DNA of 40,586 bases from Acetobacteraceae bacterium AT-5844 (GTDB lineage Bacteria; Pseudomonadota; Alphaproteobacteria; Acetobacterales; Acetobacteraceae). Positions 1 to 40,586 of the stretch are shown piece after piece. The first letter of the stretch is position 1. Every line of letters starts with the position of its first letter. The notes beneath the pieces are model-generated. The model had not been told where the DNA came from, made no database searches, and saw only the letters and a program-made list of their open reading frames with translations. The position numbers and the translations under genes are program-made. The DNA is taken from contig JH599921.1 of the NCBI GenBank assembly GCA_000245075.1, positions 1-40,586 of the forward strand, in the 5' to 3' direction.

Positions 1-298
1 CGACAGGCGCCGGCTGGGGTGCGGGGCGAGCAGGTGCGACGGGCACCGCGGGTTGCGCCGGAACGCTGGGCTGGGTAACCGGCTGCGGAGCGGGGGCCGC
101 GTTGGCCGCAACGGGGCGGGGCGCGGCCGGAGCTGCTTCCCGCCGAATGGGGCTGGGGCGCGCCGGCAGGTTCAGGCGATGCGCCTTGCCCACCACGGCA
201 TTCTTGGAAATGCCCATGCGACGGCCGATTTCGGCCGTCGAGTGCCCCTCGGCCCAATAGGCCCGTAGGGCATCAATAGCCTCTGACGTCCAATCCAT
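1..298 (-). CDS. gcrA: GcrA cell cycle regulator, partial (C-terminus beyond window)
   Basis: GcrA is an alphaproteobacterial transcription factor that binds sigma-70 RNA polymerase and activates promoters carrying methylated GANTC sites. The reverse strand reads MDWTSEAIDALRAYW, followed by an HTH-like segment (EGHSTAEIGRRMGISKNAVV) and GKAHRLNLPARPSPI. This is the family's typical N-terminus. After about residue 50 the protein becomes a Pro/Ala-rich linker that runs off the left edge, so the C-terminal polymerase-binding part is not visible. The ATG at 298-296 is preceded by GGAGAGG at a good distance. The upstream region (299-462) is shared only with the 3' end of the neighbouring amidase-like gene, which lies on the same strand, so gcrA probably has its own promoter there. 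Confidence 0.9.
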   Translation of the reverse strand, partial: MDWTSEAIDALRAYWAEGHSTAEIGRRMGISKNAVVGKAHRLNLPARPSPIRREAAPAAPRPVAANAAPAPQPVTQPSVPAQPAVPVAPARPAPQPAPV

Positions 299-390
299 CC
301 GCGCCTCTCCTGACCCGCCTGCTACAACATACGGTAGTTTCACGAGGGGTGAGCGCACAAGATGCGGCGCGCGGAGGCAGGCCCGAAATC

Positions 391-399
391 TGTGGAAAA
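391..399 (-). promoter_or_regulatory. candidate DnaA box in the gcrA upstream region
   Basis: The minus strand reads TTTTCCACA, which fits the relaxed DnaA box TTWTNCACA and differs by one base from TTATCCACA. It lies about 93 bp upstream of the gcrA start. In Caulobacter DnaA activates gcrA, so the position is suggestive. A single 9-mer can occur by chance. Confidence 0.4.
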
Positions 400-462
400 C
401 CCGCTGCGCTACCCCACAACTCCGGGAGGCTGCCCCGCGATCATGGCACTAGCGCGGCAGGA

Positions 463-1434
463 TCAGAACAGCAGGCCCTTTTTCAGCATTCCGTGAACGC
501 CTTTTTCGCCATTCACCGTCTGCGTGACATGGAAGTCCACGGCGAGGGAGCAGAACTGATAGGCATCGGCGGGGGAGACATTCGCGCGGGAGGCGATGAA
601 GGCGATCATCTCGCGCAGCGCCTGCTTCATGGCGAGATCCAGATCCTCATGGATGCCCATGGAGATGTAGTGGGTGGGCGTCTCCGCGCGGGGGAAGCGC
701 AGCAGCGGGTTCCGTGCGCCGCCGCCCTTATGCAGGTTGAAGCGGAAATGGCCCGTCAGGCACATTTCCAGCGCGGTGACGCACACTTCACCATCGCCCT
801 GCACGCCATGGCCGTCGCCGGCACTGAACAGCGCGCCAGGCGCATGGACAGGCAGCCAAAGCGTCGTGCCCTGGACGAGCTCCTTGTTGTCCAGATTGCC
901 GCCATGGGCGCGCGGCTCCTTGGTGGAGATCTGGCCCCACTCCATCGGAGGCGCCACGCCCATCACGCCGAAGAAGGGAGAGAGCGGCAGGTCCACGCCG
1001 CCATTCGGGCCGAAGGGCAGGTGGCAGGTGTTCGCGGCGCGGTCCACCGGGATGTGCAGCAGGCGCCGGTAGGGGAAATCCTCCGGCAGGGTGCCGACCA
1101 GCGGGCGGAAATGATTGTACCCCCAATCCGCGCCCAGCTCGATTTTCTCGATGGAGACTTCCAGCGCGTCGCCCGGCTCCGCGCCTTCGATGGCAACGGG
1201 GCCGGTGACGATGTGCGGGCCCAGGCGGGGAATGCCGGCCGCGTGAATGGCGGCGAGGGCGGGAGGGACGGTCAGGCCCAATTCGGCGGGCGGCATGATC
1301 TCGGCGGGGCCGGAGACGCATTCCATGACCACCGTGTCGCCCGACTGCACCGTGAGGACAGGGGCGAAGGCGGCATCGAACGCACCGAAGCGCACCGTTT
1401 CCGGCTTCGCGGGCAGGGTGTGGGTGGTGCTCAT
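463..1434 (-). CDS. acetamidase/formamidase family protein
   Basis: This is a 323-residue protein of the FmdA/AmdA acetamidase-formamidase family, metal-dependent hydrolases that release ammonia from short amides. Family-typical stretches are GDTVVMECVSG near the N-terminus, GPVAIEGAEPGDALEVSI in the first beta-rich half, the central PFFGVMGVAP and RAHGGNLDNKEL segments, and SAGDGHGVQGDGEV. The ATG at 1434 was chosen because GGAGGAGAC sits just upstream. A longer reading to 1518 adds 28 unrelated residues without a ribosome binding site. No amide transporter or urea/amide operon is adjacent, so the substrate cannot be inferred. It appears to be a single-gene unit. Confidence 0.85.
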   Translation of the reverse strand: MSTTHTLPAKPETVRFGAFDAAFAPVLTVQSGDTVVMECVSGPAEIMPPAELGLTVPPALAAIHAAGIPRLGPHIVTGPVAIEGAEPGDALEVSIEKIELGADWGYNHFRPLVGTLPEDFPYRRLLHIPVDRAANTCHLPFGPNGGVDLPLSPFFGVMGVAPPMEWGQISTKEPRAHGGNLDNKELVQGTTLWLPVHAPGALFSAGDGHGVQGDGEVCVTALEMCLTGHFRFNLHKGGGARNPLLRFPRAETPTHYISMGIHEDLDLAMKQALREMIAFIASRANVSPADAYQFCSLAVDFHVTQTVNGEKGVHGMLKKGLLF

Positions 1435-1537
1435 CTTGGGGTCTCCTCCGGACGCGGTGCGCAGGTTCGGGCGGGCCGGGAGCCGGGTCAAGGGGAGGGT
1501 GGGGCACCGGTGGAACACCGCGCATGGGACGCGCGGC

Positions 1538-3148
1538 TCATCCGGCGGGTTGGATGGTTCCGCGCGTCCAGGGAGCCTGCCTCAATGGGCATGCCTCGGC
1601 ATGACCGTGGTTGAGGGTGGGGAAGCGGATGCAAGGGCGGCCCGGGTCCAGTTCCAGCCCATAGGGCGCGACCTTCGAGGAATCCAGCGCCTGGCCGACG
1701 AAACGGATCATCCAGTAGCCGCCGGGCAGCGGATCGCGCAGGCCTTCCGCGATCCGGGTTGCAAGGACATGTCCGGGTTGGATCGGCAGTTCCCAATCTC
1801 CAACCAGGAAGAAGCGTGACTCGCCTGGCAGGCTGGAGACCACAAAGCCCATCGGCTTGCCGGTCAGGAAATAGGTCGCGGGTTGGGACAGTCCGTCTGG
1901 TACGCGTGCGACATAGGCAGCGTCGAAGGGACGGTGCCCCCAATTGGCGGGAACGCTCCAGACCCCAAGCACGATCGCCAGCACTGCCGTGACGGCGACC
2001 TGCGTGATGCGGCCGACCAGGGGAAGAAGCAGGACGACAATCAGCGGTCCAACCAGGAGTTCCAGCGCAACGACGTAGCGGTGGATGGCGAACATCGACA
2101 ACCAGACCACATAGGATGCCACGAAGAAGCCGATGAACTGCAGGTGCCGCCGCTCAATCAGCCAGCGGCGATGGAGTAGATGCGCCCCTGCCACCACAAC
2201 GGCCATCACCATGAGAATGGCGAAGCGCGCGTCGCGGAACGGGACTTCGGCGCTGCGATGGTCTCCCACGACCCAAAGGAAAGGATAGGCCAGCGCGTCC
2301 ATCAGGCCATGCGGCAGGAAGCGCCGGTCCGTCAGATTGAAGGGCGGCGCGTCCGGTGCGCCGAAAATGGCGTTGTAGAAAGGGAAAAGCGGGCTGCCGA
2401 ATGTCCGCCAGATATCCAGCGCCCACCAGCCGCCGGCAATGGCCGCCCCGATGCCGCCGCCCACTGCCAGCAGCAGCAGGCCGCGGAGCGGGCGGTGGCC
2501 GATCAGCACGGTGGCGATCGCGCCGATCACGAAGACGGCCACGGTGAGCTTCAGCCCGAAGGCCAGGCCGAACAGCAGGCCGCCCAGCATGATGCGAGGC
2601 GCGCTGCCGCCCGTTTTCGCCGCGTCGTCACCGGGCGGGGCCGCGGGGGGAATGAGCAGCATCAGGCCGATGATGATGGGCTGGGAGACAAGGATATCGG
2701 CGAAACTGGTTCCCATCTCCGACCGCGCGATGGGGCTGGTGGCCGCGATGGCAGTGGCCAGCAGCGGCAGCAGGATGCTGCGCCCGGGGCCGAGCAGGTG
2801 CCGGGTGAGGAACCAGATGAAGCAGAGATTCAGCCCCTGGACCGCGCCCAGCACGGCGGTGGATGCCTGGGGCGACAGTGCGGCGCGCAGCGCGAAGATC
2901 GGAACATACAGGGCGGGATTGAAATAGGTCTGGATACCGCTGGGGGCGACGTCACGGTCGAACCGGTTCGTCAGCACCGCGTAGCCGGCATAGTCGTGAT
3001 AATTCTGCCAATCCCAATTGATGTCCTGCCCCAGCGAAATGGCATAGGCCGCGCCGATGGCCGCCGACGCCAGTGCGAGCAGGAGAAACTCGGTGACCGG
3101 GAAGCTGCCGGGGCGTTGAAGGGTTTCTGCGGGCATGTCGTCCATCAT
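1538..3148 (-). CDS. polytopic membrane protein, GT-C/GT87-like
   Basis: This 536-residue protein has about ten hydrophobic segments, with the first at residues 20-39. A polar loop follows that carries DINWDWQNYHDYAGYAVL and then TYFNPALYVP. Acidic and aromatic residues in the first periplasmic loop are typical of GT-C fold glycosyltransferases that use polyprenyl-phosphate sugar donors. A GT2 enzyme of the dolichyl-phosphate-sugar synthase type lies 40 bp upstream on the same strand, so a two-step pathway is plausible: the GT2 makes a lipid-linked sugar and this protein transfers it. The acceptor is unknown. The last ~100 residues are soluble. Start is ambiguous between adjacent ATGs at 3148 and 3145. 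Family assignment is inference from topology and neighbourhood. Confidence 0.6.
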   Translation of the reverse strand: MMDDMPAETLQRPGSFPVTEFLLLALASAAIGAAYAISLGQDINWDWQNYHDYAGYAVLTNRFDRDVAPSGIQTYFNPALYVPIFALRAALSPQASTAVLGAVQGLNLCFIWFLTRHLLGPGRSILLPLLATAIAATSPIARSEMGTSFADILVSQPIIIGLMLLIPPAAPPGDDAAKTGGSAPRIMLGGLLFGLAFGLKLTVAVFVIGAIATVLIGHRPLRGLLLLAVGGGIGAAIAGGWWALDIWRTFGSPLFPFYNAIFGAPDAPPFNLTDRRFLPHGLMDALAYPFLWVVGDHRSAEVPFRDARFAILMVMAVVVAGAHLLHRRWLIERRHLQFIGFFVASYVVWLSMFAIHRYVVALELLVGPLIVVLLLPLVGRITQVAVTAVLAIVLGVWSVPANWGHRPFDAAYVARVPDGLSQPATYFLTGKPMGFVVSSLPGESRFFLVGDWELPIQPGHVLATRIAEGLRDPLPGGYWMIRFVGQALDSSKVAPYGLELDPGRPCIRFPTLNHGHAEACPLRQAPWTRGTIQPAG

Positions 3149-3188
3149 CGCGTTGGCTGTGGCGCTTTCTACCGGTTCGGCGTCGCCC

Positions 3189-4142
3189 TCAGCGCGGCTC
3201 GCCCGGCGCGGGAATGGAGAGATAGGCCAGTGCCTTCGCCTCCCGCCGCCCGTGTGAGACGCCGTCGAGCACCAGCCCGCAGACGATGGCGAGCAGGGCG
3301 GAAATCACGCAGCCCATGGCCAGCACCGCCGTTGGCAGGCGGGGCACCAGCCCGCTCTGCGCGTATTCCAGGATAACGGGCGTGCCGAGGCCGATGGCGA
3401 AGAGCACCGCGATCGCCGCGATGCCGGAGAAGAACTGCAACGGCTTCTCTTCACGAATCAGGTAGCTGATCAGCCAGATGATCCGGAGTCCATCCCGATA
3501 GGTGCGGAGCTTGGAGGCCGAGCCCTCGCCCCTCTCGCGGTACGGGATGGCGATTTCGCCGATGGGCAGGTCCAGCCCCAGCGCGTGGACCAGCAACTCC
3601 GTCTCGATCTCGAAGCCGGAGCTTTGGATGGGAAAGGACTTCACCATGCGCCGGGACATGGCCTTGTAGCCCGAGAGCATGTCCTTGTTGCGCTTGCCGA
3701 AGACGAGCGAGACCAGCCTTGTCAGCAGGGCATTGCCGAATTTATGCCCCGGGCGGAATGCGGCATCGGCGACCGGCACGCGGGCACCGTTCACCACATC
3801 GAGGTTCTCATTGACGAGTTCCAGGATCAGGCCGGGGGCGGCGCTGGCATCGTAGGTGTCGTCGCCATCCACCATTACGTAGATGTCGGCTTCGATGTCG
3901 GCGAACATGCGCCGCACGACATGGCCCTTGCCCTGGCGGTTCTCCCGGCGAACGATGGCGCCGGCCTCCAGCGCCACCCGCACCGTCTGGTCCGTGGAGT
4001 TGTTGTCGTAGACAAAGATGCGCGCTGTCGGAAGGCTCCCGCGGAAATCCTCGACAACAGTGCGGATAGCCGCTTCCTCGTTATGGCAGGGAACGAGTAC
4101 GGCGATCCGGTGCGATGCCGCGATCTCTTCGAATGTCTGCAT
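3189..4142 (-). CDS. GT2 glycosyltransferase with C-terminal membrane anchor (GtrB/DPM1-like)
   Basis: This 317-residue family 2 glycosyltransferase resembles GtrB and dolichyl-phosphate mannose synthases, which transfer a sugar from a nucleotide donor to a polyprenyl phosphate at the cytoplasmic membrane. Visible motifs are VLVPCHNEE (residues 15-23), YDNNSTDQT (45-53), the metal-binding VDGDDTYD (91-98), and the SGFEIETELL region with PYRERGEGSASKL (200-212). Two transmembrane helices follow at about 237-260 and 269-291. The ATG at 4142 was preferred to an upstream TTG at 4175, which has no ribosome binding site and adds residues outside the family pattern. It is first in a likely two-gene operon with the polytopic protein downstream. 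Confidence 0.85.
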   Translation of the reverse strand: MQTFEEIAASHRIAVLVPCHNEEAAIRTVVEDFRGSLPTARIFVYDNNSTDQTVRVALEAGAIVRRENRQGKGHVVRRMFADIEADIYVMVDGDDTYDASAAPGLILELVNENLDVVNGARVPVADAAFRPGHKFGNALLTRLVSLVFGKRNKDMLSGYKAMSRRMVKSFPIQSSGFEIETELLVHALGLDLPIGEIAIPYRERGEGSASKLRTYRDGLRIIWLISYLIREEKPLQFFSGIAAIAVLFAIGLGTPVILEYAQSGLVPRLPTAVLAMGCVISALLAIVCGLVLDGVSHGRREAKALAYLSIPAPGEPR

Positions 4143-4218
4143 GTTTCCCGTCGTCGGACTGAAGAGGGGTCTCAACCGCAGAAAGGCCTATGCGGACAGT
4201 TGCCTCGGAGCGGCCTGC

Positions 4219-4247
4219 AATAAACAGGCACCCGTCATATCGGTCAA
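4219..4247 (-). promoter_or_regulatory. candidate sigma-70 promoter for the GT2 operon
   Basis: The minus strand carries TTGACC (4247-4242), a 17-bp spacer and TTTATT (4224-4219). It lies in a locally AT-rich gap about 75 bp upstream of the GT2 start. The -35 element is good and the -10 element is weak (4 of 6). The rest of the 4143-4385 gap contains no gene that I can recognise. Confidence 0.45.
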
Positions 4248-4385
4248 GGTAATGTCGATATCAAAACAATACGATGACGGAGAAGAATCGTAAGCCTTTT
4301 GAGGCGGGAGTGGTGGCTGGGTGCGCAGGCTTGCGCGGGAGCTTGCATGGAAATGCTTCTCAATGCGTTCCATGCGCTGTTCGGC

Positions 4386-6251
<1,866 letters not shown>

Positions 6252-6303
6252 GGCGGCAGGCAGAACCGGCTGGGGCCGCCTGTCAAGGCACGGGCGCGGG
6301 AAG

Positions 6304-7296
6304 TTACAGCCACCCCTTCCGCTTGAAGTACACGATCGGCAGCACGGCGCTGCAAATCATCAGCCCCAGCGCCAGCGGATAGCCGAAGGAAAGGTGCAGC
6401 TCCGGCATCGAGTCGAAGTTCATGCCGTAGATGCTGGCCACCAGGGTCGGCGGCATCAGGGCCACGCTGGCGACGGTGAAGGTCTTGATGATGCCGTTCT
6501 GGTCGATGTTGATGATGCCGAGAACCGCATCGAGCAGGAAATTCGCTTTCGCCGAGAGAAAGCCGGCATGTTCGACGAGGGAGCGGACGTCGCGCACCAG
6601 GATCTTGATCAACCCCTGGTTCTCCTTGCGCACGGCGGTGGCCTTTTCCGCGCCGACGAAGGTGAGGATGCGCGTGAGGCCGAGCAGCGTCTCGTTGGCG
6701 CGGCTGGTAACCTCTCCCACCTGGCCCAGGGCAATGAGAACCGCCTTCAGGTCCGCGTCCCGGACATTGGCTTTCTTCTTCTGGCTGCCACGGGCGATGC
6801 GGAAGGCGGATTGGCTGGCGCGGTCCATATCCGCGCCGATTTTCTCGAGGATGTCCGCCAGCCGGTCCACCACCTGCTCGAAGAGGTGGAGCATCACCGC
6901 ATCGGCGCTGGAGAGCAGGGCACCGGGCGTGCGCCGGGCGCGGGCGGCGAAGGTGGTGAAGGCTTTCGGCGTGGCGTAGCGCACCGTTATCAGCGCGCTG
7001 CCGGCCAGCACGAAGGTGATGGGGGTGGAGCCGTAATCGCCCTCCTCCGCGCCATGGAGGAAGTTGGCTGTCAGGAACAGCGCGTCATCCTCGCGGTAAA
7101 GGCGGGACGAGCTCTCGATTTCCTGCATTTCCTCCCGCGTGGGAATTTCCAGCGCGAAGGCGGCTTCGACAGCGGATACTTCCGCCCGCGTCGGTGCGAG
7201 GAGGTCGATCCAGACGGCGGACCGCAGGGCTTCCTGGGGACGGACGCCTTCCTCCACGCTGAGGCAACCTTCGGCGAGGGTGTAGGTCGTCATCAT
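6304..7296 (-). CDS. CorA-family divalent cation channel
   Basis: This 330-residue CorA-type inner membrane channel is expected to be pentameric and to import Mg2+ or a related divalent cation. The signature GMN lies at residues 291-293, within YGMNFDSMPEL, between two C-terminal transmembrane helices (about 273-290 and 305-324). The N-terminal 260 residues form the cytoplasmic alpha/beta and long-helix domain. The protein ends in a basic tail (YFKRKGWL). CorA and the zinc exporter ZntB share this fold. The intact GMN and the MPEL loop do not settle the ion. Two adjacent ATGs at 7296 and 7293 are possible starts. A 52-bp gap to the ABC exporter downstream would allow co-transcription. Confidence 0.87.
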   Translation of the reverse strand: MMTTYTLAEGCLSVEEGVRPQEALRSAVWIDLLAPTRAEVSAVEAAFALEIPTREEMQEIESSSRLYREDDALFLTANFLHGAEEGDYGSTPITFVLAGSALITVRYATPKAFTTFAARARRTPGALLSSADAVMLHLFEQVVDRLADILEKIGADMDRASQSAFRIARGSQKKKANVRDADLKAVLIALGQVGEVTSRANETLLGLTRILTFVGAEKATAVRKENQGLIKILVRDVRSLVEHAGFLSAKANFLLDAVLGIINIDQNGIIKTFTVASVALMPPTLVASIYGMNFDSMPELHLSFGYPLALGLMICSAVLPIVYFKRKGWL

Positions 7297-7330
7297 CGCT
7301 GCGGTCCCGGGGCAGGGGGTCGGGGAGGGG

Positions 7331-7369
7331 TAAGAAAGCCGCGCCGCCCCCTGTGGCAGGGCGGCGCGG
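7331..7369 (-). terminator. hairpin terminator of the mtnBDC operon
   Basis: CCGCGCCGCC (7339-7348) pairs perfectly with GGCGGCGCGG (7360-7369) around an 11-nt loop. On the minus strand the stem is followed by CTTTCTTA. It lies 8 bp beyond the mtnC stop codon. Confidence 0.75.
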
Positions 7370-7377
7370 GCTGGGCA

Positions 7378-8100
7378 TCAGGCGGCGCTGCTCTCCGCCG
7401 CGGCGCGCGGCAGCGGCAGGCCGAACAGCGAGGCAACGCCCGGGAAATCGGCCGCCTGCCGGTGGCGCGCGGAAGGCTGGGTGCCATCGGCCGTACGCAC
7501 GAGCTGGCAGGTTTGCAGGCCCGCGGTGCCGGCGGCGTCCAGCTCCTGCTCCACGTCGGAGAGGAAGAGGATGCTCTCGGGTGCCAGATGCAGGCCGCGC
7601 GCGATGGCGCTGTAGCTCGCCGCCTCCCGTTTGCCGCCGACATTGGTGTCGAAGAAGCCGGTGAAGAGGGAGGCGAGGTCGCCCGCCACGGAATGGCCGA
7701 AGAGCAGCTTCTGCGCGGCCACCGAGCCGGAGGAATAGACATGCAGGCCGATGCCGGCCCGGGCCCAGGCACGCAGGCAGGGCGCAACATCAGGCCAGAG
7801 GTGGCCTTCTATGCGGCCATCCAGATAGCCCTGGCGCCAGATGAGGCCCTGGAGGGCCTTCATCGGCGTGACCTTGGCATCCTCTTCCATCCAGCGGCGG
7901 AGGGCGGCGGGCGCTTCCTCATCCGGGGCGGCCAGGCGGCGCGCCTCGGTGAGGCAGGCCTGCACCTCCGGATCGTGGGCGTGGGTGGCCAGGAAATCCT
8001 CCAGCGCCGCCTTCGCGAAGGGGAAGAGCGTGTCCTTCACGAAGGCGATGGAACTGGTGGTCCCCTCGATATCGGTCAGGATGGCGCTGACGGGAGCCAT
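7378..8100 (-). CDS. mtnC: acireductone synthase (enolase-phosphatase E1)
   Basis: This 240-residue HAD-superfamily enzyme converts 2,3-diketo-5-methylthiopentyl-1-phosphate to the acireductone in the methionine salvage pathway, by enolisation and dephosphorylation. The N-terminus AILTDIEGTTSSIAFVKDTLFPF is diagnostic. Asp10 and Glu12 form motif I, and YSSGSVAAQKLLFGHS supplies the motif II serine and the lysine. SILFLSDVEQELDAA carries the metal-binding acidic residues. Its ATG overlaps the stop of mtnD by one base (TGATG), implying translational coupling. It is the last gene of the mtnB-mtnD-mtnC unit. MtnA and the methylthioribose kinase step are not encoded in this window. Confidence 0.95.
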   Translation of the reverse strand: MAPVSAILTDIEGTTSSIAFVKDTLFPFAKAALEDFLATHAHDPEVQACLTEARRLAAPDEEAPAALRRWMEEDAKVTPMKALQGLIWRQGYLDGRIEGHLWPDVAPCLRAWARAGIGLHVYSSGSVAAQKLLFGHSVAGDLASLFTGFFDTNVGGKREAASYSAIARGLHLAPESILFLSDVEQELDAAGTAGLQTCQLVRTADGTQPSARHRQAADFPGVASLFGLPLPRAAAESSAA

Positions 8101-8639
8101 CAGCCGGTCACCGCCGGGAAGCGTTCGGACATGTCGGTGCCGGTGTAGTGCGGCGTCCAGCCCGTGGTGTCTGTGAAGATACGCAGCGCCGTGACATGCG
8201 GCTCGGTGCCGGCGTCGAACCAGTGATGGGTGTTGGCCGGAACGCTGATCAGGTCACCCTGGGTGCAGTAGGCGTCATACACCTTGCCGCCGACATGCAT
8301 GATGAAGTTGCCGGCGCCTTCGTGGAAGAAGCGGACTTCATCCTCCGTGTGGGTGTGCTCGGAGAGGAACTTGGCGCGCAGCGCATCCTTCTGGGGATGC
8401 GAGGAGTCGAGCTTGATGACATCGGCCGTGCCTGCGCCGGTATCGCCCATGAAGGCGTCGAGCTGCGGGCGGTAAGCGGCGAGCACCGTCTCGGCATCCG
8501 CGCCGGCGGGCAGGTTGGCCACCGGCCAGCGCTCGAAGCGGACATTGATGGGCGCGAGCGCCGCGGCGATCTCGGCGGCGTCGGAGGTGCTCAGTTCCAG
8601 GGCGCCGGTGGCGGCGTCCTTGATGGTCAAAAGGCTCAT
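8100..8639 (-). CDS. mtnD: acireductone dioxygenase
   Basis: This 179-residue cupin enzyme oxidises acireductone. The Fe form yields the methionine precursor 2-keto-4-methylthiobutyrate and formate; a Ni form gives an off-pathway product. The metal ligands are visible as His95, His97 and Glu101 in EHTHTEDEVRFF, and His139 in NTHHWFD. The start at 8639 was chosen because its ATG overlaps the mtnB stop (ATGA), has AAAGGAAAA upstream, and removes a spurious 29-residue extension. Sequence alone does not tell Fe from Ni use. Confidence 0.95.
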   Translation of the reverse strand: MSLLTIKDAATGALELSTSDAAEIAAALAPINVRFERWPVANLPAGADAETVLAAYRPQLDAFMGDTGAGTADVIKLDSSHPQKDALRAKFLSEHTHTEDEVRFFHEGAGNFIMHVGGKVYDAYCTQGDLISVPANTHHWFDAGTEPHVTALRIFTDTTGWTPHYTGTDMSERFPAVTG

Positions 8640-9265
8640 CGCGTTTTCCTTTCGTGGAATTCGCATTCTAACATGAATTCCAGTGCTTCCATGCGGATCA
8701 GCGCGGAATCCATGTCGCGGCCCCATACATAGATACCGTGGCCGCGAAGCACATAGCCGGGCGGAATTTCTTGCATCCCGGCCCAGCGGTCCTGCACCAC
8801 GCCTTGCAGGCGGGCGATGTCCTGGTCGTTGTCAAAGACAGGCAGGGTGACACTGGCCTCATGGGTGGCGAAGCCAGGGAAGGCCTTCAGCAACTCGTAT
8901 CCTGCCAGGGTGATGTGGTCGCCTGAGGCGCGGGAGAGGACGGTATTGGCGATGGAATGGCCATGCAGCACCGCCCCCGCCTCCGGGAAGCGGCGGTAGA
9001 CGCCACAATGCAGCAGGGTTTCGGCGGAGGGGCGCAGCCCCGGTTGCTCCGGCTGGCCGTGCAGGTCCACCACCATCAGCGCCTCAGGCGAGAGCTGGCC
9101 TTTGTGGAAGCCGGAGCGGGTGATGGCGACACGCCCTTCCGGCAGGCGGATAGAGATGTTGCCTGCGGTGGCCGGTACCCAGTTGCGCTGGTCCAGCCGG
9201 CGGCCGGCGCCCAGGATGGCCTGGGCCACCTTGTCCGGAATGGGGCTTGGGCTGATGTTCTGCAA
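8636..9265 (-). CDS. mtnB: methylthioribulose-1-phosphate dehydratase, TTG start proposed
   Basis: This zinc-dependent class II aldolase-fold enzyme dehydrates 5-methylthioribulose-1-phosphate in methionine salvage. In the 209-residue form proposed here, the GNISIRL and SGFHKGQL loops lie near the N-terminus. The SAET acidic segment, HGHS (His101 and His103) and VLRGHGIYVWG (His176) provide the catalytic and zinc-binding residues. A GTG at 9274 would lie inside the ribosome binding site AGGAGG (9279-9274), so it cannot be the start. The in-frame TTG at 9265 is 8 nt downstream of that site and is preferred. The gene opens the mtnB-mtnD-mtnC operon. The upstream gap (9266-9445) should hold its promoter. 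A TTGTCA occurs there but no convincing -10. Confidence 0.9.
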   Translation of the reverse strand: MQNISPSPIPDKVAQAILGAGRRLDQRNWVPATAGNISIRLPEGRVAITRSGFHKGQLSPEALMVVDLHGQPEQPGLRPSAETLLHCGVYRRFPEAGAVLHGHSIANTVLSRASGDHITLAGYELLKAFPGFATHEASVTLPVFDNDQDIARLQGVVQDRWAGMQEIPPGYVLRGHGIYVWGRDMDSALIRMEALEFMLECEFHERKTR

Positions 9266-9445
9266 GGCTTGCACCTCCTACCGGGCCGCGCGCGGCAGGG
9301 GCGTAGCAGCAGAGAAGGCGAGGGGCCAGTGACAAGCCCGCAACAGCGCCATGCGGCGCCTCCGCCACGCCGGCGCAGGACGATCCACGCCGGCTGCCGG
9401 CGCGGAGCCTCAAGGCCCCGCGCGCGGTGCTTCAGACCATCGGCC

Positions 9446-9709
9446 TCAGGCGGCCGGGCGGGTCGGGTTCTGCTGCTGGGCAGCCTGGTTCGGCTGCGTC
9501 GCGCCAGGGCCGGTGATATTGCCGGCCGGCTGCTGCGGCTGTGCCTCAGCCGCCATGGAGGCATCCGCCTCATCGTCCTGCATGTTCTTCTTGAAGGACT
9601 TAATGCCCTTCGCGAAATCGCCCATCAACGTGCTGATCTTGCCGCTGCCGAAAAGCAGCAGGACAACGAGCAGCACGATTACCCAGTGCCAGATGCTGAA
9701 GGAACCCAT
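9446..9709 (-). CDS. tatA: TatA/E-type twin-arginine translocase subunit
   Basis: This 87-residue pore-forming component of the Tat system exports folded proteins across the inner membrane. It has a short N-terminal transmembrane helix (residues 5-20, [16 protein letters not shown]) followed by [20 protein letters not shown], the amphipathic helix with the conserved FG hinge. The rest is a Gln/Pro/Ala-rich polar tail. The ATG at 9709 has GAGG seven bases upstream; a TTG two codons earlier is less likely. tatB and tatC are not next to it. The upstream gene on this strand is the solute-binding protein about 310 bp away, so it appears to be transcribed alone. Confidence 0.9.
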
Positions 9710-10019
9710 CGCCAAGCCTCGATCCAGTGGGGCATCCCCGGCGCCGGGGTGTCCTCCCCCGTACGCATTGGACGCACATTCGTGCTACGGAGGCGATCCT
9801 ACCGTCCCGGCGGGCTCCGCGCAAACTAGCAGATGGCCCGAATCGGCACCGGAAACAACCTTTAACGAGCGCGTTACCTTTCGGTTTTGGTGATAAAATC
9901 AATCCGCTGGCTATGGCTTGACGGCCCGGCTGGAGAGGGGTTCCGCGCCTCTTCGCGCGGAGACCGGCGGGAAAGCAGGGCTTGGCCCGGAAGGCGAGGC
10001 GCCCTCCGGGACCGCCACA
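9710..10019. other. intergenic region between tatA and the solute-binding protein gene
   Basis: No gene recognised in this 310-bp gap. It holds the tatA leader, an AT-richer patch around 9850-9905 that is the likely tatA promoter region, a small hairpin (CCGCGC/GCGCGG around 9943-9960), and the putative terminator of the solute-binding protein gene at 9988-10010. Confidence 0.6.
9988..10010 (-). terminator. hairpin after the solute-binding protein gene
   Basis: Imperfect stem CCGGAAGGC / GCCCTCCGG around a short loop, 10 bp past the stop codon at 10020. There is no T-tract immediately after it, so termination is inferred from position only. Confidence 0.4.
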
Positions 10020-11003
10020 TTACTCGGCAGTGATGCCGAGCTTGCGGATCAGCGCGCCCCAGCGGGCGGTTTCAGCCTGGATGTAGCTGGCGAAGGCTTC
10101 CGGCGTGCTGGCCACGACCTCGAAACCGGCCGTGGTGAGGGTCTGCCGGGCCTGGGGGGCGGTCAGGGCGGTACGGGCCTCGCGGGCCAGGGTCTGCACG
10201 CGTTCCGGTGAGGTGGAGGCGGGGCCGACCAGCCCTATCCAGGCATAGGAGGTGGCGTCGGGCATGCCGGATTCCGCCAGGGTCGGCACATCGGGGAGCT
10301 GCGGCAGGCGGGCATCGGCGGTGACGGCCAGGGCATTCACCTGACCTTCGCGCACCTGCGGCAGGATGCCGGCGGCGGTGAGGATCATGGCGTTGATGCG
10401 CCCGGCCACCAGGTCCAGCGTCGCCTGCGGGAAGCCGCGATAGGGCACGTGCACGGCCTGGAAGCCGCCGCGCGCCTTCAGGTCCTCCATGGCCAGGTGG
10501 CCGCCGGAACCGGCGCCGACCGAGCCATAGCTCAGCACGGTGGGGTTGGCCTTCGCGTAGGCGATGAATTCGGACAGCGTGCGCGCCGGGATGGAAGGAT
10601 GCACCACCAGCACCTGCCCGGCCCGTGCCAGCAGGGAGATGGGGGCGAGGTCCTTCGCCGGGTCGTAGGGCAGGTTCGGATAGAGGGCCGGGGCGGTGGA
10701 GAGCGGGCCGTTGATGGAGACGCCGAAGGTCACGCCATCCGTCGCCTTGGCGATCAACTCCGTCCCGAGATTGCCGCCAACGCCCGCGCGGTTATCCGCC
10801 ACGAAGGGCTGGCCGAAAACGCTGCTGAAATGCTGGGCCACGACGCGCGCCACGATGTCCGGCGTGGAGCCCGCGGGGTAGGGCACCACCATGCGCACGG
10901 GGCGGTCCGGCCAGGGCTGGGTAGCCGTCTGGGCGCGGCTTTGGGTGGCCAGGATGCCGGGCAGGGCGGCACCCAGCGCCAGCATGGAACGGCGGGGCAA
11001 CAT
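10020..11003 (-). CDS. Bug-family (TctC-like) periplasmic solute-binding protein
   Basis: This 327-residue member of the Bug/TctC family consists of extracytoplasmic binding proteins for carboxylates and related small molecules, greatly expanded in Roseomonas and Bordetella relatives. A signal peptide ([24 protein letters not shown]) ends near residue 24 and contains an RR pair, so Tat export is possible. The mature start [23 protein letters not shown] and the segments [31 protein letters not shown] and [22 protein letters not shown] are family hallmarks. The start at 11003 has GAGGAAAG upstream. No TctA/TctB membrane genes adjoin, which is usual for these orphan binding proteins. The ligand is unknown. 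Confidence 0.88.
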
Positions 11004-11175
11004 GGCGTGTTCTTTCCTCGTAACAGGCTTGTCACCGGTTGAGCATGGCGCGCGGGAGCCGTCCAGCGGATTGGCTGAAGGTCTGGCCCGCGAGGCGGCG
11101 AAAGGTCGCGATTGTGCAACGCGGCAGACCCTGCCAGCTTTGTTTTGCCAGACCCGGATGAGCGGAGGCGTGCCC

Positions 11176-13971
11176 ATGCCCGATACCCCTCAACCTTTCG
11201 CGGCTTCCCCTCCCGCATCCCGCGAGGGAGAGCGGGACCCCAGGCTGGTCGAGGATGTGCGCTTGCTCGGCCAGCTTCTCGGCGATGTGGTGCGGGAGCA
11301 GGAGGGAGAGACGGCCTTCGAGCTGATCGAGGCCATCCGCCGCCTGTCCGTGGCCTTCGAGCGGCACGCGGATGCGGCGGCGGGGCGGGAGCTGGACAGC
11401 CTGCTGACCCGGCTGAGCCCGGCCGAGACCGTCTCCGTCATCCGCGCCTTCAGCTATTTCTCCCACCTCGCCAACCTGGCGGAGGACCGCAACAACCTGC
11501 GGCGGCAGGCGGAGCGGGAGGATAGCGGCGACCCGGAGGAAGGCAGCCTGACGCGGAGCTTCGCCCGCTTCGCCGAGGCCGGCATCAGCGCCGATACGGT
11601 GGCGCGGGCGCTGGCGAGAAGCTGGGTTTCGCCGGTGCTGACGGCGCACCCGACCGAGGTGCAGCGCAAGAGCACGCTGGATACGGAACGGGCCATCGCC
11701 GAGTTGCTGGCGGTGCGGGACACGCTTCCCGCCGATGGGCCGCGCGGCGAGCGCGCGCGGACGCAGAACGAGGCATTGCTGAAGACGCGCATCACCCAGC
11801 TCTGGCAAACGCGCATGCTGCGCTTCGTGAAGCTGCGGGTGGAGGACGAGATCGAGAACGTCCTCAGCTATTACAACCTCACTTTCCTGCGGGAGATTCC
11901 ACGCCTCTATGCGGATCTGGAGCAGCGGCTCGGCCAGAAGGTCGCGCCGTTCTTCCGCATGGGCAACTGGATCGGTGGGGACCGCGACGGCAATCCCTTC
12001 GTCAATGCCGATACCTTGCGTATGGCGCTGCGGCGGCAGGGCGAGGTGGTGCTGCGGCACTACCTCACCGAAGTGCATGACCTCGGCGCGGAACTTTCCA
12101 TCTCCCGCATGCTGGCCGGATGCTCGGCGGGGTTGGAGGCACTGGCGGCAAAGGCGGGAGACGCGAATCCACGCCGCGATGACGAGCCTTACCGCCGCGC
12201 GCTGACGGGCGTGTATGCGCGTCTCGCCGGCACGCTCAAGGCGCTGACGGGGACGGAGGCGCTGCGCCATGCCGTGGCCCCGGGAGAGCCTTACCCCTCC
12301 GCCGCCGCTTTCCTCGCCGATCTGGCCGTGGTGGAGGATTCGCTGCGGCAGCACCATGGCGCCGCGCTGATCGCGCCCCGGCTTGGGCCGCTGATGCGGG
12401 CGGTGGAGGTCTTCGGCTTCCACCTCGCCACCACCGACCTGCGCCAGAGCTCGGATCAGCATGAGGCGGTGGTGGCGGAACTGCTGGCGGCGGCGCGGAT
12501 CGAGGCCGCCTATGCCTCGCTGGAGGAGGAGGCGAAGCAGAAGCTGTTGCTCTCCGTGCTGTCCGACCCGCGCAGCCTGCGCGTGCGCGGCGCCGCCTAT
12601 TCCGAAAGGACGGATAGCGAGCTGGCGATCTTCGAGGCGGCGCGGGAGATACGGGAGCGCTTCGGCGCGGAGGCCATCCGCCATTGCATCATCAGCCACA
12701 CGGAGAGCGTCAGCGATCTGCTGGAAGTGCTGGTGCTGCAGAAGGAATGCGGCCTGATGCGCGGTTCGCTGGCGCCGCAGGAGGCAGGGACGGCGCAGCT
12801 TGGCCTGATCGTCAGCCCGCTTTTCGAGACCATCGAGGACCTGCGCTCGGCCGAGCCGATCATGCGCGCCTTCTACGACCTGCCGGGCATCGAGGGGCTC
12901 GTCCGCCATTCCGGCGCGCAGCAGGACATCATGCTGGGCTATTCGGACAGCAATAAGGATGGCGGCTACTTCACCTCCAACTGGGAGCTGTATCGGGCTT
13001 CCCGCGCGCTGGTGGCGCTGTTCGAGCGCAAGCCGGGGCTGACGCTGCGGCTGTTCCACGGGCGTGGTGGCGCGGTGGGGCGCGGTGGCGGGCCGAGCTA
13101 CCAGGCGATCCTGGCGCAGCCGCCGGGTACGGTGAGGGGGCAGATCCGCCTCACCGAGCAGGGGGAGGTGATCAACGCCAAATACGCCAATCCCGAGATC
13201 GGCCGCCGTAACCTGGAGATTCTGATGGCGGCGGCGCTGGAGGCGACGCTGCTGGCGCCGGATGAGGCCGCCCCGCCCGAATTCCTGGAGGCTGCGGCGG
13301 TGCTCTCGGCGAAGTCCATGGCGGCCTACCGGGCGCTGGTCTACGAGACACCGGGTTTCGCGGATTATTTCTTCAGCGCCACGCCCATCGCCGAGATCGC
13401 CGAGCTGAACATCGGCTCCCGCCCCGCCTCACGGAAGGCGAATCGACGGATCGAGGATTTGCGCGCCATTCCCTGGAGCTTTTCCTGGGGGCAGAGCCGG
13501 GTGGCGCTGCCGGGCTGGTACGGCTTCGGCTCGGCGGTGGAGGCACTGCTGGCGGAGAATGCGGAGGCCCTGCCGCTGCTGCGGCGGATGAGCAGGGAGT
13601 GGCCGTTCTTCCGCGCCACCCTCTCCAACCTGGATATGGTGATGGCCAAGGCGGAGCTGAATATCGCCCGCCGTTATGCCGGGCTGGTGCCGGACAAGGC
13701 GCTGGCGGCCGCCGTGTTCTCGGCCTTCGAGGCGGAGTGGGGGCGGACGGCCAGGGCGCTGGAGATGCTGACCGGGGAAACCCGCCGGCTGGCGGACAAT
13801 CCGCATCTGGCGAGTTCCATCGCGCACCGCGCGGCCTATATCGCGCCGCTGAACCATTTGCAGGTGGAACTGCTGCGCCGCTGGCGCGAGGGGCAGATGC
13901 ATGAGCGCGCCCAGCACGGCATCCTTATCTCGATCAACGGCGTCGCGGCGGGGCTGCGCAATACGGGGTGA
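11176..13971 (+). CDS. ppc: phosphoenolpyruvate carboxylase
   Basis: This 931-residue enzyme carboxylates phosphoenolpyruvate to oxaloacetate, an anaplerotic reaction in the cytoplasm. The catalytic histidine region [15 protein letters not shown] is at residues 152-166 (His158). [30 protein letters not shown] and the glycine-rich loop [15 protein letters not shown] (His628) are all intact. The C-terminal NTG tail, at which this family ends and which lines the allosteric and catalytic region, is present. The ATG at 11176 is seven bases after GGAGG and was preferred over an upstream ATG at 11158 and a much longer open frame. It is divergent from the solute-binding protein gene, across 172 bp. 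The convergent CHAP gene ends 6 bp after it. Confidence 0.97.
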
Positions 13972-13977
13972 CGCGGC

Positions 13978-14511
13978 CTATCGCGCGGCCACCAGCGCGC
14001 GGGGATGGACGAAGCCCGAGGCGGGGTAGGAGCTGGTGCCGAGATTGTTGATGGGCGGGTACCAGACCCGGACCATGGACCAGTCGTTGCGGGGGGAGAC
14101 ATCCACCACCGGCTGGTCCAGCGCCACGCGGCCCTTGGCGCTGCCATTGGCCCAGTTGGCGTGGTTCACGCGGATCTCGCGCGAGGAGACCACGCGGCTG
14201 ACGACGGAGAGATGCCCTTCGCGCAGGCGGGAGGTGCGGCTGAGGACAAGCACGCTGCCGCGGCGGGGTGCCTGGCCGCGTTCATAGCGGCCCTCGGCGG
14301 CGTCCCACCACTCCCAGGCATCGCCACGGAGCTGGATGCCGGATTCGGCGCGGGCATAGGGGACGCACCACATGAAGCCGCCGGAGCCTGCCCCGCCGCC
14401 GGATGCCAGGTTTCCGCTTCCGCCGCCACAGGCGGCCAGCAGCAGCAATGCCAAAAGGCAGGCCAAGCGCCTGCCGCCCCCGCCGAAGACCGGCGTTCCC
14501 ATCGACTTCAT
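13978..14511 (-). CDS. CHAP-domain lipoprotein, probable cell-wall amidase/endopeptidase
   Basis: This protein of about 177 residues has a lipoprotein signal ([10 protein letters not shown], lipidated Cys28) and a Gly/Ser-rich linker. A compact CHAP-like (NlpC/P60-type cysteine peptidase) domain follows. The expected nucleophile is Cys49 in [13 protein letters not shown], and the histidine is His100 in [17 protein letters not shown] (117-120) may supply the third polar residue. Such proteins cleave peptidoglycan stem peptides. The start is uncertain between ATGs at 14511 and 14502, neither with a strong ribosome binding site; a longer TTG reading to 14562 is unlikely. It lies 82 bp downstream of dnaA on the same strand and converges on ppc. 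Confidence 0.75.
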
Positions 14512-14592
14512 CAGCCAAGCCCGTGCCTGCGCCGGGCGGGGGCTCCAGCGTGGTGGTCTCAAGACCCTTGGGGGAAGGGCAGCGTCAGCTTA

Positions 14593-16176
14593 TCAGGTTT
14601 CCAGCATCCGGCGCAGCAATTCGACGTCCTCGGCGAAGGAAACGTCGGCCTGCATCAGCTCCGCCACGCGGGAGACGGCGTGCATGACGGTGGTATGGTC
14701 ACGGTTGCCGAAGCGCCGGCCGATTTCCGGCAGGGAGCGGGAGGTGAGCTGCTTGGCCAGGTACATGGCCACCTGGCGCGGCCGGGCCACGTTACGGGCA
14801 CGGCGGGCGGAGGACATGTCCGTGAGGCGGATATTGTAGTGCTCCGCCACCTTGCGCTGGATTTCCTCGATGGTGACCCGCCGGTCATGTGCGCGGAGAA
14901 TGTCGTGCAGCACTTCCTGCGCGGTTTCCAGCGTCACCGGGCGGCCGAACAGGTTGGCATGGGCGATCAGGCGGTTCAGCGCGCCTTCCAGCTCACGCAC
15001 GTTGCTGGTGATCTTGTGCGCGAGGAATTCCAGCACGCGGGAGGGGACTTCGACCTCCGCGACCTGGGCCTTGGCCTGTAGGATGGAGATGCGCAGCTCG
15101 TAGGTGGTGGCGTGGATATCCGCCACCATGCCGCAGCCAAGGCGGGTGCGCAGGCGGTCCTCCAGCCCGGACAGGTCGCTGGGCGACTTGTCGGCGGAGA
15201 CGACGATCTGCTTCCCGGCATCCACCAGCGCATTGAAGGTGTGGAAGAACTCTTCCTGCGTGTTGTCCTTGCCGATGAGGAACTGAAGGTCGTCGATCAT
15301 CAGCACGTCCACGGAGCGCAGGGACTCCTTGAACTGCATGGTGGACTGGTTCCGCAGCGCGTTGATGAACCGGTACATGAAGGTCTCGGCCGACATGTAG
15401 GTCACGTGGCGCTCGACGCCGCCTTCGCCATTCTGGATGGCCCAGGCGACGGCGTGCATCAAATGCGTCTTGCCCAGGCCGACGCCGCCATAGAGGAAGA
15501 GCGGGTTGAAGCCGGGGCTCGCCGGCTTTTCCGCCACGCGGCGGGCGCAGGCATAGGCGAATTCATTGGGCTTGCCGACGACGAAGCTGTCGAAGGTAAA
15601 GCGAGGGTCCAGCTTGGCGGACCAGACATTGTTGCTGTTGCGCGGGTCCGTCTTGGCGGCTTCGGCACGCGCGGGCGGCTCCGCCGCGCGCTCGGGCGGC
15701 GGTGCGGCCAGGGACTCGGCCAGGCCACCGGCCTGGGGGGCGGCTTCGCCATCGACGGTATCCGGCGCGCGGGCCTCCGTGGCCACGCGGATATCCACGC
15801 GGCGCACGCCAGGGTGCTCGCCCTGCCACAGCAGGCGCAGGCGGTCGCCGTAATGGGTGCGCACCCAGTCCCGCAGGAAGCGGGTGGGGAGGAGGATAAC
15901 GACTTCCTCGCCCTCGATGGCGGAGAGCGTCATCTGCCGCAGCCAGCTCCGGTACTCGACCTCGCCGACATCCTCACGCAGGCGGCCGCGAATCCGTGCC
16001 CATGCTTCGGAGACGGGGTCTTCCGACACCGCGTCCTGGCCGATCAGCTCATGGCCCAAATGGTCTCGTGCGGACGGCGACGGCATGCCGGGTTCATTCT
16101 CCATGCGAAGCACTTGCCACCCTTTGGCATCATGACGCGCCTGCCGGGCGTGGCCCGGGGCGTTTCGATAATCCAT
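14593..16176 (-). CDS. dnaA: chromosomal replication initiator DnaA
   Basis: DnaA is an AAA+ ATPase that binds DnaA boxes, melts the origin and loads the helicase; it is also a transcription factor. In the 527-residue reading, domain I starts near [24 protein letters not shown] (57-80), followed by a variable Ala/Pro linker. The AAA+ core has Walker A GGVGLGKT (230-237) and Walker B VLMIDD (291-296). The C-terminal helix-turn-helix carries the DnaA signature [11 protein letters not shown] (491-501). The ATG at 16176 has GGAG four bases upstream. ATG at 16104 (24 codons later) is an alternative with a poorer site. It is downstream of rpsT, the usual alphaproteobacterial order. No set of consensus DnaA boxes was found next to it. 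Confidence 0.96.
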
Positions 16177-16401
16177 CGGGCTCCGTGCACCCGATTATCC
16201 CCCTCCGCCGCCCGACTTTCGAGACTTGAAAGTGAGACTGCGCACAAAAAAACCTGAACCGCTTAAAAAGCGGCCAAGAAATGCGCACAGCTCCGCAGCC
16301 CGTGCATCGCTAACAGGAAAGGAAAATTCCCTGTCGGCGGTACGGCCAACTTTACGGAGGGGGTCGGATAATTTGCAGAAAGGGCGTTGTCTATTCGAGG
16401 C

Positions 16402-16434
16402 TATTCCCGGGCGCCGGCCGGCGCAACGGGAATA
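16402..16434 (-). terminator. long hairpin downstream of rpsT
   Basis: TATTCCCG (16402-16409) pairs with CGGGAATA (16427-16434), enclosing the self-complementary GCGCCGGCCGGCGC. No T-tract follows on either strand. It may terminate rpsT or act as a processing/stability element. Confidence 0.4.
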
Positions 16435-16465
16435 CTCCGAGAACGGACGCCCTCAGCGGTCAGCT

Positions 16466-16486
16466 CCGGCGGGAATGGCCCGCCGG
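16466..16486 (-). terminator. hairpin immediately after rpsT
   Basis: CCGGCGGG (16466-16473) and CCCGCCGG (16479-16486) form a perfect 8-bp stem with a 5-nt loop, 14 bp after the rpsT stop. No T-tract follows, so termination is inferred from position. Confidence 0.45.
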
Positions 16487-16500
16487 ATGCCCGCCCGGCC

Positions 16501-16776
16501 TCAGGCCTGGGCGGCGGCCAGCGCCTTGATGCGGGCGGCCAGGCGGGAGAGCTTCCGCGCCACGGTGTTGGCGTGCATCACGCCCTTGGTGGCGGCGCGC
16601 TGCAGCTCGGGCTGCGCGTCCTTGAAGGCGGCCTGAGCGGCAGCCTTGTCACCACCCGAGATCGCCTTTTCCACCTTCACCAGGAAGGTGCTGACGCGGG
16701 AGCGGCGGGCGCGGTTGCGCTCGTTGCGGGTGGCCGTCTGCAGGATGCGCTTACGCGCGGAAGCGGTATTCGCCAT
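16501..16776 (-). CDS. rpsT: 30S ribosomal protein S20
   Basis: This 91-residue small-subunit protein binds 16S r[34 protein letters not shown] is the typical basic N-terminus. The C-terminal part, with [23 protein letters not shown], matches the family helix that packs on the rRNA. It lies between the enoyl-CoA hydratase gene upstream (135-bp gap) and dnaA downstream, as in many alphaproteobacteria. Two GC-rich hairpins follow the stop codon. The start is the ATG at 16776; no alternative is needed. Confidence 0.97.
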
Positions 16777-16911
16777 GGCGTGTGTTCGGACCGTTCAAAA
16801 TTAATGTACGCGCGGGCGGTACGGGCCCGCCACGGGAAGGCGCCGCTTCTACCCGCGCCTGGGGATAAGAGTCAATGCGCGGCGCAGCATCAGGCTCCCG
16901 CGCGGTGCATT

Positions 16912-17685
16912 TCAGCCCCCGAAGTTGGGCTTACGTTTCTCATTGAAGGCCGCCATGCCCTCCTGCTGGTCGGGCGTGCCGAAGGCGGCCAGGAACAGGC
17001 GGCGCTCCAGCCGCACACCCTCGCGCAGCGGCAGTTCGAAGGCGGCGTTCACCGCCTCCTTCGCCATGGCGACACCGGGGCGGGAGTGCTCGCCGATTTT
17101 AGTGGCCAGGGCCACGGCTTCATCGATCAGGCTGTCGGCGGGCACGACGCGGGCGACGAGGCCGGTGCGCTCGGCCTCGGCGGCATCCATCATGCGGCCC
17201 GTCAGGATCATCTCCATGGCCTTGGACTTGCCGATGGCGCGCGTCAGGCGCTGGCTGCCGCCGGCGCCGGGCAGGATGCCGAGCTTGATCTCGGGCTGGC
17301 CGAACCTGGCCGTATCGGCCGCCAGGATGATGTCGCACATCATCGCGACCTCGCAGCCGCCACCGAGCGCGAAGCCCGCCACCGCGGCGATGACGGGCTT
17401 CTGCACCGTCAGCACGGCCTCCCAGGGGGCGATGAAGTCCCGCAGATAGGTGCCGGGCCAGGAGCGGGGCTGCATCTCGCGGATATCCGCCCCCGCCGCG
17501 AAGGCCTTCTCATTGCCCGTGATGATGATGGCGGCGATGGCCGGGTCCGCGTCGAAGCCGCGCAGGGCCTGGGCCAACTCGTCCATCAGTTGGTCGCACA
17601 GCGCGTTCAGCGCCTTGGGGCGGTTCAGGCGGATAATGCCGGCGCAGCCCTGCGTCTCGGTCAGGATCATCTCATAGGCGGCCAT
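16912..17685 (-). CDS. enoyl-CoA hydratase (crotonase family)
   Basis: This 257-residue crotonase-fold enzyme is expected to hydrate 2-enoyl-CoA in fatty-acid beta-oxidation. The oxyanion-hole segments are [11 protein letters not shown] (61-71) and [12 protein letters not shown] (104-115). The two catalytic glutamates of true hydratases are present as Glu112 and Glu132 (in [16 protein letters not shown]). The C-terminal [11 protein letters not shown] is typical. ATG at 17685 follows GGGAG, with a 9-nt spacer; a longer open frame upstream overlaps mutM out of frame and is not coding. The gene sits between mutM and rpsT in conserved alphaproteobacterial order. Confidence 0.93.
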
Positions 17686-17767
17686 GCTGGCGGGCTCCCT
17701 CTCCGGCTTTTCGACTCGGGCGTTGTTGTCCAATGGCTGGGGATGGCTGTCGAGGGGGGTGGCCCCG

Positions 17768-18610
17768 TCAGCGCTGGATGCGGGCGCAGAAGAAGGTGCT
17801 GCGCCCGGCCTGCACGATGCGGGTGATACCGGGGCAGCCTGGCGGGTTGGGGCAGAGGGGGCAGGGCTCTCCCTCCCGGTCGTAGACCGCGAAACGGTCC
17901 TGGAAGCCGCCGATTTCACCGCTGGCCTGGACATAGTCGCGCAGGGTGGAGCCGCCGGCCGCGATGGCCTCGGACAATACGGCCTTGATGGCGGGTACCA
18001 GGCGGGTGGCGCGGGCACCCGGGATGGTGCCCGCCAGGCGTCGGGGCGAGATGCCGGCGCGGAACAGCGCTTCGCATACATAAATATTGCCGAGCCCGGC
18101 GACGACGCTCTGGTCCAGCAGCGCCGCCTTGATGGGGGTCTGCTTGCCGGCCAGGGCGGCGGAGAGGATGGTGGGGGTGAAGCCCTCCTCCAGCGGCTCT
18201 GGCCCCATGCCCGCCAGCAGGCGGTGGCTGTCCTCGGCAGCGGTGGGAATGAGGTCCACGCTACCGAAGCGGCGGGGGTCCACGAAGCCGACATGAGTGC
18301 CGCCGGCGGTCTCCAGGATGAGGTGCTCATGGGCAGGCGGGGGCGTGTTGGCGCCCCGGGGGCGGGCCACCATGCGGCCAGACATGCCCAGATGAATAAG
18401 CACCGACTGGCCGGTGGAGAGCCGCATCAGCATGTATTTGCCGCGGCGGCGGAAGCCTTCGACGCGGGCGCCGGCCAGTGTGGCGGCGAGGCCGGCGGGG
18501 AAGGGCCAGCGCATGCCTTCCCGCCGCGTCTCGGCGTGGATGATGGTCTGGCCTTCGAGGATGGCGGCGAGGCCGCGCATCACGGTCTCGACTTCGGGAA
18601 GCTCGGGCAT
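17768..18610 (-). CDS. mutM: formamidopyrimidine-DNA glycosylase with altered zinc finger
   Basis: This 280-residue bifunctional base-excision glycosylase/AP lyase removes 8-oxoguanine and formamidopyrimidines. The MPELPEVE start supplies the catalytic Pro2 (N-terminal after Met removal) and Glu3; Lys58 and the H2TH segment ([18 protein letters not shown], 166-183) are intact. The C-terminal zinc finger is unusual. Cys250, Cys253 and Cys275 are present, but the fourth ligand position (278) is Ile in FCARIQR. An extra Cys259 lies in an insertion after the first pair. Arg270 of the finger hairpin, which contacts DNA, is kept. The gene is 82 bp upstream of the enoyl-CoA hydratase and likely shares its operon. 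Confidence 0.94.
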
Positions 18611-18653
18611 GGGGGCGGATGTAGGACGCCGCCGCCCCCGTTGGCGAGGGGGA

Positions 18654-19040
18654 TCAGCGCTTGCGACGGACGCTGCGGAAGAGGGTGAAAGCCAAGGGGA
18701 TCATGCTCACGCCGATACCCGTGCGCGCTTCCACCAGGGCGGTACGGCGGATGGAAAGAGCCTCCCGCTCCGCACGGCTGGGCCGGTTACGGCTGCCGAG
18801 CAGGGCGAGGATGAGGGCCAGCACCACATCCACCCCGAAGATGACGAGGGCCCGCCCGAGCGGGCCGAGATGGGGCTCCAGTGCGATCCAGGCCACGACA
18901 TGCAGCATGGCGAAAGCCGCCGTGGCCATGACGCCGGCCGCCAGGAATAAAATGATGCGGCGGATCTGGCGGCCTGCCAGCAGGCCAAGCCGGGCGCGCT
19001 CCGCCTCCCAGGCGACGGATGCGAGGCGAAGCGCACGCAC
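18654..19040 (-). CDS. small two-helix membrane protein (phage_holin_3_6-like)
   Basis: This 128-residue protein has two hydrophobic helices (about 30-52 and 62-82) and basic, amphipathic ends. It resembles the Phage_holin_3_6 / YqjE-type families that occur next to ElaB/YqjD-like genes in bacteria. Despite the family name it is not evidence of prophage. The start is read as GTG at 19040, 5 bp after the stop of the upstream gene, suggesting translational coupling. The pairing with a DUF883-like protein mirrors the E. coli yqjD-yqjE order, whose products are stationary-phase membrane proteins. It probably belongs to the general stress regulon here. The exact role is unknown. Confidence 0.65.
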   Translation of the reverse strand: MRALRLASVAWEAERARLGLLAGRQIRRIILFLAAGVMATAAFAMLHVVAWIALEPHLGPLGRALVIFGVDVVLALILALLGSRNRPSRAEREALSIRRTALVEARTGIGVSMIPLAFTLFRSVRRKR

Positions 19041-19045
19041 GGGTC

Positions 19046-19318
19046 TTAGCGTCCCAGCAGGCGGGCGAAGATGTAGCCGAGGCCGGCTGCGAGCAGGATG
19101 GAGGTGAAGGGCCGTTCCCGCACCAGCGTGGCAACGGTGTCGGCCTCCTTCTGCGCCGTGTGGCCGATCTGCCCCGCGAAGTCCTGCGCGCGGCCTGCCG
19201 CGCGGCTGACAGCGGGGGTGACGCGTTCTTCCATCAAGGTTTCCACCTTACGGCGGAGATCGGCGATGCGCTCCTCGACGGGCTCGAGATCGATGCCGTG
19301 GGTCGGGTTGGAAGCCAT
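19046..19318 (-). CDS. DUF883-like (ElaB/YqjD-type) membrane-anchored protein
   Basis: This 90-residue protein has a charged N-terminal half predicted to be helical and coiled (PVEERIADLRRKVETLMEER, then SRAAGRAQDFAGQIGHTAQK). One C-terminal transmembrane segment follows (FTSILLAAGLGYIFARLLGR). ElaB/YqjD proteins share this plan; they are tail-anchored, stationary-phase inner membrane proteins, and YqjD associates with ribosomes. The ATG at 19318 follows a strong AGGAGG. It is read together with the downstream two-helix protein, whose start is 5 bp after this stop. The same strand carries the stress-response sigma/anti-sigma/kinase genes upstream. Confidence 0.75.
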   Translation of the reverse strand: MASNPTHGIDLEPVEERIADLRRKVETLMEERVTPAVSRAAGRAQDFAGQIGHTAQKEADTVATLVRERPFTSILLAAGLGYIFARLLGR

Positions 19319-19392
19319 GTTAACTCCTCCTGAGGATGGGAAGGGGCCAGCCCTGCACGAGAGCTTGGCCCTTGTGTCGACGTATTTCAAAC

Positions 19393-19409
19393 CCCCGCTA
19401 ATGCCGGGG
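19393..19409 (-). terminator. small hairpin between the lipoprotein and DUF883-like genes
   Basis: CCCCG/CGGGG stem with a 7-nt loop, followed on the minus strand by GTTTGAAAT. It is a weak terminator or attenuator candidate. Confidence 0.3.
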
Positions 19410-19421
19410 CGTGGCGGTGGC

Positions 19422-19613
19422 TCAGCGCGTGGCGCGGTCGATGTCCCGGCCAACGCGCTCGGCCGGGCCTGCGGGCGGGTCCACCGCATCACGGATGGCG
19501 GCACCGGCATTGTCGATGCTGCGGCCGGCGCGCTCGGCCGGGCCTTCATTGCAGGCGGCGAGTGGTACCAGCAGGCCGAGGACCATCAGGGCTTGCAGAG
19601 TGAGATGACGCAT
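19422..19613 (-). CDS. small lipoprotein with internal repeat
   Basis: This 63-residue protein has a lipoprotein signal (MRHLTLQALMVLGLLVPLAAC, Cys21 in lipobox LAAC). The mature part of about 42 residues contains two copies of a motif: GPAERAGRSIDNA and GPAERVGRDIDRA. It has no known enzymatic domain and resembles entericidin-like small lipoproteins only in size and signal. The start ATG at 19613 has AAGGAG at a 7-nt spacing. A candidate EcfG-type promoter lies just upstream (19643-19668), fitting membership of the stress regulon whose regulators are encoded immediately upstream. Confidence 0.7.
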   Translation of the reverse strand: MRHLTLQALMVLGLLVPLAACNEGPAERAGRSIDNAGAAIRDAVDPPAGPAERVGRDIDRATR

Positions 19614-19642
19614 TCCGGGTCTCCTTGACCGTCCGGCGGCTT

Positions 19643-19668
19643 AACGCGGCGTGGCTCAGGCCGGTTGC
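19643..19668 (-). promoter_or_regulatory. candidate EcfG-type promoter for the small lipoprotein gene
   Basis: The minus strand reads GCAAC (19668-19664), a 17-bp spacer, then CGTT (19646-19643). The general stress sigma factor consensus is GGAAC-N16/17-CGTT; one base differs in the -35 box. The -10 box is 29 bp from the start codon, leaving room for the AAGGAG site. Confidence 0.5.
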
Positions 19669-19698
19669 GGAAAAGCGTGAGCGGTGGTGTTGGGAAGC

Positions 19699-21510
19699 TC
19701 AGCCCTGCGCCTCGGCGCCCATGGGGCGGCCGGAAAGATCGCCCTCGCGGCGGCGCAGCGGGAAGCGGACACGAAGCTCGGTGCCATTATCCGGCGTGGC
19801 GCGGCGTTCGATTTCCCCGCCCAGATGCTGGGCGAAGCCGCGGATCAGCTGCATGCCGATGCCTTGTTCCTCCTCCTCCTGCGCGGCGAGGCCACGCCCA
19901 TCGTCATGCACGGAGAGGACGACGGCATCGACCTCCTCCTCGTCGCCCTCCGGCACCATGGTGCCGTCCGGATGCACGGCGATGGTGATGGTGCCGGTGC
20001 GGGTCTCGGGGAAGGCGTGCTTGATGCTGTTGGTCACCGCTTCCGTCACCAGCAGGGCCATGGAGACGGCCTGATCGGTGACGATCTCCATATCCTCCGC
20101 CTGGACGATGAGGCGGATGCGGCGGTCCGGGATTTCGCCGAGTGCGTTGAAAAGCTGCTTGCACAGCTCTTCGAGGAAGGGGCGGAGCGAAATCGCCTCG
20201 AAGGTGCGGTTGATGTAGAGGTGGCGGTGCAGGGTGGCGAGAGCCTGCACACGGTCCCGCGCCGTGCTGAACTGGGCGCGCGCGGCGGGGTCTCGCAGGC
20301 GGCTGCCCTGCAGGTTCAGCAGCGAGGCGACGATTTGCAGGTTGTTCTTCACCCGGTGGTGAATTTCCGCCATCAGCAGATCGCGCTGCCGGAGGGCGCC
20401 GTTCAGCTGTTCCTCGCGCGCGGCGATGGCGACGGCAGCGTCGTTGAAGGCCCGTTCCAGCGCCCGGACCTCCTCGGGTTCGCCGCGCATGGTGCTGCCG
20501 GGAAAGGGTGAGCCGGGGCGCCACTCGCGCACGCGGCCGGCCAGAAGGCGCAGGGGGCGTGCGATGGCGACATCAGCCCCCGTGACGATGACGAGCAGGC
20601 AGGCGAAGAGGAAGGCGGCCAGCTCGGCCGCGCGGCGCAGCAGGGCCAGCTGGGCGTTACGGCGGATGTCGCTGGTGGGCAGCGCGACCATGAGGCGCAG
20701 GCCCTGCTCCAGATCGCTGATGGCATAGGCGAAGTCCTGGCCGCCGCGGGAGCGCCCTTCCAGCGCCTCCCGCCGGCTCATGGTGAGGAGCACGGTCTGG
20801 AGTTCAGGCTCCGGTAGTTCCGCCTCCTCTCCTTCCGTGAGCGGCAGGGGGACGTTCTGCCGGTCCAGCAGCCAGACATATTTCTGGATGGAAGGGGAGG
20901 CGTGCGCTTCCTCCCGGATGAAGACGTCGATGAGAAGGCCGGCGGCGATGATCAGCTTGACCTGGCCGTCCTGGATGAGGGGAACAGCCCCGGTCAGCAC
21001 GGAACGGCCGGTGAGAAGGCCGGCCTTGAAGCGGTCGAGGATGAAGGGGGCGTGCTCCCCGCCTTTCGCGGCCTGGCGGGCGAGGACGACGGATTCGGGG
21101 TCTCCGCGTTCCGCGATCGTTGGAATGGCGCTGCAGAGCAGTCGGCCCCCACCGTCCAGGATCCAGATATTCGAATAGCGGTGCGGATACAGGCTGAGCA
21201 GGTTGGCGAGGCGGTTGCCGCACTGGCCGGAGGAGGTGTCTGTTAGCTCGTCGTTGCGGGCGATGCCCTGGAGCAGCTCACGCAGATGCGCGATGGCGGC
21301 GCCATGGCGCTCCGCAGCCACTTCGCCCAGCAGGGCGGCGGTACGGCGGCCGGAGGCGCGTTCGGCATCGTAGTTAAGCACCGCATTGGCGGTGGCGATC
21401 CCAATGACGGGGACACTCGCCACGATGAGCAGGAGAAACATCCGACCCCGTACGGTGCGGAGCAATCTCCACGGCACCCACCGGGGCGGTGGGGCCGCCT
21501 TTCGGATCAC
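19699..21510 (-). CDS. HisKA_2-family membrane sensor histidine kinase
   Basis: This 603-residue sensor kinase has a transmembrane helix at 24-44 and an extracytoplasmic sensor domain of about 250 residues. A second helix lies at 293-313, with a HAMP-like stretch after it. The transmitter has EIHHRVKNNLQIVASLLNLQ (382-401), the HisKA_2 phosphoacceptor motif with His384/385, then an N-box TEAVTNSIKHAF (489-500) and G-boxes DDGRGL and GIGMQLI. Kinases of this class phosphorylate PhyR in the alphaproteobacterial general stress response. Its GTG start overlaps the nepR stop by 4 bp (GTGA), so it is translated with ecfG and nepR, and its job in that circuit is well supported by context. The signal sensed is unknown. 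Confidence 0.88.
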   Translation of the reverse strand: MIRKAAPPPRWVPWRLLRTVRGRMFLLLIVASVPVIGIATANAVLNYDAERASGRRTAALLGEVAAERHGAAIAHLRELLQGIARNDELTDTSSGQCGNRLANLLSLYPHRYSNIWILDGGGRLLCSAIPTIAERGDPESVVLARQAAKGGEHAPFILDRFKAGLLTGRSVLTGAVPLIQDGQVKLIIAAGLLIDVFIREEAHASPSIQKYVWLLDRQNVPLPLTEGEEAELPEPELQTVLLTMSRREALEGRSRGGQDFAYAISDLEQGLRLMVALPTSDIRRNAQLALLRRAAELAAFLFACLLVIVTGADVAIARPLRLLAGRVREWRPGSPFPGSTMRGEPEEVRALERAFNDAAVAIAAREEQLNGALRQRDLLMAEIHHRVKNNLQIVASLLNLQGSRLRDPAARAQFSTARDRVQALATLHRHLYINRTFEAISLRPFLEELCKQLFNALGEIPDRRIRLIVQAEDMEIVTDQAVSMALLVTEAVTNSIKHAFPETRTGTITIAVHPDGTMVPEGDEEEVDAVVLSVHDDGRGLAAQEEEEQGIGMQLIRGFAQHLGGEIERRATPDNGTELRVRFPLRRREGDLSGRPMGAEAQG

Positions 21511-21719
21511 TTCTTGCGGTCCTGCTCGATCAGCCTCAGCAATTCGTCCGGGATGGGCTCCCGCGCGATGTCATCATACATGGCGTGCAGGCTGCGCTGC
21601 AGCCAGAGGTCGAAGGCCGCGTCGGGCGTGCCCTTGCGGGCACGCTCCTCGCCCCGGCGGTCAGAGGCTTCTTCAGGCTCCTCACCCGCTAACACGCGCT
21701 TGTCCGCCTGATCGTCCAT
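21507..21719 (-). CDS. nepR: NepR anti-sigma factor
   Basis: This 70-residue anti-sigma factor binds EcfG and holds it inactive until phosphorylated PhyR captures it. The conserved core is FDLWLQRSLHAMYDDIAREPIPDELLRL (36-63), two helices that wrap around the sigma factor. The N-terminal 30 residues are charged and variable, as usual for this family. The ATG overlaps the upstream ecfG stop by one base (TAATG), and the stop overlaps the kinase start by 4 bp, so all three are translationally linked. This coupling fits stoichiometric co-production of sigma and anti-sigma. Confidence 0.95.
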   Translation of the reverse strand: MDDQADKRVLAGEEPEEASDRRGEERARKGTPDAAFDLWLQRSLHAMYDDIAREPIPDELLRLIEQDRKK

Positions 21720-22393
21720 TAGCTTCCCAGGTGTAGAGCCTGCTCGCCAGTCAGTTTGCTGTCGTTCCGGCTCGTAGCACCCCGGCGGCGGGTTTCGCCA
21801 GCCTGAGACTGTGCCGTGGACCGCTTCGCGGCCTTGGCGGGCTGCTCGCCGACCAGCCAGGCTTCAAGCTGCCGGCGGGCGCGGAAGACGCGGCATTTCG
21901 CGGTGCCGACGGCACAGCCCATCACGGCGGCTGCTTCCTCATAGGACATGCCCTGCACGGTCACGAGCATCAGCGCCGTGCGGTGGTCTGTGGGCAGATC
22001 CGCCAGCCGCATGCGCAGTTCCCGCAGGGCCAGGTTGTCTTCCTGGGCCGCGGGGCGCGCCAGCGCCTCGGCGGGAGCATTGTCCATGTCGCAGGTGTCG
22101 CGCTTGCGGCGAATGTCGGAAAGGAAGCGGTTACGCAGGATGCGGAACATCCAGGCGCCGAAATTGGTGCCGGGTGTGAAGCTGTGCTGGGCCGCCAGCG
22201 CGTTGCTGACAGCTGCCTGGACCAGATCGTCGGCATCCGCGCGATTGCGCGTCATCGACACGGCCTGCACCCGCAACCGCGGGAGCAGGGCGACGAGCTG
22301 ATCGTGGAAGCTGGGACCTTCATTCACTGCGACGACGGGTTCCGTGGTCTCGGACGGGGTCACGTGAAGGGTTTCCTTTTGATCGCCTTGCAT
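21719..22393 (-). CDS. ecfG: EcfG-type general stress sigma factor (ecfG-nepR copy)
   Basis: This 224-residue ECF sigma factor of the EcfG class directs polymerase to general stress promoters. Region 2 is seen in RADADDLVQAAVSNALAAQ and FGAWMFRILRNRFLSDIRRK. Region 4 appears as ALMLVTVQGMSYEEAAAVMG and CAVGTAKCRVFRARRQLEAW. A polar C-terminal extension of about 45 residues follows. The start is uncertain: ATG at 22393 has a weak ribosome binding site, and a GTG at 22363 follows AAGGA. The leader contains an AT-rich tract with TGCA-AAAAA-TGCA (about 22459-22471) but no clear EcfG promoter. It forms an operon with nepR and the sensor kinase. Confidence 0.92.
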   Translation of the reverse strand: MQGDQKETLHVTPSETTEPVVAVNEGPSFHDQLVALLPRLRVQAVSMTRNRADADDLVQAAVSNALAAQHSFTPGTNFGAWMFRILRNRFLSDIRRKRDTCDMDNAPAEALARPAAQEDNLALRELRMRLADLPTDHRTALMLVTVQGMSYEEAAAVMGCAVGTAKCRVFRARRQLEAWLVGEQPAKAAKRSTAQSQAGETRRRGATSRNDSKLTGEQALHLGS

Positions 22394-22550
22394 GCCGGAC
22401 CAATGCCCGGAACGTAAGCTGGGTTGCATGGGGTGTCCGAATGATACGCATATCTGCAATGCAAAAAATGCATGAAACCTTGGCATGCGGCCAGCCATTG
22501 GGTCACACGCTCATGCGAATCGAACCCTTGTGCCGCTTGGCGGCCCTTTC

Positions 22551-22566
22551 CGCCGCGTATTCGCGG
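22551..22566 (-). terminator. hairpin after the second EcfG-type sigma gene
   Basis: GCCGCG-TATT-CGCGGC is a perfect 6-bp stem with a 4-nt loop, 7 bp beyond the sigma gene stop. A second GC stem follows. No T-tract is present. Confidence 0.4.
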
Positions 22567-22573
22567 CAACGCC

Positions 22574-23071
22574 TTACGGAGTGCGGTGCGGAAACAACTG
22601 CGCCAAGGCCGCGCGTGCCCGCGCTACCCGTGCCTTCACCGTACCCACTGGTGCCCCCACGATGATCGCCGCTTCTTCGTGCGACAGCCCATGAGCGCCC
22701 ACCAGAATCAACGCTTCCCGCTGCGTCAGTGGCAGCGCCTGGAGAGCACGGCCGAGGTCACGGACTTCGCTGCGTTCATCCTGCGGGACGGGGCTGGCTT
22801 CCGTCGCCGGCGGGATCCGTTCCAGGGCGCGGCGCTCCGTGCCGCGACGGCGCATTTGTTCGAGAAACACGTTTCGCAGGATATAGAACAACCATGCCCG
22901 GGCACTGGTTCCCGGTGTCCATTGCGCTTCCGCCCGCAAGGCGCGCAAAACGGCTTCCTGCACCAGGTCGTCCGCCAGCGCGGCGTCCCGGGCCAGGAAG
23001 CGGGCAAAGGCACGCAAATCTGGCAGCAGGGCGGGCAAGGCAGCGCGCATGGTCTCAGGAGGCGTTGTCAT
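22574..23071 (-). CDS. second EcfG-type ECF sigma factor
   Basis: This compact 165-residue ECF sigma factor is related to EcfG. Region 2 is visible in AALADDLVQEAVLRALRAE and SARAWLFYILRNVFLEQMRRR, and region 4 in LPLTQREALILVGAHGLSHEEAAIIVGAPVGTVKARVARARAAL. It lacks the long tails of the nearby ecfG product. It lies directly upstream of the ecfG-nepR-kinase operon on the same strand and divergent from phyR across 107 bp. Alphaproteobacteria often carry several EcfG paralogs that share NepR or differ in promoter choice. Whether this one binds NepR cannot be told from the sequence. ATG at 23071 was chosen, with GAGA upstream. Confidence 0.88.
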   Translation of the reverse strand: MTTPPETMRAALPALLPDLRAFARFLARDAALADDLVQEAVLRALRAEAQWTPGTSARAWLFYILRNVFLEQMRRRGTERRALERIPPATEASPVPQDERSEVRDLGRALQALPLTQREALILVGAHGLSHEEAAIIVGAPVGTVKARVARARAALAQLFPHRTP

Positions 23072-23178
23072 TATGTCTCAGCCAACGCCTTGGCGGCGAT
23101 TGTCGCAATGCTCAAAAAAATAACTTCTGCGCTGCCGCCGCCCGTGCCATGCGGCAGCACTGAGACGAGGGGCTCGAT

Positions 23179-23904
23179 ATGAACGCAGTAACCCAGACCG
23201 ACCTGCTGCGGAGCCTGCCGCCCGCCCGCCGATACGCCCGTGCCCTGACCGGCAGCCAGGGCGCCGGAGACGCGCTGGTGGCCGCCGCGCTGAAGGCGGG
23301 GTTGCCGGACCTGCCGGTACGGCTCGCTCTGTATGCGGGCGTGACCCGGCTGGCGCCGCCGCCCGCGACCCCGGCCCATGGCGCGGCATTGCCCGCGAGC
23401 CAGCGCCAGCTGCTTCTGCTCACCGCGCTGGAGGAGCTGACGCTGCCGGAGGCGGCCAGCGTGCTGGGCATTTCACACGAGGTGGCGGAGACGGAGCTGG
23501 CGGAGGCGCGGGCCGCGCTGCGCAGCGCAGCCGCCACGGAGGTGCTCGTCATCGAGGATGAACCGATCATCGCCATGGATGTGCGGCAGCTGGTGGAAGC
23601 CTGCGGCCACCGGGTGGTGGGCGTGGCGGCAACCGAGGCACAGGCGGTGCGGCTGGCGGCCTCGAAGCGGCCTGGGCTCATCCTCGCCGATGTGAATCTG
23701 GGTGCGGGCGGGGACGGCATCACCGCCGTCGGCCGTATCCAGGAGCAGCTGAAGGTGCCGGTGATCTTCGTGACCGCTTATCCCGAGCGGCTGCTGACAG
23801 CGGAGGGCGTGGAGCCCGCCTTCGTCATCTCGAAGCCCTTCGAGCCGCTGGCCCTCGCCATCGCGACGTATCAGGCGGCGTCTTCCACGGTGCCGATCGA
23901 GTGA
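23179..23904 (+). CDS. phyR: PhyR anti-anti-sigma response regulator
   Basis: This 241-residue regulator has an N-terminal sigma-like domain that mimics EcfG and a C-terminal receiver domain. On phosphorylation it binds NepR and releases EcfG. The sigma-like part includes LLLLTALEELTLPEAASVLGIS (78-99), matching region 4, with a shortened region 2. The receiver has Glu126/Asp127, phosphoacceptor Asp171 (LILADVNLG), Thr199 (VIFVTAYPERLL) and Lys219 (ISKPF). The PhyR-type FAT GUY-like motif is thus present as FVTAYPERL. The protein is somewhat shorter than the usual ~260-270 residues because of the N-terminal half. It is divergent from the second sigma gene. A DUF1328 gene follows. Confidence 0.94.
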   Translation: MNAVTQTDLLRSLPPARRYARALTGSQGAGDALVAAALKAGLPDLPVRLALYAGVTRLAPPPATPAHGAALPASQRQLLLLTALEELTLPEAASVLGISHEVAETELAEARAALRSAAATEVLVIEDEPIIAMDVRQLVEACGHRVVGVAATEAQAVRLAASKRPGLILADVNLGAGGDGITAVGRIQEQLKVPVIFVTAYPERLLTAEGVEPAFVISKPFEPLALAIATYQAASSTVPIE

Positions 23905-23930
23905 TCGGTGCGCGGTAAGGGAAGGAAGCT

Positions 23931-23956
23931 GAAACCAGAGTGTCCCTCCTCACGTT
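23931..23956 (+). promoter_or_regulatory. candidate EcfG-type promoter between phyR and the DUF1328 gene
   Basis: GAAAC (23931-23935), a 17-bp spacer and CGTT (23953-23956) resemble GGAAC-N16/17-CGTT with one -35 mismatch. It is 27 bp past the phyR stop. The leader to the next start would be about 120 nt. Confidence 0.4.
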
Positions 23957-24084
23957 GCTCTGCCATCGCGCCCCGGACGAGCCGGGCGAGGGGATGGAAG
24001 CAACGTCCGATGGAAGAGACAGCGCCGACATTCTCCGCCTTCGGCCGGGACTGAGAGCCAACCTGGTTTCAAGGATTCCCTGCC

Positions 24085-24252
24085 ATGCTGTACTGGACTC
24101 TTATTTTCCTCGTCGTGGCGCTCGTGGCGGGCGTGCTCGGCTTCAGCGGCATCGCCTCGGCCGCCAGCGGCATCGCGAAGATCCTGTTCGTCATCTTCCT
24201 GGTGCTGTTCCTGGTGTCCCTGATCATGGGGCGCAGCTGGGCATTCGGCTGA
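24085..24252 (+). CDS. DUF1328 small membrane protein
   Basis: This 55-residue protein begins [20 protein letters not shown], continues [18 protein letters not shown] and ends [11 protein letters not shown]. It matches the DUF1328 (YtjA-like) family of two-helix membrane peptides. The function is unknown. Members are often induced by stress or in stationary phase. The ATG at 24085 has AAGGA nine bases upstream. The stop at 24250-24252 is followed by a strong intrinsic terminator. It lies downstream of phyR on the same strand and behind a candidate EcfG promoter, so I infer it belongs to the general stress regulon. Confidence 0.85.
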
Positions 24253-24278
24253 GAACGACGCCAACCATTGAATGAGGA

Positions 24279-24310
24279 AGCGGGCTCCTGCGGGGGCCCG
24301 CTTTCTTTTT
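24279..24310 (+). terminator. Rho-independent terminator after the DUF1328 gene
   Basis: AGCGGGC (24279-24285) pairs with GCCCGCT (24296-24302) and is followed by TTCTTTTT. It ends the phyR/DUF1328 side before the GntR regulator gene. Confidence 0.88.
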
Positions 24311-24354
24311 GGTCTGGCGGTGGAGGGAGGCGGAATGCCTCCCACTATTTGGAG

Positions 24355-24370
24355 TTGGTTGTCAGACCAA
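24355..24370 (+). promoter_or_regulatory. inverted repeat upstream of the GntR regulator, probable operator
   Basis: TTGGT-TGTCAG-ACCAA, a 16-bp inverted repeat 38 bp before the regulator's start. TGGT/ACCA half-sites are typical of FadR-subfamily GntR operators, so autoregulation is plausible. Confidence 0.5.
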
Positions 24371-24407
24371 TTATGGTGGCGTCCTCACTGACTCCCCAAG
24401 GTTCGCC

Positions 24408-25169
24408 ATGCCCGCCGATCGTGTCCCGCTTGCCGCCCCCCGTATTCAGGAGCCGCGCCGGCTGAGCCTGACGGAGCAGGTGACGCATGATCTGATGGGC
24501 CGCATCAACCAAGGGGAGTTGCGCCCAGGCGACCAGCTGCCCACCGAGCGCGAATTGATGCAGCGCTACCATGTGAGCCGCACCGTGGTGCGCGAAGCCA
24601 TATCCAGCCTGCGCGCCGCGGGCCGGCTGGCGACGCGGCAGGGGCGTGGCGCCTTCGTGCTGGACCCAGCCAGCCAGCCGGTCAGCTACCGGCTGGAGCA
24701 TTCCGAGGTCGGGGCTGCGGAGGATGCGCTGAAGCTGATGGAAATCCGCATCGCGCTGGAATCCGAGGCGGCCTCCCTGGCGGCGCAGCGGCGCGATGAG
24801 GCTGGGCTGGAAGCGCTGGCCCGCATCGCTCAGGATTTCGAGGCCAGCGTCGAATCGCCAGAGCAGTCGGCGGCGCATGACCAGGCCTTCCATTTGCAGA
24901 TCGCCGATCTTTCCGGGAATTCCTACTTCCGCACGCTGCTGACGGGGCTCTCGCCACACCTGCTGCCACGTGTGCGGATCGACCTGTTCAAGGGAGATGG
25001 GGCGGCCAAGGTGGCCTATGCCCGGGCCTTGCAGGTGGAGCACGCCCATATTCTGGACGCCATTCTCCGGGGGGATGGGGAAGGGGCGCGGGGCGCGATG
25101 CGGCTGCACCTGACCAATAGCCGGGAACGCCTGCGTTCCGCGCTGGCGCAGCTCGAAGTGGCCGGTTGA
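24408..25169 (+). CDS. GntR-family regulator, FadR/FCD subfamily
   Basis: This 253-residue transcription regulator has an N-terminal winged helix (about 18-88, with TERELMQRYHVSRTVVREAISSL as recognition region). A C-terminal all-helical FCD ligand-binding domain follows. The FCD metal/ligand residues are suggested by DQAFHLQIADLSGN (His162), QVEHAHILDAI (His212, His214) and MRLHLTNSRERL (His234). The start at 24408 has AAGG upstream; a longer reading adds residues encoded by the terminator region. It is 77 bp upstream of kdgD in the same direction, with inverted repeats before both genes. It is most likely a repressor of sugar-acid catabolism, responding to an acid intermediate. Confidence 0.88.
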   Translation: MPADRVPLAAPRIQEPRRLSLTEQVTHDLMGRINQGELRPGDQLPTERELMQRYHVSRTVVREAISSLRAAGRLATRQGRGAFVLDPASQPVSYRLEHSEVGAAEDALKLMEIRIALESEAASLAAQRRDEAGLEALARIAQDFEASVESPEQSAAHDQAFHLQIADLSGNSYFRTLLTGLSPHLLPRVRIDLFKGDGAAKVAYARALQVEHAHILDAILRGDGEGARGAMRLHLTNSRERLRSALAQLEVAG

Positions 25170-25194
25170 GCCGCTCTTGCCGGGCCAAGGCTGT

Positions 25195-25216
25195 ACTTGT
25201 ATGACAACAGACAAGT
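25195..25216 (+). promoter_or_regulatory. inverted repeat upstream of kdgD, probable GntR operator
   Basis: ACTTGT (25195-25200) and ACAAGT (25211-25216) form a perfect 6-bp inverted repeat around 10 bp. Nested in it is TTGTATGACAA (25197-25207), a FadR-type half-site pair. It is 30 bp before the kdgD start. Confidence 0.55.
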
Positions 25217-25246
25217 CCAGCCACCAACCCATGGAAGAAACCCAGG

Positions 25247-26170
25247 ATGACTGCCTTTACCCCGGACGCGCTGAAGGCCGCCCTGCCGACCGGCCTGCTT
25301 TCCTTCCCCGTCACCGATTTCAGCGCGGCGGGTGAGTTCGACGCCGCCGGTTATCGCGCGCGCTTGGAATGGCTGGCGCCCTACGGCACCGCGACGCTGT
25401 TCGCGGCAGGCGGCACGGGTGAGTTCTTCTCGCTGACCCAGCGCGAATATACCGATGTGGTGAAGACGGCGATCGAAGGCTCGGGCGGGCAGGTGCCGAT
25501 CGTGGCGGGTGCGGGCTACGGCACGCGCATGGCCATCGAATATGCCAAGGAGGCGGAGCGCCTCGGCGCGGCGGGTATCCTGCTGATGCCGCCTTACCTG
25601 ACCGAGACCTCCCAGGCCGGGCTGCGCGCGCACATCACTGCTGTCTGCAAGGCCACGAAGCTGGGCGTGATTGTCTACAACCGCGCCAACTGCAAGGTCT
25701 CCGCCGAGACGCTGCTGGCGGTGGCGGATGAGTGCCCGAACCTGATCGGCTTCAAGGACGGCGTGGGCGAGATCGAGGCGATGGTCTCCGTCTACAACGC
25801 ACTGGGCGACCGGCTGACCTATCTGGGCGGGCTGCCCACTGCCGAGGTCTATGCCGCCGCTTATCTGGCGATGGGCGTGCCGACCTATTCCTCCGCCGTG
25901 TTCAACTTCATCCCGCGCACGGCGCTGGATTTCTACAAGGCCGTCACGACCGGCGACACGGCGACGGTGGACCGCCTGCTGCGGGACTTCTTCTTCCCCT
26001 ATCTGAAGATCCGCAACCGGCAGCCGGGCTATGCGGTCTCCATCGTGAAGGCCGGCGCCGCCATCGTCGGGCATGGCGCGGGGCCGGTGCGCTCGCCCCT
26101 TAGCGACCTGACCGATGCCGAGGTGGAGCAGCTCCGCCCGTTGATCGAGGCGCTTGGCTCTCAGAAGTGA
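25247..26170 (+). CDS. kdgD: 5-dehydro-4-deoxyglucarate dehydratase
   Basis: This 307-residue class I aldolase-superfamily (DapA-like) enzyme dehydrates and decarboxylates 5-keto-4-deoxy-D-glucarate to 2-oxoglutarate semialdehyde, in glucarate/galactarate or hexuronate breakdown. The Schiff-base lysine is Lys170 in [12 protein letters not shown]. Tyr144 is in [10 protein letters not shown], and the carboxylate-binding loop is GGTGEF (55-60). [19 protein letters not shown] is a typical family segment. GGAAG lies nine bases before the ATG. The semialdehyde dehydrogenase and the sugar-acid dehydratase that usually accompany it are not in this window. A GntR/FCD regulator precedes it. A strong terminator ends the unit. 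Confidence 0.93.
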
Positions 26171-26176
26171 GGAAGG

Positions 26177-26215
26177 CCAGGGGAAGGAATTCCCCTGGAC
26201 CCCTTCTTTTTTCTT
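26177..26215 (+). terminator. Rho-independent terminator after kdgD
   Basis: CCAGGGGAA (26177-26185) and TTCCCCTGG (26190-26198) form a perfect 9-bp stem with a GGAA loop, followed by CCCCTTCTTTTTTCTT. Confidence 0.92.
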
Positions 26216-26323
26216 CGAGTTTTTGAGTGCGCCTGTGGCTTCAGTCGCCGGGGGGCTTAGGCCCTCGGCGCGAGCGCGTGCGGCAAGCGCCCGCCCGATT
26301 GATAAAAGGAAAGAAGAGGGGGC

Positions 26324-26349
26324 CTGGGGGAGAATTCATTCTCCCCCAG
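26324..26349 (-). terminator. terminator of the xseA-M23 peptidase operon
   Basis: CTGGGGGAGAAT and ATTCTCCCCCAG (26324-26349) form a nearly loopless palindrome. On the minus strand it is followed by a pyrimidine-rich tract ending in CTTCTTTCCTTTTATC. It faces the kdgD terminator, so the two operons converge here. The 26216-26323 stretch holds no recognised gene. Confidence 0.75.
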
Positions 26350-26359
26350 CGGCAATATC

Positions 26360-27211
26360 TCAGGCCGGAGGCAACAGCGGCGCGGGGTCCAGCGCCGTGG
26401 CCAGCCAGTTCACCCCCAGATGCAGGTGCGGCCCGGTGACGCGGCCGGTGGCGCCGATGGCCCCGATGCGCGCACCCTGCTGCACCATTTCTCCTTCCGA
26501 GACATTCATCGCGGAGAGATGGGCGTAGAGGCTCGTCACGCCGTGTCCGTGGTCGAGGATGATGGTGTTGCCGGTGAAGTAGAGATCGGCCGCCAGCAGG
26601 ACGCGCCCGCCGCCCATGGCCGCGACCGGGGTGCCGGTGGGGGCGGCGATATCCAGCCCCAGATGCGGCGCACGGGGCTCGCCGTTCAGGATGCGCTGGC
26701 TGCCATAGACGCCGCTGATGCGGCCTGGGGCCGGGCGGATGAAGGGTTCTGTAAAATAGGGCAGGTCGCTGTCCACCCTGCGGGTGGCCGCGATGCGCTT
26801 CCGCTCCGCATTGATGCGTTCCAGCTGCCGCGCATTGGGCGTGACCATGGCGGAGGGCAGGCCGTTGATGCGCTGGACGTCCCATTCCCGCCGGGTGATG
26901 GCCAGTTCACGCTGTTCCGTGGCGCCGCCGGGGGCGGTGGCGGCCAGGCGCGCGGTGGGGCCGGCATCCCGGCTGAAGCCGATGGCGAAGCGGCCATCGG
27001 GCGCCACCTGTACCGGCTTGCCATCCAGCGTCACGCGGCTGCCGGGCGCGGCCTGGCCGAATGCGAGACCGCCCTGGGTAAGCCCCTGCGGGCCGATGCG
27101 GAGCTGGGGCGCGGTGGAGGCGGCGACAGGCTGGGCCTCCGGCCTCCGGGCGCAGGAGGGAAGGGCCGCCAGCACCGCTGGCAGGGCAAGGAAAGAGCGG
27201 CGGATGATCAC
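26360..27211 (-). CDS. M23-family peptidoglycan endopeptidase
   Basis: This 283-residue LytM/M23 zinc metallopeptidase is expected to cleave peptide cross-links of peptidoglycan in the periplasm. The hydrophobic N-terminus ends in LPSC (Cys20), a passable lipobox, so it may be lipid-anchored. The active-site residues are all present: His183 and Asp187 in HLGLDI, His231 in YAHLSAM, and His262/His264 in GPHLHLG. An Ig-like segment precedes the peptidase domain (about 40-105). The start is GTG at 27211, which overlaps the xseA stop by 4 bp (GTGA), suggesting translational coupling with a DNA-repair gene of unrelated function. Confidence 0.9.
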   Translation of the reverse strand: MIIRRSFLALPAVLAALPSCARRPEAQPVAASTAPQLRIGPQGLTQGGLAFGQAAPGSRVTLDGKPVQVAPDGRFAIGFSRDAGPTARLAATAPGGATEQRELAITRREWDVQRINGLPSAMVTPNARQLERINAERKRIAATRRVDSDLPYFTEPFIRPAPGRISGVYGSQRILNGEPRAPHLGLDIAAPTGTPVAAMGGGRVLLAADLYFTGNTIILDHGHGVTSLYAHLSAMNVSEGEMVQQGARIGAIGATGRVTGPHLHLGVNWLATALDPAPLLPPA

Positions 27212-28683
27212 AGCAGCGATCCCTGTTCCGGCTTAGGGGAGCGTTTGGGGCGAGGGGTGGGGGGCGGCGGCGGGCCGCCATCGGCCGTGGCGTGCAGCGT
27301 GCCATCCTGGAGGGTGATGTCCAGGCGGGCTCCGGCTGGGACCTCGGCTGCCAGGGTGACGGGATGCCCATCGGCAGTGCGGACAAGAGCAAAACCGCGC
27401 GCCAGCACGCCCTGGTAGGACGAACCTTCCAGCCGAGCGCCGAGGCTGGAAAGGTGGAGCCGTGCTTCCCGCAGCCGTGCCGCCATGCCAGCGGCAGGGT
27501 CCGGGATGCGGGCGAGGCGGGCGTGGCGCTGGTCCGTCAGGCGTTGCAGGGCCGCGCGGGCGCGGAGATCGAACTGGCTGAGGGCGGAGCGGTGGCCGGC
27601 CAGTGTCTCCCGTGGATGCGGCAGGCGGGGGGCGATGGCATCCAGCGCGCTGCGCTTACGGTGCAGCAGCGCCGTGGGGGCGAGGGTGAGCCGTTCAGCC
27701 CGGTCGTCCAGCCGCTGCCGGGCCGCGCCGACGATGCCGGGAAGGTCCGGCATGCGGGCTTCGACGCGGGAGAGGCGCAGGCGGGCATGGTTCAGCGAGG
27801 CCTGGCCGCATTGGATGAGGCGCGCGGAGGTCTGCTCCAGCGCCGCCAGCAGGTCCGCCCGCGCGGGCACCGCCATTTCGGCGGCGGCGGTGGGGGTGGG
27901 GGCGCGGCGGTCCGAGGCGAAGTCGATGAGCGTCGTATCCGTCTCGTGGCCCACCGCCGAGATCAGCGGGATGGGGCAGTTGGCGGCGGCGCGGACGACG
28001 ATTTCCTCGTTGAAGGCCATCAGGTCTTCCAGGCTGCCGCCGCCGCGCGCGATGATCAGCACGTCCGGCCGCGGAATGCCGGGCGGCAGGCGGGAGAAGC
28101 CCTCGATGGCGGCGGCGATCTGCTCCGCCGCGCCCTGGCCCTGCACCGGCACCGGCCAGAGCAGGATATGGCGCGGGAAGCGCCGGGCGATGGTGGTGCG
28201 GATGTCCTGGATAACCGCGCCCTTCTCCGAGGAGACGACGCCGACCACGCGCGGCAGCCGGGGCAGGGGGCGCTTGCGGGATTCGTCGAACAGGCCTTCC
28301 GCGCCCAGCTTCTTGCGCAGGGCATCGATGCGGGCGAGCAGCGCGCCTTCGCCCGCATATTCCAGCCGGTCGATGATGAGCTGGTAGTCCGAGCGCTCGC
28401 CATAGGCGGAGATCTTGCCGGTGGCGATGACCTCGACACCGTTCTCCGGCTTCAGCGTCAGGCGGGGCACGGCGAAGCGCCAGATGATGGCGCGGATTTT
28501 CGCCCCTTCATCCTTCAGCGCCAGATAGATGTGGCCTGAGGGGTAGGCCTTGAGTTCCGTGATCTCGCCCCGGATGCGCACGCGGCCGAACTCGCTCTCC
28601 AGTGTGCGCTTGATGGCGCCGCTGATCTCGGAGACCGTGAATTCGGGAGCGTTGGTGCGCGGGGGGGCGTCGGTGGTATCCAT
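27208..28683 (-). CDS. xseA: exodeoxyribonuclease VII large subunit
   Basis: This 491-residue catalytic subunit of exonuclease VII degrades single-stranded DNA from both ends together with XseB. The N-terminal OB-fold begins at FTVSEISGAIKRTLESEFGRVRIRGEI, then KAYPSGHIYLALKDE. The nuclease core carries VGVVSSEKGAVIQDI, DVLIIARGGGSLEDLMAFN and the conserved AVGHETDTTLIDFASDRRAPTPTAAAE. A long coiled region with many Arg/Ala/Leu follows, and the C-terminus has SYQGVLARGFALVR. The ATG at 28683 was chosen; the open frame continues far upstream but overlaps purD on the other strand. xseB is not adjacent. It is divergent from purD across 111 bp. Confidence 0.95.
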   Translation of the reverse strand: MDTTDAPPRTNAPEFTVSEISGAIKRTLESEFGRVRIRGEITELKAYPSGHIYLALKDEGAKIRAIIWRFAVPRLTLKPENGVEVIATGKISAYGERSDYQLIIDRLEYAGEGALLARIDALRKKLGAEGLFDESRKRPLPRLPRVVGVVSSEKGAVIQDIRTTIARRFPRHILLWPVPVQGQGAAEQIAAAIEGFSRLPPGIPRPDVLIIARGGGSLEDLMAFNEEIVVRAAANCPIPLISAVGHETDTTLIDFASDRRAPTPTAAAEMAVPARADLLAALEQTSARLIQCGQASLNHARLRLSRVEARMPDLPGIVGAARQRLDDRAERLTLAPTALLHRKRSALDAIAPRLPHPRETLAGHRSALSQFDLRARAALQRLTDQRHARLARIPDPAAGMAARLREARLHLSSLGARLEGSSYQGVLARGFALVRTADGHPVTLAAEVPAGARLDITLQDGTLHATADGGPPPPPTPRPKRSPKPEQGSLL

Positions 28684-28794
28684 CGCGTCCCAGTATGCGG
28701 CGGCGAGGCCGCCATGGCGAGGGTGAGGGGCGCGAGGGTGACGGGAAGCCCGCGCCATGCTAGCGCCACGCCGGTTTTCCAAGCGGGGGTCGCG

Positions 28795-30063
28795 ATGAAG
28801 GTTTTGCTGGTGGGCGGCGGTGGCCGCGAGCATGCGCTGGCCTGGGCTCTGGCGGCATCCCCGCTGCTGACCAAGCTGTGGTGCGCGCCGGGCAATGCGG
28901 GCATTGCCGATGTGGCGGAATGCGTGGCCATCGGCGCCGAGGATGTGCCGGCGCTGGTCGCCTTCGCCGGGGAGCAGGCGGTGGATCTGGTGGTGGTGGG
29001 GCCCGAGGCGCCGCTGACGCTTGGGCTGGCCGATGCCTGCGCCGAGGCGGGCATCAAGTGCTTCGGCCCCAGCGCCGCCGCCGCGAAGCTGGAGGGCAGC
29101 AAGGCCTTCACCCGCGAGGTGACGACCGCCGCCGGCGTGCCGGGCGCGGAATGGGCGCGCTTCGAGGATGCCGAGGCCGCCCGGGCCTATCTGCGGGAGA
29201 AGGGCGCGCCGATTGTGGTGAAGGCCGATGGCCTGGCCGCGGGCAAGGGCGTGGTGGTGGCCGAGACGCTGGAAGAGGCCGAGGCCGCCATCACCGACAT
29301 TATGGAGAGCCGCGTGCATGGCGCGGCGGGCTCCACCATCCTGCTGGAAGAATGCCTGGTGGGGCAGGAGGTCTCCTTCTTCGCGCTGTGCGATGGCGAG
29401 ACGGCGCTGCCCATGGCGGCGGCGCAGGATCACAAGCGTGTGGGAGATGGCGACACCGGCCCGAATACGGGTGGCATGGGCGCCTATTCCCCGCCGCCGG
29501 CCTTTACCCCCGCCATCGAGGCCGAGGTGATGACGCGGATTGTCCGGCCCTCCCTGGAGGAGATGGCGAAGCGCGGCACGCCGTTCCGGGGCGTGCTGTT
29601 CGTCGGGCTGATGCTGACGGCGACGGGGCCGAAGCTGATCGAGTTTAATGTCCGCTTCGGCGACCCGGAATGCCAGGTGCTGATGCTGCGCCTGCAGTCC
29701 GACCTGTTGGCGGCGCTGGTGGCGGCCTGTGACGGAGAGCTTTCGCGCTTCTCCCTGCAATGGTCGAAGGAAGCGGCGATGGTGGTGGTGATGGCGGCCC
29801 AGGGCTATCCGGGCAGCTATGCCAAGAACACCATCATCGAGGGGTTGGAGAAGGCCTCCCAGGTGCCGGGCGCGCAGGTGTTCCATGCGGGCACGGCCCG
29901 GGGCGAGGACGGCGCGCTGGTTTCCACCGGCGGGCGCGTGCTGGGCGTGGCCGGTGTCGGCGCGACGCTGAAGGAGGCGCATGACGCGGCCTATGCCGCG
30001 GTTGATGCCATCCATTGGCCGCAGGGCTTCTGCCGGCGGGATATCGGCTGGCGCGCGCTCTGA
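28795..30063 (+). CDS. purD: phosphoribosylamine-glycine ligase (GARS)
   Basis: This 422-residue ATP-grasp enzyme of de novo purine synthesis joins phosphoribosylamine and glycine. It starts MKVLLVGGGGREHALAWAL, followed by VGPEAPLTLGLADACAEAG and FGPSAAAAKLEGSKAFTREV. The ATP-grasp core contains IVVKADGLAAGKGVVVA, the QDHKRVGDGDTGPNTGGMGAYSP signature and LIEFNVRFGDPECQVLM with metal-binding Glu/Asn. The start at 28795 gives the family's normal length; a reading from 28714 adds 27 residues. A GGGGGT element precedes it. It is divergent from xseA and followed at 95 bp by a secreted beta-helix gene. Confidence 0.97.
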   Translation: MKVLLVGGGGREHALAWALAASPLLTKLWCAPGNAGIADVAECVAIGAEDVPALVAFAGEQAVDLVVVGPEAPLTLGLADACAEAGIKCFGPSAAAAKLEGSKAFTREVTTAAGVPGAEWARFEDAEAARAYLREKGAPIVVKADGLAAGKGVVVAETLEEAEAAITDIMESRVHGAAGSTILLEECLVGQEVSFFALCDGETALPMAAAQDHKRVGDGDTGPNTGGMGAYSPPPAFTPAIEAEVMTRIVRPSLEEMAKRGTPFRGVLFVGLMLTATGPKLIEFNVRFGDPECQVLMLRLQSDLLAALVAACDGELSRFSLQWSKEAAMVVVMAAQGYPGSYAKNTIIEGLEKASQVPGAQVFHAGTARGEDGALVSTGGRVLGVAGVGATLKEAHDAAYAAVDAIHWPQGFCRRDIGWRAL

Positions 30064-30158
30064 CGAATAGGCGAGCGGGCTGGCGCCCCCCTGGCTGGAG
30101 GCACATAATCCAATGCGGACCGGGCTGTGACGGCGCGGTGATGCTGAAGGATATGAGC

Positions 30159-31358
30159 ATGCGGCAACTTGCTTTCCATTCCGCTGCCCGTGCCCGGAGA
30201 TGCGGATTGGGCCTCACGGTGGCGGGAATGGCCCTGGGGGTAGGCATGCTGCTCTTGGGCTCCGCTGCCGCGCAGCCGGCCGCCTGCGGTACCAACCTGC
30301 GTGTCGATCGTTCCATGCAACTGGAGCCGGGGTGCCGGTACACCGGCTCCACTGTGATCACCGGCTCCAACCTCGTGCTGGATTGCCGGGGGGCGACGCT
30401 GGATGGCGACTACAAGGTGGTGCCCGTGCTGCGTGTCGGTGGCGACAGAATGGTTTCGGATGTCGAGATCCGTAACTGCGTCATCACGGGCTCTCGCGGC
30501 AGCGCCGTCATCATTGGGCTGAGCGCGCCGGACAGCCGGAAGCCGCTCGGCGCGGATGGGCGGCCCGACCCCGCCCAGCACCCGCACCGGATCACGCTAC
30601 GGGATGTGACGGTGACGCGGAATAGCGGCGTGGGGATCTTCGTGGACGACTATGTCCAGGACACGTCGATCCTGAATTCCACCGTCGAGAACAATGCGGC
30701 TGTCGGAATCTACCTGGAGCATAATTCCCGACGCTCGCGTATCGCCAATACGCGTGTGGCGCGCAACGGGTTTGGCCGAAAGAGCGGGATTCCAGCTGCC
30801 TCGAACACCTCGCGCGAGGGGATCGCGGTCGATGCGTCGGCGGACAATATCATTGAGAACAACACGATTTCCGGGAACAACCAGGGCGGCATCTTTCTCT
30901 ACCGGAATTGCGGAGAGCAGCCGAATAACCCGGACCAGGTGCTGCGCACGCAGCCGGCGACTGGGAATGTCATCCGCGACAACGTGATCGAGGGCGGGAG
31001 CCTGGTGGGCATCGCCATCGCATCCCGGCAGGATATGCCGGTGAAGCCGGAAAGCTGCCGGCTGCGCGTTGATGCCGCGCGGGGCATCTATCCTGATGCG
31101 GCGCCAGGGAACCGGGTTCTCGGCAATACGATCCGGGGCGTTCCTGTGGGTATCCGCGTTTCCGACGATGGGAATGTCGTGGAGGATAACAGGATCTCCG
31201 CGGCTCGGGACTGTATCCGCCTTGGCTCCCAGGAGCGCAACCGGCTTGGCCATCCAATCCAGGACCTCATTGTAAGGGGTAATAGCTGCATGGAAGGACG
31301 CGTGAACGTGCTGCCCGAGACGCGGATGATCCAGGGCAATGGGCCGATGACGCGCTGA
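30159..31358 (+). CDS. secreted right-handed parallel beta-helix protein
   Basis: This 399-residue exported protein has a Sec signal peptide (about residues 1-40, ending ...LLLGSAAAQPAAC). The mature region is dominated by short repeats of Val/Ile-Asn and Gly-Ile patterns such as NSTVENNAAVGIYLEHNS, ENNTISGNNQGGIFLY and RVLGNTIRGVPVGIRVS. These are typical coils of a right-handed beta-helix (pectate lyase, NosD, alginate epimerase fold). Whether it is an enzyme is not clear. The coil repeats are well kept and no catalytic motif stands out. Cysteines occur in the mature protein and could form disulfides. Start at ATG 30159 follows AAGGA with 7-nt spacing; ATGs at 30141 and 30153 lack it. Confidence 0.75.
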   Translation: MRQLAFHSAARARRCGLGLTVAGMALGVGMLLLGSAAAQPAACGTNLRVDRSMQLEPGCRYTGSTVITGSNLVLDCRGATLDGDYKVVPVLRVGGDRMVSDVEIRNCVITGSRGSAVIIGLSAPDSRKPLGADGRPDPAQHPHRITLRDVTVTRNSGVGIFVDDYVQDTSILNSTVENNAAVGIYLEHNSRRSRIANTRVARNGFGRKSGIPAASNTSREGIAVDASADNIIENNTISGNNQGGIFLYRNCGEQPNNPDQVLRTQPATGNVIRDNVIEGGSLVGIAIASRQDMPVKPESCRLRVDAARGIYPDAAPGNRVLGNTIRGVPVGIRVSDDGNVVEDNRISAARDCIRLGSQERNRLGHPIQDLIVRGNSCMEGRVNVLPETRMIQGNGPMTR

Positions 31359-31361
31359 GGC

Positions 31362-32495
31362 TCAGAACAGCGCGAGCTGGGTCGCCTCGCCGGGCTTGGG
31401 CGGCACGCTGAACAGGTCGCAGCGCAGCCCGGCCTGGGAGGTGTGGCCCTGTTTCGTGCGGTCCAGCCCCAGCCGGCGCACGGCGACCTGGAAGCGGTGG
31501 CCGAGCATCTCGGCATAAGGGCCGGTGCCGGTCTGCCGCTGGCCGATGCGGCTGTTATAGGCCGCGCCCTCACGCGTCTGCCGCACCAGGGACATGACGC
31601 GCTCGGCCCGGTCCGGCATGTGCTCGCGCAGCCAGGCCTCGAAGAGACCGACGATTTCCAGCGGCAGGCGCAGCAGCACATAGCCGGCGCGCTGCGCACC
31701 ATGGGCGGCGGCGCGTTCCAGAATGCGCTCCAGCTCCATGTCGTTGACGGCCGGGATCATCGGCGCCGCCAGCACGGCGGTGGGGATGCCGGCCTCGGAG
31801 AGTTTTGTCAGCGCATCCAGCCGTTTTTGCGGGGAGGCGGCGCGGGGCTCCAGGATGCGCGCCAGGGCGCCATCGAGCGTGGTAATGGAAAGGCACACCC
31901 GTGCAAGGCCGCGCTCGGCCATGCGGGAGAGAATGTCGATATCCCTGAGCACACCTGAGGATTTCGTGACGATGCCGATAGGATGGTTGAAGCGTTCCAA
32001 CACCTCCAGCACCGCGCGGGTCAGCTTCAGCGTGCGTTCCACCGGCTGGTAGGGGTCTGTATTGGTCCCCATGGCCATGGGCCCCACGCGGTAGCCGGGC
32101 TTGCGGAGTTCCTTTTCCAGCAACTCGGCCACCTGGGGCTTGAAGATCAGCTTCGTCTCGAAATCGAGGCCCGGGGAAAAGCCCAGATAGGCATGGGTGG
32201 GGCGGGCGAAGCAGTAGATGCAGCCATGCTCGCAGCCCCGGTAGGGATTGATGGAACGGTCGAAGCCGATATCCGGCGAGTCGTTCCAGGCGATGGCGCT
32301 GCGGCTGCTGTCCTTGATGAGCGTGGTCGCCAGCGGGGGGAGGTCGGTGGCGTCCTCGCCCAGCGTGTCCCAGCCATCGTCGAAGGCGACGGTCGAGTGG
32401 CGGTCGAAGCGCACGGCCGGGTTGGTGGTGGCGCCGCGGCCCTTGCGTGCTCCGTTCAAGAGGACGGAGGCGTCGTGGAGGCTGCCGTCGGGCAT
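31362..32495 (-). CDS. PA0069-family (SplB-like) radical SAM protein
   Basis: This 377-residue radical SAM enzyme belongs to the group containing PA0069 and Rv2578c, relatives of spore photoproduct lyase. The 4Fe-4S motif is CEHGCIYC (Cys88, Cys92, Cys95) after INPYRG. Other family segments are FETKLIFKPQVAELLEKEL, GTNTDPYQPVERTLKLTR and VTKSSGVLRDIDIL. The reaction is not established for this group; repair of DNA photoproducts has been suggested by homology. The start ATG at 32495 follows AAGGGG at 8-nt spacing. A LexA-type box lies about 57 bp upstream. The gene converges on the beta-helix gene, 3 bp from its end. Confidence 0.85.
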   Translation of the reverse strand: MPDGSLHDASVLLNGARKGRGATTNPAVRFDRHSTVAFDDGWDTLGEDATDLPPLATTLIKDSSRSAIAWNDSPDIGFDRSINPYRGCEHGCIYCFARPTHAYLGFSPGLDFETKLIFKPQVAELLEKELRKPGYRVGPMAMGTNTDPYQPVERTLKLTRAVLEVLERFNHPIGIVTKSSGVLRDIDILSRMAERGLARVCLSITTLDGALARILEPRAASPQKRLDALTKLSEAGIPTAVLAAPMIPAVNDMELERILERAAAHGAQRAGYVLLRLPLEIVGLFEAWLREHMPDRAERVMSLVRQTREGAAYNSRIGQRQTGTGPYAEMLGHRFQVAVRRLGLDRTKQGHTSQAGLRCDLFSVPPKPGEATQLALF

Positions 32496-32528
32496 ACCGC
32501 GTTCCCCTTTCGTTCGGAGCGATGTTTG

Positions 32529-32551
32529 CGACTTCGCCTGCCGAGAGTCAA
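32529..32551 (-). promoter_or_regulatory. candidate -35/-10 region of the radical SAM gene
   Basis: Directly after the LexA-type box the minus strand reads TTGACT (32551-32546), then CTCGGCAGGCGAAGTCG (17 bp), then CAAACA (32528-32523). The -35 is near consensus and the -10 is poor. The box abuts the -35, as expected for repression by LexA. Confidence 0.35.
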
Positions 32552-32566
32552 GAACATCGAGAGAAC
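32552..32566 (-). promoter_or_regulatory. LexA-type SOS box, GTTC-N7-GTTC
   Basis: The minus strand reads GTTC-TCTCGAT-GTTC. Alphaproteobacterial LexA binds the direct repeat GTTC-N7-GTTC, and this is an exact match to that pattern, about 57 bp upstream of the radical SAM start. A further GTTC/GAAC pair lies nearby (32578 and 32598). Confidence 0.65.
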
Positions 32567-32612
32567 GAATGGTTAATGTTCTCCTCGGTCAAAAGGGGAA
32601 CGAGAGTGGCCC

Positions 32613-33152
32613 TCAGCCGGCGCGCAGATGCTCCAGCAACCGGGGCATCAGCTCCACCAGGTTGCAGGGCTTGTGCCGGGCATCGAGCTGGAAGCGGAGG
32701 ATGTCGTCCCACGCATCCCGCACCGCACCGGAGGAGCCGGGCAGGGCGAAGAGATAGGTGCCGCCCGCGACGCCGCCGATGGCGCGGGACTGGATCGTGC
32801 TGGTGCCGATCTTCTGGTAGCTGAGCATGCGGAACAGCTCACCGAAGCCGGTGATCTCCTTATCCAGCACGCGGTTGAAGGCCTCGGGCGTCACGTCCCG
32901 GCCGGTGATGCCGGTGCCGCCGGTGGTGATGCCGACATCTACCTCCGGGTCCGCGATCCAGCGGCGCAGCACGCTTTCGATGGCCTCGGCATCGTCGCGC
33001 ACGATGCGGCGGGAATGCACGACATGGCCGGCCTCGGCCACGCGGTCCGCCAGCAACTGCCCGGATTTGTCGGTGGTCAGGTCGCGGGTGTCGGACACCG
33101 TCAGGATGGCGATGTTGACCGGCAGGAAGGTCAGGCTCTCATCGATCGGCAT
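32613..33152 (-). CDS. moaB: molybdopterin adenylyltransferase-like MoaB
   Basis: This 179-residue MogA/MoaB-fold protein acts in molybdenum cofactor synthesis, adenylylating molybdopterin before metal insertion. IAILTVSDTRDLTTDKSGQLLADRV is the N-terminal signature. TTGGTGITGRDVTPEAF (76-92) is the substrate-binding loop, and GGVAGGTYLFALPGSSGAVRDAW (126-148) is also typical. It starts 12 bp after the stop of the GGDEF gene, with GAGAGGGG as ribosome binding site, so it is the last gene of the phosphorelay operon. No other molybdenum cofactor gene is in the window. Confidence 0.92.
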   Translation of the reverse strand: MPIDESLTFLPVNIAILTVSDTRDLTTDKSGQLLADRVAEAGHVVHSRRIVRDDAEAIESVLRRWIADPEVDVGITTGGTGITGRDVTPEAFNRVLDKEITGFGELFRMLSYQKIGTSTIQSRAIGGVAGGTYLFALPGSSGAVRDAWDDILRFQLDARHKPCNLVELMPRLLEHLRAG

Positions 33153-33164
33153 GTCTTGCCCCTC

Positions 33165-34793
33165 TCAGGATGGCCGCTCCACCCGGTTCCGGCCGGCGCG
33201 CTTCGCCGCATAGAGGGCGGCATCGGCGGCGGAAATCAAGGCCTCCGGCTCATCATGGCCGCCGCTGCCGGCGATGCCCGCGCTGAAGGTGACGCGGAAA
33301 GGGGCCTCGGCGCCATCGAAGGGCGTGGCACTGAAACGCTCGCGGATCTGGTTCAGCCGCTCGGCCGCCGTTTCCTCCACCGTGCCGGGCAGGATGGCGG
33401 CGAATTCCTCGCCGCCATAGCGCCCGATGATATCGGTCCGCCGCAGCTGCTTCTGCAGGGCGCGGGCGAGGCCACGGATGACGCGGTCTCCCACCAGATG
33501 GCCATGGGTGTCGTTGACGCCCTTGAAGTGGTCGAGGTCGATGATGGCGAGGCTGAGTTCCTTGCCCTCCCGCTGTGCCCGCTCCAACTCCAGCGAGAGC
33601 CTTTCCTTGAAGCGGGCGTGGTTCAGCAGGCCGGTCAGGCTGTCGCTCTCCATCACGGCCCGCAGGGAGCGGGCGCGTTCCGCGCGCAGCCGCACCAGAG
33701 TCACCAGCCGGTCGAGATCCACGGGCTTGGGGATGAAGTCATCACCGCCCAGGCGGCGCGCCAGCAATTGGCGGGCGGTATCCTGCTCCGCCGAGAGGAA
33801 GACGATGGGCAGGGAGAGATGCCGCCGGCTCTGGCGGATGACCCGGGCGAGCTCGATACCGTCCACCAGCGGCATCTGCACATCCATGAGGATGAGGTCC
33901 GGTGTGGTGGCGGAGAGGGCCTCGATGGCGAGGGAGGGATCGCTGACCACCGTCACCAGCATGCCCGCGCGGCGCAGGGCCAGGGCATAGGCCTCGGCCA
34001 GCAGCGGATCGTCATCCACCACCAGGATGGAATAGCGGGCCTGGGTGTTGTGGTTGGCGAAATGGTCCAGCCAATCGGCCAGCTCATTCACGTCCACGGG
34101 CTTGGCCACGGTGGCGGTGACGCCGGCACGGGCGGCGGCGAGGCGGGCTTCGAAGCCTGCTTCCTTTGCCAGGAGGATGACGGGGCAGAGGGGGGAGAGC
34201 CGGGCGGCCGTCTGGATCGGCTCCGGCAGCGTATCGTCGACCACGGCCGCGGTGATGCGGCTGCCGGGCACGATGCCATCCAGAGCCTCGATGCCGGTCA
34301 GCTGCTCCAGCGCATAGCCCAGATTGCCGATGACGCCCGCCAGTGCCGCCTGCTCGCCGGGTGCTGCGAAGAGGAAGACGGCTTCGGCTTCACCGGACTG
34401 GGCGGTGGCGTTGGCCTCCGCTTCCGTCCCGCCGGTGGCGGAAGGCCCTGCCTCCCAGGCGGCGCGGACAGCGTTCACGAGCTGGGTGGTCTGGCCGATG
34501 CGGTCTGCCGAATCGCCGACATGCTCGGAGAGGCCGAGCAGCATGACCTCCAGCGGCGCGGCGGCCAGCGAGATGGCTGGAAAGCCGAAAGTGCCGCCGG
34601 CACCGGCCAGACGATGGGCGCTGGCGGCGAGTTCCTTCGCGTCGTGCCGGGCGGCGTCGTCCCATTGCGGGCGGGATGCGAGGCGGGACCAGCCTTCCGA
34701 GACTTCCCGCACCCGCTCGCCAAGCTGCTGGACGCCTTCCGCGCGCAGGCGGCGCAGGGCGTCGCGCAATTCTTCTTCGGGGGAGAGCGCCAT
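33165..34793 (-). CDS. Hpt-REC-REC-GGDEF diguanylate cyclase
   Basis: This 542-residue protein has a histidine phosphotransfer domain (His60 in ASAHRLAGAGGTFGF), a degenerate receiver (about 137-245) and an intact receiver (about 255-370: acidic Asp260-262, phosphoacceptor Asp304, Lys356). A GGDEF domain with active site GGEEF (460-464) follows, and an intact I-site RRTD (451-454). It should make c-di-GMP when the second receiver is phosphorylated, much as PleD does, with product inhibition through the I-site. The first receiver lacks the paired N-terminal acids (AVFLFAAPGEQ). Its ATG is one base past the stop of the response regulator gene, so it is translated with the kinase operon. The Hpt could relay phosphate from the hybrid kinase. 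Confidence 0.88.
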   Translation of the reverse strand: MALSPEEELRDALRRLRAEGVQQLGERVREVSEGWSRLASRPQWDDAARHDAKELAASAHRLAGAGGTFGFPAISLAAAPLEVMLLGLSEHVGDSADRIGQTTQLVNAVRAAWEAGPSATGGTEAEANATAQSGEAEAVFLFAAPGEQAALAGVIGNLGYALEQLTGIEALDGIVPGSRITAAVVDDTLPEPIQTAARLSPLCPVILLAKEAGFEARLAAARAGVTATVAKPVDVNELADWLDHFANHNTQARYSILVVDDDPLLAEAYALALRRAGMLVTVVSDPSLAIEALSATTPDLILMDVQMPLVDGIELARVIRQSRRHLSLPIVFLSAEQDTARQLLARRLGGDDFIPKPVDLDRLVTLVRLRAERARSLRAVMESDSLTGLLNHARFKERLSLELERAQREGKELSLAIIDLDHFKGVNDTHGHLVGDRVIRGLARALQKQLRRTDIIGRYGGEEFAAILPGTVEETAAERLNQIRERFSATPFDGAEAPFRVTFSAGIAGSGGHDEPEALISAADAALYAAKRAGRNRVERPS

Positions 34794-34794
34794 G

Positions 34795-35186
<392 letters not shown>

Positions 35187-35190
<4 letters not shown>

Positions 35191-37691
35191 GGCTGGGCTC
35201 CCGTAGAGGTGCCGGGCGGCAATTGTTCGATCAGGTGGCGGATGGTGTCGTGCAGCTCCCGGTTTTCCGTACGGCTCTTGACCAGGGAGGCGGCGACATG
35301 GCGCGCGGTGCCAGGGTCGTAATCGCTGGCGGAGAAGATCAGAACCGGAGGTGGCTTGGGCAGGTGGCGCAGCTCGCCCAGCAGGTCCAGCCCGCTGCCA
35401 TCCGGCAGGCCGACATCGATGATGACGAGGCCGAATTCCGTATCCTTCGCCAGGATGGAGCGTGCCTCGGACAGGCTGCGCGCCGGAACGATCTGCGCCT
35501 CATCGCCCATGACGGCGGCAACGACGCGGATGATGTCGTGGTCGTCCTCGACATGCAGGATACGGGAGGGGCGGTCGGCGCTGTGCAGGGCGCGGCGCAG
35601 CGCTTCCCGTAGCCGCAACTGGTCGATCGGCTTGTCCAGCCAGTCCATCACGCCGACGGCATCGCCATTGAGCTGGGCGCGCCCCTGATCGGCGATGGCG
35701 GAGACGACGATGACGGGGAGGGACCGGCCATCCGGCCGCTGGCGCAGGCGGCGGAAGAGAGAGAGGCCATCTTCGTCCGGCAGCATCAGGTCGAGCGTCA
35801 TGGCATCGAAGGTGCCGCGGTTGAGGCTCTCGAAAGCCTCGGCGGCGTTGCGGGCCACTTCGCTGTCCCATCCCTGCTGGCCGAGCATGCGGCTGAGCAG
35901 GAGGGCGACGTCGGCGTCGTCTTCCACGATGAGCGCGCGGCGGCGGCCGTCTCCGGACCGGGCAGGGATGGGGGCGGCCACGCGTTCGACGAGACGCGGC
36001 AGGCTGAACCAGAAGAGGGTGCCGCCGCCCTCGGCATCCTCGAAGCCCACTATGCCGCCATGATGCTCGACGATGGCCTTGCTGATGGAAAGGCCGAGGC
36101 CGGTGCCGCCTTTCTGCCGTACATCGGAGGAATCCGCCTGGGCGAAGCGCTGGAAGATGCGGTCGCGGAACTCGGGAGGAATGCCCTTGCCATGGTCCCG
36201 CACACGAAAGGTGACGTTGCCGGCATCGACGGCGAGGCCGACCTCGACCACGCCGTCGCGCGGCGAGAATTTCGCGGCATTGGACAGCAGGTTGGCCAGA
36301 ACCTGCTGGATGCGGCCGGCATCGGCATAGACGGCGGCCTCGGCGTCCGGCCCGATGAGCGGAGTGAGGTTGAAACTCACGCCGAACTGCGCGCCGTAAG
36401 CCCGGTTGGCCTCCACCGCCTGCTCCAGCAGGCGGCGGGCGGGGAGACGTTCCCGCCGGAATTCCAGCCGGCCGCTCTCGATCTTTTCCATATCGAGAAT
36501 GTCGTTGACCAGCAGGACCAGCCGCTCGCTGTTATTATAGGCGATATCGAGCAATTCCTTCACCTCGGGCGACACTTCGCCGGCGACGCCGCCAGTGATG
36601 AGGCCGAGGGAGGCGCGAATGGAGGTGAGCGGCGTGCGCAGCTCATGGCTGACGGTGGAGACGAATTCGCTTTTCAGCTGTTCCAGCCTGCGCCGTTCGG
36701 TGACATCCCGCAGTACGCAGACCGAGGATGTGCCGTCCTGCTCGACATAGCTGCCGACGGAAATCTCGGCGGGGAAGGAGCTGCCATCCGGCCGCATGGC
36801 CAGCACCTCGCCGGAGCGGGCGCCGAAGGCCGGCACCAGCGCCTGGATAGGCTGGCCCATCATGTCGCTGGCCGGCAGCCGGAACTGGTCTGCCGCCGCC
36901 TGGTTGGCGACCACGATGGTGCTGCTTCCATTCACCACCAGGATGGGATCGCGCGCATGGTCGAGGATGGATTGCAGCCTGCGCTGGTTTTCCGCGAGGG
37001 CCGCGTTCGCAGCCTGGGTCTCGCGCTGGGACCGCTGCAGGACCTCGTAGCGTTCGGCCGTGCCGTGCAGGTAGCGGTAGAGCGCATAGAGCCCAAGGCC
37101 GCCCGCGATGAGCGCGAAGGCCAGGGTGCCGATGAAGGTCCAGACGACGCGGCGGGCATTCGCCACGGCCACGGCAGCGCGCTCGGCCAGGAGGCTGCGC
37201 TCGATCTCGATAATCTGGCCGCTGCTGCGAAGCAGGTCGCGCCGTTCCCGTCCCGCTTCCTGGAACAGCGGCATCAGCTCATAGGGTTCGCCACGCTCCA
37301 TGGCGTCGATCGTGGTCCGCAGCTGCGTGGCCAGCTGCTGGAAGCGGGTGGCGAAGGCGTGCAGGCGCTCGCGCTGGGCCACATCCCGCATCACCGTGGA
37401 AATGTCGCTGAGATTCCTGCCGCCCCGCGCAAGGGCCTGCTCCATATTTTCCCGCGAGAAAGCACCGCGGTTGGAGAGGAGGAGGTTGCGCTCCGTCACC
37501 GCCTCGATCAGCGCGGCCTCTGTCTCCAGCAGTTTCTCGATCATGCCGTGGGTCTGGTCGACCAGCCGGCGTTGTTCGGTGGCGTCCTTCAGCACCCACC
37601 AGCCGGTGGCGCCGCCAAGCCCGAGCAAGGCGAGAAGGGATAGCGTCCCCCCCAGAACGGCCAGACGGATTTTCGGATTGCTGCGAGCCAT
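35187..37691 (-). CDS. hybrid sensor histidine kinase with PAS and two receiver domains
   Basis: This 834-residue membrane kinase has a transmembrane helix at 11-34, a periplasmic helical (CHASE3-like) domain to about 180 and a second helix at 183-206. A PAS domain (about 240-335), HisKA with His349 (STVSHELRTPLTSIRASL) and HATPase follow (N-box Asn471 in NLLSNAAKFS, DHGKGI, GGTGLGLSISKAI). Two receivers come next: Asp634 (TLDLMLPDEDG) and Asp760 (LVIIDVGLPDGSG). It is first in an operon with a stand-alone receiver, an Hpt-REC-REC-GGDEF protein and moaB. The layout is that of a phosphorelay sensor. The ligand is unknown. Upstream 37692-37841 holds no gene and should contain the promoter. Confidence 0.93.
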
Positions 37692-37841
37692 GTCGAGAGG
37701 GTCCCGGGCGCTGGGCTGGCCGTGCCGGCGCAGCGGGCGCGCGACAAGCGGTACGCGCCGGACTTTGCATGGAGCGTAAAGGGGTGCAACGATTTCCGGA
37801 TCGGAACGAAGCTGTCAGAAAATAGGGTTTTGTATCAAAGT

Positions 37842-37888
37842 GTGAGGCGCCGGCGGCCACGCTCTCGCTGCGGCCGCCAGCGCCTCAC
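37842..37888 (-). terminator. long hairpin terminator of the lytic transglycosylase gene
   Basis: GTGAGGCGC and GCGCCTCAC plus GGCGGCC and GGCCGCC form a 16-bp stem with a single mismatch and a 13-nt loop. It begins 11 bp past the transglycosylase stop and is followed by ACTTTG, with no long T-tract. Confidence 0.7.
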
Positions 37889-37898
37889 AATGTCCGCC

Positions 37899-39767
37899 TT
37901 ACTGGTGGGCTACGGCGCGGCGCAGGCCGGGCGGGTCCGAGCGCCTCGCAGTGGCGAAGGCGCTGCCTTCGGCATGGAAGCGCGGGAAGTTGCCGCTGGC
38001 CAGCGCGTCCAGGCTTGGGGCGGGCAGGCCCAGCCGGCTGGCATAGATCCAGGAATAGGCCAGCACGCGCTGCACATAGTTCCGCGTCTCATTCACCGGG
38101 ATGGCCTCGATGAACAGGAAGGGGTCGTTGCGGTGGCCGGCCGCCGGGGCCCAGCGCGCCAGGTTTCCGGGACCGTTGTTATAGGCCGCCAGCACACGGA
38201 TCAGATCGCCATCCACGACGTCCCGCTCCACCAGATGGTGCAGGTAGCGCTGCGCCACCTCCAGGGAGAAGGAGGGGTCGTTCAGCCGCGCCACGCCCCG
38301 GCCGCGCAGGCTGGGATCGCTGAGGATGTAGGCGGCGGTGGCGGGCATGATCTGCATCAGGCCCCGGGCGCCGGCCGGGGAGACGGCGCGGGCGTCGAAG
38401 CGGGATTCCTGTAATGCCACGGCGTAGATCAGGGCGGGGTCCACGCTGAAGCCGCCGGTCGGCTGCAGCCGGGGCAGGGGGAAGCGGTCGTAGTCACGCG
38501 GGCGGCCGTCACGCGTCTGCGCGAGGGAGGCGACCTGCGAGACCAGCTCCGTCATGTCCGCCTGCCGGGCCACGGCCAGCATGGCGCTGGAGAGGCCCGG
38601 ATTGTTCTGGGCGATGGGCCAGAGGCGGCGGAGTTCCGCTTCCGCCCGGTCCCGCTGGCCGATCTGGAGCAGCGCCAGGGCGCGCCAGCCGGCAGCAGTT
38701 TCGGCCAGTGCGATGCCCTCGGCCTCGCCGGCGATTTCCTGTTCCCAGGCGAAGCCGGGGGGCAGGCCGAGCACGCGGCGGGCGATGAGCCCGTAGAAGG
38801 TGCGGGGTTCCTGCGCCGCCTGGAGCATCCAGGGGACGTAGAGCTGCGGGCGGCGGGTGCGCACGGCGGCGCGGGCCGTCCAGAAGGAGGCGGCGGCGCG
38901 GAGGGCCGCGGGGCCGATCTCGGCGCGGGCCGAGGCCTCGAACTGCGTGAGCGCGAGATCCGGCCGGCCCATGCCCCAGGCAGCGAGGCCGGCCACGAAG
39001 GCGGGGTGAGCGATGTTGGGGTTCTGGCGCGCCACCTCGGCGGCCAGGCGATAGGCTTCCTCGTCCCGCGCCTTGTGGAACAGGGCGAGGGCGACCTCAC
39101 CCTGCAGCAGCGCGGCATAGGTGCCGCTGGCGCCGCGGGCGATGGCGGAGAGGGCGCCATTCACATCGCCCTCGCCGGCACGGCTGCGGACGGTGCGGTC
39201 CAGCCGGGCGTCGCGCTGGACCACGCGGGCGGCGGGGTCGCGTTCCTCCGGCACCGTGTCGGCATCGGCGCTCAGCGAGTCGTCAGGCGGCGCGGGCGGC
39301 TGCGGTGCGTTCTGCGGCAGCCGACGGCGCAGCATGGCGTAGATGGCGGTGGCGTCGGGTAGGTCCGAGTAATCCGCGAGCCAGGCGTGCAGCTCGTTGA
39401 CCGAAGGCTCGGCGGCGCCGGGGCGCAGCCAGCGGTCGGCCAGGATGTGGCCCATAAGCCGGCGGTCATCGAGCCGCTCGGCTTCTCGAATGGCAGTGTT
39501 CGTCTCACCCCTCGCCTGAAGGTCGAAGATACGGCCCAGGCGGGCCGCATCGGAAGGCGCGAGAACCTGCGGCAGTCCCGGAACCCCACTACGGAGGTTC
39601 GGGCGCGGCACATTCATGGCCTGTTCAGCGAGGGCGGTCTCTCCGGCCCCTTGCGCCAAAGCCGGGACCTGAACCCCGACAGTGGTCGTCGCCACCACGC
39701 CCAGGCCGAGAATGGCAAGGAGGCGGTGACGCAGGGCCATGGGGCAGATCGCTTGCATGGCCGGCAT
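37899..39767 (-). CDS. soluble-type lytic murein transglycosylase (Slt family)
   Basis: This protein of about 622 residues cleaves the glycan strands of peptidoglycan to anhydro-muropeptides. A signal peptide covers about residues 1-39 (ending VQVPALAQ). Residues 70-430 form a helical, superhelical (Slt70-like) region rich in Ala/Leu/Arg. The catalytic SLT domain follows, with Glu454 in YAVALQESRFDARAVSP and the family motif GARGLMQIMPATA (466-478). AYNNGPGNLARW and NETRNYVQRVLAYSWIYAS complete the domain. The start is uncertain (ATGs at 39767, 39758 and 39740; none has a strong site). It is followed by a long hairpin. Confidence 0.9.
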   Translation of the reverse strand: MPAMQAICPMALRHRLLAILGLGVVATTTVGVQVPALAQGAGETALAEQAMNVPRPNLRSGVPGLPQVLAPSDAARLGRIFDLQARGETNTAIREAERLDDRRLMGHILADRWLRPGAAEPSVNELHAWLADYSDLPDATAIYAMLRRRLPQNAPQPPAPPDDSLSADADTVPEERDPAARVVQRDARLDRTVRSRAGEGDVNGALSAIARGASGTYAALLQGEVALALFHKARDEEAYRLAAEVARQNPNIAHPAFVAGLAAWGMGRPDLALTQFEASARAEIGPAALRAAASFWTARAAVRTRRPQLYVPWMLQAAQEPRTFYGLIARRVLGLPPGFAWEQEIAGEAEGIALAETAAGWRALALLQIGQRDRAEAELRRLWPIAQNNPGLSSAMLAVARQADMTELVSQVASLAQTRDGRPRDYDRFPLPRLQPTGGFSVDPALIYAVALQESRFDARAVSPAGARGLMQIMPATAAYILSDPSLRGRGVARLNDPSFSLEVAQRYLHHLVERDVVDGDLIRVLAAYNNGPGNLARWAPAAGHRNDPFLFIEAIPVNETRNYVQRVLAYSWIYASRLGLPAPSLDALASGNFPRFHAEGSAFATARRSDPPGLRRAVAHQ

Positions 39768-39805
39768 GCCATACGGGGCTATGCCGCCCCCGGCAATTCC
39801 GGAAA

Positions 39806-39821
39806 CCGAGATGAATCTCGG
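39806..39821 (-). promoter_or_regulatory. palindrome in the transglycosylase leader
   Basis: CCGAGAT-GA-ATCTCGG, a perfect 7-bp inverted repeat. It may be an operator or a leader hairpin for the transglycosylase gene, or a weak terminator of the upstream glycosylase gene. Confidence 0.4.
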
Positions 39822-39853
39822 TATGCGAGACAGGCTGGTTAATAACAGGCGGT

Positions 39854-39873
39854 TGTAAGGAAAGTTCCCTACA
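39854..39873. repeat. imperfect 20-bp palindrome
   Basis: TGTAAGGAAAGTTCCCTACA is symmetrical except for one mismatched pair. It lies 9 bp past the uracil-DNA glycosylase stop, in the region that should hold the transglycosylase promoter. Confidence 0.4.
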
Positions 39874-39881
39874 CTCTTTTG

Positions 39882-40586
39882 TTATGAATCAGAGGCTGGA
39901 GCGTTGTTATCGGAGTCGAGGCTGCGCCTGAGCAGGAGCAGGTCCGCCCACGCATCCCGCTTGGCGGAGGGGGTGCGGAGCAGGTAGGCCGGGTGCCAGG
40001 TGGGCAGCACCGGGATAGGTCCGGCCTCGGTCTCCAGGCTGTGCCAGCGGCCCCGCAGGCGGGTGATGCCCTCCTTCGCGCGCAGCAGCGATTTGGCAGA
40101 GACGCCGCCCAGCAGCACCAGCCTTCGGGGCCGTGCCAGGGCGATGTGGCGCATGACGAAAGGCAGGAAGAGCATCACCTCCGCATCCGTGGGATTGCGG
40201 TTGCCTGGCGGGCGCCAGGGCAGGATATTGCTGATGTAGAAGGATTTCTCCGGCTCCTCCGCCTTGCGGTCCAGGCCGATGCTCGCCAGCATCCGGTCCA
40301 GCAACTGGCCGGAGAGGCCGACGAAGGGCTTGCCCTGCCGGTCCTCATCCGCGCCCGGAGCCTCGCCGACGAACATGACCGGCGCACCGGGGCGGCCATC
40401 GGCGAAGACCATGTTGGTGGCGGTCTCCCGCAGCGGGGTATCCACCTGCCGCATAGCCTCCTGTAGCGCCTCCAGCGTGCCAGCCCCCGCGGCCAGGCTG
40501 GCGGCGGAGGCGGTGGCCGGGGTGGCGGGCATGGGCAGCACGGTCGCGCTGCGGCCTGCGCGGGCGGGGCGGGCAGGGGCGGCGGG
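39882..40586 (-). CDS. family 4 uracil-DNA glycosylase, cysteine-free, 5' end beyond window
   Basis: This is a base-excision repair enzyme removing uracil from DNA. Motif [20 protein letters not shown] and the later TWHPAYLLR are hallmarks of family 4. [29 protein letters not shown] and [11 protein letters not shown] also fit. The frame is open through the right edge, and homologs in alphaproteobacteria have a long Ala/Pro-rich N-terminal extension, so the GTG at 40541 is probably not the start. Family 4 enzymes normally bind a 4Fe-4S cluster through four cysteines. None is visible: Thr replaces the first ([11 protein letters not shown]) and Trp the one before RPPGNR. The cluster may be missing, unless cysteines lie beyond the edge. 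Confidence 0.85.

Follow-up and report, generated by a model that had tools for sequence, protein, structure and literature searches.

The PA0069-family radical SAM gene in the window, that is, the whole analysed stretch of 40,586 nucleotides, is, very probably, an SOS gene under LexA repression. We hold with high confidence that it belongs to the LexA/RecA SOS regulon, in which LexA at operator 1, and often at a second operator as well, would repress the gene and DNA damage would induce it. In undamaged cells LexA would sit on operator 1, touching the -35 element, and in this bacterial family it would often also occupy operator 2, which is opposed to operator 1 and covers the expected start of transcription. 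The core promoter, bracketed by two LexA dimers, would thereby be shut. Upon DNA damage, RecA-promoted cleavage of LexA could free the promoter and allow the enzyme to be made. It is from the sequences that we infer LexA binding to both sites, repression and damage induction. The initial annotation had proposed that the gene takes part in the DNA damage response, and the conservation of the box together with the motifs at recA and lexA supports this proposal, LexA binding and expression being predicted.

Table 1. Predicted regulatory sites and genes around the radical SAM promoter in the window
Feature	Position	Strand	Remarks
moaB	32613..33152	-	Upstream neighbour; TIGR02667, 251.8 bits (cut-off 222.4)
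Predicted LexA operator 1, GTTC-N7-GTTC	32552..32566	-	Abuts the -35 element on its upstream side; kept in orthologues
Predicted -35 element, TTGACT	32546..32551	-	Directly downstream of operator 1
Predicted weak -10 element, CAAACA	32523..32528	-	17 bp past the -35 element; assigned by position only
Putative LexA operator 2	32501..32515	+	Opposite in orientation to operator 1; lies across the expected start of transcription
PA0069-family radical SAM protein	31362..32495	-	377 aa; CX3CX2C cluster motif; NF033668, 491.1 bits; PF04055

Predicted promoter architecture

On the minus strand, the intergenic region that separates moaB from the radical SAM gene (32496-32612) contains operator 1 and TTGACT, followed after a 17-bp spacer by a weak hexamer resembling a -10 element and then by the operator motif once more, in inverted orientation (Table 1). 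Operator 1 reads GTTCTCTCGATGTTC, an exact GTTC-N7-GTTC repeat, and its distance to the start codon of the radical SAM gene is 56 bp. The initial annotation had described such an exact minus-strand repeat beside TTGACT, about 57 bp before the gene, and both the repeat and the approximate distance were borne out. The promoter thus carries the GTTC-N7-GTTC operator by which members of the alphaproteobacterial LexA (SOS) regulon are recognized. TTGAC directly after the box is also common among relatives, being found in 43 of the 57 same-family genomes with an exact forward box.

Conservation of the box among orthologues

The sample comprised 150 genomes of the order, all of the same family, 70 of which contained a gene scoring over the NF033668 (PA0069 family) cut-off of 360 bits, as the gene in the window does. 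Named relatives such as Pseudoroseomonas, Roseomonas and Neoroseomonas identify this family as the Acetobacteraceae. The main scan located 69 of these 70 loci (62 with a box), and L015 was added by hand. The exact box was found just upstream of the gene in 63 of the 70 genomes, with at least one such genome in each of 23 genera. Sites were dense near the gene (102 over 19.6 kb) and almost absent farther upstream at the same loci (1 over 86.3 kb). Spacings from 3 to 13 other than 7 occurred in 0-3 of 69 genomes, and other words in 0-7 of 69.

The same pattern extends beyond the family. At the class level, 92 genomes were over the cut-off and 90 were used, the window's own genome and a split match in G325 being left out; the box was present at 76 of these 90 further orthologues, in 60 of 70 families, and 14 had no exact box. 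In the phylum set, 52 genomes were over the cut-off, and dropping the window's own genome and 12 already-counted alphaproteobacteria gave 20 alphaproteobacteria and 19 others (L333 and L342 were rechecked). The box preceded the gene in 18 of these further 20 alphaproteobacteria, with no exact box in the remaining 2. It was also found at 73 of 80 named loci, including Bradyrhizobium, Rhizobium, Azospirillum and Roseomonas, which overlap the other sets and are not independent of them. The genomes are related, and hence none of these counts is made of independent cases. The box is therefore kept at orthologous genes, Acetobacteraceae included, as the initial annotation had made its reading depend on.

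Outside the alphaproteobacteria, GTTC-N7-GTTC was found at none of the 19 orthologues. Instead, CTGT-N8-ACAG lay upstream of 12 of the 19 (7 were without it), and none occurred in 14 kb farther upstream. With the alphaproteobacterial box inside the class and CTGT-N8-ACAG outside it, the gene appears to be a LexA-type target under two different operators. PA0069 itself is reportedly in a LexA list of Pseudomonas aeruginosa.

A chance origin of the box has to be considered, as the motif is short. The window contains 2 GTTC-N7-GTTC sites where 0.66 are expected, and 11 of 100 shuffles gave two or more; genome-wide, 95 sites compare with 53 matches to the reversed control, so that background may account for about one site in two. 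What lifts operator 1 above chance is its conservation at this position, and retention in the three genome sets above, on a near-zero background, leaves practically no probability that this box belongs to the background half. The chance match was rejected on this conservation among orthologues.

Relation of the motif to LexA

The window's own genome encodes both LexA and RecA, and the same motif lies upstream of each of these genes (lexA, C114:31863-31877; recA, C24:12511-12525). Across the family, the 30 lexA loci with the best scores carry it just upstream of the gene in 29 cases. Both findings agree with the initial annotation, which had taken the repeat for the alphaproteobacterial LexA site and had pointed to recA and lexA as places where it should recur. 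In Caulobacter, GTTCttgttatGTTC, the box form common in the wider class, is reported at two SOS genes in the main text of the SOS transcriptome study (PMC12700426).

A comparison with recA was made in 27 of the 67 genomes bearing lexA and the PA0069 gene, all 27 with a recA locus, 10 of them taken by recA score and 17 hand-picked. The exact box was present at 25 of the 27 PA0069 genes versus 14 of the 27 recA genes, by a hand count in which the upstream spans differ between genes. LexA control at this level would suggest that the activity of the enzyme is wanted during DNA damage, which narrows the search for its substrate.

Genomes without a detected lexA provide a further view. In one genus (g9), with genomes over 4 Mb, lexA was not found in three of four: G010, G018 and the one-contig G131 match neither TIGR00498 nor PF01726, whereas the fourth genome, G092, matches both. 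The three lack the box at the PA0069 gene and at recA, and G092 has it at both. Their mismatches are 3 of 8 for operator 1 and 5 of 8 for operator 2, against 1 and 0 in G092, and all four keep TTGAC, 56-58 bp before a start codon. The box is thus present in 0 of 3 lexA-less genomes versus 63 of 67 others (Fisher p 6e-4, a value that comes from one genus and possibly from one event). This pattern is what would be expected if LexA holds the motif in place, and it may represent a single evolutionary event.

It is very improbable that a regulator other than LexA reads the motif. Such a regulator could account for G272 (L210), a fragmented assembly (410 contigs, 93% complete) of another family, in which the box precedes the gene and two models detect no lexA, contrary to the pattern in g9; and LexA binding at the window's promoter is itself a prediction. 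Against this stand the motif at lexA itself in the best-scoring loci, the loss of boxes in three same-genus genomes without lexA, and the quite different LexA motif that takes its place at 12 of the 19 non-alphaproteobacterial orthologues.

A second, opposed operator

The second exact copy of the motif, absent from the initial annotation, ends 5 bp ahead of the start codon, and its start-to-start distance to operator 1 is 51 bp. A search of the 150 genomes for two inverted boxes with a gap of 32-40 bp returned the exact opposed pair in 34 genomes of 13 genera, at one place per genome, and these are the same 34 genomes that have the pair upstream of the PA0069 gene. The reversed control pattern of the pair was found in one of the 150 genomes. 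When one mismatch or fewer per box was allowed, the pair occurred in 41 of the 70 same-family genomes, from 16 genera. Its spacing in these 41 was 51 bp (24 genomes), 50 bp (11), 52 bp (3) and 47, 48 and 49 bp (one each), with a standard deviation of 0.94 bp; the distance from the pair to the gene is far looser (standard deviation 33 bp). Operator 1 with at most one of eight positions mismatched was found in 65 of the 70 genomes, and 24 of those 65 are without operator 2, which indicates that the pair is not required everywhere.

The spacer of operator 2, GAAAGGG, is purine-rich and also resembles a ribosome-binding site. It is therefore conceivable, though unlikely, that only operator 1 is a LexA site and that the second copy is a by-product of such a site near the start codon. 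The absence of operator 2 in 24 genomes fits such an origin, as does the finding that 19 of 38 paired genomes have their first in-frame start 5-7 bp past operator 2 (no start was counted in 3 of the 41). However, 34 genomes of 13 genera share exact GAAC half-sites that lie 7 bp apart and run opposite to operator 1, and their spacing to operator 1 is nearly fixed while anywhere from 0 to 67 bp separates them from the next start among paired genomes. Both copies have decayed in the lexA-less genomes of g9.

No opposed pair 30-70 bp apart was found at any of the 90 class-level orthologues. In those orthologues, 48 of 74 forward boxes have a spacer that starts with TTG, much as a -35 element does. 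In the window's family, the predicted -35 element lies 11 bp farther downstream, a shift by one operator repeat or about one helical turn, so that it follows the second GTTC and not the first; operator 2 might compensate for this shift. LexA bound just upstream of the -35 element could conceivably activate transcription, with repression provided by operator 2. The abutment of operator 1 on the -35 element in same-family genomes, set beside the TTG-starting spacers elsewhere in the class, would suit such an arrangement, and dual action is known for a Rhodobacter LexA. We consider it improbable, since genomes with operator 1 only would then have activation alone and since a plausible promoter is kept in genomes without lexA.

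Some genomes depart from the exact form. Three lexA-bearing genomes without an exact box (G142, G117 and G051) have one-mismatch pairs at 51 bp, and another (G072) has remnants only. Among the named loci there were 11 pairs, and a pair at L369 (43 bp) is probably due to chance. In genus g5 (L035, L040, L048 and L060), all four genomes have ATTC-N7-GTTC as operator 1 and an opposed partner at 51 bp; the LexA motif of this genus has perhaps shifted.

A literature search, made without most subscription papers, returned no description of Acetobacteraceae LexA sites or of an opposed operator pair, and among the matches listed for LexA with Acetobacteraceae names only a Gluconobacter phage paper mentions LexA. 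The predicted operator pair thus seems to be new, no earlier report having been found. Its presence at this promoter only, for gaps of 32-40 bp in the 150 genomes, suggests that leaky expression of the enzyme could be costly. The paired promoter could also serve as a clean test case for the action of two directional LexA dimers on a single RNA polymerase site.

The enzyme and its neighbour

The NF033668 model is a hypothetical equivalog, and the family takes its only name from a locus tag. The predicted fold of the window's protein is closest to spore photoproduct lyase (Foldseek TM-score 0.48-0.53), so that in overall fold it agrees with that enzyme, and it may work on damaged nucleic acid. 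NCBIfam has a model for the spore photoproduct lyase family, and this family is not among the NCBIfam matches of the window's protein. In spore photoproduct lyase, C140 is the hydrogen donor. This residue, changed in PDB mutants, sets that enzyme apart from the PA0069 family, which has no conserved fourth cysteine: besides the three cluster cysteines C87, C91 and C94, which are the only (nearly) invariant ones in 31 aligned proteins, none is conserved, with the same outcome in 23. Identity between the window's protein and spore photoproduct lyase (PDB 4FHC and mutants) is 14-16%.

Searches of the PDB by sequence gave little. The protein alone had one match (E 0.78), and a profile search gave SkfB at E 0.005, followed at E-values of 0.04 or higher by a globin-coupled sensor, NifB and DosC. 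Lower-ranked fold matches were SuiB, TYW1, RlmN and viperin, radical SAM enzymes that modify peptides, RNA or nucleotides. These matches, the missing fourth cysteine and a TM-score to spore photoproduct lyase of just 0.48-0.53 make it a real possibility, if a somewhat doubtful one, that the gene is SOS-controlled while its enzyme acts not on DNA but on, for example, RNA, protein or a small molecule under stress. A broader and equally tentative picture, which we find plausible without expecting all of it to hold, is that PA0069 is a widespread DNA-repair enzyme of the Pseudomonadota with a spore-photoproduct-lyase-like fold and other chemistry, that its SOS control has been kept through a change of LexA operator, and that in Acetobacteraceae two opposed LexA dimers would form a clamp reserved for this gene and keep it silent, an arrangement of operators found nowhere else in the 150 genomes searched.

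As for the upstream neighbour, a conserved link with moaB was considered and rejected, as only 3 of the 70 loci in the family had a strict MoaB motif upstream. The moaB neighbour does not seem to be conserved, and as far as can be told moaB is not part of the regulated unit.

Relation to known SOS systems

The regulation is not new in kind, since it had already been predicted for splB-like genes in alphaproteobacteria. In 2012, SOS control of splB was predicted in alpha- and betaproteobacteria with several chromosomes, and the sections on splB describe predicted LexA sites at an SplB-like gene in both classes, under different LexA motifs, for which the authors argued functional regulation (PMC3323433). 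That system resembles the present one in joining an SplB-like gene to LexA sites of two different motifs. It differs in that those sections cover Rhizobiaceae, Brucellaceae, Rhodobacteraceae and betaproteobacteria, and speak of photoreactivation; nor do they mention Acetobacteraceae or an opposed operator pair (PMC3323433). The splB described there may or may not be of the PA0069 family. The SOS link offered by the initial annotation is thus upheld but is less new than supposed there.

More distant parallels exist. SplB (COG1533) is placed within the SOS networks of Bacteroidetes in the part of that work concerned with it, in another phylum and under other LexA motifs (PMC8565304). In Streptomyces venezuelae, vnz_31145 appears in a table of the LexA regulon based on ChIP-seq and mitomycin C RNA-seq; it is likewise a radical SAM gene, but of an actinobacterium with another motif (PMC9380542). 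The main text on the Caulobacter SOS transcriptome contains no radical SAM, photolyase, spore photoproduct or splB entry (PMC12700426), and the portions considered of PMC6473078, PMC9578287 and PMC1839093 hold no splB or spore photoproduct entry, with radical SAM and photolyase as the terms for one of them. No literature linking Rv2578c with LexA was found.

Other copies of the motif in the genome

Twenty box-bearing stretches of the window's own genome were inspected. Besides lexA, boxes were found beside the starts of a TIGR03916 gene and of parE. The exact box at C25:185977-185991 (L168) lies 16 bp before the TIGR03916 radical SAM gene, a family described as a putative DNA modification/repair radical SAM protein and linked to uracil-DNA glycosylase, and this gene might be considered a second radical SAM candidate for SOS control. 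The box at C90:74309-74323 (L175) overlaps the parE start region; parE is reported as SOS regulated in Sinorhizobium meliloti, in a passage of PMC3323433. Boxes also occur near genes without an evident SOS link (EutB, a sulfonate-type ABC permease, an Sdh5-like gene and DUF952), and further ones sit within reading frames, as background would.

Three boxes (C7:17291 and C7:18606, L161; C65:89996, L160) stand about 20 bp ahead of small ORFs that have alike MPxPTPN beginnings and several cysteines, two of them being near-tandem paralogues. These ORFs had no Pfam or NCBIfam matches and are possibly small SOS proteins. Finally, a box at C59:30966-30980 (L166) lies just ahead of an ORF with weak YdaS/Cro-like matches, which is perhaps a prophage switch.
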